NCBI GenBank assembly: GCA_023954415.1
Contig: JAMLIB010000005.1
Span: 186,001 to 250,000 of the forward strand
DNA length: 64,000 nt
Direction: 5' to 3'
Source: Trueperaceae bacterium
Lineage (GTDB): Bacteria; Deinococcota; Deinococci; Deinococcales; Trueperaceae
How positions within the stretch are numbered: position 1 is the first letter of the stretch; every line of letters starts with the position of its first letter. Shown here one piece after another: positions 1 to 64,000 of the stretch. Position numbers and translations under genes: made by a program. The notes under the pieces are model-generated. The model was given only the letters and a program-made list of their open reading frames with translations. It was not told the origin of the DNA and did not search any database.

Positions 1-1
1 G

Positions 2-688
2 GCCAGGCGCAAGGTCCTCTTCGCCCCCAACATCGCCGGCATGCAGGACGCGCCTCTGGTGGCCGAGCTCGAGCGTTCGCTCGCCATGCGCGTCGTCCTC
101 GAGAACGACGCTAACGCCGCCGGCTACGCCGAGCACCGCTACGGCGCCGCCAAGGACCTCGAGTCGAGCGTCTACGTCACCGTCTCGACCGGCATAGGCG
201 GTGGCCTGTTCATCGGCGACCGGGTGATCAGGGGCGCCAACGGCCTGGCGGGCGAGATCGGCCACATGACCATGATGGTCGGGGGTCCGATGGGCGGCGA
301 CGGGCATACGGGCAGCCTGGAGGCGCTGGCGGCCGGGCGCTCGATGGCCAGGGACGCCTCCTACGCCTACGGCGCGGAGATGGGCACGCGCGAGCTGTTC
401 GAGCGCGCGCGCTCCGGCGAGCCCAAGGCGCTCGGCATCGTCGACAACGCGGCCCTCTTCACGGGCATCGGGCTGGCCAACCTCGTCAAGGTCTTCGACC
501 CGGAAGGCTTCGTGATAGGCGGCGGTCTCGCCGAGGTCGGGGAGTTCTACTTGAGCAGGATAGAGGCGGCCGCCGTGCGCTACCTGGAGGGCTACCCTTC
601 GCCCGTCTTCCGCACCGCGCTCCTCGGCGGCGAGGCCGGCGTGATCGGGGCCGCCGCCGTGGCGGCCGCGGAGCTCGCCGAGGCGTGA
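2..688 (+). CDS. ROK-family sugar kinase (glucokinase-like), 5' end outside window
   Basis: ROK kinases phosphorylate glucose or related sugars with ATP in the cytosol. About 228 residues are visible; the N-terminal phosphate-binding loop lies upstream of the window. Seen: the catalytic region ENDANAAGYAEH, the ROK signature TVSTGIGGGLFIGDRVIRGA and the GEIGHM histidine. The usual zinc cluster (CxCGxxGCLE) reads GGDGHTGSLE here, so all three cysteines are replaced. The next gene starts inside the stop codon (GTGA overlap), so the two are probably co-translated. Substrate cannot be told; glucokinase is the likeliest reading. Confidence 0.85.
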   Translation, partial: ARRKVLFAPNIAGMQDAPLVAELERSLAMRVVLENDANAAGYAEHRYGAAKDLESSVYVTVSTGIGGGLFIGDRVIRGANGLAGEIGHMTMMVGGPMGGDGHTGSLEALAAGRSMARDASYAYGAEMGTRELFERARSGEPKALGIVDNAALFTGIGLANLVKVFDPEGFVIGGGLAEVGEFYLSRIEAAAVRYLEGYPSPVFRTALLGGEAGVIGAAAVAAAELAEA

Positions 689-1212
689 GCGAGCTCGTCG
701 CCCTCCTCCTGCCCGCGCTGCTGATCTTCTGCCTGCGCATCGTCGACGTCTCGCTCGGCACCCTGCGGATCGGCTTCCTCGTGCGCGGCCAGAGGCGCCT
801 CGCGGGGCTCTTCGGCTTCTTCGAGTCGCTCGTGTGGCTCGTCGCGGCCGCGCAGGTGCTCTCCAACCTCGACTCGCCCGTGAAGTTCGTCGCCTACGCC
901 GCCGGTTATGCGACGGGCACCATGCTGGGCGTGAGCATCGAGCGGTGGCTGGCCATCGGCGAGTCGATCATGCGCGTCGTCACCCCCGTAGACAGCCCGG
1001 CCATCGAGGACCAGCTGCGCCAGGCCGGCTACTACGTGACCGTGCTCAACGCGCGGGGCCGCGACGGCGACGTGCGCGTGTCGTTCTCCGTGATCCCCCG
1101 CCGCAAGATCCCGGAACTGCTCAAGCTGCTCGACTCGGTCAACCCATCCGCGTTCGTCACCTTCGAGAACACCACGCCCGTGCGCCTGGCCGCCGGCAGG
1201 CTGCGCAAGTAG
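685..1212 (+). CDS. UPF0316 / DUF2179 family membrane protein
   Basis: A 175-residue membrane protein of the UPF0316 family (DUF5698 plus DUF2179), whose function is unknown. Three hydrophobic segments lie at about residues 4-24, 40-60 and 66-86, with the family-typical run RIVDVSLGTLRIGFLVRGQR between the first two. The soluble C-terminal half (about 95-160) is the DUF2179 part. The GTG start overlaps the TGA of the ROK kinase gene. Length matches the family. Orientation in the membrane is inferred, with the C-terminal domain probably cytosolic. Confidence 0.8.
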   Translation: MSELVALLLPALLIFCLRIVDVSLGTLRIGFLVRGQRRLAGLFGFFESLVWLVAAAQVLSNLDSPVKFVAYAAGYATGTMLGVSIERWLAIGESIMRVVTPVDSPAIEDQLRQAGYYVTVLNARGRDGDVRVSFSVIPRRKIPELLKLLDSVNPSAFVTFENTTPVRLAAGRLRK

Positions 1213-1215
1213 CGC

Positions 1216-1842
1216 TCAGGCCGGGCGCAGGCGCGTCAAGCGCCCGTTCGCGTCCGACCACGCCTTCACCGCAGCGCCTAGGGCAGCGGAGGCGCGGCGT
1301 GAGAGGTCGGCGGCCGGCCGCTCCGAACCGGGGGTGAGGAGCACGGGGCGCGCCTCGATGCCGTAGGCGCCGGTCGTGGCCAGCCTGCTCGAGACGGCGT
1401 CGACGCGCCAGTCGTCCTGGAAGAGGGCCTTGACGGCGAGCAAGGCCCCGCGGCGGTTGGACGCTTCGCGCCCGCCGGCAGCGCCCGGCCTCCGCACGAC
1501 GGTCTGGCCCGTCCAGGACAAGGAGTCGTAGACGAGGTCCACCCATTCGTCGAGCAGGTAGTGCTGCGCTATCAGAGGCACGGCCTCCTCCTCGGCCTCC
1601 TCCAGGACGTCCTCGTCCGGGTCGAGCGGGTCCAGCCCCCGGAACAGGGGCGACAGCTTCGCCGGCAGGTTGTTGAGGCTGTAGAACCGTGCCTCGAACG
1701 TCGCCGGCAAGACGATGCCGTGCCACCTGATATCGGCTTCGGCGAGCCGCGCGAGGCTCGCCAGCTCCCACTCCGCCGCGAGCTCGGTCTCCGAGAGGTG
1801 GGCCAAGGAGCCCGTGCCCAGGTACGCGTGTCCGCCATGCAT
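1216..1842 (-). CDS. hypothetical protein (208 aa)
   Basis: Not recognised. It encodes 208 residues with no signal peptide or membrane segment. The middle carries an acidic stretch (DPDEDVLEEAEEEA, about residues 71-84) followed by IAQHYLLDEWVDLVYDSLSW, which looks like a folded helical core. The ATG at 1842 lies 5 nt after a TAACAT box (1848-1853), suggesting a leaderless transcript. The gene stands alone, convergent with the UPF0316 gene and divergent from the PASTA protein gene. It is probably a lineage-restricted protein. Confidence 0.6.
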   Translation of the reverse strand: MHGGHAYLGTGSLAHLSETELAAEWELASLARLAEADIRWHGIVLPATFEARFYSLNNLPAKLSPLFRGLDPLDPDEDVLEEAEEEAVPLIAQHYLLDEWVDLVYDSLSWTGQTVVRRPGAAGGREASNRRGALLAVKALFQDDWRVDAVSSRLATTGAYGIEARPVLLTPGSERPAADLSRRASAALGAAVKAWSDANGRLTRLRPA

Positions 1843-1847
1843 GCGTC

Positions 1848-1853
1848 ATGTTA
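1848..1853 (-). promoter_or_regulatory. candidate leaderless -10 (TAACAT) for the 208-aa hypothetical gene
   Basis: TAACAT on the minus strand ends 5 nt before the ATG at 1842. No convincing -35 was seen. Confidence 0.4.
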
Positions 1854-1903
1854 GCGCCGTGCGCGACGCATCGCGGCGGTCCGATCCGCGTCCGGGGCCG
1901 TGG

Positions 1904-1909
1904 TAGAGT
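1904..1909 (+). promoter_or_regulatory. candidate leaderless -10 (TAGAGT) for the PASTA gene
   Basis: TAGAGT ends 6 nt before the GTG at 1916, which places the transcription start on the start codon. This is the leaderless arrangement known in Deinococcus. Confidence 0.5.
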
Positions 1910-1915
1910 CCCCGC

Positions 1916-3190
1916 GTGAGCCGCGCCATCGTGAAGGGGAGCAGCACCGGCGGCCGCGGGTCGGTAGTGCGGCTGGTCTTGGCCGCGGCCGTCTTCCTAC
2001 TGGTCGTCGTGGCGGTCGTGCTCGACGCGGGCCGCTACTTCGCCGTCGAGGAGCAGGTCCTGCCCGACCTCGTCGGCATGCCCTTCGACCAGGCCGCGCG
2101 CCTGCTCCGCAGCCAAGGGTTCGATCCCGTCACGTTCGTCGAGCACGTCGAGGGCGCGCCTGCCGACGCCGTCACCTCCCAGTCCCCCGAACCCGGCACG
2201 GTCGTCAAGCGCCTGCGCTCGATCCACCTGGGCGTCAACACTCCGCCCGCCGCCGCGGTGCTCCCCGACATGCTCGGCATGCTCGAACCCGCCGCCAAGG
2301 CGCGCGCAGCCGAACTCAACTTGCCCCTCGGCCTCATCCAGTACCAGCCCAGCGACAGGCCTGCCGGCACCGTCATAGCGCAGGAGCCGCCAGGCGGCCT
2401 GCGCCTCGCCGAAGGGGCGTCCATCGCGCTCGTCGTGAGCAGTGGCCCGGAACGACAGTCGGTCACCCTTCCCGACCTGGTAGGGACGGACGTCGACGAG
2501 GCCGTGCAGCAACTGGCGCGGCTGGGTTTCGGCAGGGTAGAGGCGTTGCCGTCCGGGGTCTCCTTCTCGCAGCCCCGCGTCGTCGTGGCGATGCATCCCG
2601 CCGCGGGCGAGGTCGTTCCGCCCGGTACGCCCGTGCTGCTGAGCTACTCGCTGTCCACCGCCAACGTCGTGCAGGTGCCCGACGTCATCGGCCAACCCCA
2701 GTGGCAGGCGCAGCTCGCGATCGGAGCGGCGCAGCTGCGTGTCGGCCAGATCACCTTCGTGCAGGACCCCGAGCGGCCCGAGGGCGTCGTGGACGTGCGC
2801 CCCACGGGTTACACGGCCCCGGGCACGCCCGTGTTCCTCACCGTCAACGGCACGCCGTCCGGCGGCCTCGTGCCGGACTTCACCCTGCCGGACGCGACCG
2901 GCCCGACCGACATCGGTGGCGGTACCGACCCCTCCGGCGGCGAGACGGTCGGCGACGGGAGCCGGCTGGTGCCGTTCACGTTCGACCCGACCAACATGGG
3001 TGTGAAACGGCTCCTGGAGCAGCCTTACAGCCTGAAGCTGATAGTGAACGACGACAGGGGCGAGCGCGTCGTCTTCGACCGCCGTGTCGGAGCCGGGCAG
3101 AGCGTGGTCACGTCCGTGGCCATCTACGGCCAGGAAGCCATGCTCCAGACTTACGTCGACGACGTCTTCTTCCAAGCGTGGCGCCCGTGA
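1916..3190 (+). CDS. PASTA-domain membrane protein without a kinase domain
   Basis: This protein has a short cytosolic N-terminus, one membrane helix at about residues 21-42 (RLVLAAAVFLLVVVAVVLDA) and four consecutive PASTA repeats at about 50-115, 117-179, 185-250 and 252-312. Repeat openings include LPDLVGMPFDQA, LPDMLGMLEPAA, LPDLVGTDVDEA and VPDVIGQPQWQA. A C-terminal beta-rich domain (about 345-424) follows a Gly/Asp linker. PASTA repeats usually bind muropeptides or beta-lactams on PknB-like kinases or penicillin-binding proteins; neither catalytic domain is present. A cell-wall sensing or structural role is inference. GTG start chosen from the -10 element at 1904. Confidence 0.85.
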   Translation: MSRAIVKGSSTGGRGSVVRLVLAAAVFLLVVVAVVLDAGRYFAVEEQVLPDLVGMPFDQAARLLRSQGFDPVTFVEHVEGAPADAVTSQSPEPGTVVKRLRSIHLGVNTPPAAAVLPDMLGMLEPAAKARAAELNLPLGLIQYQPSDRPAGTVIAQEPPGGLRLAEGASIALVVSSGPERQSVTLPDLVGTDVDEAVQQLARLGFGRVEALPSGVSFSQPRVVVAMHPAAGEVVPPGTPVLLSYSLSTANVVQVPDVIGQPQWQAQLAIGAAQLRVGQITFVQDPERPEGVVDVRPTGYTAPGTPVFLTVNGTPSGGLVPDFTLPDATGPTDIGGGTDPSGGETVGDGSRLVPFTFDPTNMGVKRLLEQPYSLKLIVNDDRGERVVFDRRVGAGQSVVTSVAIYGQEAMLQTYVDDVFFQAWRP

Positions 3191-3372
3191 GCGACGGCGG
3201 CGCTGCCCACCGGGCGGCCCGGCGCGGGAGTGGCAAATTGCCGGAACGGTCGGGGAGGGCGGCGGGCTATACTCGGAGCCATCTTCGTGCTCCCCCTAGT
3301 GACCAGCATGCGCTCGCACACGCGCAGGTCGCCTGCCGCAGTCACCGGTGACACCGCCCAGGAGGAACGCTC

Positions 3373-5076
3373 GTGAGCGAACCTGAGATCGCAAGACTCG
3401 CCAGGAACCTGGCAGAGCAGAACAACGTGGACTGGCGTCGCCTCAGCGGCACGGGCCCGGGAGGACTCATCCTCGAGCGCGACGTGCTCGACTACCTCGC
3501 GCGCGTCATGGCTGGCGAGGAGGCTCTCGATCCGACACCGGAGCCGCTCCCCGAGGGCATGGACGAATGGCCTGAGGTACACGCCGACTCCGTCGGCAAC
3601 TACTCCCGGTCCGCTGGGCAGCCGACCTACGCCGACCCGGACGCCGCGCCCCTTCAGCCGGCGACCGAGGATGCCGACTACCTGGCCGAGCTGGACGAGG
3701 ACGTGTTCCTGTTCGACGACGACGAGGACGACACGCCCGTACCGACCGAAGGCGCCGCCCTGGACGAGGACGCTCCGGACGAAGACGCCTTGGATGGAGA
3801 GTCTGCTGCCGACGCGTACGCCTACCAGCCCGAGGCCCAGGCGCCGGCGGACGGCTCGTTCGGGGTCGAAGACGACGCGCGGCTGGCCGCGGACGACGAC
3901 CTGCTGTTGGTGTCCGACGAGCCGCTGCCGGAGCCGGAGGCGACCGCGAGCGGCGGGTGGAGCGAGGGGTCCGGCTCCGACGCGCTCGACGAACCGGTCG
4001 GTTCCGTCAGGGCCGACGACTACGTAGGCACGACCGGAACCACGTGGCAAGAGGACGCCTTGAGCTTCGACGCGGAGCCGACCGACCGACCGGATGAGGA
4101 CCTGAGCGACCTCTGGGACACGAGCGCCGCAAGCGCGGACGACGAGCCCGTAGTGGAGCCGGCCCTCCCGGCGTTCGACACCGACGCGACCGCGGTCGTG
4201 GGCGCCACCGGGTTCGAGGACGACACACCCACCTGGGCGACCTCGGTGGAGCCGGAAGACGCGGAGGAGGACCGCGAGCCGAGCGGTCTCACAGTGGCGG
4301 GCGTCGCGCCGTTCGGCGCTGCGGTCGGTGAGGCTCACGAGCCCTCCGGCGGTGCCGGTTGGGAGGCAGCGGAGGTCGTCGAGGACGAGTTCGTCGCGTT
4401 CGGAGCGGCCCTGGACGGGGGCGATGAGCGTGCGGCGGAGGACGCCTACTCACCGCCCGCCTTCGAACCGGCCGAGCCGGACCCCGTAACACGGCCCGTC
4501 GAGGCCCCGGCGTTCGCGCCGCATGCCGCCGAGTCAGGCGCGACCCTCCGCTACGGAGAGTTGCCCCTCGCGCGCACCCCGCACCTGCTGCGCCGCAACG
4601 TCGACGTCAGCGCCCTCGCGGCCGCTCAGCTCGCTGCCGGCCTGGAGCTCGGCGGCGACGAACCGCTGAGCGCCGCCCCCTTCCTACTGCGCGCCGTCGC
4701 CAAGGCCGCCCAGGACGCCGGCCTTGTCAGCGGCCAGGTCGCGCTGGCGGAGATGGCCGGCGCCGTGAGGCTCAGGCGTGTCGACGACGCGGCCACGCGC
4801 CCGTTCGTAGACCTGGTGGCGGAGCTGGCGGGCTCGGGGGCGGAGGAGGACGAGGTCGCGCTGGCGGTCGTCGACCTAAGCGGTCTCGACGTCGACGAGG
4901 CGGTCCTCGACCTCGACGTGCCGGCCGTGACCCTCGGGCGGTTCCTGTACGACAGCGACAGCGGCGACTACCGGAGCACCCTGGCCCTCACGGGCGCGCT
5001 GCCCATCGCTCAAGGCGCGCGCCTGCTCGCGCGCGTCGACGAGCTCCTGGCGTCTCCCGTCAGGCTGCTCGTCTAG
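3373..5076 (+). CDS. E2-like acyltransferase-family protein, catalytically degenerate
   Basis: The N-terminus (about residues 3-46) is a peripheral subunit-binding (E3-binding) domain with ARLARNLAEQNNVDWRRLSG and GRD-like LERDVLDYL. About 320 residues of acidic, low-complexity Asp/Glu/Pro sequence follow. The last 190 residues resemble the 2-oxoacid dehydrogenase E2 catalytic fold (PHLLRRNVDVSALAAAQ ... DELLASPVRLLV). The active-site block, normally DHRxxDG, reads ALPIAQG, and no lipoyl domain is present, so acyl transfer is unlikely. A scaffold role is inference. The GTG start follows AGGAGGAACG (3359-3368); a TATACT box at 3268-3273 may be its promoter. Confidence 0.7.
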   Translation: MSEPEIARLARNLAEQNNVDWRRLSGTGPGGLILERDVLDYLARVMAGEEALDPTPEPLPEGMDEWPEVHADSVGNYSRSAGQPTYADPDAAPLQPATEDADYLAELDEDVFLFDDDEDDTPVPTEGAALDEDAPDEDALDGESAADAYAYQPEAQAPADGSFGVEDDARLAADDDLLLVSDEPLPEPEATASGGWSEGSGSDALDEPVGSVRADDYVGTTGTTWQEDALSFDAEPTDRPDEDLSDLWDTSAASADDEPVVEPALPAFDTDATAVVGATGFEDDTPTWATSVEPEDAEEDREPSGLTVAGVAPFGAAVGEAHEPSGGAGWEAAEVVEDEFVAFGAALDGGDERAAEDAYSPPAFEPAEPDPVTRPVEAPAFAPHAAESGATLRYGELPLARTPHLLRRNVDVSALAAAQLAAGLELGGDEPLSAAPFLLRAVAKAAQDAGLVSGQVALAEMAGAVRLRRVDDAATRPFVDLVAELAGSGAEEDEVALAVVDLSGLDVDEAVLDLDVPAVTLGRFLYDSDSGDYRSTLALTGALPIAQGARLLARVDELLASPVRLLV

Positions 5077-5363
5077 CCGTTGGCTTGCTTGGCAGGGATG
5101 AGCCACCAGAGCAATAGGTAGCCGACGGCAGTCATCCCCAGCGAGGGGAGGGCGCTGAAGGCATATACGATGCGCACCGTGCTAGGAGCGACGCCGACGA
5201 ACTCGGCGATGCCGCCGCAGACACCGCCAAGCACGCGGTGCGTGCGGCTGCGCCGCAACGCCCGATCGGTGGCGGGGCGCCGCCCCCTGCGCTCGTCGTG
5301 GAGGAGGGCGTCAGGTCGGGCCTGCGCCGCGGTGCTATCGAGCCGACTGCCTGACGTCGTCAT
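5073..5363 (-). CDS. PspC-domain membrane protein
   Basis: A 96-residue protein with a basic N-terminal tail of about 45 residues followed by a PspC domain: RVLGGVCGGIAEFVGV, then YAFSALPSLGM and the membrane helix GYLLLWWLIPAK. PspC domains occur in envelope-stress proteins and are membrane-embedded. The stop codon overlaps that of the convergent E2-like gene (CTAG). ATG at 5363 chosen because TATACT ends 6 nt upstream. Confidence 0.85.
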   Translation of the reverse strand: MTTSGSRLDSTAAQARPDALLHDERRGRRPATDRALRRSRTHRVLGGVCGGIAEFVGVAPSTVRIVYAFSALPSLGMTAVGYLLLWWLIPAKQANG

Positions 5364-5369
5364 GGCGCG

Positions 5370-5375
5370 AGTATA
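5370..5375 (-). promoter_or_regulatory. candidate leaderless -10 (TATACT) for pspC-like gene
   Basis: TATACT ends 6 nt before the ATG at 5363. It lies back-to-back with the ubiX -10 at 5389. Confidence 0.5.
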
Positions 5376-5388
5376 AGCGCGCGCGGGG

Positions 5389-5394
5389 TAGCCT
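5389..5394 (+). promoter_or_regulatory. candidate leaderless -10 (TAGCCT) for ubiX
   Basis: TAGCCT ends 7 nt before the GTG at 5402. Confidence 0.4.
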
Positions 5395-5401
5395 GAGGGA
5401 C

Positions 5402-6010
5402 GTGACGGACGACCTGTCAACCAACGGTGGAGCCCGGCGGCCCGAGCGCGAGGTGGTGGTCGGCGTGAGCGGCGCAAGCGGCCTGATCTACGCCGTCGAC
5501 CTCCTCGCCGCCACCAAGCGCGCCGGTGTCAGGAGCTCGCTCGTCGTCAGCGCGGGCGCCAAGCTCGTGGCGCCGACCGAGCTGCCCGAAGGCCTGAAGC
5601 AGTTGAAGGCGCTGGCGGACGTCGACTACAAGGACTCCGACCTCGGCGCTCCGATCGCCTCCGGGAGCCACCTCACGGCCGGCATGATCATCGCGCCGTG
5701 CAGCGCGAGCACGCTGGCCAAGGTCGCGCAAGGCCACGCCGACACGCTGATCACGCGCGCCGCCCACGTGACGCTCAAGGAGCGCAGGCCCCTCGTGCTC
5801 GTCTTGCGTGAGGCGCCTTACTCGCGGCCGATGCTCGTGAACATGCTTGCCGCGCACGACGCCGGCGCCACGGTCCTCCCGGCCGCGCCCGGCTTCTACC
5901 ACAACCCGACCGACATCGGCGAGCTCATAGCCGGCGTTACGAGCCGCGCCCTCGACCTCCTCGGTGTGGCCAACGACCACGCGCCCAGGTGGCGCTCGTG
6001 GGACGAGTGA
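5402..6010 (+). CDS. ubiX: UbiX-type flavin prenyltransferase
   Basis: UbiX joins dimethylallyl phosphate to FMN to make the prenylated flavin used by UbiD decarboxylases. The 202-residue sequence shows the Rossmann-like start VGVSGASGLIYAVDLL, the flavin-binding segment GMIIAPCSASTLAKVA, and LVLREAPYSRPMLVNM near the phosphate site. Length is normal after a 17-residue N-terminal extension. No ubiD lies in the window. ispD starts within its stop codon (GTGA), linking it to isoprenoid synthesis, which fits the need for a prenyl donor. Confidence 0.93.
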   Translation: MTDDLSTNGGARRPEREVVVGVSGASGLIYAVDLLAATKRAGVRSSLVVSAGAKLVAPTELPEGLKQLKALADVDYKDSDLGAPIASGSHLTAGMIIAPCSASTLAKVAQGHADTLITRAAHVTLKERRPLVLVLREAPYSRPMLVNMLAAHDAGATVLPAAPGFYHNPTDIGELIAGVTSRALDLLGVANDHAPRWRSWDE

Positions 6011-6690
6011 CCCCCAGTGATGCGATCCGGACGACCGGGCTCGTCGCGGCCGCCGGCGGTGGCACGCGCATGGGCCTCGGGCCGAAGGCGTTCGTCAGGC
6101 TGGGCGACGCCACGCTCCTCGAGCTGGCCGTCGCCAACGTGCGCGCCGTCGTCGACGACGTCGTGGTGGCCGTGCCTCTTCCGCTCCTCGCCGAGGCCGG
6201 GCGGCTCCTCGGACCGTCCGTGAGGCTGGTGCCCGGCGGCGCCTCGCGCCAGGCCACGGTGCGCGCCATGCTCGCCGAGTCAGACGCCGACGTCGTGCTC
6301 GTCCACGACGCGGCCCGCCCGTTCCTGCCGCGCGCGGTCGGCGAGCGCGTGCTGGCCGCCGCCCGTGCTGCTGGCGCCGCCAGCGCCTGCTTGCGCGTCA
6401 CCGACACGGTCGTCGACGTGGCGGACGGTCGGGCCTTGCCGCGCGACGAGCTGCGGCGCGTCCAGACGCCCCAGGCCTTCGCGCGTGAGCTCCTCGCGCG
6501 CGCGCATGCCGCCGCTGTCGCCGACGGGGTCGAGGCGACCGACGACGCCGCCCTCGTGACGCGACTCGGGGTGGCCGTAGCGTGGGTTGAGGGGAGCCAG
6601 CTCCTCCACAAGCTGACGACCCCGGAGGACTTGGAGCTGGGGCTGGCCCTGCTCGACCTGTGGCGCTCCCGGCGCGGTGGCCAGGCATGA
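6007..6690 (+). CDS. ispD: 2-C-methyl-D-erythritol 4-phosphate cytidylyltransferase
   Basis: IspD couples MEP to CTP in the non-mevalonate isoprenoid pathway. Seen: nucleotide loop VAAAGGGTRMGLGPKAF, VHDAARPF, VTDTVVDV, QTPQAFARELL and TDDAALVTRLG. About 227 residues, normal for the family. I chose the GTG at 6007, which overlaps the ubiX TGA; in-frame GTGs at 5989 and 5998 would add a few residues. It is followed by ispE with an ATGA overlap, so ubiX-ispD-ispE reads as one translationally coupled operon. Confidence 0.95.
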   Translation: MTPSDAIRTTGLVAAAGGGTRMGLGPKAFVRLGDATLLELAVANVRAVVDDVVVAVPLPLLAEAGRLLGPSVRLVPGGASRQATVRAMLAESDADVVLVHDAARPFLPRAVGERVLAAARAAGAASACLRVTDTVVDVADGRALPRDELRRVQTPQAFARELLARAHAAAVADGVEATDDAALVTRLGVAVAWVEGSQLLHKLTTPEDLELGLALLDLWRSRRGGQA

Positions 6691-7589
6691 CGGAAGCCGC
6701 TCACCAGGCGGACGCGTACCTTGCGCACGCGAAGGTCAACCTCGGACTGGCCGTCATCGCCCTGCGCGGCGACGGCTACCACGAGTTGGAGACGGTCATG
6801 GCCAAGGTCGGACTGGCCGACGAGCTGCACATCGGCGTCGCGGAGGGAGCCGGCTCGGGCCGGGACGCGGTGCACCTCACCGTCGACGTCGCGCCGGGGT
6901 TACCGGGTAGCGACGCCGTCGGGCCGGCCGAGGACAACCTGGCCGTTCGGGCGGCCGAGGCCTACCTGGGGGAGCGGCGGGCGTCCGACCCGGGCGCGCC
7001 GCGCGTGGCCATCGACCTCCACCTCGCGAAACGTATCCCCGTGGCCGCCGGTCTCGGCGGCGGCTCGGCGGACGCCGGTGCCGTGCTGCGCGCACTGGCG
7101 GAGCGGCTGCCCGCCGGGGTCGACGTGCAGGCGGTCGCTCGCGCCCTCGGCTCCGACGTCCCCTTCCTGACGACCACGACCCCGGCCGCCCTCGCGCGCG
7201 GCAGGGGGGAGAGGCTCGCGGCCGTCGAGGTCCCGCGCCTTCACCTAGTCCTGGCCAACCCGGGCGGCCAGGTCAGCGCGGCCGCGGCGTACGCCAACCT
7301 CGTCGGCTTCACGCCCCGCCTGCGGTTCGAGAAGGCGCTGGCGAACCTGGCGGCCGGCGAGGAGCCCGGCTGGCCCAACGGCCTGCAACCGGGCGTGCTT
7401 CGCCTCCTGCCCGGCGTCAGGACGGTCCTGGGGGCGCTGCGGGGGGCCGGGCTGAAGGGGGTGCTGCTCTCCGGCAGCGGTCCGACGTGCTTCGGTGTGG
7501 CGCGCGACGCGGAGCACGCGCGGAGCGTGGCTGCCGACCTCGCTGAGGCCCAGCCGGACTGGTGGGTGAGGGCGGACCACACGGCCTAG
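6687..7589 (+). CDS. ispE: 4-diphosphocytidyl-2-C-methyl-D-erythritol kinase
   Basis: A GHMP-family kinase that phosphorylates the 2-hydroxyl of CDP-ME, the step after IspD. Seen: HAKVNLGLAVI near the N-terminus, the ATP loop PVAAGLGGGSADAGAVLRAL, the catalytic DVPFL segment, and the C-terminal motif LLSGSGPTCFGVA. 300 residues, normal length. Starts with ATGA overlapping ispD. The shared operon and strict coupling support joint control of the early MEP pathway. Confidence 0.96.
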   Translation: MTEAAHQADAYLAHAKVNLGLAVIALRGDGYHELETVMAKVGLADELHIGVAEGAGSGRDAVHLTVDVAPGLPGSDAVGPAEDNLAVRAAEAYLGERRASDPGAPRVAIDLHLAKRIPVAAGLGGGSADAGAVLRALAERLPAGVDVQAVARALGSDVPFLTTTTPAALARGRGERLAAVEVPRLHLVLANPGGQVSAAAAYANLVGFTPRLRFEKALANLAAGEEPGWPNGLQPGVLRLLPGVRTVLGALRGAGLKGVLLSGSGPTCFGVARDAEHARSVAADLAEAQPDWWVRADHTA

Positions 7590-7625
7590 GAACGAGCCGC
7601 GGCTTCGGTGTGCGGGTCACCGCCG

Positions 7626-8009
7626 CTACCGTTTGCGCAGGAAGCCGCGGGCGTCCTCGACGTCCTCCTGGACCAGCCAGTCCTCGCCGGCGAGCGACTC
7701 GACGTGGTGCCTGAGCTCGTGCGTCAACGTCTCCCACGCCTCGTCCTCCCAGTCGAAGTCGGGGTCCTCTTCCGCGATGGCCTCGAACGAGCCGTAGTAG
7801 AGGACGACCTGGCGTCCTAGGCCCTCGCCTGCGCCCAGGAAGTCCGGCGAGCCGGGGTCGAGGTACTCGCCCATGCGGTAGACGTCCTCGAAGTCCGGCT
7901 CCAGCCGCGCCTCGGGCAGCACGTGGACGCCGCCGAGACCCCGCATGAACTCCGCAGGGATCTCGTCGACCATCTCGGCGATGAGGGAGGTGAACCGCTC
8001 GAGCGTCAC
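7626..8009 (-). CDS. zincin-like metallopeptidase family protein
   Basis: A 127-residue protein of the small minimal-zincin family (PF06262-like). The motif HELRHH at residues 97-102, in WETLTHELRHHVESL, matches HExxHH, where the histidines bind zinc and Glu is catalytic. The segment GRQVVLYYGSFEAIA before it fits the family's beta-strand. Substrate is unknown in the family. GTG start at 8009. It lies 9 bp downstream of the Gfo/Idh/MocA gene on the same strand and may be its distal partner. Confidence 0.8.
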   Translation of the reverse strand: MTLERFTSLIAEMVDEIPAEFMRGLGGVHVLPEARLEPDFEDVYRMGEYLDPGSPDFLGAGEGLGRQVVLYYGSFEAIAEEDPDFDWEDEAWETLTHELRHHVESLAGEDWLVQEDVEDARGFLRKR

Positions 8010-8018
8010 GCCGGTCGC

Positions 8019-9026
8019 TTACAGGGCCACGGGGGCGTTGGCGGCCGCGCTCTCGTAGGCCGCGAGGATGATCCTGACGGCCTCGCGGCCGTCGACGCCG
8101 CTGCACACCACGGGTCCGTCGCCGCGCACGGCCGCGATGAACGCCATGACGTGCCTGGTATGCGACGAGGCGCCGGTGAACTCGAAGGTCGTGACGTCCG
8201 TCTCGTCCCAGTTGGAGCCCGGCGACGCGCGGTAGGCGTGCCTGAGGTTCTGGGGGCCGTACCTGTTCGTGCACTCGAGGGCGCCCTCGGTGCCGTAGAC
8301 CCAGAACCCCTCTTCCCAGCCCGTTGCCGTCCACGCCGCCTCGATGACGCCGAGCGAGCCGTCGGCGTACCGCATGCTCACGTGCGCCGTGTCCTCGACC
8401 TCGACGGGGTACTTGAGGGTCCCCAACCGGGCGTACACCTCGCTCACGGAGCCGCCGAAGAACCGGGCGAGGTCGGCGAGGTGGCAGCCGTTGTCGAGGA
8501 GCGTGCCGCCGCCCGCCGAAGCGCGCGTCCTGAACGAGGGCCGGACGCCTTGGCCGCCCCAGTCGTGGGCCTGGCGCAGGCGCACGTGGGTCACCGTGCC
8601 GACGGCACCTGCCTCGATGAGCTCGCTGGCTTTGCGGCCCGGACCGCTCGAGCGGAGCTGATGCCCGACCATGAGCACGACCCCCGCGGCGTCGCAGGCG
8701 GCGATCATCTCGTCGGCCAGCCGCAGGTCGAGGGCCATGGGCTTCTCGACCAGCACGTGCACGCCGGCCGCGGCCGCGCGCAGCGTCGCGGGGTGGTGCA
8801 CGGCCGTAGGCGCGGCGATGCTCACGACGTCGAAGCCGCCCGCGGCGAACAGCTCCGCGAAATCCAGGTAGGTGCGCTCGACGCCCCAGGCGCGGGCCTT
8901 GGCGGCCAACGCCCCCGGCACGGCGTCGCAGAGGGCGACGACCTCGACTCCGGCCGCCCGGTAGCCCTCGAAGTGATTGGTCGAGATGCCGCCCGTGCCG
9001 ACGATGGCCGCCCGCAGCTCGCTCAC
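8019..9026 (-). CDS. Gfo/Idh/MocA family NAD(P)-dependent oxidoreductase
   Basis: About 335 residues. The N-terminal Rossmann fold shows [16 protein letters not shown] for NAD(P) binding, and the family motif EKP occurs in [15 protein letters not shown]. The C-terminal half ([20 protein letters not shown] and after) is the substrate-binding beta-sheet domain, with DNGCHLAD as the probable catalytic segment. Such enzymes oxidise sugars, inositols or sugar amines; the substrate cannot be told. GTG start chosen at the GTGA overlap with the upstream thuA-like gene. The pairing with ThuA suggests sugar catabolism. Confidence 0.88.
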
Positions 9027-9796
9027 TCGCCCGCCATGCCGCTCGTCAGCCCGAGGATGTGCTCCTTGCCGGGGTTGGGCACCTGCTCGATGGCCGGGGT
9101 CTCCGGGCTGCCCCTGTCGGGGCGCCTGACCCTCGCGGCGGCGTAGGCCGCGGCGTTGGCGAGGACGCGTTGCACGTTCGCGTCGTGGTACGTGGGGTAG
9201 GTCTCGTGGCCCGGCCTGAAGTAGACGACCGTGCCGTGGCCGCGCCGCCACGTCGCGAGGCTCCTGAACACCTCACCCCCCTGGAACCAGGAGATCATCA
9301 GGAGCTCGTCGGGATCGGGAACGTCGAAGCGCTCGCCGTACATCTCCTCGCGCGGGAGCTCGAAGTAGTCGGGCACGCCCTCCAGGAGCGGGTGGCCGGG
9401 TTGCAGGCACCACAGGCGCTCCTTCTCGTCCGCCTCACGCCACTTCAAGGACGCGGTGGTGCCGAGCAGGCGCCTGAACGGCTTCGAGTAGTGGCCGGAG
9501 TGCAGTACCACCAGGCCCATGCCGGCGAGCACGGCGTCCTGCACCCTGTCGACGACGGCGTCGTCCACCAGGTCGTGGGCCTTGTGGCCCCACCAGAAGA
9601 GGACGTCGGTGGCGTCGACGACGGCCTGCGTCAGCCCGTGCTCGGGCTCGTGGAGCGTGGCGTAGCCGACGGTAGCCGTCGGGTGGGCGCGCTTCACGGC
9701 GGCGCCGACGGCCGCGTGGATCCCGTCTGGGTAGATCTCGCGCACGACGTCGCTTTCGCGCTCGTGCAAGAACTCGTTGAAGACCGTCACCCGCAT
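9023..9796 (-). CDS. ThuA-domain protein (trehalose-utilisation type)
   Basis: A 257-residue class-I amidotransferase-like fold of the ThuA family, first described in trehalose/sucrose utilisation. Recognisable parts: [14 protein letters not shown] at the start, [29 protein letters not shown], and [23 protein letters not shown] near the end. ATG at 9796. Pairs of ThuA and Gfo/Idh/MocA genes are common in sugar-degradation clusters. No transporter or regulator is nearby, so the sugar is unknown. Confidence 0.85.
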
Positions 9797-9829
9797 GCTT
9801 GCCTTCCCTCCAGGACCTGGCCGCGCTCG

Positions 9830-11521
<1,692 letters not shown>

Positions 11522-11591
11522 GGTGGGCTCCTTACGCTCGGCGCATCATATAACCGCCGCGCTCGGCGGGCTTACCCGTGAGGGCCGGGTG

Positions 11592-11597
11592 TAGCAT
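11592..11597 (+). promoter_or_regulatory. candidate leaderless -10 (TAGCAT) for DUF6157 gene
   Basis: TAGCAT ends 6 nt before the ATG at 11604. Confidence 0.45.
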
Positions 11598-11603
11598 GCC
11601 GGC

Positions 11604-12041
11604 ATGGGCAGCACGAACTACTTCGAGACGTTCATAGGTGTCGCCGACGACTGCCCGGCCGAGGTCGGCACGGTGCCGCCCGAGCGTGGGGAGCAGCCGT
11701 CGGTCGCGCTGCGCACTTACCGCATGATCGCGAGCGCGCCGTACCAGCACACTTCCGACGACGTCATCTTCGGGGTGACCGCCGACAGGCAGGGCATACC
11801 GGAAGCCGAACGGCCCGCGGCAAGGGCCGCCTTCTTCGCCAAACCGCAGGCGTGCTTGCGGGCCTCGGACCTCGGCAGGCGCTACGGCTGGGGCATCCAT
11901 TCGGACGAGTTGGGCCGCGTCGCCCTCTACGGCGTCGAGACCGACGAGTACCGCAGGTTGGCTGCCGGCGAGTCGCTGGCCGGCGAGGCGGGCGCGGTGA
12001 CCGTCATCACCAGGGCGATGCGGTCGAAGCGCGCCCGCTAG
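11604..12041 (+). CDS. DUF6157 family protein
   Basis: A 145-residue soluble protein resembling DUF6157, whose function is unknown. Family-like features: the N-terminal TNYFETFIGVADDCPAEVG, PYQHTSDDVIFGVTADRQG in the middle, and KPQACLRASDLGRRYGWGIH. The last 20 residues are basic (TRAMRSKRAR). It is transcribed alone, divergent from ilvD and convergent with leuB. No functional link to the branched-chain genes is evident beyond position. Confidence 0.75.
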   Translation: MGSTNYFETFIGVADDCPAEVGTVPPERGEQPSVALRTYRMIASAPYQHTSDDVIFGVTADRQGIPEAERPAARAAFFAKPQACLRASDLGRRYGWGIHSDELGRVALYGVETDEYRRLAAGESLAGEAGAVTVITRAMRSKRAR

Positions 12042-12058
12042 GCGCACACGGGCGCAGG

Positions 12059-13117
12059 CTACGCCAGCCTGGCTATCACGGCAGCCGTGAAGGCGGCCGT
12101 GCCGCTGCTGCCGCCGAGGTCCACCGTCGGGCTCTCCAGCAGCGCCGCCTGCACGGCGCTCTCCAGGGCGTCCGCCGCCCCCGCCTCGTTCAGGCCGTGG
12201 CGCAGCAGCATCGCGGCTGAGAGCATGGTGCCGACCGGGTTGGCGATCCCCTTGCCGGCGATGTCTGGCGCGCTGCCGTGGACGGGCTCGTAGAGCCCGA
12301 CGCTGCCACCGAGACTGGCCGAGGGCAGAACGCCGAGCGAGCCGGGGATCACGGCGGCCAGGTCGGAGAGGATGTCGCCGAACAGGTTGCCCATGACGAG
12401 GACGTCGAAGGCGCGCGGGTCGCGCACGACCTGCATGGCGGCGTTGTCGATGTACAGGTGATCGAGCTCGACATCAGAGAACTCGCGCCTATGCAGGTCG
12501 ACCACCACGTCGCGCCAGAACTGCGAGACGTCGAGCACGTTCGCCTTGTCGACGTTCGTGACGCGGCCGCGGCGCAGGCGCGCCGTCTCGAAGGCCACGC
12601 GCGCGATGCGCTCCACCTCGTAGCGCTCGTAGACCATCGTGCTGACGCCCCGGTCGGCCTCCACGAAGGACGGCTTGCCGAAGTAGATGCCGCCCGTGAG
12701 CTCGCGGATGATGAGGAGGTCGGTGCCCCGCGCGCGCTCCTCGCGCAAGGGCGAGAGGCGTTCCAGGCCTGGGAAGACGCGCACCGGGCGCAGGTTGGCG
12801 AAGACCTGCAAGTGCTTGCGCAGCGCGAGGATGCCGGACTCGACGCGCTTCTCGCGCGGTAGCCGGTTCCAGGGGTGGTCGCCGACCGGCCCGCCGGCGG
12901 AGCCCATCAGGACCGCGTCAGAGCGCGCGGTCGCGCCGCGCGTTACCTGGGGGAGAGGTTCGCCGTGGCTCTCGATGGCGTTGCCGCCGAACGGCAGGCG
13001 TTCGAACTCGAAGGCGAGGCCGTGGCGCGGCGCCAGCGCCTCCAGCGTCTCCAACGTGGCGTCGATGACCTCGGGCCCTATGAAGTCGCCCGGTAGTACC
13101 GCGATGCGGTAGCTCAT
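12059..13117 (-). CDS. leuB: 3-isopropylmalate dehydrogenase
   Basis: LeuB oxidatively decarboxylates 3-isopropylmalate with NAD, the third leucine-specific step. 352 residues. Seen: start MSYRIAVLPGDFIGPEVI, substrate arginines in LRKHLQVFANLRPVRVFPGL, ELTGGIYFGKPS, the metal-binding region HLYIDNAAMQVVRDP, and the NAD loop EPVHGSAPDIAGKG. ATG at 13117 overlaps the leuD stop (ATGA). It is the last gene of leuC-leuD-leuB. leuA is not in the window. Confidence 0.97.
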   Translation of the reverse strand: MSYRIAVLPGDFIGPEVIDATLETLEALAPRHGLAFEFERLPFGGNAIESHGEPLPQVTRGATARSDAVLMGSAGGPVGDHPWNRLPREKRVESGILALRKHLQVFANLRPVRVFPGLERLSPLREERARGTDLLIIRELTGGIYFGKPSFVEADRGVSTMVYERYEVERIARVAFETARLRRGRVTNVDKANVLDVSQFWRDVVVDLHRREFSDVELDHLYIDNAAMQVVRDPRAFDVLVMGNLFGDILSDLAAVIPGSLGVLPSASLGGSVGLYEPVHGSAPDIAGKGIANPVGTMLSAAMLLRHGLNEAGAADALESAVQAALLESPTVDLGGSSGTAAFTAAVIARLA

Positions 13118-13728
13118 GCCCCAGCCCCTGGCACCGCGTAGCCGCGCTCGGCGGCGAGGGCCTTGACGCGCTCGACGCCCTCGAGGAGCTCGCCGATCGG
13201 GTCCCAGTAGCCGGTCAGGAGCGCCTCGCGGGCCGTGTCGCGGACGCCGGCCGGGTAGGTCTTGCCGCCGGCGCGCACTTCCTGCGCGGCTACGTCGATG
13301 ACGACCTCAGCGCTCGGGTCGCGCTCGCTCAGCTCGGCCAGCTCCTTGCGGCCGGCCTCGTCGACGACGGCGCAGACGAGGCCGAGCGTCGTGCAGTTGC
13401 CGAAGAAGATCTCGGCGAACGAGCCCGCGATGATGCCCTTGAAGCCGGCGCGCATGATCGACTGCGGCGCGTGCTCGCGGCTCGAGCCGCAGCCGAAGTT
13501 GTCCCCCGTCACGATGATGGCGGCGCCCGCTCTCCGCGGGTCGTCGAGCGGGTGACCCTTGCTGTTGCCGTCGGCGTCGAAGCGCTCGTCGAAGAAGAGC
13601 CCCTCGCCCATGGTCTCGAACGTGACGGCCTTCAGGTAGCGCGCGGGGATGATGCGGTCGGTGTCGATGTCGTTGGCCATGATGGGCACGGCGGTCCCGC
13701 GGGCCTCTGTAACTGGTGTCAGCGCCAT
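13114..13728 (-). CDS. leuD: 3-isopropylmalate dehydratase small subunit
   Basis: LeuD forms the swivelling domain that pairs with LeuC to isomerise 2- to 3-isopropylmalate. Seen: NDIDTDRIIPARYLKAVTF and the substrate loop DNFGCGSSREHAPQSI. About 204 residues, usual for a bacterial-type LeuD. I chose the ATG at 13728, one nucleotide after the leuC stop; an in-frame TTG at 13737 inside leuC would add three residues. Directly followed by leuB with an ATGA overlap. Confidence 0.96.
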   Translation of the reverse strand: MALTPVTEARGTAVPIMANDIDTDRIIPARYLKAVTFETMGEGLFFDERFDADGNSKGHPLDDPRRAGAAIIVTGDNFGCGSSREHAPQSIMRAGFKGIIAGSFAEIFFGNCTTLGLVCAVVDEAGRKELAELSERDPSAEVVIDVAAQEVRAGGKTYPAGVRDTAREALLTGYWDPIGELLEGVERVKALAAERGYAVPGAGA

Positions 13729-13729
13729 G

Positions 13730-15157
13730 TCAGGCAACGGCCTTCCCGGTGCCGAAGACCTCGCGGGCGTCGGACACCATGCCCGTGACGGCTGCGGCGG
13801 CGACCATCACTGGGCTCATGAGCACGGTGCGCCCGGTCGGAGACCCCTGGCGACCCTTGAAGTTGCGGTTGGAGGACGAGGCGCATAGCTGATCGCCCAC
13901 GAGCTTGTCCGGGTTCATGGCGAGGCACATGCTGCAGCCGGCGTCGCGCCACTCGAAACCGGCCTCCTTGAGCACGGTGTCGATCCCGAGCTTCTCGCAC
14001 TCGAGCTTCACGAGGTGCGAGCCGGGCACCGCGATGGCCTGGACGTTGGGGTGCACCTTGCGCCCCCGCATGACCCTGGCGACCTCGACGAAGTCCGTGA
14101 TGCGGGCGTTCGTGCACGAGCCGAAGAACGCCACGTCGACCTTCGTCCCCTTGATGGGCGCGCCGCCCACGAGCTTCATGTGGCTGAGCGCCTCGGCCAC
14201 GCCCGCCTTGTCGTGCTCCGGGGCGCCCTCCACCGTCGGCACGAGCTCGTCGATGGCGATGGCCTGGCCCGGGTTGATGCCCCAGGTCACGGTCGGCGGC
14301 ACGTCGGCCGCGTCGATCACCACCACGTCGTCGTAGTGGCAGCCCGGGTCGGAGGCCAGCGCCCGCCAGCTCTCCACGGCGGCCGCCCACGCCGCGCCCT
14401 TGGGCGCGTACGGCCGGCCCTCGAGGTAGGCGAACGTGGTCGCGTCCGGGTTGACGTAGCCGCAGCGCGCGCCCCCCTCGATGGACATGTTGCATACCGT
14501 CATGCGCTCTTCCATCGTCATGGCGTCGAACGTCGTGCCGGCGTACTCGTAGGCGTAGCCGATGCCGCCCTTCACGCCTAAGGTGCGGATGATGTGGAGG
14601 ATGACGTCCTTGGCGTACACGCCGGGCCGCAGCGCGCCGTTCACCTCGATGCGCCGCAGCTTCGGCTTGCTCATGGCCATCGTCTGCGTGGCGAGCACGT
14701 CGCGCACCTGCGACGTGCCGATGCCGAACGCGATGGCGCCGAACGCGCCGTGCGTGCTCGTATGCGAGTCGCCGCAGGCGATCGTCGAGCCGGGCTGGGT
14801 GATCCCCTGCTCGGGGCCGACCATGTGGACGATGCCCTGCTTGCCGCCGCCGACGTCGAAGAACGTGATGCCGTGCGCGGCGGTGTTCTTGCGCAGTTCG
14901 GCGATCATGGCCGCGGCCATGGGGTCGGCGAACGGCTCGACGCGCGTGTGGGTCGGCACGATGTGGTCGACCGTCGCGAACGTGCGCTCGGGCAGTAGGA
15001 CCTCGAGGCCGAGGTCGGCGAGCATCCCGAACGCCTGCGGGCTCGTGACCTCGTGGATCAGGTGCGTATCTATGAAGAGTTGGTCCTGGCCGTTGCGCAG
15101 GCGCCCGACCGTGTGGGACTCCCAGACCTTGTCGAAGAGGCTGCTAGGTTCGCTCAT
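13730..15157 (-). CDS. leuC: 3-isopropylmalate dehydratase large subunit
   Basis: The 4Fe-4S aconitase-type subunit of isopropylmalate isomerase. About 475 residues. Cluster cysteines appear in [13 protein letters not shown] and [32 protein letters not shown] and [12 protein letters not shown] are also diagnostic. The start is the ATG at 15157, with GAAGGA 9 nt upstream; a GTG ten codons earlier is less likely. It is the first structural gene behind a promoter, leader ORF and hairpin at 15195-15416, so expression is probably attenuated. Confidence 0.96.
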
Positions 15158-15194
15158 GCTTCCCGTTCCTTCTATGGACCCGCTCACGTGAGAA

Positions 15195-15223
15195 GACCCC
15201 CGGCCGCGGGTGGGCCGGGGGTC
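15195..15223 (-). terminator. attenuator-like hairpin upstream of leuC
   Basis: A perfect 11-bp stem (GACCCCCGGCC with GGCCGGGGGTC) and a 7-nt loop, followed in the transcript by TTCTC. It sits between the leader ORF stop and leuC, where an attenuator terminator would be. A second, weaker hairpin (AAGGGC/GCCCTT) lies at 15245-15264, between this stem and the leader stop. The U-tract is poor, so Rho or translational control is possible. Confidence 0.6.
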
Positions 15224-15278
15224 GTGATGCGCTCGTGCTCTTACAAGGGCTCGGTCCTGCCCTTAGGTAGCCGCGGCT

Positions 15279-15380
15279 TCACGCCTCCCGTTCGGATAGC
15301 CACACGACCGCTCGCCACTGGACGAAGGCGAGGCGCCGTCTGGTGCGTGGGACCCTGCCGCCGGTCGTGCTGGCCGTCAT
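15279..15380 (-). CDS. putative leu operon leader peptide (33 aa)
   Basis: A 33-codon ORF starting 7 nt after a canonical promoter, so it would be the first thing translated on a leaderless leuCDB transcript. It begins MTASTTGGRVPR and ends FVQWRAVVWLSEREA. The C-terminal half holds Val, Trp and Leu codons, including one CTA, which is rare in this C- and G-ending genome. It is followed by two hairpins before leuC. The role as a ribosome-stalling sensor of branched-chain aminoacyl-tRNA is inference; it has only two Leu codons, fewer than classical leuL peptides. Confidence 0.55.
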   Translation of the reverse strand: MTASTTGGRVPRTRRRLAFVQWRAVVWLSEREA

Positions 15381-15387
15381 GCGGCGA

Positions 15388-15416
15388 AGTATAAGAGCGC
15401 CGAACGCGGGCGTCAA
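15388..15416 (-). promoter_or_regulatory. leuCDB promoter (TTGACG - 17 bp - TATACT)
   Basis: On the minus strand, -35 TTGACG (15411-15416), a 17-bp spacer and -10 TATACT (15388-15393). The -10 ends 7 nt before the ATG of the leader ORF. The -35 overlaps the pilT stop codon. Confidence 0.8.
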
Positions 15417-16603
15417 CGAGCGGAACGCCCGAGGGGCGGCGTGCCGCGCCGGGGCGTGGTCGGGGCCGGCGTTGGCCTGGCCTGCTCGGGGGCCGTCGCC
15501 CCTTGCGCCTGGCCGCCGGTGGAGACGAGGCGCTCGAACTCCTTGGCGTCCACGGCGCGCGAGGAGCCGGTCTCGAAGGAGATGGCCTTGCGCAAGTGGA
15601 GCTCGGCGAGGGAGGCGTCCATCGTGATCATGCCGATGGCGCCGCCCATCTGGATCTGGGCGGGGATCTGGTGCGTCTTGCCCTCGCGGATGAGGTTGCG
15701 CACGCCCGGCGTGGCGATGAGCAGCTCGTAAGCGAGCACGCGGCCCTCCCCGCCGGCGCGCGGGATGAGCTGCTGGGTGAGGATGGCCTGCAGGTTGTTG
15801 GCGAGCTGCACGCGCACCTGCGCCTGCTGCGCGTCCGGGAAGACGTCGATGATGCGGTCGATGGCCTCGGCGGCCGTGTTGGTGTGCAGCGTGCCGAGCA
15901 CGAGGTGGCCGGTCTCGGCGGCCGTCACGGCGGCGCCGATCGTCTCGAAGTCGCGCATCTCGCCGACCAGGATGACGTCGGGGGCCTGCCTGAGCACGCT
16001 GCGCAGCGCCGCCTGGAAGTTCGCGGTGTCCTCGCCGACCTCGCGTTGGTTGACGATCGACGTCTTGTGCCGGTGGAAGAACTCGATGGGGTCCTCGATG
16101 GTGACGATGTGCTTCGAGTACTCGTCGTTGACCAGGTCGAGCATGGTGGCCAGGGTCGTCGACTTGCCCGAGCCGGTCGGGCCCGTGACGAGCACGAGGC
16201 CACGCGGCAGCCGCGCGATGTCGGCCGCCTCCTGCGGCAATCCGAGGTCGGCGAACGTGAGGACCTCTTCCGAGATCGTGCGCATGACGCCGCCGACGGA
16301 GCCGCGCTGCATGAACACGTTGACGCGGAAGCGCCCGTGGCCCGTCAGGCTGAACGAGAAGTCGAGGTCCTTGCGCTCCTCGAAGTTGCGCTGCTTCTTC
16401 TCGTCCATCAGCGCGTACATGAGGCGCCGCGTCATCGTCCCGTTGAGGACCTCGTACTCGGTCGGCCGCCACTCCCCATCGAGACGCAGCATGGGCGGGA
16501 GGCCGACCGTGAGGAGGAGGTCGGAAGCCCGCCGCTCGATGGCGAGCTTCAGTAGGTCGACGATGTCTGCCTGGATCTGGGTCGAACGGATCTGGTCTGC
16601 CAT
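15413..16603 (-). CDS. pilT: type IV pilus retraction ATPase PilT
   Basis: A cytosolic hexameric ATPase that powers pilus retraction (twitching, DNA uptake). Seen: N-terminal ASDLLLTVGLPPMLRLDGEW, Walker A GPTGSGKSTTLATML, Asp box IVTIEDPIEFFH, Walker B VILVGEMRD, His box TLHTNTAAEAIDRIIDVFP, and the retraction-specific GVRNLIREGKTHQI. 396 residues; the last 35 are Pro/Thr/Gln-rich and look disordered. ATG at 16603 follows AGAGGACC. It lies 23 bp after pilB on the same strand. Confidence 0.95.
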   Translation of the reverse strand: MADQIRSTQIQADIVDLLKLAIERRASDLLLTVGLPPMLRLDGEWRPTEYEVLNGTMTRRLMYALMDEKKQRNFEERKDLDFSFSLTGHGRFRVNVFMQRGSVGGVMRTISEEVLTFADLGLPQEAADIARLPRGLVLVTGPTGSGKSTTLATMLDLVNDEYSKHIVTIEDPIEFFHRHKTSIVNQREVGEDTANFQAALRSVLRQAPDVILVGEMRDFETIGAAVTAAETGHLVLGTLHTNTAAEAIDRIIDVFPDAQQAQVRVQLANNLQAILTQQLIPRAGGEGRVLAYELLIATPGVRNLIREGKTHQIPAQIQMGGAIGMITMDASLAELHLRKAISFETGSSRAVDAKEFERLVSTGGQAQGATAPEQARPTPAPTTPRRGTPPLGRSAR

Positions 16604-16626
16604 GCCTGGTCCTCTCGCGTCGCGCG

Positions 16627-19290
16627 CTACTCGGCCGTGCGCGCGAGCACCTCTTCCAGGGTCGTGATGCCCTGGAAGGCCTTGTTGATGCCGTCGTCGC
16701 GCAGCGTCTTCATGCCGCGCTTGACCGCCAGGTCGCGCAGCTCGATGGAGGACGCCTCCTGGACGATGGCCTTCTCGATCTCCTCGTCGACCACGAGCAG
16801 CTCGTGGATGGCGTAGCGACCGTTGTAGCCGCTGCCGCCGCACTTCTCGCAGCCGACGCCGCGGTAGAGCGACTTGCCCGCCATCTCCTTCTCGGAGATG
16901 CCGAGGCGCCGCAGCACGTCGGGGTCGGGGCTCGAGGCGACCTTGCACTCGCGGCACACGCGCCGGACGAGGCGCTGGGCGAGGACGCCGATGAGGGACG
17001 CCGAGACGTTGAACGGCTCGATGCCCATCTCCTGCAGGCGCGTGATGGCGCCGGCCGAGTCGTTCGTGTGCAAGGTGGCGATCAGGAGGTGGCCGGTCAG
17101 GGCGGCTTCCATCGAGATCTTCGCGGTCTCGTGGTCGCGGATCTCACCGACCATGATGATGTCGGGGTCCTGCCGGAGGAACGAGCGGAGGGCGCGCGCG
17201 AAGTCGAGGCCCGCCTTGGCGTTCACCTGCGTCTGGTTGATGCCGGGGATCTCGTACTCGACCGGGTCCTCGATGGTCGTGACGTTGACCTCGGGCGTCG
17301 CGAGGCGCTTGAGGATGGAGAAGGTGGTGAACGACTTGCCCGAGCCGGTCGGGCCCGTGATCAGGAACATGCCGTACGGCTTCTGGATCACGTCCGTGAA
17401 GCGCTGGTAGTTGTAGTCGGCGAAGCCGAGCTGCTCGATCTCGGGGATGTCGGACGCCTTGCGCAGGATGCGCATCACCGACTTCTCGCCGTACACGGTC
17501 GGGAGCGTGGAGAGGCGGAGGTCGACCTCCAGGTTGCGGTCCTTGAAGCGCACGCGGCCGTCCTGGGGCAGGCGCCGCTCGGCGATGTTGAGACCGCCCA
17601 TGATCTTGATGCGCGAGGCGAGCGCGGGGGCCGTCACCTTCGGCATGGTCATGTACTCGCGCAAGGTGCCGTCCTTGCGGACGCGCACGATGACCTTGTC
17701 GGGTCGCGGCTCGATGTGGATGTCGGAGATGTCGTTGAGGACGGACTCGCGGATGATGTTGTTGACGACCTTGACGAGCGCGTTGTCGTCGATGGCGCTC
17801 GTGTCGTCCTCTTCGGAGCTGGAGGAGACCCCGACCTCCTCGACCACCGCCTTGGCGAGCTCCTCCATGTCTGCGCCCTCGCGGTAGAAGCGGTTGAGCA
17901 TCCGCGTGAGCGACTCTTCCGTCGCCACCGCCGGGCGGATCTCGCGGCCCGTTATCAGGTGGATGTCGTCGAGCGCGAAGACGTGGCGCGGGTCCTTCAT
18001 CGCGACGACGAGGACGTCGCCCTCCAGGCGCACGGGCATGGCGGCGTAGCGCCGCGCCGTCGGCTCGGGCACCAGGCTGACCGCGTACGGGTCGATGCGC
18101 GTGTTGTCCTCGATGAACTCGAAGCCGAGCTGCATGGCGAGGCTGCGCGCCAGCATGTCCGGGCTGATCTTGCCGGACTGCACGAGCGTGTCCTCGAGCC
18201 GGCCGCCGCCGGAGCGCTGCTTGTTTAGCGCCTCCTCGACGTCCGATTGCGTGACGTAGCCGAGGTCGACGAGGATCTCGCCCAGGGGCTTGATCCGGCC
18301 GAGCTTCGCCTGCTCCTCCAACGCTCTACGGAGCTGCTCGCGCTTCAGGCGCTTGCTCTGCAGCAGCGTCTCGCCGAGCCGGCCCTGGTCCTGGGCGTAC
18401 ATCTCGTCGATGCGCGCCGTGACGGCGGGCCCCGTGGCGGCCACGAAGGTGACGTCGCCCGAGACGATCGACTCGATGTCCGCCATGCGCCGAGGGTCGG
18501 AGATGGCGACGACGAGTGTGCTGCCTTCGAACTTGTACGGCACGGCGGAGAACTGGACGGCGTCGAGGCGCAGGAGCTTGGTGGCCAGGCGCTCGTCCGG
18601 CGGCTCGCCCGCGAGGTCCGCCACGAACGGGATGCCGTGCTGCTCGGCCAACAGGGCGGTGAGGTGCTCCTCGCTCAGGTGCCCGCGGCTCACCAGGATG
18701 CGCCCAAGGAGACCGCCGGTCCGCTGCTGCTCCTCGATGGCCTCGGCTAGTTGCGCGGCGGTCAGGAAGCCGCCGTTGACGGCGAGGTTGCCGAGCCGCA
18801 TGGCGGGGTCGACCTCGATGTCCACCGGCGGCTCGAGCCCCAGCTCCGGGTAGTAGGTCGCTAGCGCCCAGAGCATCTCCTTCTGCAGCGCGAGGTAGGG
18901 CTCGACCAGGCAGCTGGACGCGTCCTCGACCTCCTCGATCGCCAAGGCGTCGAGCGGATCGACGAACGCGACCCGCAGACGGTCCTGGTCGACGGCGAAC
19001 GGGATGGCGCGCAGGTCGTTGGCGAGGTCGGCGGGGACCTTGGCCAGCGCGTCGGCCATGACGTCGACACGCGGCAGGTGCACGAGGGGGATGCCGATCG
19101 ACTCCTCGACGGCGCGCGCTATGCGCTGCTCCGACAAGACCCCGAGGTTGACCAGGATGTCGGCCAACCGGCCACCCACTTCGCCGTGCCGGCTGATGGC
19201 TTGTTGCAACGCGTCGTCGGTGACGTAACCGCGCTCGAGGAGCACGGCCCCGAGCCTCTTGTCACCGATCGAGAGTACTGCCACGGTCAT
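16627..19290 (-). CDS. pilB: type IV pilus assembly ATPase PilB/PilF with three N-terminal repeats
   Basis: The extension motor that polymerises pilin, also needed for natural transformation in relatives. About 887 residues, far longer than E. coli-type PilB because the N-terminal MshEN-like domain occurs three times (openings RLGAVLLERGYVTDDAL, RLGNLAVNGGFLTAAQL, PLGEILVDLGYVTQSDV), as in Thermus PilF. The ATPase domain shows GPTGSGKSFTTFSIL, ATIEDP-like TTIEDPVEYEIPG, and IIMVGEIRDHETA. Zinc cysteines lie in VCRECK and GCEKCGGSGYNGR. I chose ATG 19290, which overlaps the preceding TGA (ATGA), over ATG 19308. Confidence 0.94.
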   Translation of the reverse strand: MTVAVLSIGDKRLGAVLLERGYVTDDALQQAISRHGEVGGRLADILVNLGVLSEQRIARAVEESIGIPLVHLPRVDVMADALAKVPADLANDLRAIPFAVDQDRLRVAFVDPLDALAIEEVEDASSCLVEPYLALQKEMLWALATYYPELGLEPPVDIEVDPAMRLGNLAVNGGFLTAAQLAEAIEEQQRTGGLLGRILVSRGHLSEEHLTALLAEQHGIPFVADLAGEPPDERLATKLLRLDAVQFSAVPYKFEGSTLVVAISDPRRMADIESIVSGDVTFVAATGPAVTARIDEMYAQDQGRLGETLLQSKRLKREQLRRALEEQAKLGRIKPLGEILVDLGYVTQSDVEEALNKQRSGGGRLEDTLVQSGKISPDMLARSLAMQLGFEFIEDNTRIDPYAVSLVPEPTARRYAAMPVRLEGDVLVVAMKDPRHVFALDDIHLITGREIRPAVATEESLTRMLNRFYREGADMEELAKAVVEEVGVSSSSEEDDTSAIDDNALVKVVNNIIRESVLNDISDIHIEPRPDKVIVRVRKDGTLREYMTMPKVTAPALASRIKIMGGLNIAERRLPQDGRVRFKDRNLEVDLRLSTLPTVYGEKSVMRILRKASDIPEIEQLGFADYNYQRFTDVIQKPYGMFLITGPTGSGKSFTTFSILKRLATPEVNVTTIEDPVEYEIPGINQTQVNAKAGLDFARALRSFLRQDPDIIMVGEIRDHETAKISMEAALTGHLLIATLHTNDSAGAITRLQEMGIEPFNVSASLIGVLAQRLVRRVCRECKVASSPDPDVLRRLGISEKEMAGKSLYRGVGCEKCGGSGYNGRYAIHELLVVDEEIEKAIVQEASSIELRDLAVKRGMKTLRDDGINKAFQGITTLEEVLARTAE

Positions 19291-19766
19291 CTCTCCCTGA
19301 GCACCCATCTTTCCAGTAACCGCGCCAGGCGCGTATGAGGAAGCTTACCCGGCGACAACGGCGTCACCAGGACGGCGGTGAGACCGGCACGCTTGGCGCC
19401 GAGGACGTCGGTGAACAGCTGGTCACCGAGCATCGCCACGCGCTCGCGCGGCAACTCGCCGAGGAGCCGCAACCCCCGCCTGAACGCGTGGGCGAAGGGT
19501 TTGCCCGCCATGGCGACGGCCGGCACGCCGGCCTTGGCCGCGACGGCCGCCACCCTGTCCTTGTCACCGTTCGAGAGGATCGCCACTCTCACTCCTGCCG
19601 CTAGCAGGCTGCCGAACCAGGCGTAGACGTCTTCGTCGACCCGTTCGGCGCGCGCGGCGAGCAAGGTGTCGTCGAGGTCCACCAGCAGTCCTGCCAGGCC
19701 ACGCGCTGCCAGCCACTGCGGCGTCACCTCATGCACCGAGGCGACACGGGCGTCCGGTTGGAGCAC
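19287..19766 (-). CDS. YqeG-like HAD superfamily (subfamily IIIA) phosphatase
   Basis: A 159-residue cytosolic HAD phosphatase. Motif I is VDLDDTLLAA, motif II ILSNGDKDR, and the later acidic motif AMLGDQLFTDVLGAKRAG; FAHAFRRGLRLLG supplies the conserved region before it. Physiological substrate is unknown. GTG start at 19766 lies 6 nt after TAGGCT, suggesting a leaderless message. Its stop overlaps the pilB start, so it heads a coupled yqeG-pilB-pilT unit; a functional link to pili is not established. Confidence 0.85.
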   Translation of the reverse strand: MLQPDARVASVHEVTPQWLAARGLAGLLVDLDDTLLAARAERVDEDVYAWFGSLLAAGVRVAILSNGDKDRVAAVAAKAGVPAVAMAGKPFAHAFRRGLRLLGELPRERVAMLGDQLFTDVLGAKRAGLTAVLVTPLSPGKLPHTRLARLLERWVLRER

Positions 19767-19772
19767 TCGGGG

Positions 19773-19778
19773 AGCCTA
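19773..19778 (-). promoter_or_regulatory. candidate leaderless -10 (TAGGCT) for the yqeG-pilB-pilT unit
   Basis: TAGGCT ends 6 nt before the GTG at 19766. Confidence 0.4.
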
Positions 19779-19855
19779 GCATGCGCAAGGTGAGGCGGCG
19801 AGAGTAAGAACTCACGTGTGCCAGGCGTGGCTAGGCCCTGGCGCATGTCCGCGCC

Positions 19856-20791
19856 TCAGGAGCCCGTAACGTACTCCAGCGCCGCCTCGAGCGTGGCCAT
19901 GAACGCCTCGGGATCGTCCAGCCACGGGTAGTGGCCCGTCGGGAGTCCGCTGTACAGCGCGCCCGGCAGGCCCTCGAGCGCGGCCTCGACCTGCTCGGGG
20001 TACGCCGTGCCGTCGAGCTCCCCGGCGATGACGACGACGCGCTTGCCGCTCGCTGCCAGCTCCCGCAGGGCCGAGAGCGCCTCGCGCTCCCAGACGGTGT
20101 CGGCCTCGTCCTCCTCCTGCGGCCCCGAGAGCGCCTCGGCGTCGACGTGCTCCAGGTGGAGGCGGGCGGCCTGGTTCGGAAACTGCAGCGTGTCGAAGAG
20201 GACCTTCGGGTTCAGCAGCCGGAACGCGGCGTCAGCGGCGTCGGCGCCGCTCGCGAACGGTTCGGCGGGAGCGTCGTCCCCCTCCAGGCCGTCTCCCGCG
20301 TCGATGTGGGCGGCGTCGCGCGGCGTCGCGGCGGCGGTGGCCGTGCTTAGGAGGCGCTCCGCCAACATGGGCAGCGAGAGCCAGGGGTTGACGAGCACGA
20401 GGCCCGTGACGCGCTCAGGCGCCGCCAACGCCGCGGTGACCGCCACGAGCGCACCGAACCCGTGCCCCAGGAGGGCGGCGCTGCCCAGGCCGAGGGCGTC
20501 GAGCACCACGGGCACGTCGGCGGCGAGGGCGTCCGGGTCGGCGCCGCGGCCGTCGTCGGAGAACGACCGCCCACCGCCGCGCATGTCGGCGTAGACGACC
20601 AGCCAGCGCGCGAGGTCGTCGCCGACGAGCTCGCGGAACGAGTGCGCGCTGTAGCCGGGACCGCCGTGCAGGTAGTAGACGACGGGGGCGGAGGCCGGTC
20701 CGACGAGCTCGACGTAGAGCTCGGCGCCGGGGGCCTCCACGCGCTCGCTCAGGTCCCGGTAGTCGGGCGGCTCCATGGGGCGCCCGCTCAC
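19856..20791 (-). CDS. alpha/beta-hydrolase fold protein lacking the nucleophile serine
   Basis: 311 residues, similar to proline iminopeptidase-type hydrolases: oxyanion segment YYLHGGPGYSAHSF, then YADMRGGGRSF, and a late GHYPWLDDPEAF that would carry the catalytic histidine. The nucleophile elbow, normally GHSxG, is GHGFG (codons GGG CAC GGG TTC GGT), so serine is replaced by glycine. A hydrolase mechanism is therefore doubtful. GTG start at 20791 overlaps the tatD stop; an ATG at 20776 is an alternative. Second gene of a tatD unit. Confidence 0.75.
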   Translation of the reverse strand: MSGRPMEPPDYRDLSERVEAPGAELYVELVGPASAPVVYYLHGGPGYSAHSFRELVGDDLARWLVVYADMRGGGRSFSDDGRGADPDALAADVPVVLDALGLGSAALLGHGFGALVAVTAALAAPERVTGLVLVNPWLSLPMLAERLLSTATAAATPRDAAHIDAGDGLEGDDAPAEPFASGADAADAAFRLLNPKVLFDTLQFPNQAARLHLEHVDAEALSGPQEEDEADTVWEREALSALRELAASGKRVVVIAGELDGTAYPEQVEAALEGLPGALYSGLPTGHYPWLDDPEAFMATLEAALEYVTGS

Positions 20792-21618
20792 GCTTCCGTC
20801 CCGCTGGGGGCGGCCGGCGGCGGCGGCTCGGGGTCGCTACGTCCGCGGGCGGCCCGCGCCGCGGCGAAGCCGAAGCATCGCTCTGCGTTGGCGTCGAGCT
20901 GGCGTTCCAGCGCTTCCGGGTCGGCGCCGAGCACGTCCGCGAGCGCGGCCGCCGTCAGGCGCACGTTGGCTGGCGAGTTCGGCTTCCCGCGTAGCGGCAT
21001 GGGGGAGAGGTAGGGGCTGTCGGTCTCGACGAGCAGGCGCTCGACGGGCACGCGCGCGGCCGCGGCGCGGATATCGGCGGCGCTCTTGTAGGTGAGGTTG
21101 CCGGCGAACGACACGTACCAGCCGGCCGCCAGCCCGGCCGCCAGCAGCTCCGGATGGCCGGAGAAGCAGTGCAGCACGCCGTTGCCGTAGCCGCCCCCAG
21201 CGATGGCCGCCGCGGCCGCGAGGGCCGCCTCCTCGCGTCCCTGCTTGTCGCGCACGTGCAGGACGAGGGGCTTGCCGAGCGCCCTGGCCAGGCCCAGCTG
21301 CCAGTCGAAGGCGAACCGTTGCGCCTCGGGCGACTCGTCGTCCCAGTACCGGTCGAAGCCGGTCTCGCCGATGGCCACGACGAGGGGGTCGCCGGCGAGG
21401 TCTGTGATGGCGGCCCTGGTCGCGGCGTCGGCCGCGCGGCTCGCGTCGTTGGGGTGGACGCCGACGGCGGCGTAGACGTTCGGGTGCGCGCGCGCCGCGG
21501 CGATGGCCAACCGGCTGCGCTCCACGTCCGTGCCCACGGTCACCATGGCGACGAGGCCGGGATCCACGGCGGCTTCCGGGTCGGCGCAGCGGTCGAGGTG
21601 GCAATGACTGTCGGTCAC
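20788..21618 (-). CDS. tatD: TatD-family metal-dependent hydrolase (DNase-like)
   Basis: An amidohydrolase-fold phosphodiesterase, 276 residues. Metal ligands seen: DSHCHLD at the N-terminus, GETGFDRY, LHVRD, HCFSGHPELL and ETDSPYLSPMPLRGK. Family members act as 3'-5' exonucleases or D-aminoacyl-tRNA deacylases. The C-terminus has a 20-residue Pro/Glu tail. GTG start at 21618 lies 6 nt after TAGAGT, a leaderless arrangement. The downstream hydrolase-like gene overlaps by 4 bp. Confidence 0.92.
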   Translation of the reverse strand: MTDSHCHLDRCADPEAAVDPGLVAMVTVGTDVERSRLAIAAARAHPNVYAAVGVHPNDASRAADAATRAAITDLAGDPLVVAIGETGFDRYWDDESPEAQRFAFDWQLGLARALGKPLVLHVRDKQGREEAALAAAAAIAGGGYGNGVLHCFSGHPELLAAGLAAGWYVSFAGNLTYKSAADIRAAAARVPVERLLVETDSPYLSPMPLRGKPNSPANVRLTAAALADVLGADPEALERQLDANAERCFGFAAARAARGRSDPEPPPPAAPSGTEA

Positions 21619-21624
21619 GCGCTC

Positions 21625-21630
21625 ACTCTA
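21625..21630 (-). promoter_or_regulatory. candidate leaderless -10 (TAGAGT) for tatD
   Basis: TAGAGT ends 6 nt before the GTG at 21618. Confidence 0.45.
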
Positions 21631-21854
21631 CCGCCGGTCCGGTTCTCGGGCCGGTGGCGGGCAACAGCGCGGCGCACCCCGCGCCAGTAACGTGCCACAC
21701 GCGGCTAGCGCATGTGGAGCGTGTGAGACTTCTGTAATAGGACCGTTGCTACCTTCACCTCACTTGACCGGGGAGGGTCTCGGCGAGACAGGGGATCTCA
21801 AGCCGGACCCGGCGAGCAAAGAATCGGCAGGCTCGAGGAAGGCAGGTAAGCAAG

Positions 21855-22028
21855 ATGGTTCACCAGTTCGCTCGCGGGAACGACGACGTACGGTACCTGA
21901 GCAACGAGGAGTTGAGCGAGATCATCTCCAAGTGCGAGGACGCGATCCAGGACGGCAGCGCCGAAGTCGAGGACTACGAGGCGTTCGTCGTATGCCAGAA
22001 GGAGCTCGCCCGCCGTACCTGGGCGTGA
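21855..22028 (+). CDS. small hypothetical protein (57 aa)
   Basis: A 57-residue, acidic, soluble ORF starting MVHQFARGNDDVRYL and containing LSNEELSEIISKCEDA and VEDYEAFVVCQKELARRTWA. The pattern of polar and hydrophobic residues fits two short helices. A G-rich purine stretch (GGAAGGCAGG) lies 7 nt before the ATG. Codon use matches the neighbours. I do not recognise it. It sits alone in the gap between tatD and rlpA; the 236 bp before it hold no other clear feature. Confidence 0.5.
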   Translation: MVHQFARGNDDVRYLSNEELSEIISKCEDAIQDGSAEVEDYEAFVVCQKELARRTWA

Positions 22029-22092
22029 GCCGTACCACGGCCGCGGCGCCCAGGAGCCCGGTTCCTCACATCCCAACGCCATGAAGCGCGCG

Positions 22093-22098
22093 TAGCAT
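22093..22098 (+). promoter_or_regulatory. candidate leaderless -10 (TAGCAT) for rlpA
   Basis: TAGCAT ends 5 nt before the ATG at 22104. Confidence 0.35.
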
Positions 22099-22103
22099 GA
22101 CGT

Positions 22104-22910
22104 ATGCTCACGCGCGCTTCTACGTGTGGCCACGGCCGTGCCGTGGCTCGTGCCTCCGTTCGCGCCGCGACCCATGCCCAGCCTCAGCCGAGCGAGCGCG
22201 CCGGGGCGCTACCCCCGACGAGTCCCAGGCGCGGCGCGATCGCGAGCAAGGCTGGTCGGTACCTGCCCCTCGTCGCCCTGGTGGTCCTGTTCGCGGGCTG
22301 CACGCCGGCCGTGATGCGCTCGGAATCGCGCGCGCCCGCGGCGGCCACGACGACCGCCGCGCGCGCCGCCACCGGCGCGGCAGCCGCCGGTGCGCAGACG
22401 GGCGTCGCCTCGTGGTACGGCCCGGGCTTCGCCGGCCGCCGCACCGCGAACGGCGAGGTGTTCGACCCGAGCCAGCTCACCGCGGCCCACCGCGAGCTCC
22501 CCTTCAACACGCTCGTCAGGGTCGTCAACGAGACGAACGGCAAGAGCGTCGTCGTGCGCATCAACGACAGGGGACCCTTCAAGGGTGGGCGAGTGATCGA
22601 CCTATCGCGCGCGGGCGCCGAGGCGATCGACATGATCGGTTCCGGCGTGGCGCGGGTGCGCTTGGAGGTCTTGAGCCTGCCCGCCGGCGTCGTCAGGGTC
22701 GGCACGCTGAGCAGCCTGCGGGGCTTCGAGGTCGCATCGCGCGACCATGTCGCCGGCACGCTGCTCGCGCTCACGCCGGTCCAAGGCGGCGAGCCCGTGG
22801 TCGTCAGGGTGGTGGCAGCCGAGTTCCCCACGGACACCCCGGCCGATCTCCTGGTGGGCCTTGAGCTGTACGCGAGCGTCGGTTCCGAGGCGCGCGTGGT
22901 GGGCGACTGA
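22104..22910 (+). CDS. rlpA: RlpA-like septal-ring lipoprotein (double-psi beta-barrel)
   Basis: RlpA proteins are lipid-anchored and often cleave stem-naked peptidoglycan glycans. A hydrophobic segment with lipobox ([11 protein letters not shown]) lies at about residues 56-66. The RlpA barrel follows: [33 protein letters not shown] and [18 protein letters not shown]. There is no SPOR domain. The 50 residues before the signal are unusual, so the true start may be internal (for example GTG near 22140). Catalytic Asp of the lytic type is in INDRGP. Confidence 0.85.
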
Positions 22911-22933
22911 GCCCAAGCGACCCGGGTGCCTGA

Positions 22934-22980
22934 GGGACGCGTGGCCTCGTCCGGCGCGATCGGACGAGGCCACGCGTCCC
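22934..22980. terminator. 20-bp perfect inverted repeat between rlpA and trpA
   Basis: Arms GGGACGCGTGGCCTCGTCCG and its exact complement, separated by a 7-nt loop (GCGCGAT). It lies between the convergent rlpA and trpA genes, so a bidirectional terminator is likely, but no T-run follows either arm. Confidence 0.65.
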
Positions 22981-23003
22981 TAGGCGCTCAGAGCGTTACG
23001 CGC

Positions 23004-23792
23004 CTACACCGCCGCACGCACGCAGCCGGCCGCGAGGTCGGCGGCGAGACGTCCCAGGTCCTCCCCGCGCCCCAGGGCGCTGACGATGGCCGAACCCACC
23101 ACGACCCCATCCGCGAAGCGCGCTACGCGGGTGGCGCTCGCCCGGTTGGCGACGCCGAACCCGACGGCCACGGGGAGGTCCGTGACCGCCTTGGTGGCGG
23201 CCACCAGGTCGGCGACCTCGGCCGGCACGTCCGCGCGCGCGCCCGTGACGCCGGTGACGGACACGGCGTAGACGAAGCCGCGGCAGGCGGCCGTCACGAG
23301 CCGCAGGCGTTCGGGAGTCGAGGTCGGGGCCACCAGGAAGACCGTGTCGAGGTCGACCGCCCTGGCCACGGCTATCAGGTCCTGCCCCTCGTCCGGTGGC
23401 AGGTCGGGAAGGATGAGTCCGTCGGCGCCTGCGGCCTTGGCCGCGCGGACGAACGCCCCTTCGCCACCCGGGTAGCAGTAGATCGGGTTGTAGTAGCTCA
23501 TGATCAGGATGGGCTTGCTCGTCCGCGCCCGCAGCTGCCCGACCAGGTCGAGCGTGCGCCTGCTGCTCGCGCCGGCGGCGAGCGCGGCCTCGCTGGCTCG
23601 TTGGATCACCGGGCCGTCACCGAGCGGGTCCGAGAACGGCAGTCCGAGCTCGAGGACGTCCGCGTAGCGCAGCACGGCCTCGGCCGCCGCCAGGCAACTC
23701 TCGTCGTCCGGGTACGAGGCGGTGAGGTAAGCGACGAAAGCGGCGCGCCCATCGGCGCGCGCTCGTGCGAAGGCGTCGGCTATTCGGCTCAT
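23004..23792 (-). CDS. trpA: tryptophan synthase alpha subunit
   Basis: TrpA cleaves indole-3-glycerol phosphate to indole, which tunnels to TrpB. 262 residues, normal. Seen: [16 protein letters not shown], the catalytic Glu/Asp loop [43 protein letters not shown] and [17 protein letters not shown] plus GVVVGSAIV for phosphate binding. ATG at 23792 overlaps the trpB stop (ATGA). trpB-trpA form a two-gene unit separate from other trp genes. Confidence 0.97.
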
Positions 23793-25117
23793 GCCCCCAC
23801 CTCCTGCCCACCGGCGACCCCGGGGGCTGCCCGCTCGCCCGCGGGAGCGGGTCCGGTCGGCTCCGCGGGCGCGCCGGAGCGAAGCCTGAGGACCTCGGCG
23901 ACGTCCTTGTCGCCCCGTCCGGAAAGGCTAACGACCAGGACCTGCTCCTTGCCCATCGTCGGCGCCAGCCGGACGGCGTGGGCCACGGCGTGCGCGCTCT
24001 CGAGCGCGGGGACGATCCCTTCCGTGCGCGAGAGGAGCTCGAACGCGTCGAGCGCCTCGGCGTCCGTGACGGGCACGTACTCGGCGATGCCCTGCTCGGC
24101 GTAGTAGCTGTGCTCCGGCCCGACGCCCGGGTAGTCGAGGCCGGCCGACACGGAGTGGGGCGGGGAGATCTGCCCGTCGGCGTCGGACAGCAAGTACATG
24201 AGGGAGCCGTGGAGGACGCCGGTCTTGCCGCCCGAGATCGACGCGGCGTGCATGCCGCTGGTGACGCCGTGGCCGCCCGCCTCCACGCCCACGAGCCGGG
24301 GCCGGCGCTCGCGGAGGTAGGCGAACGGCGCGAAGATCCCGATGGCGTTGCTGCCGCCGCCGACGCACGCCACGATCGCGTCGGGCACGGCGCGCCCCTC
24401 GGCGGCCTCGAGCTGCGCGGCCACCTCCCGGCCGATCACGCTCTGGAAGTCCCTCACGAGCATCGGGTAGGGGTGCGGGCCCACGACGGAGCCGAGGATG
24501 TAGAACGTGTCCCTCACGTTGGTCACCCAGTCCCTGATGGCCTCGTTCGTCGCGTCCTTGAGGGTCTTGGTGCCGCTCGTCACCGGCACGACCTCGGCGC
24601 CGAGGAGCCGCATGCGGTAGACGTTCAGCGCCTGGCGGCGCACGTCCTCCTCGCCCATGTAGACGTGGCACTCCAGACCGTACAGGGCGGCCGCGGTGGC
24701 GGTGGCCACGCCGTGCTGGCCCGCGCCCGTCTCGGCGATGACCCGGCGCTTGCCCATGCGGCGCGCGAGGAGCGCCTGTCCGAGCGTGTTGTTGATCTTG
24801 TGCGCCCCCGTGTGGTTGAGGTCCTCGCGCTTGAGGTAGATGCGCGCACCGCCCAGGCGCTCGGTGAGGTTGCGTGCGAGGTAGAGCAGGCTCGGCCTGC
24901 CGACCTTGTCACGCAGGGCGGCGGCGTACTCGCCCATGAACTCCCCGTCCTGGCGCGCGGCCAGGTAGGCGGACTCCAGGGTGTCGAGCGCGGGGATCAG
25001 GGTCTCGGGCACGTAGCGGCCGCCGAAGCGTCCGAAGCGCCCGCGCGCGTCGGGTAACGGGAACCGCGTCGCGGACCCTGCGTCCCTCGGTGAGTCGCTG
25101 TTGATGGTCGTCTCCAT
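23789..25117 (-). CDS. trpB: tryptophan synthase beta subunit
   Basis: The PLP-dependent subunit that joins indole to serine. About 442 residues. Seen: [19 protein letters not shown], the PLP lysine in [39 protein letters not shown], and the phosphate loop [12 protein letters not shown]. The last 30 residues are a Pro/Ala/Gly tail. ATG at 25117 has GGAGG 9 nt upstream. The leader (25118-25371) has a canonical promoter and a short ORF ending in RWRA, so tryptophan-dependent control is plausible. Confidence 0.97.
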
Positions 25118-25190
25118 ACTGATTGACCTCCGGCACGAACGGGTGCCGTTGTTCGATGTGAGCTCTGCCTTGGACCTGGTCGTCAAGGGC

Positions 25191-25209
25191 TCGCGACTAC
25201 CGCGAGCTT
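25191..25209 (-). other. hairpin in trpBA leader
   Basis: Perfect 7-bp stem GCTCGCG/CGCGAGC with a 5-nt loop, between the leader ORF stop and trpB. No T-run follows. A second small stem (CGGCAC/GTGCCG) lies just before the trpB GGAGG and could affect ribosome access. Confidence 0.4.
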
Positions 25210-25268
25210 GGGCGCCGGTGCGGGGGGTCTCCTCGACCGGTGGCGAGCCGGTTGCCCGGCGCGGGGCG

Positions 25269-25337
25269 CTAAGCGCGCCAGCGCTGGTGGCGACGCTTGA
25301 AGGCGCGGGGGGTGCGCACACGCAGCCGGGGTCGCAT
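25269..25337 (-). CDS. putative trp operon leader peptide (22 aa)
   Basis: A 22-codon ORF starting 5 nt after the -10 of a canonical promoter. It begins [11 protein letters not shown] and ends RRHQRWRA, with its only Trp codon three codons before TAG. Strongly basic. Its position at the 5' end of the trpBA transcript, 150 nt before trpB, is what suggests a regulatory leader. Stalling at the single Trp codon is inference. No paired terminator was seen, so control could be Rho-dependent or translational. Confidence 0.5.
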
Positions 25338-25342
25338 GGGGC

Positions 25343-25371
25343 AGTGTACGTGCGGGGGTGCTCGGGGGCAA
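25343..25371 (-). promoter_or_regulatory. trpBA promoter (TTGCCC - 17 bp - TACACT)
   Basis: -35 TTGCCC at 25366-25371, 17-bp spacer, -10 TACACT at 25343-25348, then 5 nt to the leader ORF ATG. Confidence 0.7.
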
Positions 25372-25559
25372 GGGCCGAACCCGCCGTCCCAGCAGGTCGC
25401 AGGCAAGAGATGGCCCATTGACGCTCGAGGACGTCATGGTCGAGACTTTGGTTCCCAAGGGAGAGGGAGCGTGCCCGAGGAGGCGGAAGTGAAGACCGAG
25501 CGTGAGCTGGACGGAACTGCGGATCGCCGGCCGGTCGTGTGGCCAACTGGAGGCTCGAC

Positions 25560-25919
25560 GTGACGGAGCTGCTGCTGATCGGGGACTCGCCCGTGCTGCT
25601 GCTGCCGGACATGGGTGAGCCGCTTGGCGACCCGGGCGACGCCACTGCACTGATCGGCGAGGCGTTCGGATGCGGGGCCACCTGGGTGGCTTTGCCCTCC
25701 GTGCGGTTACGTGAGGACTTCCTCGAGCTGCGCACCCGGACGGCAGGGGAGTTCTTGCAGAAGTTCGTGACCTACGGAGTGAACATCGCCGTCATCGGCG
25801 ACATAGCCGATCGGGTCACTGCCAGCGCGTCGCTCCGGGCCTTCGTCGAGGAGTCGAACCGGGGCGGCTCGGTGTGGTTCTTGCCCGATATGGCCGCTCT
25901 ACGCAGTCGCCTGACCTGA
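25560..25919 (+). CDS. DUF4180-like protein
   Basis: A 119-residue soluble protein with the DUF4180 pattern: a strand-turn start ([20 protein letters not shown]), [18 protein letters not shown] in the middle, and [21 protein letters not shown] plus a final [16 protein letters not shown]. Function unknown. I chose GTG 25560 because GGAGG lies 6 nt upstream (25549-25553); an in-frame GTG at 25539 lacks such a site. It is divergent from trpB and convergent with the glutamyl-Q synthetase gene. Confidence 0.75.
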
Positions 25920-25985
25920 GGGGTCCTCCGGGCTCAGGGTAGCGACCGGGACCCAGCGAACGCGGTCGACCCTTCGGGCTTGCGG

Positions 25986-27050
25986 CTACTGAGCGTGGAG
26001 CCAGGTGAGTTCCTCGGGCGAGAGCCGAGCCCCGCCACAGCCGTGCCGTTCTGGGTCGAACGCGGCGCGCAGTTCGCCGACGTCCAGCTCCGCAGGCCGG
26101 GCCATGACCCCGATGGTGCTCGCCAGGAGCCCCAGCACCCGCTCCGGTCGGACGCCGGCGTGCCTGAGCTCGTGAAGGGTGAGGGACCCGCGGCGCTTGG
26201 CCAGCCGCTCGCCGCCCGCGTCCACCAGGAGCCCGACGTGCGCGAAGGCGGGGGGCGGCGCTCCCAGCGCGGCGTAGAGCGCGAGCTGGGCTCCCGTGCT
26301 GGTGAGCAGGTCCGCGCCGCGCACGACCTCGGTGATGCCCATCGCGCCGTCGTCGACGACCACGGCCAGCTGGTAGGCCCAGAGCCCGTCGGAGCGGCGC
26401 ACGACGAAGTGGCCGACGTCGCGCGGCAGGTCGAGGCGCACCCGGCCGGCGCACGCGTCGGTGAACTCGACCGCCGCCGCGGCCACCGCGAAGCGCCAGC
26501 TCGGTGAGGCGCCGGCCGTGGCCTTCTCACGCGCCAGCCCGGCGCTCAACGCCCTTTCCGCCTCGCCGTAGACGCGCTCGGCGCCGGCCGGCCGGCCGGC
26601 GCCGAACGGCTCGCCGGGCCGGTCGCCGCTCGGCGCGCCGTGCGGGGCGGAGGAGGCTTCGGCGATGTCCTTGCGCGACAAGTAGCAGGGGAAGACGGTG
26701 CCGGCAGCTTGCAGACGCTCGAAGGCGGCGGCGTACGCCGCCGAGCGCAGGCTCTGGAGGTAGGGGGCGTGCGCGCCGCCCACGTCGGGCCCCTCGTCCC
26801 AGTCGAGGCCCAGCCAGCGCAGCTCCTCGAGGTTGCCGAGCACCGCCTCCGGGCGCGTGCGCGGCCCGTCGAGGTCCTCGACGCGCATGACGAGCTCGCC
26901 GCCGAACGAGCGCGCCCGCAGCCACGCCAGGAGCGCGGTGCGGGCGTTGCCCAGATGGAGGTAGCCGGTGGGGGAGGGTGCGAACCGGCCGCGGTAACGG
27001 TCGGCCGCGGCCCGCGCGGTGCCGGGCCCGGCGGTGGTCCCTTCGCTCAG
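25986..27050 (-). CDS. gluQ: glutamyl-Q tRNA(Asp) synthetase (YadB/GluQ type), CTG start
   Basis: A truncated GluRS-like catalytic domain that glutamylates queuosine on tRNA(Asp); about 354 residues with no anticodon-binding domain. Seen: [19 protein letters not shown] (HIGH region), [30 protein letters not shown] and [17 protein letters not shown] (KMSKS region). The zinc ligands of E. coli YadB are mostly missing; only the Cys of [10 protein letters not shown] remains. The only plausible start is CTG 27050, overlapping the sucD stop as CTGA: no ATG, GTG or TTG lies in frame nearby. It follows sucC-sucD. Confidence 0.85.
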
Positions 27051-27981
27051 GCCTTGCCAGCCTTGCGCATGGCGCTCAGCATGGCGCTGCCCATGTCGGA
27101 CGGCGTCGTCGCCACCACCACGCCTGCGGCCTCCAGCGCCGCGATCTTCTCGCCGGCCGTTCCCTTGCCGCCGGAGATGATCGCACCGGCGTGGCCCATG
27201 CGCTTGCCGGGAGGGGCGGTAGTGCCGGCGATGAACGAGGCGACCGGCTTGCGCATGTTCGCGCTGATCCAGGCGGCGGCGTCCTCTTCCGCGCTCCCGC
27301 CGATCTCGCCGATCATGATGACGCCCTCGGTCTCCGGGTCGGCGTTGAACAGCTCGAGCACGTCGATGAAGTTGGTGCCGTTCACGGGGTCGCCGCCGAT
27401 GCCGACGGCCGTCGTCTGACCGAGACCGTTGTCGGTGAGCTGCTTGACGGCCTCGTAGGTGAGCGTGCCGGAGCGGCTCACGACGCCGATCTTCCCGCGC
27501 TGGTGGATGTAGCCGGGCATGATGCCGATCTTGCACTGGTGGGGCGTGATGACCCCTGGGCAGTTCGGGCCGACGAGTCGCACGCCGCGCCCACGCACGT
27601 ACTCCTTGACCCTCACCATGTCGGCGATGGGGATGCCCTCGGTGATGGTCACGATGAGGGCGATGCCCGCCTCGGCCGCTTCCATGATGGCGTCGGCCGC
27701 GAACGGCGGCGGCACGAAGATGACGGTGGCGTTGGCGCCCGTCGCGAGGACGGCGTCCCTGACCGTGTCGAAGCTCGGGACGTTCACCTCGTACTCGTCG
27801 GGCCTGCCGGGCACGCCCGAGTGGTCGGTGTCGCCGGCGAAGCGCACGGACTGGCCGCCCTTGCCGGGCCGCACGGCGCCGACGACGTTGGTGCCGTACG
27901 CGATGGCCTTGTCCGTGTGGAACGTGCCGGCCTCGCCGAGGCCCTGCACGAGGAGGCGGGTGTGGGTACCTACGAGGACGC

Positions 27982-27985
<4 letters not shown>
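27047..27985 (-). CDS. sucD: succinate-CoA ligase alpha subunit
   Basis: Forms the CoA- and phosphate-binding half of succinyl-CoA synthetase (TCA cycle). 312 residues. Seen: [69 protein letters not shown], and the active-site histidine in [20 protein letters not shown]. The N-terminal GLGEAGTFH resembles the usual GxTGxxGTFH. GTG at 27985 overlaps the sucC stop (GTGA). Confidence 0.95.
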
Positions 27986-29214
<1,229 letters not shown>

Positions 29215-29336
29215 GAACATCCCTCCATGGCTCCGGCCGCACGGCCGAAGCGCCGCAACAGGCTACCGCGCGAGGCACGAGCCGGCGGCGAGCGGCGATG
29301 ACCATAAACGTACACCGCGTGGCCGGTTGCCCACGC

Positions 29337-29342
29337 TAGAGT
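29337..29342 (+). promoter_or_regulatory. candidate leaderless -10 (TAGAGT) for moaB
   Basis: TAGAGT ends 6 nt before the ATG at 29349. Confidence 0.5.
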
Positions 29343-29348
29343 CGTGGC

Positions 29349-29903
29349 ATGGTCCGCACGGCGATCCTGAGCGTCAACCCCTCGCTACCCAACGAGCGGG
29401 CGGCCTCGGGCGAGCACGACGGCGTGGTCCAGGCGCTGCGGCAGGTCCTCAAGGACGGGCCGTTCATCGAGGTGGACTACCAGCAGGTGCCCGACGAGCA
29501 GGCCCTGATCCGCGCGAAGCTCAGGGTGTGGTGCGATCAGGGGAACATCGACCTCGTGCTCACCACGGGCGGCATCGGCCTCGGGCAACGCGACCGCACC
29601 CCCGAGGCGACGGCCGAGGTGATAGAGAGGCACGTGCCGGGCCTGCCGGAGGCGCTGCGGGCGGCGCTCCTCGACGCGCAGCCGCTGGCCGCCCTCTACC
29701 GCGCGCTCGCGGGCGTCAGGCGTGGCACGCTGATCGTCAACCTGCCGGGCACGCCCGAGTCCGCCTCCAAGGGGCTTGCCGCCGTCGTCACCGCCCTCGC
29801 GTTCGCCGTGGAGGAGATCCGGGGCGACGCGGTCGCGGAGGGCCCGATGCCGTCCGGCGTCGCTCTCGAACCGTCCGACGACGAGCTCCGGTCCCCAACC
29901 TGA
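29349..29903 (+). CDS. moaB: MogA/MoaB family molybdenum cofactor protein
   Basis: A 184-residue protein of the MogA/MoaB fold, which adenylylates molybdopterin or has a related role. Diagnostic block: DLVLTTGGIGLGQRDRTPEA, close to TTGGTGxxxRDxTPEA. RRGTLIVNLPGTPESASKGL is the second conserved block. The last 35 residues are a variable tail. Leaderless start inferred from TAGAGT at 29337. No other moa genes are near. It is followed by DUF456, lgt and a GlmU-like gene on the same strand. Confidence 0.85.
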   Translation: MVRTAILSVNPSLPNERAASGEHDGVVQALRQVLKDGPFIEVDYQQVPDEQALIRAKLRVWCDQGNIDLVLTTGGIGLGQRDRTPEATAEVIERHVPGLPEALRAALLDAQPLAALYRALAGVRRGTLIVNLPGTPESASKGLAAVVTALAFAVEEIRGDAVAEGPMPSGVALEPSDDELRSPT

Positions 29904-29916
29904 CCCGCTCACCACC

Positions 29917-30402
29917 GTGACCGTGCTAGCGTTCGCCATCTTCCTCGTCGCCTACGTCGTGGCCGCCCTCGGCGTCGTGCTCCCGGTGCTGCCGGGCGTG
30001 CCGATCGCCGCCGTAGGGGCGCTCGCGGCCGCGGCGATCATGGGTTTCGACCGCTTCGGCGTCAACGTCCTGATCCACGTCGGGCTCCTGGCCGTGCTCT
30101 CGCAGGTCGTCGACCTGGCCGGCACGTGGCTGGGGTCGAAGTACTACGGCGCCGGCAGGGCCGGCACGTGGGGCGGCATCATAGGCTCGTTCGTCGGCCT
30201 GCTCGCGTTCCCGCCGTGGGGGTTCCTGTTCGGCGCGCTGGTCGGCGCCGTCGTCGCCGAGTTGCTGATCGGACGCGAGTTGTACCCGGCCATACGCTCA
30301 GGCGTAGGTGCGTTCGTCGGCACCCTGGGCGGCACGGTCGCGAAGCTCGTAATAATGGTGGTCATCGGCGTGATCGTGTTCCCGAGGTTCTTCTCGGGCT
30401 GA
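29917..30402 (+). CDS. DUF456-like membrane protein
   Basis: 161 residues, almost entirely hydrophobic with glycine-rich helices: residues 3-30 (FAIFLVAYVVAALGVVLPVL), 33-50, 58-75, 84-118 and 138-160. PVLPGVPIAAVGALAAAAIM and GTWLGSKYYGAGRAGTWGGI are typical of DUF456. Function unknown. I chose GTG 29917, since the hydrophobic core starts straight after it. Lies 13 bp after moaB and 59 bp before lgt. Confidence 0.8.
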   Translation: MTVLAFAIFLVAYVVAALGVVLPVLPGVPIAAVGALAAAAIMGFDRFGVNVLIHVGLLAVLSQVVDLAGTWLGSKYYGAGRAGTWGGIIGSFVGLLAFPPWGFLFGALVGAVVAELLIGRELYPAIRSGVGAFVGTLGGTVAKLVIMVVIGVIVFPRFFSG

Positions 30403-30461
30403 CGCGCCTCGAGGGAAGCGTCGCCGCGTGGACCACGTCGGCCCGCGGCGTTAGGAGTCGC

Positions 30462-31481
30462 ATGGATCCGATCCTCATCCAGTTGGGCCCGCTCGCCATC
30501 CGGTGGTACGGGCTGCTCATCGCCCTCGGCGTGCTCGTCGGCTCCGGCCTGGCCCTCCGCCACGCGGAACGCCGCGGCCTCGACCCGGAGAAGCTGCTCG
30601 ACATGGCCGTCTGGCTCGTCATCGCCGGGATAGTCGGTGCCCGCCTCGTCTACGTGCTCACGAGCCCGTCCGCGTTCTTCGGACCGGGCGGTAGTCCCAT
30701 CGACGCCTTCAAGGTCTGGGAGGGCGGGATAAGCATCCACGGCGGGATCCTCGGCATCGTCCTCGCCACCTGGTGGTACTGCCGCGCGCACAAGCTCGAC
30801 ATGTGGGCGTACCTGGACGTCATGTCGCCCATCGCCGGTCTCGGCATCATCGGCGGGCGCATCGGGAACTTCATGAACGGCACCGATACGGGCGGGCGCC
30901 TCACGAACTGGCCCATCGGCTTCACGTGGCCGGAGCCGGGCACCGAGACCCTGGGGGCCTTCGGCCGCCTCGTGTTCGGCCGCGACCTTTGGAGCGCCTT
31001 CCCGGGCGTCTGCTCCGACGGCTCGTACATCCCGCTGTGGCAGTGTGCAGGCCAGATCGTGCGCGGGCCCGTGCATCTCACGCAGGTCTACGGCGTGGTC
31101 ATAGGGGTGATCGTCCTCCTCGTCACCCTGTGGGCGCTCCGCCGGCGGCGTGCCTCCGGCTTCGTGTTCTGGCAGATGGTCCTCTGGTACTCCGTGCTCC
31201 GCTCCGTGCTCGAGGAGACCTTCCGCGACAACCCCCTCACCCTGAACGTCGTGCTCGCCGACGGGCTCGACAAGGCCGGTATCGGGCTCTTCACGATGAC
31301 CCAGCTGGCTAGCGTGGTCATCATCGCCGTAGCGGTCTACATGCTGCTCCGGCTTCGCGGCACGCCGCCGACCCCCGTCGTCAGGGGCGCTGCCGGTCCC
31401 GGCGGGAAGGGTGCGGCCGCCAAGGCGCGCGCGCAGACCTCCCCGAAGCCGGCGGCCGGGCGGAAAGGCGGGGGGAAGTGA
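30462..31481 (+). CDS. lgt: prolipoprotein diacylglyceryl transferase
   Basis: Lgt moves diacylglycerol from phosphatidylglycerol to the lipobox cysteine of prelipoproteins, in the cytoplasmic membrane. 339 residues with about seven membrane segments. Seen: IRWYGLLIALGVLVGSGLAL, GGISIHGGILGIVLATW and the Lgt signature GGRIGNFMNGTDTGG. The C-terminal 35 residues are a basic Ala/Lys/Pro tail (KAAAKARAQTSPK-like). ATG at 30462 follows AGGAG with 4-nt spacing. It overlaps the next gene by 4 bp (GTGA). rlpA in this window would be one client. Confidence 0.95.
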   Translation: MDPILIQLGPLAIRWYGLLIALGVLVGSGLALRHAERRGLDPEKLLDMAVWLVIAGIVGARLVYVLTSPSAFFGPGGSPIDAFKVWEGGISIHGGILGIVLATWWYCRAHKLDMWAYLDVMSPIAGLGIIGGRIGNFMNGTDTGGRLTNWPIGFTWPEPGTETLGAFGRLVFGRDLWSAFPGVCSDGSYIPLWQCAGQIVRGPVHLTQVYGVVIGVIVLLVTLWALRRRRASGFVFWQMVLWYSVLRSVLEETFRDNPLTLNVVLADGLDKAGIGLFTMTQLASVVIIAVAVYMLLRLRGTPPTPVVRGAAGPGGKGAAAKARAQTSPKPAAGRKGGGK

Positions 31482-32467
31482 CGGACGGGCGTACTTCCGG
31501 CCGGCCGCCGCTGGCCGTCGTGGTGCTGGCCGCGGGCGAGGGGAAGCGGATGCGCTCCAAGCTCCACAAGGTCTTGCATGAGGCGGCCGGCGCGCCGCTC
31601 TTGCGCCACATCCTCGACGCGACGACCCCCCTGGAGCCGAGCCGCACCGTCGTGGTGGTGGGCTTCTCGGGGGAGGCGGTCCGCGAGCGCTTCGAGGGCG
31701 CCGGGGTGACGTTCGTGACGCAGGACTTCTCGACCGGTTACGGCACCGGTCACGCTCTACGCGAGAGCCGCAAGGGGTTGGAAGGTTTCAGCGGCAACGT
31801 GCTCGTCCTCAACGGCGACGGACCGCTGCTGAGGAGCGAGACGTTGGCTGCCCTCGTCGCCCTGCTGGGCGGCGAGCGGGGCATGGCGCTCCTGACGTGC
31901 GTGACCGACGATCCGACCGGACTCGGGCGCATCGTGCGCGGCCCGGACGGCGAGCTGGACGCGATCGTCGAGGAGAAGGACGCGACGCCGGAGCAACGCG
32001 CCATCCACGAGATCAACCCCGGCGTCTACCTCTTCGACGACGACGTGTTCAGGCGCGCAGCCGAGCTGCGCAACGACAACGCGGCGGGCGAGTACTACAT
32101 CACCGACCTGCCGCGAGGCTACCTGGCCGACGGTCTGAGGGTGCGCACGCTGCTCGCGGACGAGCGCGAGCTCCTGGGCGTCAACGACAGGCGGCAGCTC
32201 GCCGTCGCCGAGCGGCTGCTCAGGGAGCGCTACGTCGACGCGTGGCTGACTGCCGGCGTGACCATGCTCGACCCCGCGACCACCTATCTCGACGGCACGG
32301 TGGAGTTGGCCGCTGACGTCGTGCTGGAGCAGGGCGTGGCGCTGCGCGGCAGCACGCGGGTGGGGGAGGGCGCGCGCGTCGGCGCCTACTCGGTTCTCAC
32401 GGACGCCGAGGTGCCCGCGGGCGCCTCCGTCCCGCCACACACGGTGAGGACCGGCCGGGACTGGTAG
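31478..32467 (+). CDS. GlmU-like UDP-GlcNAc pyrophosphorylase lacking most of the acetyltransferase domain
   Basis: 329 residues. The uridylyltransferase part is complete: VVLAAGEGKRMRSKLHKVLH, TGYGTGHALRES, VLVLNGDGPLL, EINPGVYLFDDDV, NAAGEYYITDLP and LLGVNDRRQLA. After about residue 250 only a short left-handed beta-helix stub remains (YLDGTVELAADVVLEQGVAL ... GAYSVLTDAEVPAGA), against a normal GlmU length near 455. The CoA-dependent acetylation of GlcN-1-P must then be done elsewhere. GTG start overlaps the lgt stop. Confidence 0.85.
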   Translation: MTDGRTSGRPPLAVVVLAAGEGKRMRSKLHKVLHEAAGAPLLRHILDATTPLEPSRTVVVVGFSGEAVRERFEGAGVTFVTQDFSTGYGTGHALRESRKGLEGFSGNVLVLNGDGPLLRSETLAALVALLGGERGMALLTCVTDDPTGLGRIVRGPDGELDAIVEEKDATPEQRAIHEINPGVYLFDDDVFRRAAELRNDNAAGEYYITDLPRGYLADGLRVRTLLADERELLGVNDRRQLAVAERLLRERYVDAWLTAGVTMLDPATTYLDGTVELAADVVLEQGVALRGSTRVGEGARVGAYSVLTDAEVPAGASVPPHTVRTGRDW

Positions 32468-32479
32468 GGTAGTCGCGCG

Positions 32480-33637
32480 ATGTCACTCCTCAACAAGCCC
32501 CCCGCGCTCCTCGCCCTCGAGGACGGCACCGTCTACTACGGCTACGCCTTCGGCGCCAACGGCAAGTCCGTCGGCGAGATCGTGTTCAACACCTCTATGA
32601 CCGGTTACCAGGAGATCCTCACGGACCCCAGCTACCACGGTCAGATCGTGACGATGACGTACCCCCACATCGGCAACTACGGGGTGAGCGTCTACGACAT
32701 GGAGTCGAACAGGCCGTACGCGCGCGGCTTCATCGTCAGGGAGTTCAGCCGGGTCGCGAGCAACCACCGCGCCAACCAGGACCTCCAGGCGTTCATGGAG
32801 CAGCACGGCATCGTCGGCATCGAGGGGATAGACACCCGCGCCCTGACGAGGCGGCTGCGCTCAGGCGGGGTCGTCAAGGGCGTCATCTATCACGGCCACA
32901 CGGACGACGCACTCGAGGCGCAGCTCGTCCAGGAGGCCAAGGACCACGAGGACATCGACGGGCGCGACATGACGCCGGAGGTCACGACGCCCCTGCCGTA
33001 CGCCCGTCCCACGTTCCAGGATCACCCGCGCGTCGTCCTCATCGACTTCGGCATCAAGCACTCCATCGTCTACAAGCTCGAGCAGTCCGGCGCGGAGGTC
33101 ATCGTCGTGCCCGCCCAGACGACGCCGGCGCAGATCATGGCCCTCAACCCGTACGGCCTCGTGCTCTCCAACGGCCCCGGCGACCCGGGCGGCCCTAAGT
33201 ACGCGCACGACACCGTATGGCAGCTCCTCGGGCTGTTGCCGACCTACGGCATCTGCCTCGGCCACCAGCTCCTCGGGCTCGCCGTCGGAGGCCGCACCCG
33301 TAAGCTGGCCTACGGCCACCACGGCGCCAACACGCCCGTCAAGAACCTTGTGACGGGGGAGGTCGAGATCACGAGCCAGAACCATAACTACGTGGTCGAC
33401 ATCGACTCCATCCCTGGCGGTCAGTTCGTCGCCACGCACGTGAACCTGAACGACGGCACCCTCGAGGGCATGGCGCACACCCGCTACCCCGTCTTCAGCA
33501 TCCAGTACCACCCCGAGGCGAGCCCCGGACCGCACGACTCGTCCTACCTGTTCACGCGCTTCATCGAGGAAGTCAACCTGTTCGAGGGCGCAACGGCGCT
33601 CCCCGCAGCCTCACGCGCGGTCGCCCCGGCCGGCTGA
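32480..33637 (+). CDS. carA: carbamoyl-phosphate synthase small subunit
   Basis: Glutaminase subunit that feeds ammonia to CarB for arginine and pyrimidine synthesis. 385 residues. N-terminal domain: [20 protein letters not shown] and IGNYGV. Glutaminase domain: [15 protein letters not shown], the nucleophile cysteine in [15 protein letters not shown], and HNYVVD ... [22 protein letters not shown] at 32480; a TAGGGT box ends 9 nt upstream. carB does not follow, so the subunits are unlinked here. Confidence 0.97.
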
Positions 33638-33661
33638 GGCCCTTCCCTCGAGGGGCGGGTC

Positions 33662-34123
33662 TCAAGCCTTGGCGGGGAAGAGTTCGTCGCTGTCGAGCCA
33701 GATGGTCGTCGGCCCGGAGTTGACGAGCTCGACCGCCATCATGGCGCCGAACTCGCCCGTCGCCACCGTGACGCCAGCCTTGCGCAGCGCCGCCACGAAC
33801 TCCAGGTAGAGCGGCTCGGCGACCTCGGGCCGCGCCGCCGTGCCGAAACCGGGGCGGTTGCCGTTGCGGGCGTCGCCGTAGAGGGTGAACTGGCTGATCA
33901 CCAGGCAGGCGCCGCCGGCGGCCGCCAGGTCGAGGTTCATCTTGCCCGCTTCGTCCTCGAAGACGCGCAACTTCCTGACCTTTTCGGCCAGCCGCTTGGT
34001 CACCTCGGCGTCGTCGGAGTGGGTCACGCCCAGGAGCACGAGGAACCCGTGGCCGACCTCGCCGACCAGCCGCTCCGCCACGGTGACGCGTGCGCGTGAG
34101 ACGCGTTGAACGAGGGCCCTCAC
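33662..34123 (-). CDS. dtd: D-aminoacyl-tRNA deacylase
   Basis: Dtd frees tRNAs mischarged with D-amino acids or glycine. 153 residues. Seen: MRALVQRVSRARVTV at the start, catalytic-region SQFTLYGDARNGNRPGF, and the Gly-cis-Pro motif in VNSGPTTIWLDS. ATG at 34123 overlaps the stop of the upstream DUF1844-like gene. Third gene of a unit with the uracil-DNA glycosylase and DUF1844-like genes. Confidence 0.95.
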   Translation of the reverse strand: MRALVQRVSRARVTVAERLVGEVGHGFLVLLGVTHSDDAEVTKRLAEKVRKLRVFEDEAGKMNLDLAAAGGACLVISQFTLYGDARNGNRPGFGTAARPEVAEPLYLEFVAALRKAGVTVATGEFGAMMAVELVNSGPTTIWLDSDELFPAKA

Positions 34124-34497
34124 GCCGGTTCGTGTTCGCCTTGCGTCGTCAACCCGGTCGCGGTGGCGTCGAGGACGGGCAGCTCGTTCCGGCCGACCTC
34201 CTGCAGGCGCTGGCGCAGCGCCCGCAACGCCGACCAGAGCGCGTCGCGCTCGGAGGCGTCCAGGTTGCCTAGCGTCTTGACCTGCAGCATCTCGAGCAGG
34301 TCAAGGCTGCGGCGCGCCGCCTTGCGGCCGGCCACCCCGTCCCTGCCGGCCAGGCGCAGCGGGCTGCTGTCGTCGCCCAGCGCCGCCTCGGCCGACGAGA
34401 GCAGCGCATGCACCAAGCCCATGAACCTGGTGCTGGCTGCCTCCTGCGCTTCCGCCTCTAGCGGGTCAAGCTCCGGTGCCGGGTCCGAGGCGCTCAG
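34120..34497 (-). CDS. DUF1844-like helical protein, probable CTG start
   Basis: About 125 residues, soluble and mostly helical. The central part (MGLVHALLSSAEAALGDDSS, AARRSLDLLEMLQVKTLGNL, DALWSALRALRQRLQEV) resembles the DUF1844 helical repeat; the match is moderate. Function unknown. The upstream gene stops at 34494, and the only start near it is CTG 34497, again in a CTGA overlap. The first in-frame ATG would cut off 26 residues that look coding. Followed by dtd with a 4-bp overlap. Confidence 0.65.
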   Translation of the reverse strand: MSASDPAPELDPLEAEAQEAASTRFMGLVHALLSSAEAALGDDSSPLRLAGRDGVAGRKAARRSLDLLEMLQVKTLGNLDASERDALWSALRALRQRLQEVGRNELPVLDATATGLTTQGEHEPA

Positions 34498-35120
34498 AAC
34501 AGCCCGCCCTGCTCGGCAGTGTCGAGGTGGAAGGCGGGCTCTTTCGGGGGCAGGGCATCCAGCACGCGCTTGAGCTCCTTCATGTCGTTCCAGGTCACCC
34601 ACTTGGGCGCGCCGCGCTCGCGGCTGGCGTTACGCAGCAGGTAGGCGGGGTGGAAGAGGGGGAAGACCTTCAGCCCGTGCCAGTCGTGCCATCTCCCGCG
34701 CGTCCTCGTTATCCCGTCGGTAGTGCGGAGGAAGTACTGCGTCGGCACGTTGCCGAGCGTCACGAGGATCTGCGGCCTGATGAGCCGGATCTGCTCCAGG
34801 ATCACCCATTCGCTTGCCGCTACCTCGTCCGGTCGCGGGTTGCGGTTGCCGGGGGGGCGGAACTTGACGATGTTCGTGATGTAGACGGAACCCCGCTCGA
34901 TGCCGACGGACGCGAGCACCTTGTCGAGCAACTGGCCGGCGCGGCCGACGAACGGCCGCCCCTCCAGGTCCTCGTCCTCCCCCGGCGCTTCGCCGACGAA
35001 CATCGCCTGGGCGTCTGGGTCGCCTTCTCCGAACACGAGGTTGTCCGACAGGTCCGAGAGCGCGGGGGGCTTCTTCGCGGCCTCGCGCTCGAGCTCTGCA
35101 AGCGTCACGTGCTCCGTCAT
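34494..35120 (-). CDS. family-4-like uracil-DNA glycosylase without Fe-S cysteines
   Basis: 208 residues with the active-site motifs of family 4 UDG: NLVFGEGDPDAQAMFVGEAP with GEAPGEDEDLEGRPFVGRAG, NIVKFRPPGNRNPRPDE, and the late HPAYLLRN. It should remove uracil from DNA. Family 4 enzymes normally carry four cysteines for a 4Fe-4S cluster; this protein contains no cysteine at all. The N-terminal CxxC position reads as KPPALSDLS. Length is usual. ATG at 35120. Coupled to the DUF1844-like gene. Confidence 0.85.
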   Translation of the reverse strand: MTEHVTLAELEREAAKKPPALSDLSDNLVFGEGDPDAQAMFVGEAPGEDEDLEGRPFVGRAGQLLDKVLASVGIERGSVYITNIVKFRPPGNRNPRPDEVAASEWVILEQIRLIRPQILVTLGNVPTQYFLRTTDGITRTRGRWHDWHGLKVFPLFHPAYLLRNASRERGAPKWVTWNDMKELKRVLDALPPKEPAFHLDTAEQGGLF

Positions 35121-35159
35121 ACCATGCGTGCTCGGGCCGCCTACCGGCGCTACTACCGT

Positions 35160-35588
35160 TCAGCCGGCTTCCAGGCCGCCGGCGGCGTCATCGCCCTGGG
35201 CGCCAGACGGGCCGCCTGCGCCCGCCAGGCTGGGGCGCATGCTCCGCGCCTCGCGCCTGACACGCGGCTCGAGTCCGATCATCAGGAAGAAGTTCTCGAG
35301 CGCGTTCTCACGCCCTTTGATCTCGGTATGCTCCGGCCTCTCCGAACCCGTGACGAACGGGAGGTCCTTGTATACGCGCAGCGCTTCCTCGGCCACCTCG
35401 TCCGGGCTCTTCACCTCGGCGAGCTGGCTGAGCTCCGCGTAGACGCCGCGCCGCGCCTCGGCGTGCTGGCGGAACGCTTCCGGGTCGTCCGTCTCGGGCG
35501 CCCGCAACAGGTCCTGCTTCGCGATGCGCCGGTAATGCTTGAGACCGCGGATGATCTCCTCCGAGCTGAGCACGACCTTGACGTCCAT
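35160..35588 (-). CDS. hypothetical protein (142 aa)
   Basis: Not recognised. Soluble and charged, starting MDVKVVLSSEEIIRGLKHYR and continuing RRIAKQDLLRAPETDDPEA and AEVKSPDEVAEEALRVYKDL. A helical, possibly coiled-coil body ends near residue 115; the last 25 residues are Gly/Ala-rich. ATG at 35588 has a good ribosome site (GGAAGGAG) 6 nt upstream. It lies between the uracil-DNA glycosylase gene and the zinc-ribbon gene on the same strand. The 138 bp upstream hold no clear feature. Confidence 0.6.
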   Translation of the reverse strand: MDVKVVLSSEEIIRGLKHYRRIAKQDLLRAPETDDPEAFRQHAEARRGVYAELSQLAEVKSPDEVAEEALRVYKDLPFVTGSERPEHTEIKGRENALENFFLMIGLEPRVRREARSMRPSLAGAGGPSGAQGDDAAGGLEAG

Positions 35589-35726
35589 GTTCTCTCCTTC
35601 CGGGTCCGCTCGCCCACGCGTAAGCGGCGTGACCCTGGTATCCCCGGGCTCGTTGTGGTTGCCGGACCCCGACCGCACCGCTCGCCGCACGACGTTCGCG
35701 GGGCGGCCGGTCGGTGAGTTCACGGT

Positions 35727-36002
35727 TCAGGCCTCTAGGCTTCGCCGTGGGATCGGCGGCAGGTCGTTGGTGGTCGGCTCGCCTTCCGGGAGTCGGTAGC
35801 GCGCCCGACCCCCCCGTCCCTCCCGGCCTTCGAGGAGTTGGCCGTCGTAGCGCGTCAGGAGGTCGAGCTCCTCGGCGTCCGACCGGTAGCCGCATGCCGG
35901 ACACTCGAGCTCCTCGAAGCCCTCGCTGTAGACGTAAGTGATGGTGTCCACCGCGCCGCAACTCGGGCACGGAACCCCTTCGTGATGACCTTCAGCGTCC
36001 AT
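35727..36002 (-). CDS. small zinc-ribbon protein
   Basis: 91 residues. Two cysteine pairs, CPSCGAVDTITYVYSEGFEE and then ELECPACGYRSDAEE, form a zinc ribbon of the type found in nucleic-acid-binding proteins or transcription accessories. The C-terminal 40 residues are Gly/Arg/Pro-rich. Function unknown. ATG at 36002 chosen, with TTGAGG immediately upstream; an in-frame TTG two codons earlier is possible. Stands between the 142-aa gene and recN. Confidence 0.65.
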   Translation of the reverse strand: MDAEGHHEGVPCPSCGAVDTITYVYSEGFEELECPACGYRSDAEELDLLTRYDGQLLEGREGRGGRARYRLPEGEPTTNDLPPIPRRSLEA

Positions 36003-36088
36003 CCTCAACCCCGGGCCTGGACGGGTCGACTAGGTCTCATGCCGCTAAGCATATCCCAGCGGCCGGGGACGTTCGTCGCGCCGGGCGC

Positions 36089-37744
36089 TCATGCGACCCG
36101 TCCGCTCCGGCCGCGCCCGCCGTCGTTCGCCACGCCGGCCGCCGCCATCGCCCGCAGCTCCAGCGCGTGCTTCATGGACGTGTCCGTCAGCGTCCCGGAG
36201 AGGAGGCGCGCGAGCTCCGCGGTGCGCTCCTCCTCGCCCAGGAGCGCCACGCGCGCCACGGTCCGGTCGTCGACCGTGTGCTTCTCGACCTTGAAGTGGG
36301 CGTCCGCGAACGCCGCGACCTGGGCCAGATGGGTGACGACGATCACCTGCCGCGAGGCGGCCAGACGGGCCAGGAGCGCCCCGACACGGTTCGCGGTCTC
36401 GCCACCCACCCCCGCGTCGACCTCGTCGAAGACCAGGGTCGGCAGGTCGGAGCCGGTGACGAGGTGCAGCGCGAGCATGATGCGGGAGAGCTCGCCGCCG
36501 GAAGCGACCTCGTGCACGGCCCGAGCCGGTTCGCCCGGGTTGGCGCCGAACTCGAAAGCCACGTCGTCGGAGCCGGTACGCGTGCGCCTGGCGGCCCGGG
36601 CGAGCGCCACGCCGAAGCGCGCCTGAGGCAGACCGAGCTGGTGCAGCAGCGGCAGCACCTGCTCAGTGAGCGTACGCGCGGCCGAGCGCCTGGCCGCCGT
36701 GAGGCGTTCGCCGAGCGCGTCCAGCTCCGCCTCCAGGCTCGCCAGGCGCTCGGTGAGGAGCCCGATCTCCTCGTCCGCCCCTTCCAGACCCGCCGCCTCG
36801 GTCAGCGCGAAGTCGCGGTAGGCGATGACGTCGCCAAGGTCGGGGCCGTACTTGCGCTTGAGCGCGTCGAGGGCGGCGAGGCGGGCCTGTACCAGGTCGA
36901 GACGGTTGGGGTCGGCCTGGAAGTCGGCGAGGAAGCCTTCCACCTCGCCGCTCACGGCGCCCAGGCCGGAGACGAGCTCCCTGAGGTCGCCTGCCAGGGC
37001 GGCGAGCGGGGGAGAGTAGCGACCGGCGCTCTCCAGCTCGCGTAGGGCTTCCGCGGCGAGCGTGAGCGCACTGACCTCGTCGCCCCCGAGCGCCTGCAAG
37101 GCCCTGCCGCCGCCGGCGACTATCCGCTCGGCGTGACGCAGTGTGGTGAGCTCGGCCTCCAGCTCCTCGTCCTCGCCGGCGCGCGGCTTGGCCCCGTCGA
37201 TCTCGCTCAGCTCGAAGCGCAGGCCATCGAGCCGCCGGGAGCGCTCGCGCTCCGAGTCGCGCAGCGCTCCGAGGCGCGCAGCGACGGCCTGCGCCTCGGC
37301 GAAGAGCTCCCTGTGGCGGCTCAGATCGGCGCACGCCTCGGGCGCCAGGAGGCGGTCGAGCTGGCTCAGCTGGGTCGCGGGCGCGAGGAGCTGATGGGCC
37401 GAATGCTGACCGTAGACCCGGAGAGCGCCGCCGACGGCCTCGCTCAGCTCCGCGACGGTGACGAGCTCGCCGTCCAGCCGCGCGGCGTGCCGCCCGTTGA
37501 GGGCCACGCGCCGCCCGGCCGATTCGAACCCGGCGTCCGCGAACGTGCCCTGCACCAGCGCGCTCTGCGCGCCGGCCCGGACCATGGCGAGGTCGGGGCG
37601 ACCGCCGCCGAGGAGCTCTAGGGCGTCGACGACGATCGACTTGCCCGCGCCCGTCTCGCCCGTGAGCACGTTGAGACCAGCGTGGAGCTCCATCGCCAGC
37701 TGGTCCACGATCGCGAAGTCACGCAGTTCCAGCGTGCGCAGCAC
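36089..37744 (-). CDS. recN: DNA repair protein RecN
   Basis: An SMC-like ATPase that acts early in double-strand-break repair. 551 residues. N-terminal Walker A: LNVLTGETGAGKSIVVDAL; coiled-coil arms span about residues 150-370; C-terminal signature ASGGELSRIMLALHLVTG and Walker B TLVFDEVDAGVGG, then VTHLAQVAAFADAHF. GTG start at 37744 (LRTLELRDFAIVDQL) lies 7 nt after TATACT, so the message is probably leaderless. Relevant to the repair capacity of Deinococcota. Confidence 0.95.
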   Translation of the reverse strand: MLRTLELRDFAIVDQLAMELHAGLNVLTGETGAGKSIVVDALELLGGGRPDLAMVRAGAQSALVQGTFADAGFESAGRRVALNGRHAARLDGELVTVAELSEAVGGALRVYGQHSAHQLLAPATQLSQLDRLLAPEACADLSRHRELFAEAQAVAARLGALRDSERERSRRLDGLRFELSEIDGAKPRAGEDEELEAELTTLRHAERIVAGGGRALQALGGDEVSALTLAAEALRELESAGRYSPPLAALAGDLRELVSGLGAVSGEVEGFLADFQADPNRLDLVQARLAALDALKRKYGPDLGDVIAYRDFALTEAAGLEGADEEIGLLTERLASLEAELDALGERLTAARRSAARTLTEQVLPLLHQLGLPQARFGVALARAARRTRTGSDDVAFEFGANPGEPARAVHEVASGGELSRIMLALHLVTGSDLPTLVFDEVDAGVGGETANRVGALLARLAASRQVIVVTHLAQVAAFADAHFKVEKHTVDDRTVARVALLGEEERTAELARLLSGTLTDTSMKHALELRAMAAAGVANDGGRGRSGRVA

Positions 37745-37751
37745 GTCACCA

Positions 37752-37757
37752 AGTATA
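37752..37757 (-). promoter_or_regulatory. candidate leaderless -10 (TATACT) for recN
   Basis: TATACT ends 7 nt before the GTG at 37744. Confidence 0.5.
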
Positions 37758-37832
37758 GGGAACGGGGCGCCGTGGGGCCCCATGCGTCGGGGTCGCGGCC
37801 TAGGCCCGCTCGGTCGGCGACGGCATGCGGCG

Positions 37833-37861
37833 GCGCGGCCGGCGGAGTCACCCGGCCGCGC
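37833..37861. repeat. 10-bp perfect inverted repeat in recN/HMG-CoA lyase intergenic
   Basis: Arms GCGCGGCCGG and CCGGCCGCGC with a 9-nt loop, in the 212-bp divergent region between recN and the lyase gene. Too far from either start to be an obvious operator. Purpose unknown. Confidence 0.45.
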
Positions 37862-37944
37862 GGGGGTGGTCGCGCGGCCTCTCGACCACTGGAAGGTCTC
37901 CACGAGACGCAGTTCCGGGCACGCCCTGGTGCTCGCCCCCTCGG

Positions 37945-37950
37945 TAGACT
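37945..37950 (+). promoter_or_regulatory. candidate leaderless -10 (TAGACT) for the HMG-CoA lyase gene
   Basis: TAGACT ends 6 nt before the GTG at 37957. Confidence 0.45.
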
Positions 37951-37956
37951 CGCCTC

Positions 37957-38844
37957 GTGCCAACGGAACCGGATCGCGCCGGCGGCCCCTTGGAACGCGT
38001 CACCTGGGTCGAGTGCCCGCGCGACGCCTGGCAGGGCCTGCCCGTCGCGCCGTCCACTCCGGACAAGGTGGGCCACCTTCGTGACCTGCTGGCGGCGGGG
38101 TTCGACCACCTGGACCTCGGTTCGTTCGTCTCCCCCAGGGCGGTGCCGCATCTGGCCGACACGGAGGCGGTGCTCGCCGCCCTCGAAGCTCCGGGCACGG
38201 CCGACCTCCTATGCATCGTGGGGAACGCCAGGGGCTTGGAGCGGGCGAAGCTGGCCGCCGGCGTCAGCAGCGTCGGTTACCCGCTGGCGGTCAGCGACAC
38301 GTTCCAGCGCCGCAACGTCGGCACTTCGGTGGCCGAGGCCTGGGAGGTGGTGGGGGAGCTGCTCGCCGGGGCCGAGAAGGCGGGCATCGACGTGGTCGTC
38401 TACGTCTCTATGGGCTTCGGCAACCCCTACGGGGACCCGTGGGACCCTGAGGTCACGGCCGCGGCCGTCGCGCGGGCCAGGGCCATGGGGGTCAGGCGCG
38501 TGGCGTTGGCCGACACCCTGGGCGACGCGGACGCCGAGGCGGTCGGCGCGGTGTTGAGCGCCGTCGACCGGCCGCAGGAACTGGGTCTGCACTTGCATTC
38601 ACGGCCACGCGCCTGGGCCGCCAAGGTCGAGGTCGCCTTGACCAACGGTGTCAGGTGGTTCGAGGGCGCGCTCGCCGGGGTAGGCGGCTGCCCGTTCGCG
38701 GCCGACGAGCTCGTGGGCAACCTGCCGACCGAGTCGGTCCTGCCGTGGCTCGTCGACCAGGGGTTCGCGGTGGCCCCCGACCTCACCCGCCTCGCGCGCC
38801 TGGCGCGGGACGCCAGGCGCCTCGCGGGCCTCGCCGACGCGTAG
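37957..38844 (+). CDS. hydroxymethylglutaryl-CoA lyase-like DRE-TIM enzyme
   Basis: HMG-CoA lyase splits HMG-CoA to acetyl-CoA and acetoacetate, the last leucine-degradation step. 295 residues. Seen: VTWVECPRDAWQGL (usual EVGPRDGLQ), FDHLDLGSFVSPRAVPHLAD, SDTFQRRNVG, MGFGNPYGDPW, the metal pair in LGLHLHSRP, and the loop GVGGCPFAADELVGNLPTE with the catalytic cysteine. The DAWQ variant makes substrate identity slightly uncertain. Upstream of a DHH phosphoesterase gene on the opposite strand. Confidence 0.82.
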   Translation: MPTEPDRAGGPLERVTWVECPRDAWQGLPVAPSTPDKVGHLRDLLAAGFDHLDLGSFVSPRAVPHLADTEAVLAALEAPGTADLLCIVGNARGLERAKLAAGVSSVGYPLAVSDTFQRRNVGTSVAEAWEVVGELLAGAEKAGIDVVVYVSMGFGNPYGDPWDPEVTAAAVARARAMGVRRVALADTLGDADAEAVGAVLSAVDRPQELGLHLHSRPRAWAAKVEVALTNGVRWFEGALAGVGGCPFAADELVGNLPTESVLPWLVDQGFAVAPDLTRLARLARDARRLAGLADA

Positions 38845-38878
38845 CGCGGTCCTCACGCTGGCGCGGCCGACCCGGCCC

Positions 38879-39874
38879 TTAGCGCAGCCGGTCGAGCTCC
38901 TCACCGACTGCCCGTAGGACGCGCTCTCTCACCTGCTCGACCGTGCCGGGCACCGTCGCGCCGGCCGCCGCCACGTGACCGCCGCCGCCGAGCGCGAGGC
39001 AGATGCGCTGCGCCGAGGCCCCGGCCCGCGTACGGACGCTCACCTTGACGACGTCGCCCCGCTCCTTCAGGAGCGCGGCGACCTTGGTGCCCTCCGCGTA
39101 CCTGATGACGCCAACGAAGTCGTCCGAGTCGTCGTCTGCCTCCCCGCTGCCGCGCCGCATCTCGCTCGTCAGTTCCGCATGGACGAACTGGCCGCCGAAG
39201 TCGAACGTCACGGTCGACATCACGCGCCCGAGGAGCGCGAAGTAGCCGGGCGTGCGCCACTGCAGCCTGTCCGTGAGTGCGGGGTAGTCGACGCCTGCCT
39301 CGATGAGCTGCCCCGCGGTCGTCAGCGCCTCGCGGTCGGTGTTGCCGAACCGGAAGTTGCCCGTGTCGGTGAGGATGCCGGCCAGGCACGCGGTGGCCAA
39401 TACGCCCGTCCACGGCACGCCGAGGGCGTCGACGAGCTCCTTGATGATTATCGCCGTCGCCGCCTTGCCCGGCTCGACGACGGCCAGGTCACCGAACCGG
39501 GAGTTGGTGCCGTGATGGTCGATGTTGAACACGACCGCTGCGCCTTGCGCCGGCGCACCCGCCATGCGCCCGAGCTCGCCCGCGTCCAGAACGAAGAGGA
39601 GCGTGTCGGGCGCGAAGGACGCTAGTGGCGTCGTCAGCTCGCCGTCCTCGGCCAGGAAGGCCAGGTACGAGGGCGGTGCCAGGGGGACGGTAACGCACTT
39701 GTCGAGCGCTCGGAGCGCGCGCGCGAGCGTCAGGCTACTGCCAAGCGCGTCTCCGTCGGGGTCCACATGGGCGGTCACGACGATGGGACCGTCCCACGCG
39801 CGCGCGCGCGCAGCCATCTCCGCGAGGACCTGGCGGTATCCGGGGTCGCCGCGGTTGTCAAGAAAATGCGACAT
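38879..39874 (-). CDS. DHH/DHHA1 phosphoesterase (NrnA-like oligoribonuclease)
   Basis: Degrades short oligonucleotides and often pAp. About 331 residues. Seen: VTAHVDPDGDALGSSLTLAR, FVLDAGELGRM, the DHH motif in VFNIDHHGTNSRFG, LTDTGNFRFGNTDREAL, and the DHHA1 glycine motif CLALGGGGHVAAAGATV. I chose ATG 39874 (MSHFLDNRG), because TATCAT (39882-39887) overlaps the earlier ATG at 39883 and ends 7 nt before 39874. Divergent from the protease gene with only about 47 bp between. Confidence 0.88.
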   Translation of the reverse strand: MSHFLDNRGDPGYRQVLAEMAARARAWDGPIVVTAHVDPDGDALGSSLTLARALRALDKCVTVPLAPPSYLAFLAEDGELTTPLASFAPDTLLFVLDAGELGRMAGAPAQGAAVVFNIDHHGTNSRFGDLAVVEPGKAATAIIIKELVDALGVPWTGVLATACLAGILTDTGNFRFGNTDREALTTAGQLIEAGVDYPALTDRLQWRTPGYFALLGRVMSTVTFDFGGQFVHAELTSEMRRGSGEADDDSDDFVGVIRYAEGTKVAALLKERGDVVKVSVRTRAGASAQRICLALGGGGHVAAAGATVPGTVEQVRERVLRAVGEELDRLR

Positions 39875-39881
39875 GCGAGCC

Positions 39882-39887
39882 ATGATA
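39882..39887 (-). promoter_or_regulatory. candidate leaderless -10 (TATCAT) for the DHH gene
   Basis: TATCAT ends 7 nt before the ATG at 39874 and covers the alternative upstream ATG. Confidence 0.45.
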
Positions 39888-39921
39888 CGCAGGCGAGCCT
39901 TCTGGCCCGCATAATGGGCAC

Positions 39922-41298
39922 ATGCCGCCAGAAGAGGGTCGCGAGGCTCAGGAGCAGTCCGTCAACCAAGCTAGCGCGCCGGACGCCGAGCCTGTGGCCG
40001 GGTTCGCCGGTCAGCAGGAGCCGGCCGGGGAGCACGCGCTCCCTACGGAGCACGGGTTCCCGAACGAGCCCCTGCTCGTCCTGCAGCCCACCCAGCCCCG
40101 CCCGGGCCTCGGCCTGAGGCGCGTCAGGGCCTTCACATGGCTGCTCCTCGCCCTGCTGGCACTCACCGCCGTGCTCGGCAGCCAGTTGCGGCCGGAACCG
40201 CGCCTCGCGCACGTCGCCGGCACCCCGCCGGCCATCGAGGCCCCCACGGGCGCCCTGCTCACGGCTTACGAGAACACCCGCGGCGCTACGGTGCGCATCG
40301 AGGCGCGCTGCATAGCGAACCCCCGTGCCGTTCTCGGGATCGGGACCGGCTTCTTCGTGACGGAGGATGGCATCCTCCTCACCGCCCACCACGTGGTCTC
40401 CGCCGCCTCCGAAGGGTCGTGCCGCGCGAAGCTCGTCGCCGTGACCACGGACAGGTTGGAGTTCGACGTCCACGTCATCGGGTTCGACGCCTACATGGAC
40501 CTGGCGGCGCTGCAAGCGGACGTCACCACCCTCGTCCCCTACATCCCCCTCGCCACGCGGCTGCCCAGCCCCGGCACGGGCGTCGTGGCCATCGGCAACA
40601 GCCGCAACGACTTCATGGGCGCCAGGTCGGGGCGCGTCACGCGGCTCGGCGTGAGGGCGGGCCGCGCCGACTTCGCCGACGACACCATCGAGCTCACCAA
40701 CTCCCTCGCGCCTGGCGACTCGGGCGGCCCGGTCGTCAACGCGCGCGGCGAGGCGGTCGGCGTCGTGAGCTACATAAGCTTCAACCCCAGCGCCATGAGC
40801 TCGCAGGGCTTCGTGCCGCCGTTCCTCCAGGGGCTCGCGATCAACCGGGACTTCGCCGGCTACGCCATCCCGTTGACGCGTACGAGCGAGCTCGTGGAGG
40901 GGGTGCTCGCCGGCGGCAAGCGTGACGTGCCCGTCATCGGGTTCTCGTGGGCGCAGGGGCTCGATTACGATCCGCGCACCAGCCCCCACTACCTGGGCGC
41001 CCGGCCCGGACCCATCGTCAGCGAGGTCGCCCCGGGCGGACCGGCCGCCAAGGCCGGCCTGCGGTCGTTGAGCCAGGAGAGCGTCGTGGCCGCCGACGGC
41101 ACGGTCAGCGTCACCCCGGTCGCGGACGTGATCGTGGCGGTAGACGGCACCCCGACCCCGACGTTCGCGGACCTGCTGGCGGTAGTGCGCGGCAAGAACA
41201 TCGGCGACGTCGTGACCTTGACGGTGCAGCGCGGCAACGCGACGTTCAGGGTCGAGTTGACGCTCGGCGCGCGCACGTCCGTGTTCGCGGGTAACTGA
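39922..41298 (+). CDS. membrane-anchored S1C (HtrA/DegP-like) serine protease with PDZ domain
   Basis: 458 residues. Cytosolic N-terminal 65 residues, one membrane helix at about 68-90 (FTWLLLALLALTAVLGS), then a trypsin-like protease domain facing outward: His in ILLTAHHVVSAAS, Asp in FDAYMDLAALQAD, Ser in NSLAPGDSGGPVVNARG. The C-terminal PDZ domain spans about 355-450 (GPIVSEVAPGGPAAKAGLRS, GKNIGDVVTLTVQRG). Probably envelope protein quality control. A CATAAT box ends about 6 nt before the ATG, so a leaderless message is likely. Confidence 0.9.
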   Translation: MPPEEGREAQEQSVNQASAPDAEPVAGFAGQQEPAGEHALPTEHGFPNEPLLVLQPTQPRPGLGLRRVRAFTWLLLALLALTAVLGSQLRPEPRLAHVAGTPPAIEAPTGALLTAYENTRGATVRIEARCIANPRAVLGIGTGFFVTEDGILLTAHHVVSAASEGSCRAKLVAVTTDRLEFDVHVIGFDAYMDLAALQADVTTLVPYIPLATRLPSPGTGVVAIGNSRNDFMGARSGRVTRLGVRAGRADFADDTIELTNSLAPGDSGGPVVNARGEAVGVVSYISFNPSAMSSQGFVPPFLQGLAINRDFAGYAIPLTRTSELVEGVLAGGKRDVPVIGFSWAQGLDYDPRTSPHYLGARPGPIVSEVAPGGPAAKAGLRSLSQESVVAADGTVSVTPVADVIVAVDGTPTPTFADLLAVVRGKNIGDVVTLTVQRGNATFRVELTLGARTSVFAGN

Positions 41299-41352
41299 GT
41301 TCGTGACCCTAAGGGGCTTGGCGAGTTATGGGAGGCGCTTGAGGGGGAAGCG

Positions 41353-41429
41353 TGGTGGGCGATAGTGGACTCGAACCACTGACCTCGTCGTTATCAGCGA
41401 CGCGCTCTAACCAGCTGAGCTAATCGCCC
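41353..41429 (-). tRNA. tRNA-Ile (GAU anticodon)
   Basis: 77 nt with the CCA encoded. Acceptor stem GGGCGAT/ATCGCCC, T8-A9, D arm AGCTCAGCTGGTTAGAGC, anticodon stem CGTCG/CGACG with loop CTGATAA (anticodon GAT), T arm GTGG-TTCGAGT-CCAC, discriminator A. It stands alone rather than in an rRNA operon, between the protease gene and ispH. Confidence 0.96.
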
Positions 41430-41476
41430 ACGGACCGCTTGGGCACGGCATGTTCGCCCGCGCTCGAGCGAAACGG

Positions 41477-41507
41477 AGTCTATCATGTCGGCGCGTTCCA
41501 CGGTCAA
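41477..41507 (-). promoter_or_regulatory. candidate tRNA-Ile promoter
   Basis: -35 TTGACC (41502-41507) and -10 TAGACT (41477-41482) on the minus strand, with 19 nt between; GATAGA with 17-nt spacing is an alternative -10. About 48 nt before the tRNA 5' end. Confidence 0.5.
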
Positions 41508-41656
41508 GCAGCGCGTGAGGCGCCGTGCGACGCCGAAAGCCCGGCGGCGCAACTAGGCCTCGCGCGCTCGGCGGGCGGCCCCGCCGCGCCGAGCGTCCGC
41601 CGTGGTGCGGTAGCGTCGCGTGCGCTCCCGGGAGGCGCGACCGCGCGCTGGCGGCC

Positions 41657-41662
41657 GGTAGA
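41657..41662 (+). promoter_or_regulatory. candidate leaderless -10 (TAGAAT) for ispH
   Basis: TAGAAT ends 7 nt before the GTG at 41670 and overlaps the alternative ATG at 41661. Confidence 0.45.
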
Positions 41663-41669
41663 ATGCCAA

Positions 41670-42730
41670 GCGTGGGCACGTCTGGACCCGTCGCTACCCT
41701 CTACCTCGCCAAGCCGCGCGGCTTCTGCGCCGGCGTCGTCATGGCCATCGAGGCCGTGAAGGAGGCCGCCGGCGAGGCCGAGCGTGCCGGCGAGGGTGGC
41801 GTGGCCGTGTACCACGACATCGTTCACAACAGGACCGTCGTCGACCGGCTCGAGGACGAGCACGGCGTGACGTTCGTCGAGCGCCTCGACGACCTGGAGA
41901 GCGTGAGGGAGCGTGCCGCCGAGGCCGGGCGGTCCGTCGGGCATACCGTCGTGTTCAGCGCGCACGGGGTGAGCCCGGTCGTGCGCGTTCGCGCGGCCCA
42001 GCTCGGCCTGGCCACCATCGACGCCACGTGTCCGCTCGTCACCAAGGTCCATAACGAGGCCAAGAAGTACGCCGCCCTCGGTTACCACGTGCTGCTGGTC
42101 GGCGACTCGACGAAGCACCAGGAGGTCGTCGGCACGTACGGCGAGGCGCCGGAGGCCACGACGGTCGTGGCCGTGCTCGGCAACCGCAAGCACGACCCGG
42201 CCCTGGCCGACCCGCGCACGGTCACCGTGCCGGACCCGGAGAGGGTGGTCGTACTCACGCAGACGACCCTCTCTGTCGACGACACCATGCGCACGGTCGC
42301 GCTCCTCAGGGAACGCTTCCCTAAGCTCGTCGTGCCCCCTTCCGACGACCTCTGCTTCGCGACGAAGAACAGGCAGGACGCCGTGAGGGCCATCGCCCCG
42401 CACGTCGGCGGTTTCCTCGTCGTGACCAGCGAGGCGAGCTCCAACGGCATGCGCCTCCTGGAGCTGGCCGCCGACCTGACCGGCAACGCCCACCGCATCG
42501 AGTCCGTCGCTGACATCAGGCCGGACTGGTTCGCCGGCGTAGAGGCCGTCGGCCTGACCTCCGCCGCCAGCACGCCGGACGACCTCGTCCAGGCCGTCGT
42601 CGAGCACTTCAGGGCCGCCAACTCGCTGCTGCGCGTCGTTGAAGAGGGCGAGTGGGAGAACATCACGTTCCGCAAGCCGCGCAAGGTGGCGCCGAACGCG
42701 GACCGGGCCCTCGCCGGGAGCGAAGCCTGA
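41670..42730 (+). CDS. ispH: 4-hydroxy-3-methylbut-2-enyl diphosphate reductase
   Basis: The 4Fe-4S enzyme that makes IPP and DMAPP, the last step of the MEP pathway (ispD and ispE are also in this window). 353 residues. The cluster cysteines are in [29 protein letters not shown] and [24 protein letters not shown] holds a substrate histidine; late motifs [10 protein letters not shown] and [12 protein letters not shown] prefer GTG 41670 over ATG 41661, because TAGAAT would place the transcript start at the GTG. dusA overlaps its stop. Confidence 0.95.
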
Positions 42731-43839
42731 GCCGCTCGGTCGCCCAGCCCCTGTCCGTGGCGCCCATGCTGGACCTGACGGACCGGCACTTCCGCTGCCT
42801 GCTCAGGCAGATAACGCGGCGCACGCTCCTCTATAGCGAGATGCTCACGGCCGCCGCCGTCGTCCACGGTGACGCCGAGAGGCTGCTCGCCAAGAGCCCC
42901 GTCGAGGACCCGGTCGTGCTGCAACTGGGCGGTGACGACCCGGACCTCCTCGCCCGCGCCGCCGCCCTGGGTCACGCCTACGGTTACGCCGAGATCGACC
43001 TGAACGTCGGCTGCCCGTCAGAGCGCGTCACGAGCGGCAACTTCGGCGCCTGCCTCATGAAGGACCCCGCCCTGGTGGCCGAAGGCGTCGCGGCACTCCG
43101 AGCGGCCGTGCCAGTCCCGGTGACCGTCAAGCACCGCATCGGGGTCGACGACCGCGACTCCTTCCCGGAGCTCCTGGAGTTCGTCGACACCGTGGCGGCG
43201 GCGGGGGCCGACCGCTTCGTCGTGCATGCCAGGAAGGCCTGGCTCAAGGGCTTGAGCCCGAAGGAGAACCGCACGGTCCCGCCCCTGCGTTACGACGTCG
43301 TGTACCGCCTCAAGGCCGAGCGGCCGGAGCTGCTGGTCGAGCTGAACGGCGGGATCCCCGACCTCGAGGCTGCGGTGGCCCACCTGGCGCGCGTCGACGG
43401 CGTGATGCTCGGCCGCGCCGTCTACGAGGACCCGTTCGTGCTCGCCGGCGCGGACGAGCTGCTCCGGTCGCCGGGAGCGCCGCGTCGGGACTGGCGGGCG
43501 GCTGCCGACGAGCTGATGGGCGGCCGACCCCCGCTCACGCGTCGGAGCGTCGTGGAAGCCGTGTACCCGTACGTCGAGGAGCAGCTGCTCGCCGGCATGC
43601 CCCTCGCCGCCATGTCGCGCCACATGCTGGCGCTCTTCCGTTCCCAGCCAGGGGGAAGGGCGTGGCGGCGGATGATCTCGGAGCGTTCGCACCGGCGTGG
43701 CGCCGGGGTCGAGGTCCTCCGGGCGGCGTTGGCCGCCCTGCCGGAGGGCGTGGCGGACGCCCCCGTCGCCTGCTCGGCGACTAGCGGTGCGGACCGTCCG
43801 ACCACGGCTGCCGGCCGCCTGGCGCCGCACGCGACCTGA
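42727..43839 (+). CDS. dusA: tRNA-dihydrouridine synthase (DusA type), CTG start
   Basis: A flavoenzyme that reduces uridines in the tRNA D-loop. About 370 residues. Seen: [55 protein letters not shown] with the catalytic Cys in [19 protein letters not shown] and [17 protein letters not shown], then [12 protein letters not shown]. The start appears to be CTG 42727 in a CTGA overlap with the ispH stop: GGGAG lies 6 nt upstream (42716-42720), and it gives the usual short lead before SVAPMLD. The first GTG (42757) would remove that lead. Confidence 0.9.
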
Positions 43840-43850
43840 GGGCCGCGGGG

Positions 43851-43865
43851 GCCGCCGTCGGCGGC
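43851..43865. terminator. small hairpin between convergent dusA and acyl-CoA dehydrogenase genes
   Basis: GCCGCC-GTC-GGCGGC within a G-rich run just after the dusA stop. No T-run; a weak candidate. Confidence 0.35.
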
Positions 43866-43866
43866 G

Positions 43867-45045
43867 CTACTCGAGCTGCCGCAGGTACTCCCGCGCGATG
43901 ATCAGGTGTTGGATCTCGTCCGTGCCCTCGCCGATGCGGGTGAGCCGGGCGTCGCGCCAGTAGCGCTCGACCTCGTAGTCGCGCAGGTAGCCGTAGCCGC
44001 CCAAGACCTGGATGGCGGCGTCGCACGCGTTCACTCCGGCGACGCTCCCCTTCAGCTTCGCCATGGCCGCCGCGAGGGTGTGGTCGCGGCCGGCGTCGCG
44101 CAAGGCGGCGGCCTTCATCACGAGCAGCCTGGCGGCCTCCAACTCCGTGGCCATCTCGGCCAGCTTGAACGCGACCGCCTGGTGCCTGGCGAGCGCCTGC
44201 CCGAACTGGCGGCGCTCGAGGGCGTAACGACCGGCCTTCTCCAGGGCGGCGCGCCCGAGTCCGATGCCCATGGCGCCGATGCCGATGCGGCCGCCGGACA
44301 GCACGCGCGCCACGTCGGCGAAGGCGGCGCCTTCCCGGCCGAGGAGCGCCCCGCCGCCGACGCGCACGCCATCGAAGACCAGGGGCGTCGTGTCGGAGCT
44401 GCGCAGCCCGAGCTTCTTCTCAGGCTTGCCGCGCACGAGGCCCGGCGTCTCGCCAGGGAGCACGAAGGCGCTTATGCCGTCGGAACGCGCCGCCCCGTGC
44501 GCCGCCTCCGCGGTCCTGGCCATGACTACGTACACGCCGCCGACCGTGCCCTGGGTGATGAACTGCTTGCTGCCCGTTATCTCGTAACCCTCCGACGTGC
44601 GTGTCGCCTTCGTCGCCAGCGCCGCGGCGTCGGAGCCGGCCCCCGGCTCGGTCAGTGCCCAAGCGCCGAGCCGCTCGGCCGCGGCCAGTGGTGGCAGCCA
44701 CTCGCGACGCTGTGCGTCGTCGGCGGCCGCGAGCAGGTGCCCCACGCATAGCGAGTTGTGGGACGCGACCGTCAGCGCGAGCGAGCCGTCTACGGCGGCC
44801 ACCTCCTCGACGACGAGGGCCGAGGTCGCCGTGTCGAGCCCGGCCCCGCCAAACTCCTCGGGGACCTGGAGTCCGAAGACGCCCATGGCGCCGAGTGCCT
44901 TGACGATCGACGCGGGGAACTCCCCGGTCTCGTCGCGCTGCACGGCGCCCGGGGCGACCTCCGCCTTGAGGAACTCCCGTAGCGGGCCTATTAGCGAGCG
45001 CTGGTCGGCCGTGAGCTCGAACCACGGTGTGACGGTCTGGGGCAT
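43867..45045 (-). CDS. acyl-CoA dehydrogenase
   Basis: FAD enzyme that introduces the alpha-beta double bond into acyl-CoAs. About 392 residues. Seen: GVFGLQVPEEFGGAGLDTAT, ALTEPGAGSDAAAL, SKQFITQGTVGGVYVVMA, RRQFGQALARHQAVAFKLAEM, QVLGGYGYLRDYEVERYWRD and the end IGEGTDEIQHLIIAREYL, typical of short-chain or branched-chain ACADs. ATG 45045 (MPQTVTPWF) chosen: a TACGGT box ends 5 nt upstream. With an HMG-CoA lyase gene nearby, a role in leucine or fatty-acid breakdown is possible but not shown. Confidence 0.9.
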   Translation of the reverse strand: MPQTVTPWFELTADQRSLIGPLREFLKAEVAPGAVQRDETGEFPASIVKALGAMGVFGLQVPEEFGGAGLDTATSALVVEEVAAVDGSLALTVASHNSLCVGHLLAAADDAQRREWLPPLAAAERLGAWALTEPGAGSDAAALATKATRTSEGYEITGSKQFITQGTVGGVYVVMARTAEAAHGAARSDGISAFVLPGETPGLVRGKPEKKLGLRSSDTTPLVFDGVRVGGGALLGREGAAFADVARVLSGGRIGIGAMGIGLGRAALEKAGRYALERRQFGQALARHQAVAFKLAEMATELEAARLLVMKAAALRDAGRDHTLAAAMAKLKGSVAGVNACDAAIQVLGGYGYLRDYEVERYWRDARLTRIGEGTDEIQHLIIAREYLRQLE

Positions 45046-45050
45046 GCCGC

Positions 45051-45056
45051 ACCGTA
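45051..45056 (-). promoter_or_regulatory. candidate leaderless -10 (TACGGT) for the acyl-CoA dehydrogenase gene
   Basis: TACGGT ends 5 nt before the ATG at 45045. Confidence 0.3.
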
Positions 45057-45100
45057 AAGCATGGGGAGGGAACGCCGCCGCCCACGGGTCACGAGCCTGG

Positions 45101-45106
45101 TACACT
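45101..45106 (+). promoter_or_regulatory. candidate leaderless -10 (TACACT) for aroH
   Basis: TACACT ends 7 nt before the ATG at 45114. Confidence 0.45.
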
Positions 45107-45113
45107 CCCCGCC

Positions 45114-45506
45114 ATGGACGGACGGGACGGGCAGAACCGCGTGCGGGGCATACGGGGAGCGACGACGGTGGAGGCGGACGTGCCGGAGCAGATCCTCTCG
45201 GCGACCGCCGAGTTGCTGCAGGCGATGCTCGAGCAGAACGCCATCTCCGACTATGAGGAGATCTCCTCCGTGTTCTTCACCACCACGCCGGACCTCTCGT
45301 CGACGTTCCCGGCGGAAGGCGCCCGGGCCATCGGCATGACGATGGTCCCGCTGCTCTGCTTCCAGGAGATCCCCGTCCCGGGCCGGCTGCCCCGCTGCAT
45401 CCGCGTCATGCTCCTCCTGAACACCACCAAGGGCCAGGAGGAGATGCGTCACGTGTATCTGCGCGAAGCACGGAGCCTCCGGCCGGACCTCGTCAGCGCG
45501 CAATAG
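45114..45506 (+). CDS. aroH: chorismate mutase, AroH class
   Basis: Converts chorismate to prephenate for phenylalanine and tyrosine. 130 residues, the size of the monofunctional AroH trimer class rather than the AroQ helical class. Seen: VRGIRGATTVEADVPEQI with the N-terminal active-site arginine, YEEISSVFFTTTPDLSSTFP, ARAIGMTMVPLLCFQEIPVP, and LPRCIRVMLLLNTTKGQEE. ATG at 45114 lies 7 nt after TACACT. Convergent with the regulator gene downstream. Confidence 0.95.
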   Translation: MDGRDGQNRVRGIRGATTVEADVPEQILSATAELLQAMLEQNAISDYEEISSVFFTTTPDLSSTFPAEGARAIGMTMVPLLCFQEIPVPGRLPRCIRVMLLLNTTKGQEEMRHVYLREARSLRPDLVSAQ

Positions 45507-45519
45507 GGCGCAAGCGCCC
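45506..45519. terminator. GGGCGC/GCGCCC hairpin between aroH and regulator gene
   Basis: An inverted repeat immediately at the aroH stop, with a very short loop. Weak bidirectional terminator candidate. Confidence 0.35.
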
Positions 45520-45543
45520 GCACGGACGGCTTCGTTCGCCTGA

Positions 45544-46605
45544 TTAACGCTGGTGACCAGCCATCGGCGGCAGCAGGGTTCGCTCCAGCTCGTCGAGTAG
45601 TGGGCGCACCGCCTCGGGCTCCAGGCGGTAGTACGAGCGGTTGCCGCACCTCAGGACCGTGACGAGCCCGAGCTCACGCAGGAGCCGGAGGTGGCCGCTG
45701 GCCGTCGGCTGGCTCACGCCGAGCTGCTTGGCAAGGTCCCCGACGGTGAGCGGGAAGCGGGAGAGCCTGCTGACGTGGAAGAGCAGCAGGAGCCGCGTCG
45801 GATCCGAGAACGCCTTGAGGCGACCGGCGAGGGCGACCACCCCGTCGCGCTGCTCCTCGTAGACGTCCTCCGTACGCGCGCCGTAGCCGATGACGAGTTG
45901 GTCGCGCACCCTGAACCGGAAGCCGCCGCGCAGGGCGAAGTAGAGCGGCACGACGAGCGTGCGACCGCGCGCCGACTGCGCCCGGATGGCGGTGACGCTG
46001 TCCTCCAACTGCACGAAATGATGGATCGGGAGAGAAGCCAGGAGATCGCCGCCGGTGCCGGTGGCGGCTTGGAGCGCACGCGCTGCGGCCTCGGTCGCAC
46101 TGCGGCCCGCCCCTTCCCAAGCGGGGCGCAGGTGCTCCCACAGCCACCGCAGCGTCGAGGCCAGGTGCCGGGCCGCGGCCGGCTCGGCGAGCCGTTCGAG
46201 CGCCGTGCGGATGGCGGCCGAGCGCTCGGGGAGCAGCTCGTCGCCTTCGGCGCCCTCCGGCTGGACGAAGGCGGCTGGGAACGCTCCGACAGCCGCGGGC
46301 GGGAGCTCGGGGAAGTCGGCGAGGAACCGGTCCGGCGTCTCGTCCGCCTCGTAGCCACAAGCGCAAGCGATCAGGAGCGCCTCGTACCCGAGCTCCTCGC
46401 TGCGCCTTGCCATGCTCGCGCTCAGCCAGCGCGGCGGGTGGTCGCGCAGCTCGCGCAACCAGGGTAGGGGCGTCTGGCGCCCGTCGAGGTCGGCGAGGCG
46501 GAAGTAGGCGTAAGTGAGTTCCAGCACGGGCGCCGGGCGCACGTCGAGCGAGGCGGACGGCGAACCCTTCCCCGTGACGACTGTCCGCCCCCCGGCCACG
46601 GTCAT
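45544..46605 (-). CDS. ArsR-type winged-helix regulator with large N-terminal domain
   Basis: 353 residues. The last 100 are an ArsR-like winged helix: ALAGRLKAFSDPTRLLLLFH, LTVGDLAKQLGVSQPTASGH and LLRELGLVTVLRCGNRSYYR. The first 250 residues are unlike usual short ArsR proteins and contain helical segments and a conserved-looking IHHFVQLEDSVTAIRAQSAR and VVPLYFALRGGFRFRV; I do not recognise that domain. No CxC metal site is visible in the HTH. ATG 46605 overlaps the upstream stop (ATGA), so it is co-translated with the 93-aa gene. Confidence 0.75.
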   Translation of the reverse strand: MTVAGGRTVVTGKGSPSASLDVRPAPVLELTYAYFRLADLDGRQTPLPWLRELRDHPPRWLSASMARRSEELGYEALLIACACGYEADETPDRFLADFPELPPAAVGAFPAAFVQPEGAEGDELLPERSAAIRTALERLAEPAAARHLASTLRWLWEHLRPAWEGAGRSATEAAARALQAATGTGGDLLASLPIHHFVQLEDSVTAIRAQSARGRTLVVPLYFALRGGFRFRVRDQLVIGYGARTEDVYEEQRDGVVALAGRLKAFSDPTRLLLLFHVSRLSRFPLTVGDLAKQLGVSQPTASGHLRLLRELGLVTVLRCGNRSYYRLEPEAVRPLLDELERTLLPPMAGHQR

Positions 46606-46883
46606 TCCCAGTCTCTGGCTGCCAGCAGGCGGCCGCCGTCGACCGTCGCGTTCGTCACCTTGTGGGACCTCGTCATCGTCACCTCGAGCGTGGCGTTGTC
46701 TAGGGTCTTGGGGCCCACGAGCGACTTGCGGACGAAGTAGTTGTTGCCCTGGAGGCTCATCTCGCTCGTCTTGGAGAGGCGCACCCGGATGACCTCGCCG
46801 TGCCGGTCGGTGCGCACCTGGCATAGCAGGGCGTTGGCCTCCTCGCGGAAGCGCGGATCTTGCCGCCTGAACATCCCGAACAT
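46602..46883 (-). CDS. hypothetical protein (93 aa)
   Basis: Not recognised. Starts MFGMFRRQDPRFREEANALL and continues RTDRHGEVIRVRLSKTSEMS, then LVGPKTLDNATLEVTMTRSH. The alternating polar/hydrophobic pattern from residue 25 suggests a beta-rich small domain. No signal or membrane helix. ATG at 46883 is 5 nt from a TACAAT box that overlaps the -10 of the divergent glycerate kinase gene. First gene of a unit with the ArsR-type regulator. Confidence 0.6.
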   Translation of the reverse strand: MFGMFRRQDPRFREEANALLCQVRTDRHGEVIRVRLSKTSEMSLQGNNYFVRKSLVGPKTLDNATLEVTMTRSHKVTNATVDGGRLLAARDWE

Positions 46884-46887
46884 GCCC

Positions 46888-46894
46888 TATTGTA
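46888..46894. promoter_or_regulatory. shared divergent -10 (TATTGTA) for glycerate kinase and 93-aa genes
   Basis: Plus strand TATTGT (46888-46893) ends 7 nt before GTG 46901; minus strand TACAAT (46889-46894) ends 5 nt before ATG 46883. The whole intergenic is 17 bp. Confidence 0.5.
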
Positions 46895-46900
46895 GCCGGG

Positions 46901-48262
46901 GTGAGCGCTACGGGAACATCGACGCTGCGCGCGGCCTTGGCCGCGGCGCTCGGCGCGGCAGAGCCGGCTTCCGCCCTGCGCCCATACCTGCCGCCACCGC
47001 CGCCGGGTCGGATCGTCGTCGTGGGTGCCGGCAAGGCGGCCGCGGCCATGGCGCGCGCCGTGGAGGACGCGTACGCTCCGGACGTGCCGCTCGGCGGCGT
47101 CGTGGTGACGCGGTACGGCCACGCCGCTCCCACCCGTCGCGTCGCGGTGCTGGAGGGCGCCCACCCGGTGCCGGACGCCGCCGGCGCGGCCGCCACGGCC
47201 GGTATACGGCGGCTGGTGGCCGGGGCGGGCGCGGACGACCTCGTACTGTTCCTCGTCTCCGGCGGCGGCTCCGCGCTCCTCTGCGCGCCCGAGGGCCTGA
47301 GCCTGGAGGAGAAGGCGGAGACGACGGCCGCGCTCCTGCGCGGCGGGGCGGACATCCGTCGCATCAACGCGGTTCGCAAGCACCTCTCGGCGGTCAAGGG
47401 CGGGCGGCTTGCCGCGGTGTGCAGGGCGCCGTTGCTCGCCCTCGCGGTCTCGGACGTCGTGGGCGACGACCCGGGGACCATCGCCTCCGGACCGACCGTC
47501 GCGGACGCGACCACGTTCGCGGACGCCTTGGCCGCGCTCGACGAGTTCGCGCCCCAGGCCGCCGCCGCCAGGCGGGCCCTCGAGGCCGGCCTGCGGGGCC
47601 GACGTCCGGAGACGCCCAAGCCCGGCGACCCCCGCCTGGCCGGAGCCCGCTACGAACTGGTCGCTTCCGGTGCGCTCGCCGTCGCGGCGGCCGCGGCCCG
47701 GCTGGAGGCGGAAGGGGTCGCGGTCGCCATGGCGGACGCGACCGTCACGGGCGACTCCACCGCGGTGGCGAGGCGCCAGGCCAGGGAAGTGGCGGCGGCT
47801 CTCGCGCTCGGCGGGTGGGACGGACCGGTGGCGTTCGTCTACGGGGGCGAGACGACGGTGGCGCGCGACTCCCGGGAAGCGGCAACGGCCGAGGACGGCG
47901 CCCACTCGGTGGGCGCGGCGCGTGGGCCCGTCGCCGGCACTGCGCCCGCCGGCCCCGTCCCGGCTCGGGGCGGGCCGAACGGCGAGTGGGCGCTGGCCTT
48001 CGTCGCCGCGCTCGGGCGGAGCGACTACTGGCTCCTTGCCGTCGATACGGACGGGCTGGACGGGGCCTCGGCGGCGGCCGGCGCGCTCCTGACGCCCGAG
48101 GCGTTGGCTCGCCTGACACCCGAAGGTATCGAGCGCGCCTTGCGGACGCACGACTCCCACGGTCTGCTGGACGAGGTCGGCGGCCTGCTCGTCACGGGGC
48201 CGACGCGCACGAACGTGAACGCCCTGCGCGTGGTGCTGTTCCCGCGCTCGCGCCCCTCTTGA
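46901..48262 (+). CDS. glycerate 2-kinase (MOFRL/GckA family)
   Basis: Phosphorylates D-glycerate to 2-phosphoglycerate. 453 residues. Seen: IVVVGAGKAAAAMARAVEDA, TRYGHAAPTRRVAVLEGAHP, LFLVSGGGSALLCAPEGL, RRINAVRKHLSAVKGGRLA, and the C-terminal MOFRL part (WALAFVAALGRSDYWLLAVD, DTDGLDG). The region at residues 325-355 is a Pro/Ala/Gly insertion. GTG start at 46901. Followed on the same strand by the Sua5 gene 72 bp later. Confidence 0.9.
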   Translation: MSATGTSTLRAALAAALGAAEPASALRPYLPPPPPGRIVVVGAGKAAAAMARAVEDAYAPDVPLGGVVVTRYGHAAPTRRVAVLEGAHPVPDAAGAAATAGIRRLVAGAGADDLVLFLVSGGGSALLCAPEGLSLEEKAETTAALLRGGADIRRINAVRKHLSAVKGGRLAAVCRAPLLALAVSDVVGDDPGTIASGPTVADATTFADALAALDEFAPQAAAARRALEAGLRGRRPETPKPGDPRLAGARYELVASGALAVAAAAARLEAEGVAVAMADATVTGDSTAVARRQAREVAAALALGGWDGPVAFVYGGETTVARDSREAATAEDGAHSVGAARGPVAGTAPAGPVPARGGPNGEWALAFVAALGRSDYWLLAVDTDGLDGASAAAGALLTPEALARLTPEGIERALRTHDSHGLLDEVGGLLVTGPTRTNVNALRVVLFPRSRPS

Positions 48263-48326
48263 GAGAGGCGCAAGCGGGAGCGACCCTGTGAGGGCCTCGA
48301 GACGACCCCGGAACCGGCGGAGTAGG

Positions 48327-48332
48327 TATGCT
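48327..48332 (+). promoter_or_regulatory. candidate -10 (TATGCT) for the Sua5 gene
   Basis: TATGCT ends 8 nt before GTG 48341 (and 2 nt before GTG 48335). Confidence 0.35.
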
Positions 48333-48340
48333 CGGTGGCA

Positions 48341-49375
48341 GTGCGGATACTGCCCCCCACACCAGAGAACGTCGGCTTGGCCGCGGAGCTCCTGGCTGCC
48401 GGCCGGCTCGTGGCCATGCCGACGGAGACCGTCTACGGCCTCGCGGCCTCGGCGCGTGACGAGCGCGCGGTCGCGCGGGTCTTCGAGCTCAAGGGCAGGC
48501 CGCGCGACCATCCGCTCATCGTCCACCTCGGTTCCGGCGCGGACGCCGGCGGCTGGGTGGAGCACGCTCGGGAGCACGGCGCCCACCGGCGCCTCGAGGC
48601 CCTCGCGGCCGCCCTCTGGCCGGGCCCGCTCACGCTCGTGGTGCGCAAGGCGGCCTGGGTGCCGGACGTGCTCACGGGCGGGCAACCCACCGTGGCGCTG
48701 CGCGTGCCGGGGCACCCTGTGGCCCTCGCCCTGCTCGACGCCCTCGGGGGCGCCGTCGCGGCCCCGTCCGCGAACCGCTTCGGGCGCATCAGCCCGACGA
48801 CCGCCGAGCACGTGGCCGCCGAGTTCGGCGCCGCCGACCTCGTCGTGCTGGACGGGGGCGCCTGTCGGGTCGGGCTCGAGTCGACGATCCTCGACCTCAC
48901 TGGCCCGGTCGCGCGCGTCCTGCGCCCCGGCGGCGTGACCGTCGAGGCCATCGAGGCGGTCGTCGGAGAGCGCGTGGAGGTGAACGGGGACGCGGCCGCT
49001 CCCCGCGTGCCTGGCAGCCTGCCGAGCCATTACGCCCCGACGGCGCCCACGCGCCTCGTCGGCCCGGCCGAGCTCGAACGGCGTATCGGCGAGGATGCCG
49101 GGATGGCCGTGCTGGCTCGGCGCCACGCCCCCGAGGCCTTCGCGGGCCTCTGGGTGGCGCTGCCCGACGATCCCGTGGCGTTCGGCGCGAGCCTCTACGC
49201 CGCGCTAAGGCGGCTGGACTCGGCGGCGCCGAGGGAGATCCTGATCGAACGCGTGCCGCTCACCCCGCCGTGGCTCGCCGTCCGTGACCGCCTCGCGCGC
49301 GCGAGTGCCCCACGGCCCGGCGTGGGCGTGCGGGCTCCGGCCGCGGCCGCGGGCGACGTCGGGCGGCGCGCATGA
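48341..49375 (+). CDS. threonylcarbamoyl-AMP synthase (Sua5 type)
   Basis: Makes threonylcarbamoyl-AMP from threonine, bicarbonate and ATP for t6A37 on ANN-decoding tRNAs, such as the tRNA-Ile in this window. 344 residues. YrdC domain: [47 protein letters not shown] and [17 protein letters not shown]. The C-terminal Sua5 domain begins near [14 protein letters not shown]. Start GTG 48341 preferred from the -10 spacing; GTG 48335 adds two residues. purE overlaps its stop (ATGA). Confidence 0.92.
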
Positions 49376-49899
49376 GCGGCGCGGCGGGGGAGGACCGCCC
49401 GACCGCCGTCGTCGCCGTCGTGATGGGCTCCACCAGCGACTGGGAGACGTTGCGGCACGCAGCGGAGGTCCTCGAGCGCCTCGGGGTCCCGCACGTCTGC
49501 AAGGTCGTCTCCGCCCACCGCACGCCCGACCGCCTGAGCGAGTTCGCCAAGGGCGCAGCCGCTCGGGGGCTGGAGGTGATCGTGGCGGGCGCCGGCGGCG
49601 CCGCCCACCTACCCGGCATGATCGCCGCTGGCACCCATCTGCCCGTCCTTGGCGTGCCGGTCATGAGCGAGGCGTTGCGAGGCGTGGACTCGCTGTTGTC
49701 GATAGTGCAGATGCCCAAGGGGGTGCCGGTCGGCACCCTCGCCATCGGCGTCGCCGGGGCCGTCAACGCCGGTCTGCTGGCCGCGAGCATCCTCGCGCTG
49801 AAGAGCCCCGAGCTGCGCGAGCGCCTCGTGGCGTACCGCGCCGCCCAGACGAGCGCCGCTTCGGCTTCCGTGCTGCCGGGCGCCAGCTTCGAGGAGTAG
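49372..49899 (+). CDS. purE: N5-carboxyaminoimidazole ribonucleotide mutase
   Basis: Moves the carboxyl of N5-CAIR to carbon in purine synthesis. 175 residues. Seen: [51 protein letters not shown] with the catalytic histidine region, and [22 protein letters not shown] overlap with the Sua5 gene; purK follows immediately after the stop. Presence of purK shows the two-step (class I) route. Confidence 0.96.
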
Positions 49900-51114
49900 A
49901 TGGAGACGTTGTTGCCAGGCGCGCGTCTCGGCGTGCTCGGCGGCGGCCAGCTCGGGCGCATGTTCGCGCTGGCCGCCCGACGGCTGGGGTACGCGGTCGC
50001 CGTCTATACCGATCAGGCCGGTTCGCCCGCCGCCCAGGCCGCCGAGCGCGCGGTCGTCGGGAGCTACGAGGACGTCGGCGCCATCGCGGCTTTCGCTGCC
50101 GGGGTCGACGCCCTGACGCTCGAGTTCGAGAACCTCGCCGCCGCCGCCATCGCCGCGGCCGAGCGGGTCACGCGCGTGCGCCCCGGTCACCTCGCCCTTC
50201 ACGTCACGCAACACCGCTTGCGCGAGAAGGAGTTCCTCTCCCGACACGGGTTGCCCGTGGTGCCTTACGTAGCGGTGACGAACGGCTCTCTCTCGGAGCT
50301 CGAGGCCGCCGTCGCCGGTTTCGCCGGCGGCTGCCTGGTCAAGACGGCCGGTTTCGGCTACGACGGGAAGGGCCAGGTCGCGCTCGGGCGGGTGCCCGAC
50401 GCGGAACGCTCGGAAGCGGCCGCGGCGCTCGCCGCCGCCGGGCCGGTCGTGGTCGAGCGGCGGATCGAGCTCGCCGCCGAGCTCTCCGTCGTGGCGGCCA
50501 GGGCGGCGGACGGCGGCTTCGCGCCCTACCTCCCCGTCATCAACAGGCACGTGACCCAGGTCCTCGACGTGTCCAGCTCCCCTTGGGGCCCCCGGGCGAC
50601 CGGCTCGGGGGAGGGCCTTCGCCTCGACGGTCCGGACGACCCGACCGGCGGCCTCCTGACGCCGGCGCTGCTGGCGGCCGCGGCCGAGGCGACCGAGGCG
50701 ATCTTCTCGGGGCTCAAGTTCGTCGGCCTGGGGTGCGTCGAGTTCTTCGTGGCCACCGACGGCGGTTTGTACGTGAACGAGGTCGCACCGCGCCCGCACA
50801 ACTCGGGTCACCTGACCATCGAGGCCTGCGCGACGGGCCAGTTCGAGCAGCAGGTGCGCGCCCTATGCGGCCTGCCCCTCGGCAGCCCCGCACCGCTCGC
50901 CCCGGCCGCGATGGCGAACCTCTTGGGCGACCTGTGGGGCGGCGGCGAGCCCGATTGGGCCGCCGCGCTGCGCGAGCCGGGCGTGCGCCTGCACCTCTAC
51001 GGGAAGGCGTCCGCTCGGCCGGGCCGCAAGATGGGTCACCTGACCGCGGTGGCACCGGACGGGGCGACCGCGCTGGCGCGCGTGCAGCGGGCGCGCTCCG
51101 CGCTTGCCAAATAG
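49900..51114 (+). CDS. purK: N5-carboxyaminoimidazole ribonucleotide synthase
   Basis: ATP-grasp enzyme that makes N5-CAIR from AIR and bicarbonate; partner of PurE. 404 residues. Seen: LGVLGGGQLGRMFALAARRL, DALTLEFENLA, CLVKTAGFGYDGKGQVAL, FVGLGCVEFFVATDGGLYVN and EVAPRPHNSGHLTIEAC. ATG 49900 directly follows the purE TAG, with GAGGAG three nt before it. The str promoter starts inside its last codons. Confidence 0.95.
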   Translation: METLLPGARLGVLGGGQLGRMFALAARRLGYAVAVYTDQAGSPAAQAAERAVVGSYEDVGAIAAFAAGVDALTLEFENLAAAAIAAAERVTRVRPGHLALHVTQHRLREKEFLSRHGLPVVPYVAVTNGSLSELEAAVAGFAGGCLVKTAGFGYDGKGQVALGRVPDAERSEAAAALAAAGPVVVERRIELAAELSVVAARAADGGFAPYLPVINRHVTQVLDVSSSPWGPRATGSGEGLRLDGPDDPTGGLLTPALLAAAAEATEAIFSGLKFVGLGCVEFFVATDGGLYVNEVAPRPHNSGHLTIEACATGQFEQQVRALCGLPLGSPAPLAPAAMANLLGDLWGGGEPDWAAALREPGVRLHLYGKASARPGRKMGHLTAVAPDGATALARVQRARSALAK

Positions 51115-51133
51115 TGGGCGTAGGCGCTATACT
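51104..51133 (+). promoter_or_regulatory. promoter of the str/S10/spc ribosomal run
   Basis: -35 TTGCCA (51104-51109), 18-bp spacer, -10 TATACT (51128-51133). The transcript would have a leader of about 150 nt before rpsL, unlike the leaderless genes nearby. Confidence 0.75.
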
Positions 51134-51286
51134 GCCTAGGTTTGTCTGCCCTCGGCCCGCAGCGTTGGGTCTAGGGCGAGTTTGTCGTGTGCTGCCGCGA
51201 AGGCCGCGAACGACGTCAGGCTAGCCGAGTTCGAGGCCTTTATCGCCGCATCCGAGTTCCCAACGGCTGCGAGACCGCACGAGGGA

Positions 51287-51694
51287 GTGATCGTTCTGCC
51301 GACCGTTAACCAGCTGCTCCGCAAGGGGCGCAGGAAGATCGAGAAGAAGAGCAAGACCCCGGCACTCAAGGGGTCGCCGCAACGCCGTGGCGTTTGCACG
51401 GCCGTCAAGACCCAGACCCCGAAGAAGCCGAACTCGGCGCTGCGCAAGATCGCGCGTGTCCGGTTGGCCGGCGGCCAGGAAGTCACGGCCTACATCCCGG
51501 GCGAGAAGCACAACCTGCAGGAGCACTCCGTCGTGCTCATCCGCGGCGGCCGCGTGAAGGATCTGCCGGGCGTGCGCTACCACATCGTGCGTGGCACGCT
51601 CGACGCGCAGGGCGTTGGCGTCGGCCGTTACGTCCAGCGCAACCAGAGCCGCAGCAAGTACGGCACCAAGAAGCCGAAGGCAGGGAAGAAGTAA
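51287..51694 (+). CDS. rpsL: 30S ribosomal protein S12
   Basis: Decoding-centre protein and site of streptomycin resistance. The canonical N-terminus [19 protein letters not shown] is followed by [17 protein letters not shown], which holds the usual Lys43-type residue, and [19 protein letters not shown]. The start is uncertain. GTG 51287 gives [12 protein letters not shown] 51296 gives exactly the family start MPTVNQ and has GAGGGAG 8 nt upstream. I give the GTG coordinate because CTG starts are rarely accepted, but CTG may be right. First gene of the str cluster. Confidence 0.95.
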
Positions 51695-51697
51695 GCC

Positions 51698-52168
51698 ATG
51701 GGACGCAGAAGACGCGCCGAGATCCGCCCGCTGGAGCCCGATCTTGTCTACTCCGACACGACGGTGACCGCCCTAGTCAACAAGCTGATGCGCGACGGCA
51801 AGAAGAACACCGCCAGCCGCATCTTCTACGGCGCTTGCCGCCTCATCCAGGAGCGCACCGGCCAGGAGCCCCTCAAGGTCTTCCGGCAGGCGCTCGACAA
51901 CATCCGCCCGCGCATCGAGGTGCGTAGCCGTAGGGTCGGCGGTTCCACCTACCAGGTGCCAGTCGAGGTCGCGCCGCGCCGTTCGCAGTCGCTCAGCCTC
52001 CGTTGGCTCGTCGCCGCCTGCGACGCCCGCCCAGAGCGCACGGCCGTCGAGCGCGTGGCCGGCGAGCTCCTGGACGCCGCGGCCGGTCGCGGCGGTGCCG
52101 TCAAGAAGAAGGAGGACGTCGAGCGGATGGCGGAGGCGAACCGCGCCTACGCCCACTACCGCTGGTGA
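51698..52168 (+). CDS. rpsG: 30S ribosomal protein S7
   Basis: Primary 16S-binding protein that organises the 30S head; its E. coli homologue represses the str operon. 156 residues. Seen: MGRRRRAEIRPLEPDLVYSD, VTALVNKLMRDGKKNTASRI, and RVGGSTYQVPVEVAPRRSQS. Three bp after rpsL. Confidence 0.98.
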   Translation: MGRRRRAEIRPLEPDLVYSDTTVTALVNKLMRDGKKNTASRIFYGACRLIQERTGQEPLKVFRQALDNIRPRIEVRSRRVGGSTYQVPVEVAPRRSQSLSLRWLVAACDARPERTAVERVAGELLDAAAGRGGAVKKKEDVERMAEANRAYAHYRW

Positions 52169-52203
52169 CCCCGGCAAGGGCCTCCAAAGCTATCGACTGA
52201 TTT

Positions 52204-54273
<2,070 letters not shown>

Positions 54274-54303
54274 TCCTAGATACCTACTTAAGGAGCATTG
54301 ATC

Positions 54304-55521
54304 ATGGCTAAGGGTGTGTTTGAGCGTACGAAGCCGCATGTGAATGTGGGGACGATTGGGCATGTGGATCATGGGAAGACGACGTTGACGGCTGCGATTA
54401 CGTTTACGGCGGCTTCGGTTGATTCGTCGGTTGAGGTGCAGTCGTATGATCAGATTGATAAGGCGCCTGAGGAGCGGGCGCGTGGGATTACGATTAATAC
54501 GTCGCATGTTGAGTATCAGACTGCGGCTCGGCATTATTCGCATGTTGATTGTCCGGGGCATGCGGATTATGTGAAGAATATGATTACTGGTGCGGCGCAG
54601 ATGGATGGTGCGATTTTGGTGGTGTCGGCTGCTGATGGTCCGATGCCGCAGACGCGTGAGCATATTGTGTTGGCGCGTCAGGTGGGGGTGCCGTATATTG
54701 TGGTGTTTTTGAATAAGGTGGATATGGTGGAGGATGAGGAGTTGTTGGAGTTGGTGGAGATGGAGGTGCGTGAGTTGTTGTCTTCGTATGAGTTTCCTGG
54801 GGATGATTTGCCGGTGGTGCGTGGGTCGGCTTTGCGGGCGTTGGAGGTTTTGCAGGGGGAGCCGAAGGTGGCGCGTGGTGTGAATGAGTGGGTTGATCGG
54901 GTGTGGGGGTTGTTGGATGCGGTGGATGCTTATATTCCGACGCCGGTGCGGGATGTTGATCGGGCGTTTTTGATGCCGGTGGAGGATGTGTTTACGATTA
55001 CGGGTCGTGGGACGGTGGCTACGGGTCGTATTGAGCGTGGTGTGGTGCGGACGGGGGATGAGGTTGAGGTTGTGGGGTTGTCTGATACTCGTAGGAGTGT
55101 TGTGACGGGTGTTGAGATGCATCGTAAGACGTTGGATTCGGGGATGGCTGGGGATAATGTTGGGGTGTTGTTGCGTGGGGTGGGGCGTGATGATATTGAG
55201 CGGGGTCAGGTGTTGGCTCGGCCGGGTTCGATTACGCCGCATGTGGGGTTTGGTGCGTCTGTGTATATTTTGAGGAAGGAGGAGGGTGGTCGTCACTCTG
55301 CTTTTTTCTCGGGGTATCGTCCGCAGTTTTATTTTCGGACGACGGATGTGACGGGTGTGGTGTCGTTGCCGTCTGGGGTGGAGATGGTGATGCCTGGGGA
55401 TAATGTGGAGTTGTCGGTTGAGTTGATTAAGCCGATTGCGATGGAGGAGGGGTTGCGGTTTGCGATTCGTGAGGGTGGGCGTACGGTTGGTGCTGGGGTT
55501 GTGACCAGCATCACGAAGTAA
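54304..55521 (+). CDS. tuf: translation elongation factor Tu, with extreme G/T-ending codon use
   Basis: EF-Tu delivers aminoacyl-tRNA to the ribosome. 405 residues; G1 [15 protein letters not shown]2 [13 protein letters not shown]3 [21 protein letters not shown]4 NKVDMVED, and [18 protein letters not shown] in domain III. The protein looks like a normal Deinococcota EF-Tu. The DNA does not: I count only five C-ending codons (CAC and TTC near 55294-55308; ACC, AGC, ATC at the 3' end) and no A-ending sense codon, and every leucine is TTG. Flanking fusA and rpsJ show usual C/G-ending codons. AAGGAG lies 8 nt before the ATG. Confidence 0.98.
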
Positions 55522-55525
55522 CCAT

Positions 55526-55846
55526 ATGGCCGCTCCCAAGATCCGCATCAAACTGAAGGCCTTCGATCACCGTAGCCTGGACTCCTCCGCTACGAAGATC
55601 GTCGAGACCGTGCGCCGCACCGGCGCCAAGGTCGCCGGCCCCGTGCCGCTCCCGACCCGCATCCGGCGCTTCTGCGTGCTGCGCAGCCCCTTCACCGACA
55701 AGGACAGTCGCGAGCATTTCGAGATCCGGACCCATAACCGGCTCATCGACATCAAGTCGCCGACCAAGAGCACCATCGACTCCCTCATGCATCTCGACCT
55801 CCCGACCGGGGTCGACATCGAGATCAAGACCGTCGGAGGCCGTTGA
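55526..55846 (+). CDS. rpsJ: 30S ribosomal protein S10
   Basis: Head protein of the 30S subunit and NusB partner in antitermination. 106 residues. Seen: [39 protein letters not shown] and [20 protein letters not shown]. Starts 4 bp after tuf; codon use returns to C/G-ending at once. Confidence 0.98.
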
Positions 55847-55848
55847 CA

Positions 55849-56469
55849 GTGAAAGGAATCCTCGGCACCAAGGTGGGCATGACCCAGGTGTGGCAAGGCG
55901 ACCGGCTCGTGCCGGTGACCGTCGTGCTCGCCGGGCCCTGCCCCGTGGTGCAACGCAAGACCCCAGCCACCGACGGCTACGCTGCGGTGCAGTTGGGGTG
56001 GGACGAGCTCCCGGGCAAGGCGGTCAACAAGCCGCGCGCCGGCCACTTCAAGCGTGCCGCCGTCGCCGCGACCCGCCACCTGGTCGAGTTCCGCGACTAC
56101 GCGCCTGAGGCCGACGAGGTCAAGGCGGACGTCTTCGCGGCCGGCGAGGCCGTCGACGTCACGGGCACGAGCAAGGGCCGCGGTACCGCCGGCGTCATGA
56201 AGCGCTGGAACTTCAGCGGCCTCCCCGCCACCCACGGCGTCAAGAAGAAGCACCGTTCGCCCGGCTCCATCGGCCAGCGCAAGTGGCCGGGCCGCGTCTA
56301 CAAGGGCAAGCGCATGGCCGGCGTCTACGGTGGCGAGACCGTCACCATCGTCGGTCTCGAGGTCGTCGAGGTGCGCCTGGAGGACAACCTGATCCTCATC
56401 AAGGGCGCGCTTCCGGGCCCCAACGGCGGCCTCGTCCAGGTACGCCAGTCGAAGAGGAAGGTGAGCTGA
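55849..56469 (+). CDS. rplC: 50S ribosomal protein L3
   Basis: 23S-binding protein near the peptidyl-transferase centre. 206 residues. Seen: [14 protein letters not shown] and [41 protein letters not shown] chose GTG 55849, which gives the family start MKGILGTK; a TTG at 55843 overlapping the rpsJ stop would add MT. Confidence 0.97.
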
Positions 56470-57065
56470 TGCCGGTCACCATAGACGTCATCGGCAGTGG
56501 GCGTAAGGTCACCCTCGACCTGCCCGAGCCAAAAGAGTCGGTGCTGCATGAAGTCGTCATGTGGCAGCTCGCCAAGCGCCGCCGCGGCACGGCCGCCACG
56601 AAGACGCGCGGCATGATGTCGGGCTCCACCGCCAAGATCTACCCGCAGAAGGGGACCGGCCGCGCTCGCCACGGCGACAAGAAGGCCCCCATCTTCGTCG
56701 GCGGCGGCACGGCCTTCGGCCCGCAGCCGCGGTCGTACGGCTACACGCTCCCGAAGCGCGTCAGGCGCCTCGGCCTCCAGATGGCCATCGCCAGCCGCGC
56801 CCAGGACGGCCGCCTCACGCTCGTCGACTCCTTCGGCGTCGGCGGCAAGACGCGCGAGTTCGTCGCGTGGGCCAAGAGCCACGGCTTCGACGGCAAGGAG
56901 CGCGTCCTCCTCGTCACCGACGATGAGCTCGTGCGCCGCGCCGCGCGTAACGTCCCATGGATCGACGTGCTCGCGGGCGCCGGCCTCAACGTCTACGACG
57001 TGCTGCGCGCCGACCGCGTCATCGCCGACGCCAAGATCTTCGACGAGCCGGGAGAGAGCGCATGA
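56469..57065 (+). CDS. rplD: 50S ribosomal protein L4
   Basis: Lines the exit tunnel; regulator of the S10 operon in E. coli. 198 residues. Seen: [40 protein letters not shown] and [20 protein letters not shown]. The ATG shares its A with the rplC stop (TGATG). Confidence 0.97.
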
Positions 57066-57349
57066 ACGCCTACGACGTCGTCCTCGCCCCCGTGCTGAGC
57101 GAGAAGGCCGTGACCGCGATCCAGAGCGGCAAGTACTCCTTCTACGTCCATCCGCACGCCAACCGCGTCCAGATCCGCGAGGCCATCGAGACGGCCTTCA
57201 AGGTCGACGTGGTCAAGGTAAACCTGGTCACCGTCAAGGGCAAGATCAAGTCGCTCGGCCGTTTCTCCGGCCGCAGCCCCGAACGGAAGAAGGCCATCGT
57301 CACTCTCAAGGCCGGGCAGCGCATAGAGCAGCTCGAAGGCCTGTCGTAA
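57062..57349 (+). CDS. rplW: 50S ribosomal protein L23
   Basis: Exit-tunnel rim protein that docks trigger factor and SRP. 95 residues. Seen: YDVVLAPVLSEKAVTAIQSG, YSFYVHPHANRVQIREAIET, and RSPERKKAIVTLKAGQRI. ATGA overlap with rplD. Confidence 0.97.
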   Translation: MNAYDVVLAPVLSEKAVTAIQSGKYSFYVHPHANRVQIREAIETAFKVDVVKVNLVTVKGKIKSLGRFSGRSPERKKAIVTLKAGQRIEQLEGLS

Positions 57350-57364
57350 GGAGGAGGTCAGGAC

Positions 57365-58198
57365 ATGGCAACCAAGAACTACCGTCCCTACACCCCCTCC
57401 CGTCGCAGCATGAGCACGCTGGACTTCGCGGAGATCACGCGCGATGCTCCGGAGAAGTCGTTGGTCCGGCCCCTCAAGAAGACGGGCGGCCGCAACCATC
57501 ACGGGCGCATCACGTCGCGCTTCCGTGGCGGCGGCCACAAGCGCCGCTACCGCGTCATCGACTTCCGTCGCCGCGACAAGGAGGGCGTGCCCGCCAAGGT
57601 CGCCAGCATCGAGTACGACCCGAACCGTAGCGCCAACATCGCGCTGCTGCACTACGTCGACGGCGAGAAGCGCTACGTGCTCGCGCCGGACAAGCTGGCG
57701 GTCGGCAGCACCATCGTCGCCGGCGCCGAGGCCGAGCCGGAGCTCGGCAACGCCATGCCGCTGCGGTTCATCCCCGTCGGCGCCGTCGTGCACGCCGTGG
57801 AGCTGCTGCCCGGCAAGGGCGCGCAGCTCGCGCGCTCCGCCGGCACGAGCATCCAGATCCAGGGCCGCGACGCCACGTACGTCACCCTGCGGCTGCCGTC
57901 GGGTGAACTGCGCAAGGTCCACGGGGAGTGCTACGCCACCATCGGCGTCGTGGGCAACTCGGACCACAAGAACGTCGTCTACGGCAAGGCCGGCCGCACG
58001 CGGTGGTATGGGCGCAAGCCGCACCAGCGCGGTCGCGCCATGAACCCGGTCGACCACCCGCACGGCGGTGGCGAGGGACGCTCCACCGGCGGACGCCCGC
58101 CCGTCAGCCCGTGGGGTCAGAAGGCCAAGGGCCTCAAGACCCGCGACAAGCGCAAGGGTTCGAGCCGCTTCATCGTGCGGCGCCGGAAGGGAAGCTGA
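57365..58198 (+). CDS. rplB: 50S ribosomal protein L2
   Basis: Universal protein needed for peptidyl transfer and subunit joining. 277 residues. Seen: [20 protein letters not shown], and the conserved C-terminal [20 protein letters not shown] with its active-site-near histidine. GGAGG lies 6 nt before the ATG. Confidence 0.98.
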
Positions 58199-58200
58199 CA

Positions 58201-58470
58201 ATGGCGCGTAGCCTCAAGAAGGGACCGTTCGTCGACGGCCACCTGCTCAAGAAGATCGACGCCGCCAACGCCTCCGGCGACCGCCGCGTCATCAAGACCT
58301 GGAGCCGCCGCAGCACGGTGGTGCCCGAGATGGTCGGTCACACCATCGGCGTCTACAACGGCAGGCAGCACGTCCCCGTCTTCGTTCAGGAGACCATGGT
58401 CGGGCACAAGCTCGGCGAGTTCTCGCCGACCCGTTCGTTCCGCGGCCACTCCGGCTCGCGGAAGGAGTGA
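58201..58470 (+). CDS. rpsS: 30S ribosomal protein S19
   Basis: Head protein contacting S13 and the A-site finger. 89 residues. Seen: [38 protein letters not shown], and [17 protein letters not shown]. Starts 2 bp after rplB. Confidence 0.98.
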
Positions 58471-58472
58471 CC

Positions 58473-58820
58473 GTGGCTCAGCAAGCCAAGGCCTCGCTGC
58501 GCATGCTGCGCGTCACCCCGCGCAAGACGCGCCTCGTGGCCGATCTCATCCGCGGCAAGGACGTGAGCAAGGCGGAGGACATCCTGCGCTTCACGGACAA
58601 GCGCTCCGCCAAGCCCATGCTCAAGGTGCTCCAGAGCGCCAAGGCGAACGCGGTCAACAACCACGACATGTTCGAGGACAGCCTCTTCGTCAAGGCGATC
58701 GAGGTCAGCGAAGGGCCGACGCTCAAGCGCTTCCTCGCGCGCGCCCGCGGGCGCGCCGACCTGATGCGCAAGCGCACGTGCAGTATCTCGATCACGCTGG
58801 AGGAACGTAGTGGGAAATAA
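58473..58820 (+). CDS. rplV: 50S ribosomal protein L22
   Basis: Tunnel-constriction protein and macrolide-resistance site. About 115 residues. Seen: AKASLRMLRVTPRKTRLVAD, LRFTDKRSAKPMLKVLQSAK, and RARGRADLMRKRTCSISITL. GTG 58473 chosen because AAGGAG (58462-58467) is 5 nt upstream; a GTG at 58467 overlaps that site. Confidence 0.96.
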   Translation: MAQQAKASLRMLRVTPRKTRLVADLIRGKDVSKAEDILRFTDKRSAKPMLKVLQSAKANAVNNHDMFEDSLFVKAIEVSEGPTLKRFLARARGRADLMRKRTCSISITLEERSGK

Positions 58821-59601
58821 GATCAACCCCGTCGGGTTCAGGCTGGGCGTCAACAAGGAGCCGTCCGCTCACTGGTACGCCGCGCCGGCCGACTACCCCC
58901 GCCTCCTGCAGGAGGACGAGCTCATCCGCGCGACGGTGCTCAAGGACGTCGGCCACTCCGGCGTCTCGCGCATCGACATCGAGCGGGCGGCTCACAACAT
59001 CAACGTCACCATCCATACGGCCAAGCCGGGCGTGGTCATCGGGCGCGGCGGCGAGGCCATCAAGGCCCTGCGCACCAAGCTGAGCGCGAAGATCCCGGGC
59101 ACCATCGGCGTCAACGTGCAGGAGGTCGCCAACCCCAACACGAACGCCGCGCTCATCGCCCAGCGCATCGCCGAGCAGCTCGAGCGCCGCTTCGCGTTCC
59201 GCAGGGCCATGAAGCAGGCCGTGCAGCGCACGATGGAGTCCGGCGCCAGGGGCGTCAAGGTCCGGTGCTCCGGTCGCCTCGGCGGCACCGAGCAGGCCCG
59301 CCCGGAATGGTACGCGGACGGCCGGGTGCCGCTGCAGACCTTGCGCGCCGACATCGATTACGGCACCGCGCGCGCCAACACCACGTACGGCGTCATCGGC
59401 GTGAAGGCGTGGGTCTTCCACGGCGAGATCGTCGGCGACAAGCAGCGCAAGGCCGCCGTCCTCCCGCGACCGAAGGTCGACGACGACAAGAAGCGCCGTC
59501 GCCGCCCCGCCGGTCCGCGCCGCCGCGACGGCGCCGGTCGCCCGGGCGCCCCAGCCGGTGCGCGCGACGCGCGCCCGCGCGCCAGGAAGGAGCGTGGCTG
59601 A
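58810..59601 (+). CDS. rpsC: 30S ribosomal protein S3
   Basis: mRNA-entry helicase-site protein with KH domain. 263 residues. Seen: GNKINPVGFRLGVNKEPSAH, KH motif VVIGRGGEAIKALRTKL, and RCSGRLGGTEQARPEWYADG. The C-terminal 45 residues are a very basic Arg/Pro/Gly/Ala tail (KKRRRRPAGPRRRDGAGRP). GTG start overlaps rplV by 11 bp, with GGAGG 6 nt upstream. Confidence 0.97.
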   Translation: MGNKINPVGFRLGVNKEPSAHWYAAPADYPRLLQEDELIRATVLKDVGHSGVSRIDIERAAHNINVTIHTAKPGVVIGRGGEAIKALRTKLSAKIPGTIGVNVQEVANPNTNAALIAQRIAEQLERRFAFRRAMKQAVQRTMESGARGVKVRCSGRLGGTEQARPEWYADGRVPLQTLRADIDYGTARANTTYGVIGVKAWVFHGEIVGDKQRKAAVLPRPKVDDDKKRRRRPAGPRRRDGAGRPGAPAGARDARPRARKERG

Positions 59602-59604
59602 GCC

Positions 59605-60030
59605 ATGTTGCTACCGAAGCGCGTCAAGTACCGCAAGCAGATGCGCGGCCGGATGACGGGCGCCACCAAGGGTGGCGACTACGTCGCTTTCGGCGACTAC
59701 GGCCTCGTGGCCCTGGAGCCGGCCTGGATCAAGTCCAACCAGATCGAGGCCGTGCGCGTGACCATGAGCCGCTTCTTCCGCCGTGGTGGTAAGATCTACG
59801 TTCGCATCTTCCCTGACAAGCCCGTCACGAAGAAGCCGCAGGAAGTTCGAATGGGTAAGGGGAAGGGCGCGGTGGAGTACTGGGTCAGCGTGGTGAAGCC
59901 GGGCCGGGTCATGTTCGAGGTCGCCAACGTGACCGAGGAGCAGGCCAAGGAGGCTTTCCGTCTCGCCGCCCACAAGCTCCCCATCAAGGTGAAGATGGTG
60001 AAGCGGGAGATCTACGATGAAGCCCAGTGA
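59605..60030 (+). CDS. rplP: 50S ribosomal protein L16
   Basis: Located between the A-site tRNA and the factor-binding region. 141 residues. Seen: [40 protein letters not shown] and [20 protein letters not shown]. Overlaps rpmC by 14 bp. Confidence 0.98.
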
Positions 60031-60214
60031 CGTCCGCAACATGAGCGCGGGCGAGATCGAGGCCGAGGTCGAGAAGCGCCGTGAGGAGCTCTTCGACCTG
60101 CGCATCCAGTCCGCCGTCGGCCACACCAGCAACCCGCGCAGGGCACGGGTGGCCAAGCGGGAGATCGCACGCCTCCTGACCATCGCCAAGGAGAAGGCCG
60201 AGGGAACACGGTGA
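60017..60214 (+). CDS. rpmC: 50S ribosomal protein L29
   Basis: Small helical protein at the tunnel exit. 65 residues. Seen: [20 protein letters not shown] and [20 protein letters not shown]. It begins inside rplP and shares a 4-bp overlap with rpsQ. Confidence 0.97.
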
Positions 60215-60462
60215 AGGTTACGAAGACCATGCAGGGCCGCGTCGTCAGCGACAAGGCCGACAAGACGGTGACGGTCAACGTGGAGCGGCGCTTCAAGCAC
60301 CCCCTCTACGGCAAGGTCGTCACGGTCTCCAAGCGCTACCTGGCGCACGACGAGAAGAACACCTACCAGGTAGGCGACCTCGTCGAGATCGCGGCCAGCC
60401 GGCCCATCAGCCGCCGCAAGCGCTTCGTCGTCTCGCGCTTGATCGAGAAGGCGCGCGCGTAA
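60211..60462 (+). CDS. rpsQ: 30S ribosomal protein S17
   Basis: Early-assembly 16S-binding protein. 83 residues. Seen: [39 protein letters not shown] and [21 protein letters not shown] start overlapping the rpmC stop (GTGA). Confidence 0.97.
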
Positions 60463-60478
60463 GCGGGAGTGAGCTGAC

Positions 60479-60847
60479 ATGATCCAACAGGAAACCTTCC
60501 TCGACGTGGCCGACAACTCCGGCGCTCGCACCATCCAGTGCATCCGCGTGCTCGGCACCGGTCAGCAGTGGGTCGGCTCGGTCGGCGACGTGATCGTGGC
60601 GGCCGTCAAGGACGCCATCCCCCACGCCGCCGTGAAGAAGGGCGACGTCGTCAAGGCCGTCATCGTGCGCACGAAGAAGGAAGTCAACCGCAAGGACGGC
60701 TCCTCGATCCGCTTCGACACGAACGCCGCCGTGATCCTCAACGCTCAGAACGAGCCGCGCGGCACCCGCGTCTTCGGACCCGTCGCGCGCGAGCTGCGCG
60801 AGAAGAAGTTCATGCGCATCGTGTCCCTCGCCCCGGAGGTGCTGTGA
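60479..60847 (+). CDS. rplN: 50S ribosomal protein L14
   Basis: Intersubunit-bridge protein and RsfS target. 122 residues. Seen: [38 protein letters not shown] and [20 protein letters not shown]. First gene of the classical spc segment. Confidence 0.98.
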
Positions 60848-61177
60848 ATGTCACGCGTCAAGACGCGTATCAAGAAGGGCGATAACGTCAAGGTGATCGC
60901 CGGCAAGCACAAGGGCTCGAGCGGCGAGGTCATCTCGGTCGACCGCGAGGCCGGTCGCGTCCTCGTCAAGAACGTCAACATCATCCGCAAGGCCCAGCGT
61001 CCCACCCAGGAGAACCCGCGCGGGGGCTTCGTCGAGCAGGAAGCGTCGCTCCATCTGAGCAACGTCCAGCTCCTCGACCCCAAGACGGGCACCCCGACCC
61101 GCATCGCGTACCGCCTGCAGGACGACGGCACCAAGGTGCGCGTGGCCGTCAAGTCCGGCGCGCAGCTGGACGAGTGA
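60848..61177 (+). CDS. rplX: 50S ribosomal protein L24
   Basis: Assembly initiator with a KOW motif. 109 residues. Seen: [39 protein letters not shown] and [22 protein letters not shown] directly follows the rplN stop. Confidence 0.97.
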
Positions 61178-61182
61178 GAGTA

Positions 61183-61731
61183 ATGGAGAAGATAGAACTC
61201 CCCATCAAGAAGCGTTACGCCGCCATCCGGCCCCAGCTCGAGGAGCGGCACGGCTACCAGAACCCGATGGCCGTTCCGCGCATCGAGAAGATCGTCGTCA
61301 ACATGGGCGTCGGCGAGGCCCGCGAGGACTCCAAGGTCATCGACAAGGCCTCCAAGGAGATCGCGGCCATCACGCTGCAGCGTCCGGCCGTCACCCGCGC
61401 CAAGAAGTCGGTCTCGAACTTCAAGGTCAGGGCAGGCATGCCCGTTGGCCTGCGCGTCACGCTGCGCGGCGTGCGCATGTGGTCGTTCCTCGACCGCCTC
61501 GTCAACATCGCGCTCCCCCGCGTCCGCGACTTCCGCGGCGTGCCGACGAACAGCTTCGACGGGCGCGGCAACTACAGCCTAGGGATCCGGGAGCAGATGG
61601 TGTTCCCAGAGATCAGCTACGACCAGGTCGACGCGACCCGCGGGTTCGACGTCACCATCGTCACGACGGCCAAGACCGACGAGGAAGCGCGTTCGCTCCT
61701 CGAACTCCTCGGCATGCCGTTCAGGAAGTAA
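61183..61731 (+). CDS. rplE: 50S ribosomal protein L5
   Basis: 5S rRNA-binding protein of the central protuberance. About 182 residues. Seen: [37 protein letters not shown], and [23 protein letters not shown] 61183 chosen; a GTG at 61174 overlapping the rplX stop would add three residues. Confidence 0.97.
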
Positions 61732-61745
61732 GGGAGGAGGGAAGA

Positions 61746-61931
61746 GTGGCAACCAAGGCTCACGTAGCCAAGTCCAAGCGCACCCCGAAGTTCTCCGTCC
61801 GCGCCGGCAACCGTTGTTCGCGTTGCGGCCGTTCGCGCGCCTACCTGCGCGACTTCGGCGTATGCCGCATCTGCATGCGCGAGATGGCGCATCTCGGGCA
61901 TCTGCCCGGCGTCGTCAAGGCGAGCTGGTGA
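61746..61931 (+). CDS. rpsN: 30S ribosomal protein S14, zinc-binding type
   Basis: 61 residues. The C+ form of S14: cysteines in [20 protein letters not shown] and [20 protein letters not shown] bind one zinc. GTG start preceded by GGGAGGAGGGAAGA. Followed by an unusually long 176-nt gap before rpsH. Confidence 0.97.
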
Positions 61932-61936
61932 CGGGA

Positions 61937-61965
61937 GTGGCTGCGTCGCCAAGCAGCGCAGCCAC
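61937..61965 (+). other. hairpin in rpsN-rpsH intergenic
   Basis: Perfect 9-bp stem GTGGCTGCG/CGCAGCCAC with an 11-nt loop, just after the rpsN stop. A possible RNA structure or processing site within the operon. Confidence 0.5.
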
Positions 61966-61996
61966 GCGGACGACCGGTTGCGGCGACGGGCCGCGA

Positions 61997-62014
61997 CCGA
62001 CCGGCGCCGGTCGG
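61997..62014. repeat. 18-nt palindrome in rpsN-rpsH intergenic
   Basis: CCGACCGGCGCCGGTCGG is fully self-complementary. Second structured element in the 176-nt gap; the rest of the gap shows no ORF. Confidence 0.5.
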
Positions 62015-62107
62015 CGCCTGGCACAGGTCAGGACCAAGCGAGAAGAAGCAATCCCGGGGAAGAGGTCTGCGCGCACGCGCCGAAACCGCCCCCACGGAGG
62101 AAGGTAA

Positions 62108-62503
62108 ATGCAGACGGATCCAATCGCAGACATGCTCACGCGCATCCGCAACGCCGTGGCCAAGGCCGAAGCGAGCGTCGATGTGCCGGCGAGCAAGTTC
62201 AAGCTGGCCCTCGGCCGGCTCCTGGTGGCGGAGGGCTACCTCAAGTCGATCGATGCGGTAGACGTCGAGGGCAAGCCCTACTTGCGCATCGGCCTCAAGT
62301 ACGGCCACAAGCGCTCGCCCGTCATCCACTCCATCAAGCGCGTCTCCACCCCCGGCCGTCGCGCCTACGCCAAGGCCGAGCACGTCCCGGTCGTCCGCGG
62401 CGGCCTCGGCCTCGCCGTCATCTCCACCTCGCGCGGCCTCCTCGCCGACCGCGAAGCTCGCCGCAACAACGTCGGTGGCGAGATCGTCTGTGAGGTGTGG
62501 TGA
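62108..62503 (+). CDS. rpsH: 30S ribosomal protein S8
   Basis: Central-domain 16S binder; in E. coli it represses the spc operon. 131 residues. Seen: [40 protein letters not shown] and [21 protein letters not shown] ribosome site (GGAGGAAGG) precedes the ATG. Confidence 0.98.
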
Positions 62504-63045
62504 TGTCGCGCATCGGCCGCTCGCCCATCCGCCTGCCCAAAGGCGTCGAGACCAGGCTCACGGAGCCGGGCAAGGTGTCGGTCAAGGGCCCCAAGGGCAG
62601 CCTCGAGGTCGTCTTCAGCCCGCGCCTTGAAGTCAAGGAAGAGGCCGGCGCCCTCAACGTCGCGCGTCCGAGCGACAACCGCGACGACCGCGCCCAGCAC
62701 GGCCTCGCGCGCACGCTGATCGCCAACGCCGTCACCGGCGTGACGGAAGGGTACGAGAAGAAGCTCGAGATCCACGGCGTCGGCTTCCGCTGCGCCAACA
62801 AGGGCTCGAACCTGGAGCTGACCATCGGCTACTCGCACCCGGTCGTCGTCGAGGCCCCCAAGGGCATCACCATCCAGGCGACGGAGCCGACGCGCATCAC
62901 CGTGAGCGGCATCGACAAGCAGCTCGTCGGCCAGGTGGCCGCCAACATCCGCGCCCTGCGCCCGCCCGACTCCTATCACGGCAAGGGCATCAGGTACGCG
63001 GGTGAAACCGTCCGACTCAAGCCCGGCAAGTCCGCGGCGCGCTGA
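62503..63045 (+). CDS. rplF: 50S ribosomal protein L6
   Basis: Near the factor-binding site. 180 residues. Seen: [37 protein letters not shown], and the C-terminal [23 protein letters not shown] 62503 shares its A with the rpsH stop; a GTG at 62497 would add two residues. Confidence 0.97.
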
Positions 63046-63063
63046 AGCGGGGCAGGGTAGATC

Positions 63064-63417
63064 ATGAGCATGAACGTATCCGTACGCAAGGAACGCCGCG
63101 CCAACCGCACCCGCAGGCGGCTCAAGCGCCCGGTGCACACCGAGCGCCTGCGCCTCTCCGTGTTCCGCAGCGCCAAGCACATCTACGCCCAAGTGATCGA
63201 CGACGAGCAGGGCCGCACCGTGGCGGAAGCCAACAGCAAGGCGCTCGCCCCTCAGGGCAACAAGACGGAGCAGGCCAAGGCAGTCGGCAAGCTCCTCGCG
63301 GAGCGCGCCGTCGCTGCCGGTGTCAAGAGCGTCGTCTTCGACCGCGGTTCCTTCAGGTACCACGGTCGCGTCAAGGCCCTCGCTGAAGGGGCCCGTGAAG
63401 GAGGCCTCGAGTTCTGA
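63064..63417 (+). CDS. rplR: 50S ribosomal protein L18
   Basis: 5S rRNA-binding protein. 117 residues. Seen: [39 protein letters not shown] and [20 protein letters not shown]. Confidence 0.98.
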
Positions 63418-63890
63418 TGGCTGATACCGACTTCGAAGACAAGGTCATCTTCATCCGGCGCACCGCCAAGACGTACAAGGGCGGCAGGCGGTTCCGGTTC
63501 GGCGCCATGGTCGTCATCGGCGACCGCAACGGTCGCGTCGGCGTCGGCCTCGGGAAGGCCAGGGAAGTCCCGGTGGCCGTTCAGAAGGGCCAGTACGTCG
63601 CGCGCCGCAACATCATCAACGTGCCCATCGAGGAGCCGGGCACCGTGCCGCACGAGGTCCTGGGCGAGCACGGCACCAGCCGCGTGATGCTCAAGCCCGC
63701 GGGCGCCGGCACCGGCGTCATCGCCGGCAGCGTGCCGCGCGCCATCGTCGAGCTGGCCGGCTACAGCAACCTCCTCACGAAGGAGCTCGGCAGCCGCAAC
63801 CAGACCAACGTGGCCTACGCGGTCATCGACGGCCTCAAGCAGCTCCGTACCTTCGACGAGGCCAAGCGCATCAGGGAGTCGGCGGAATGA
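63417..63890 (+). CDS. rpsE: 30S ribosomal protein S5
   Basis: Decoding-fidelity (ram) protein. 157 residues. Seen: [40 protein letters not shown] and [23 protein letters not shown] shares its A with the rplR stop (TGATG). Confidence 0.98.
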
Positions 63891-64000
63891 AGGTCAAGCT
63901 CGTCCGCAGCCTGATCGGCACGACCAAGGCCCAGCGCGGCACGGCCAACGCCCTCGGGCTGAGGAAGATCGGCGACGTGCGCGAGATCGTCGACAACGAG
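63887..64000 (+). CDS. rpmD: 50S ribosomal protein L30, 3' end outside window
   Basis: 38 codons are visible, starting [20 protein letters not shown] and continuing [16 protein letters not shown], the L30 pattern. ATGA overlap with the rpsE stop. The rest lies past the window end; rplO and secY usually follow. Confidence 0.93.

What the first reader, a model, noticed from the sequence alone, without database searches (positions are those of the whole stretch)
15195..15416. Leaderless leader ORF plus hairpins before leuCDB: candidate new leu attenuator
Seen: TTGACG-17 bp-TATACT, then 7 nt to an ATG opening a 33-codon ORF that ends FVQWRAVVWLSEREA, then a weak hairpin and a perfect 11-bp stem before leuC. 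Known: leucine operons are often attenuated through leader peptides. Unusual: the leader itself appears leaderless, the peptide has few Leu codons (one is the rare CTA) but a Val/Trp/Leu-rich end, and the terminator lacks a good U-tract. It may act by a different stalling or Rho-dependent rule.
Basis: partly seen in the sequence, partly recalled or inferred. Interest (0 to 1): 0.75.

Follow-up and report, generated by a model that had tools for sequence, protein, structure and literature searches.

The report
Leaderless leucine attenuator before leuCDB
Before its leucine-synthesis genes this bacterium carries a tiny gene, read from the very first base of the messenger, that probably senses leucine through one rare leucine codon; the switch recurs in related families, and in its own family the tiny peptide itself is unexpectedly conserved, which classical attenuation does not require.

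Summary
The same arrangement precedes leuC in 45 genomes with a readable leader (Trueperaceae and other families of the order), and every leader holds at least one CTA codon. CTA is 43% of leader Leu codons against 2-3% in genes and is matched by the genome's single tRNA-Leu(UAG). RNA just after the CTA, through the stop codon, pairs with the 5' arm of a terminator hairpin in most leaders. The best reading is ribosome-mediated leucine attenuation on a leaderless transcript, with CUA as control codon; the Val/Trp codons are incidental. The poor U-tract is confined to GC-rich lineages. Unexpectedly, 26 Trueperaceae leaders share RRRL exactly 10 residues before the CTA, conserved as amino acids while third codon positions are randomised. 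Leaders without it mostly carry two or more CTAs. A nascent-peptide contribution is possible but untested. Leaderless attenuators are known in Actinobacteria and CUA control in Salmonella leu; this is a new variant. No expression data exist.

The parts
15388..15416 (-). Promoter TTGACG-17-TATACT; the -35 box overlaps the stop codon of the upstream pilT-like gene
   Evidence: same promoter at same place in relatives
15279..15380 (-). Leaderless leader ORF, 33 codons, MTASTTGGRVPRTRRRLAFVQWRAVVWLSEREA*
   Evidence: homologous leaders
15330..15341 (-). RRRL codons (AGA CGG CGC CTC), conserved as amino acids in 26 Trueperaceae leaders, 10 residues before the CTA Leu
15297..15299 (-). CTA codon 28, the proposed control codon
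   Evidence: invariant at this position in 26/26 motif leaders; at least one CTA in 45/45 leaders
15279..15290 (-). Antiterminator 5' arm CGGGAGGCGUGA (includes the stop codon)
15244..15265 (-).
   Evidence: seen in closest relative G005, not conserved further
15215..15227 (-). Antiterminator 3' arm UCACGACCCCCGG, overlapping the terminator 5' arm
15195..15223 (-). Terminator-like hairpin, 11 bp, loop CACCCGC, weak tail TTCTC
   Evidence: hairpin at the same place in most relatives, many with strong U-tracts
13730..15157 (-). leuC, 3-isopropylmalate dehydratase large subunit; leuD (13737-13114) and leuB (13117-12059) overlap in series

Best explanation
It is a ribosome-mediated transcription attenuator that senses charged tRNA-Leu(UAG). 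RNA polymerase starts at or one base before the AUG, so a ribosome loads on the 5' end without a Shine-Dalgarno site. With enough leucine, the ribosome reads the single CUA and reaches the stop codon, covers the antiterminator 5' arm, the hairpin before leuC forms and transcription ends. When Leu-tRNA(UAG) is poorly charged, the ribosome stalls with CUA in the A site; its front edge lies just at or inside the antiterminator 5' arm, this arm pairs with UCACGACCCCCGG, and leuCDB is transcribed. Shown by sequence: promoter and leaderless spacing, conserved CTA, complementary segments, terminator, amino-acid-level conservation of RRRL. Inferred: the start site, stalling, termination and the leucine response. 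An assisting role of the RRRL nascent chain in the exit tunnel is a further inference.
For: 45 of 45 readable leaders contain CTA; 54/126 leader Leu codons against 23/1127 in leuC of the same genomes, product of per-leader chances about 1e-44 over 38 genomes, not corrected for relatedness. CTA is read by the only tRNA-Leu(UAG); CTC and CTG have their own GAG and CAG tRNAs. ATG lies 7 nt after the -10 in most. Terminator-like hairpin in nearly all. Antiterminator pairing exceeds shuffles (mean z -1.12, p 2.8e-7) and a segment upstream of the CTA (Wilcoxon 4e-10). Two relatives (G007, G008) show a decayed leader: ATG to ACG and CTA to CTG in G007. The same genomes carry similar leaderless leaders with CTA codons before ilvB and leuS. 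In Salmonella leu, replacing CUA by CUG lowers sensitivity (Carter et al. as cited in PMC1183508).
Against: No RNA or ribosome data. In the window's genus the terminator is more stable than the antiterminator and the latter overlaps it by only 3-5 bp when 12 nt from the CTA are masked, so antitermination must win kinetically; overall only 31/45 reach 5 bp in that state. The U-tract in this genus is weak. In Streptomyces coelicolor ilvB/leuA leaders, codon mutations did not behave as classical attenuation (reported in PMC1262725). A single control codon should give low sensitivity (PMC1183508).
Confidence: 0.83

Rival explanations
1. Nascent-peptide-assisted attenuation: the RRRL-x2-I-x2-R part of the chain, about 8-14 residues from the peptidyl-transferase centre when CUA is in the A site, contacts the exit-tunnel constriction and slows or times the ribosome, so that one rare codon is enough. 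It refines rather than replaces the main explanation.
For: RRRL columns: pairwise differences at codon positions 1/2/3 = 0.198/0.038/0.635, against 0.648/0.626/0.633 just after the CTA (same with one leader per genus, 10 genera). The 10-codon spacer shows no indel in 26 leaders, while residues before the motif vary from 3 to 13 and after the CTA from 5 to 17. RRRL pairing with the antiterminator arm is no better than synonymous shuffles (z -0.02, p 0.92). Motif leaders have one CTA in 23/26; motif-less leaders have two or more in 14/19 (Fisher 3e-5; family only p 0.005, not corrected for relatedness), and the tree suggests loss of the motif in several lineages.
Against: No stalling assay; RRRL resembles no arrest motif known to me; the codon-number link rests on few independent events and fails in G014.
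Confidence: 0.35
2. The leader peptide is a functional small protein acting in trans (as reported for the Sinorhizobium trp leader peptide peTrpL, PMC7298713), which explains conservation of its core.
For: Amino-acid-level conservation of a cationic core; precedent in the abstract listed.
Against: Does not explain the invariant CTA codon, the fixed distance to it, or the divergent ends; the motif is lost in several lineages that keep the attenuator.
Confidence: 0.07
3. Rho-dependent or SD-sequestering control with the ORF acting through coupling only, not by an intrinsic terminator.
For: Weak U-tract in the window's genus (TTCTC); Actinobacterial LEU elements involve the SD box of leuA (PMC1262725).
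Against: Hairpins with good U-tracts lie at the same place in many relatives, and the stem ends 37 nt before the leuC start, clear of its SD region.
Confidence: 0.08
4. Chance ORF between promoter and leuC without regulatory role.
For: The fold of the single sequence is not unusual.
Against: Conservation of start position, CTA, peptide core and pairing over the order.
Confidence: 0.02

Closest known systems
Salmonella/E. coli leu operon attenuator (leuL)
   Same: Leu biosynthesis operon, leader peptide, rare CUA control codons, terminator/antiterminator
   Different: There (partly from memory) the leader has a Shine-Dalgarno site, several adjacent Leu codons and a four-segment RNA; here a leaderless ORF, in this family usually one CUA, a simpler two-state RNA and a conserved peptide core
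Leaderless leader peptides of Streptomyces lividans (LeuL1 before leuA, LeuL2 before leuS, IlvL, TrpL; PMC8079986) and leu/ilv leaders of other Actinobacteria
   Same: Leaderless transcript, short ORF, amino acid genes, also leuS and ilvB
   Different: Runs of Leu codons (LLLL, LLL), other phylum, leuA rather than leuC, no RRRL motif at fixed spacing; the LEU element of leuA is a pseudoknot near the SD (PMC1262725)
Polycysteine leaderless short ORFs of mycobacteria (Canestrari 2020, cited in PMC9031893)
   Same: Leaderless uORF acting as an amino-acid-responsive attenuator
   Different: Cysteine, runs of Cys codons, effect described on translation of downstream genes
Arrest-peptide leaders such as TnaC or erm leaders (from memory)
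   Same: Conserved residues at a set distance from a stall codon
   Different: Those respond to a free ligand; here the invariant feature is a rare codon, and no ligand is implied

Membership tests
Ribosome-mediated (classical) leucine attenuator | Short leader ORF upstream of leu genes with Leu control codons | tested here: met
   45/45 leaders with CTA
Ribosome-mediated (classical) leucine attenuator | Intrinsic terminator between leader and first gene | tested here: met
   Hairpin in nearly all, U-tract strong in many, weak in the window's genus
Ribosome-mediated (classical) leucine attenuator | Competing antiterminator whose 5' arm lies after the control codon and is covered by a ribosome at the stop codon | tested here: met
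   Group-wide test; single-genome energetics weak for the window
Ribosome-mediated (classical) leucine attenuator | Protector 1:2 hairpin | tested here: inconclusive
   Codons -14..-1 against the antiterminator arm: z -0.30, p 0.09 relative to synonymous shuffles
Ribosome-mediated (classical) leucine attenuator | Expression responds to leucine through the control codon | not testable with these tools
   Needs reporter or RNA-seq
Leaderless mRNA | Transcription start at or within about one base of the start codon | tested here: inconclusive
   -10 to ATG distance of 7 nt, conserved; no 5'-end data
Nascent arrest peptide | Residues conserved at fixed distance from the stall codon | tested here: met
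   RRRL, 10 residues, 26 leaders
Nascent arrest peptide | Peptide-sequence-dependent ribosome stalling | not testable with these tools
   Needs toeprinting
T-box or other Rfam leader | Match to a family model | tested here: not met
   No Rfam match up to E 5 in 14000-17000
Actinobacterial LEU element | Run of Leu codons pairing with the leuA SD, pseudoknot, upstream of leuA | tested here: not met
   Single CTA, upstream of leuC, terminator hairpin present; definition from PMC1262725

The most novel reading that the evidence does not exclude
An amino-acid attenuator in which a conserved nascent-chain motif (RRRL at 10 residues) makes a single rare codon into a sufficient sensor, so that peptide motif and number of control codons can replace each other in evolution.
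Probability: 0.33. Interest if true: 0.82.

Novelty: new variant of a known kind. Interest (0 to 1): 0.6.

Why it matters
It extends leaderless leader-peptide attenuation to the Deinococcota in a strongly conserved form. It also shows a leader peptide under clear amino-acid selection away from its control codon, a case where codon sensing and nascent-chain effects could be separated by simple recoding. The lineages that lost the motif and carry extra CTA codons are a natural comparison. I found no description of it in the open papers searched; subscription papers, in particular older Thermus leu work and Lopatovskaya 2010, could not be read.

Tried and rejected
Rfam/T-box search: no match. Thermodynamic z-score of the single leader: unremarkable. 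RRRL as a protector (1:2) RNA arm: looked plausible by eye in the window (CGCCUC/GAGGCG), but synonymous shuffles do as well across the family. Val or Trp as the sensed residue: not conserved. A codon-model dN/dS run with IQ-TREE printed no omega, so position-wise differences were used instead. Paper searches on Thermus or Deinococcus leu leaders gave nothing relevant.

Full report
Observation. The -35 box TTGACG overlaps the stop codon of the upstream pilT-like gene (T2SSE domain). The start ATG (15380) lies 7 nt after TATACT. The ORF ends at 15279. The weak hairpin and the 11-bp stem follow, and leuC starts at 15157. The downstream genes are leuC, leuD and leuB by NCBIfam.

Setting. The window's genome belongs with Trueperaceae: a relative at 97% LeuC identity, G005, sits on a contig of the same length as one labelled uncultured Trueperaceae bacterium. 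LeuC was used to collect upstream regions from the whole family (39 genomes) and from other families of the order.

Conserved architecture. A readable leader was found in 45 genomes: promoter, ATG (once GTG) usually 7 nt after the -10, an ORF of 12-42 codons, a hairpin, then leuC. In Thermus-like genomes the peptide is MRRGFLLDLGRAGPA, in others MTYARTLTLIPPPRG. Peptides differ widely between families, but every one has at least one CTA codon. CTA makes up 43% of leader leucine codons and 2-3% of those in genes. The window genome has one tRNA gene each for Leu anticodons TAG, CAG, GAG, CAA and TAA among the long tRNA genes found, so CTA is the codon of its own isoacceptor. Two sister genomes without a working leader (G007, G008) show recognisable decay; in G007 both the start codon and the CTA are changed.

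RNA switch. A hairpin, in most cases followed by T residues, lies between the leader and leuC in nearly all genomes; the GC-rich lineages, including the window's, have poor T-tracts. The stretch from about 8 nt after the last CTA through the stop codon pairs with the terminator's 5' arm and the bases before it. This exceeds dinucleotide shuffles (p 2.8e-7) and an upstream control segment (p 4e-10) over 45 leaders. In the window it is CGGGAGGCGUGA with UCACGACCCCCGG, both conserved in the genus, with a CGGGC variant of the first arm. A ribosome at the stop codon would cover this arm; a ribosome with CUA in the A site would leave most of it free. Caveat: with 12 nt masked, the window's antiterminator takes only 3 bp of the terminator arm and cannot outcompete the finished terminator at equilibrium. 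Timing must decide, as is assumed for other attenuators.

Peptide-level conservation. In 26 leaders from 10 Trueperaceae genera the sequence RRRL (one RKRL, one RPRL) occurs exactly 10 residues before the CTA leucine. First, second and third codon positions of RRRL differ between leaders at 0.20, 0.04 and 0.64, whereas the three codons after CTA differ at 0.65, 0.63 and 0.63. The constraint is therefore on amino acids. Pairing of the RRRL codons with the antiterminator arm is no better than with synonymous codons. The spacer has no indels although both ends of the ORF vary in length. When CUA is in the A site, RRRL would sit about 11-14 residues up the chain, near the tunnel constriction (general knowledge of ribosome structure). 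Leaders with the motif have one CTA in 23 of 26 cases; those without it have two or more in 14 of 19. The LeuC tree places the motif across Trueperaceae with apparent losses in G009, G017/G025 and G012/G014. G012 keeps a degenerate form by eye, and G014 is an exception to the codon-number trend. The counts are not corrected for shared ancestry.

Interpretation. The best-supported mechanism is classical leucine attenuation by a rare CUA codon on a leaderless transcript. The theory and experiments summarised in PMC1183508 explain the choice of CUA and predict that few control codons give low sensitivity. The RRRL motif may be how this family manages with one codon. That step is inference.

Known relatives. 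Leaderless leader peptides before leuA, leuS, ilvB, trpE and others are described in Streptomyces lividans (PMC8079986), and leaderless cysteine attenuators in mycobacteria (cited in PMC9031893). Leaderless mRNAs make up about 60% of genes in Deinococcus deserti (PMC9031893). The present case is a new variant: other phylum, leuC, CTA control, peptide motif.

Wider family. The same strict promoter pattern in this and related genomes finds further leaderless leaders with rare codons for the matching amino acid: before leuS (CTA), ilvB (CTA two or three times), non-discriminating aspS (AAT, GAT), DAHP synthase (TAT) and pheS (TTT) (genes named). TAT and AAT do not occur at all in the window genes counted. 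A general use of rare-codon leaderless attenuators in Trueperaceae is likely, but was only partly followed up.

Noticed in passing
L140 (G000 C11:122151), L168 (G001): Leaderless leader before leuS: MADARQGMTFRCCLALFSRARSG with two CTA codons and a GC hairpin; the related leader in G001 has one CTA. Leucyl-tRNA synthetase seems attenuated in the same way.
   Followed up: partly
L153 (G021), L156 (G016), L172 (G009): Leaderless leaders before ilvB (acetolactate synthase) with two or three CTA codons and a hairpin with T-tract; no RRRL motif.
   Followed up: partly
L132 (G000), L154 (G001), L171 (G017): Leaderless leaders before aspartate--tRNA(Asn) ligase with Asn/Asp codons partly in rare AAT/GAT form, then a terminator hairpin.
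   Followed up: partly
L139 (G000 C8:147832): Leaderless ORF before a DAHP synthase with YDYSYAYP, several Tyr codons in TAT form, which is absent from the window genes counted: candidate tyrosine attenuator.
   Followed up: partly
L159 (G010 C12:61916): Leaderless 11-codon ORF MASETASPFIG with one TTT codon before pheS, then a hairpin and long T-tract.
   Followed up: partly
L136 (G000 C5:102885): Leaderless 36-codon ORF with GTA CTA CTA before a V-ATPase G subunit gene; no obvious reason for leucine control.
   Followed up: no
window 11604-12041 (+): DUF6157 gene on the opposite strand between leuB and ilvD, so ilvD is probably not in the same transcript as leuCDB.
   Followed up: partly
G007, G008 leuC upstream (L019, L029): Sister lineages with a decayed leader (ATG to ACG, CTA to CTG in G007; only a start and first codons left in G008), natural losses of the attenuator.
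   Followed up: partly
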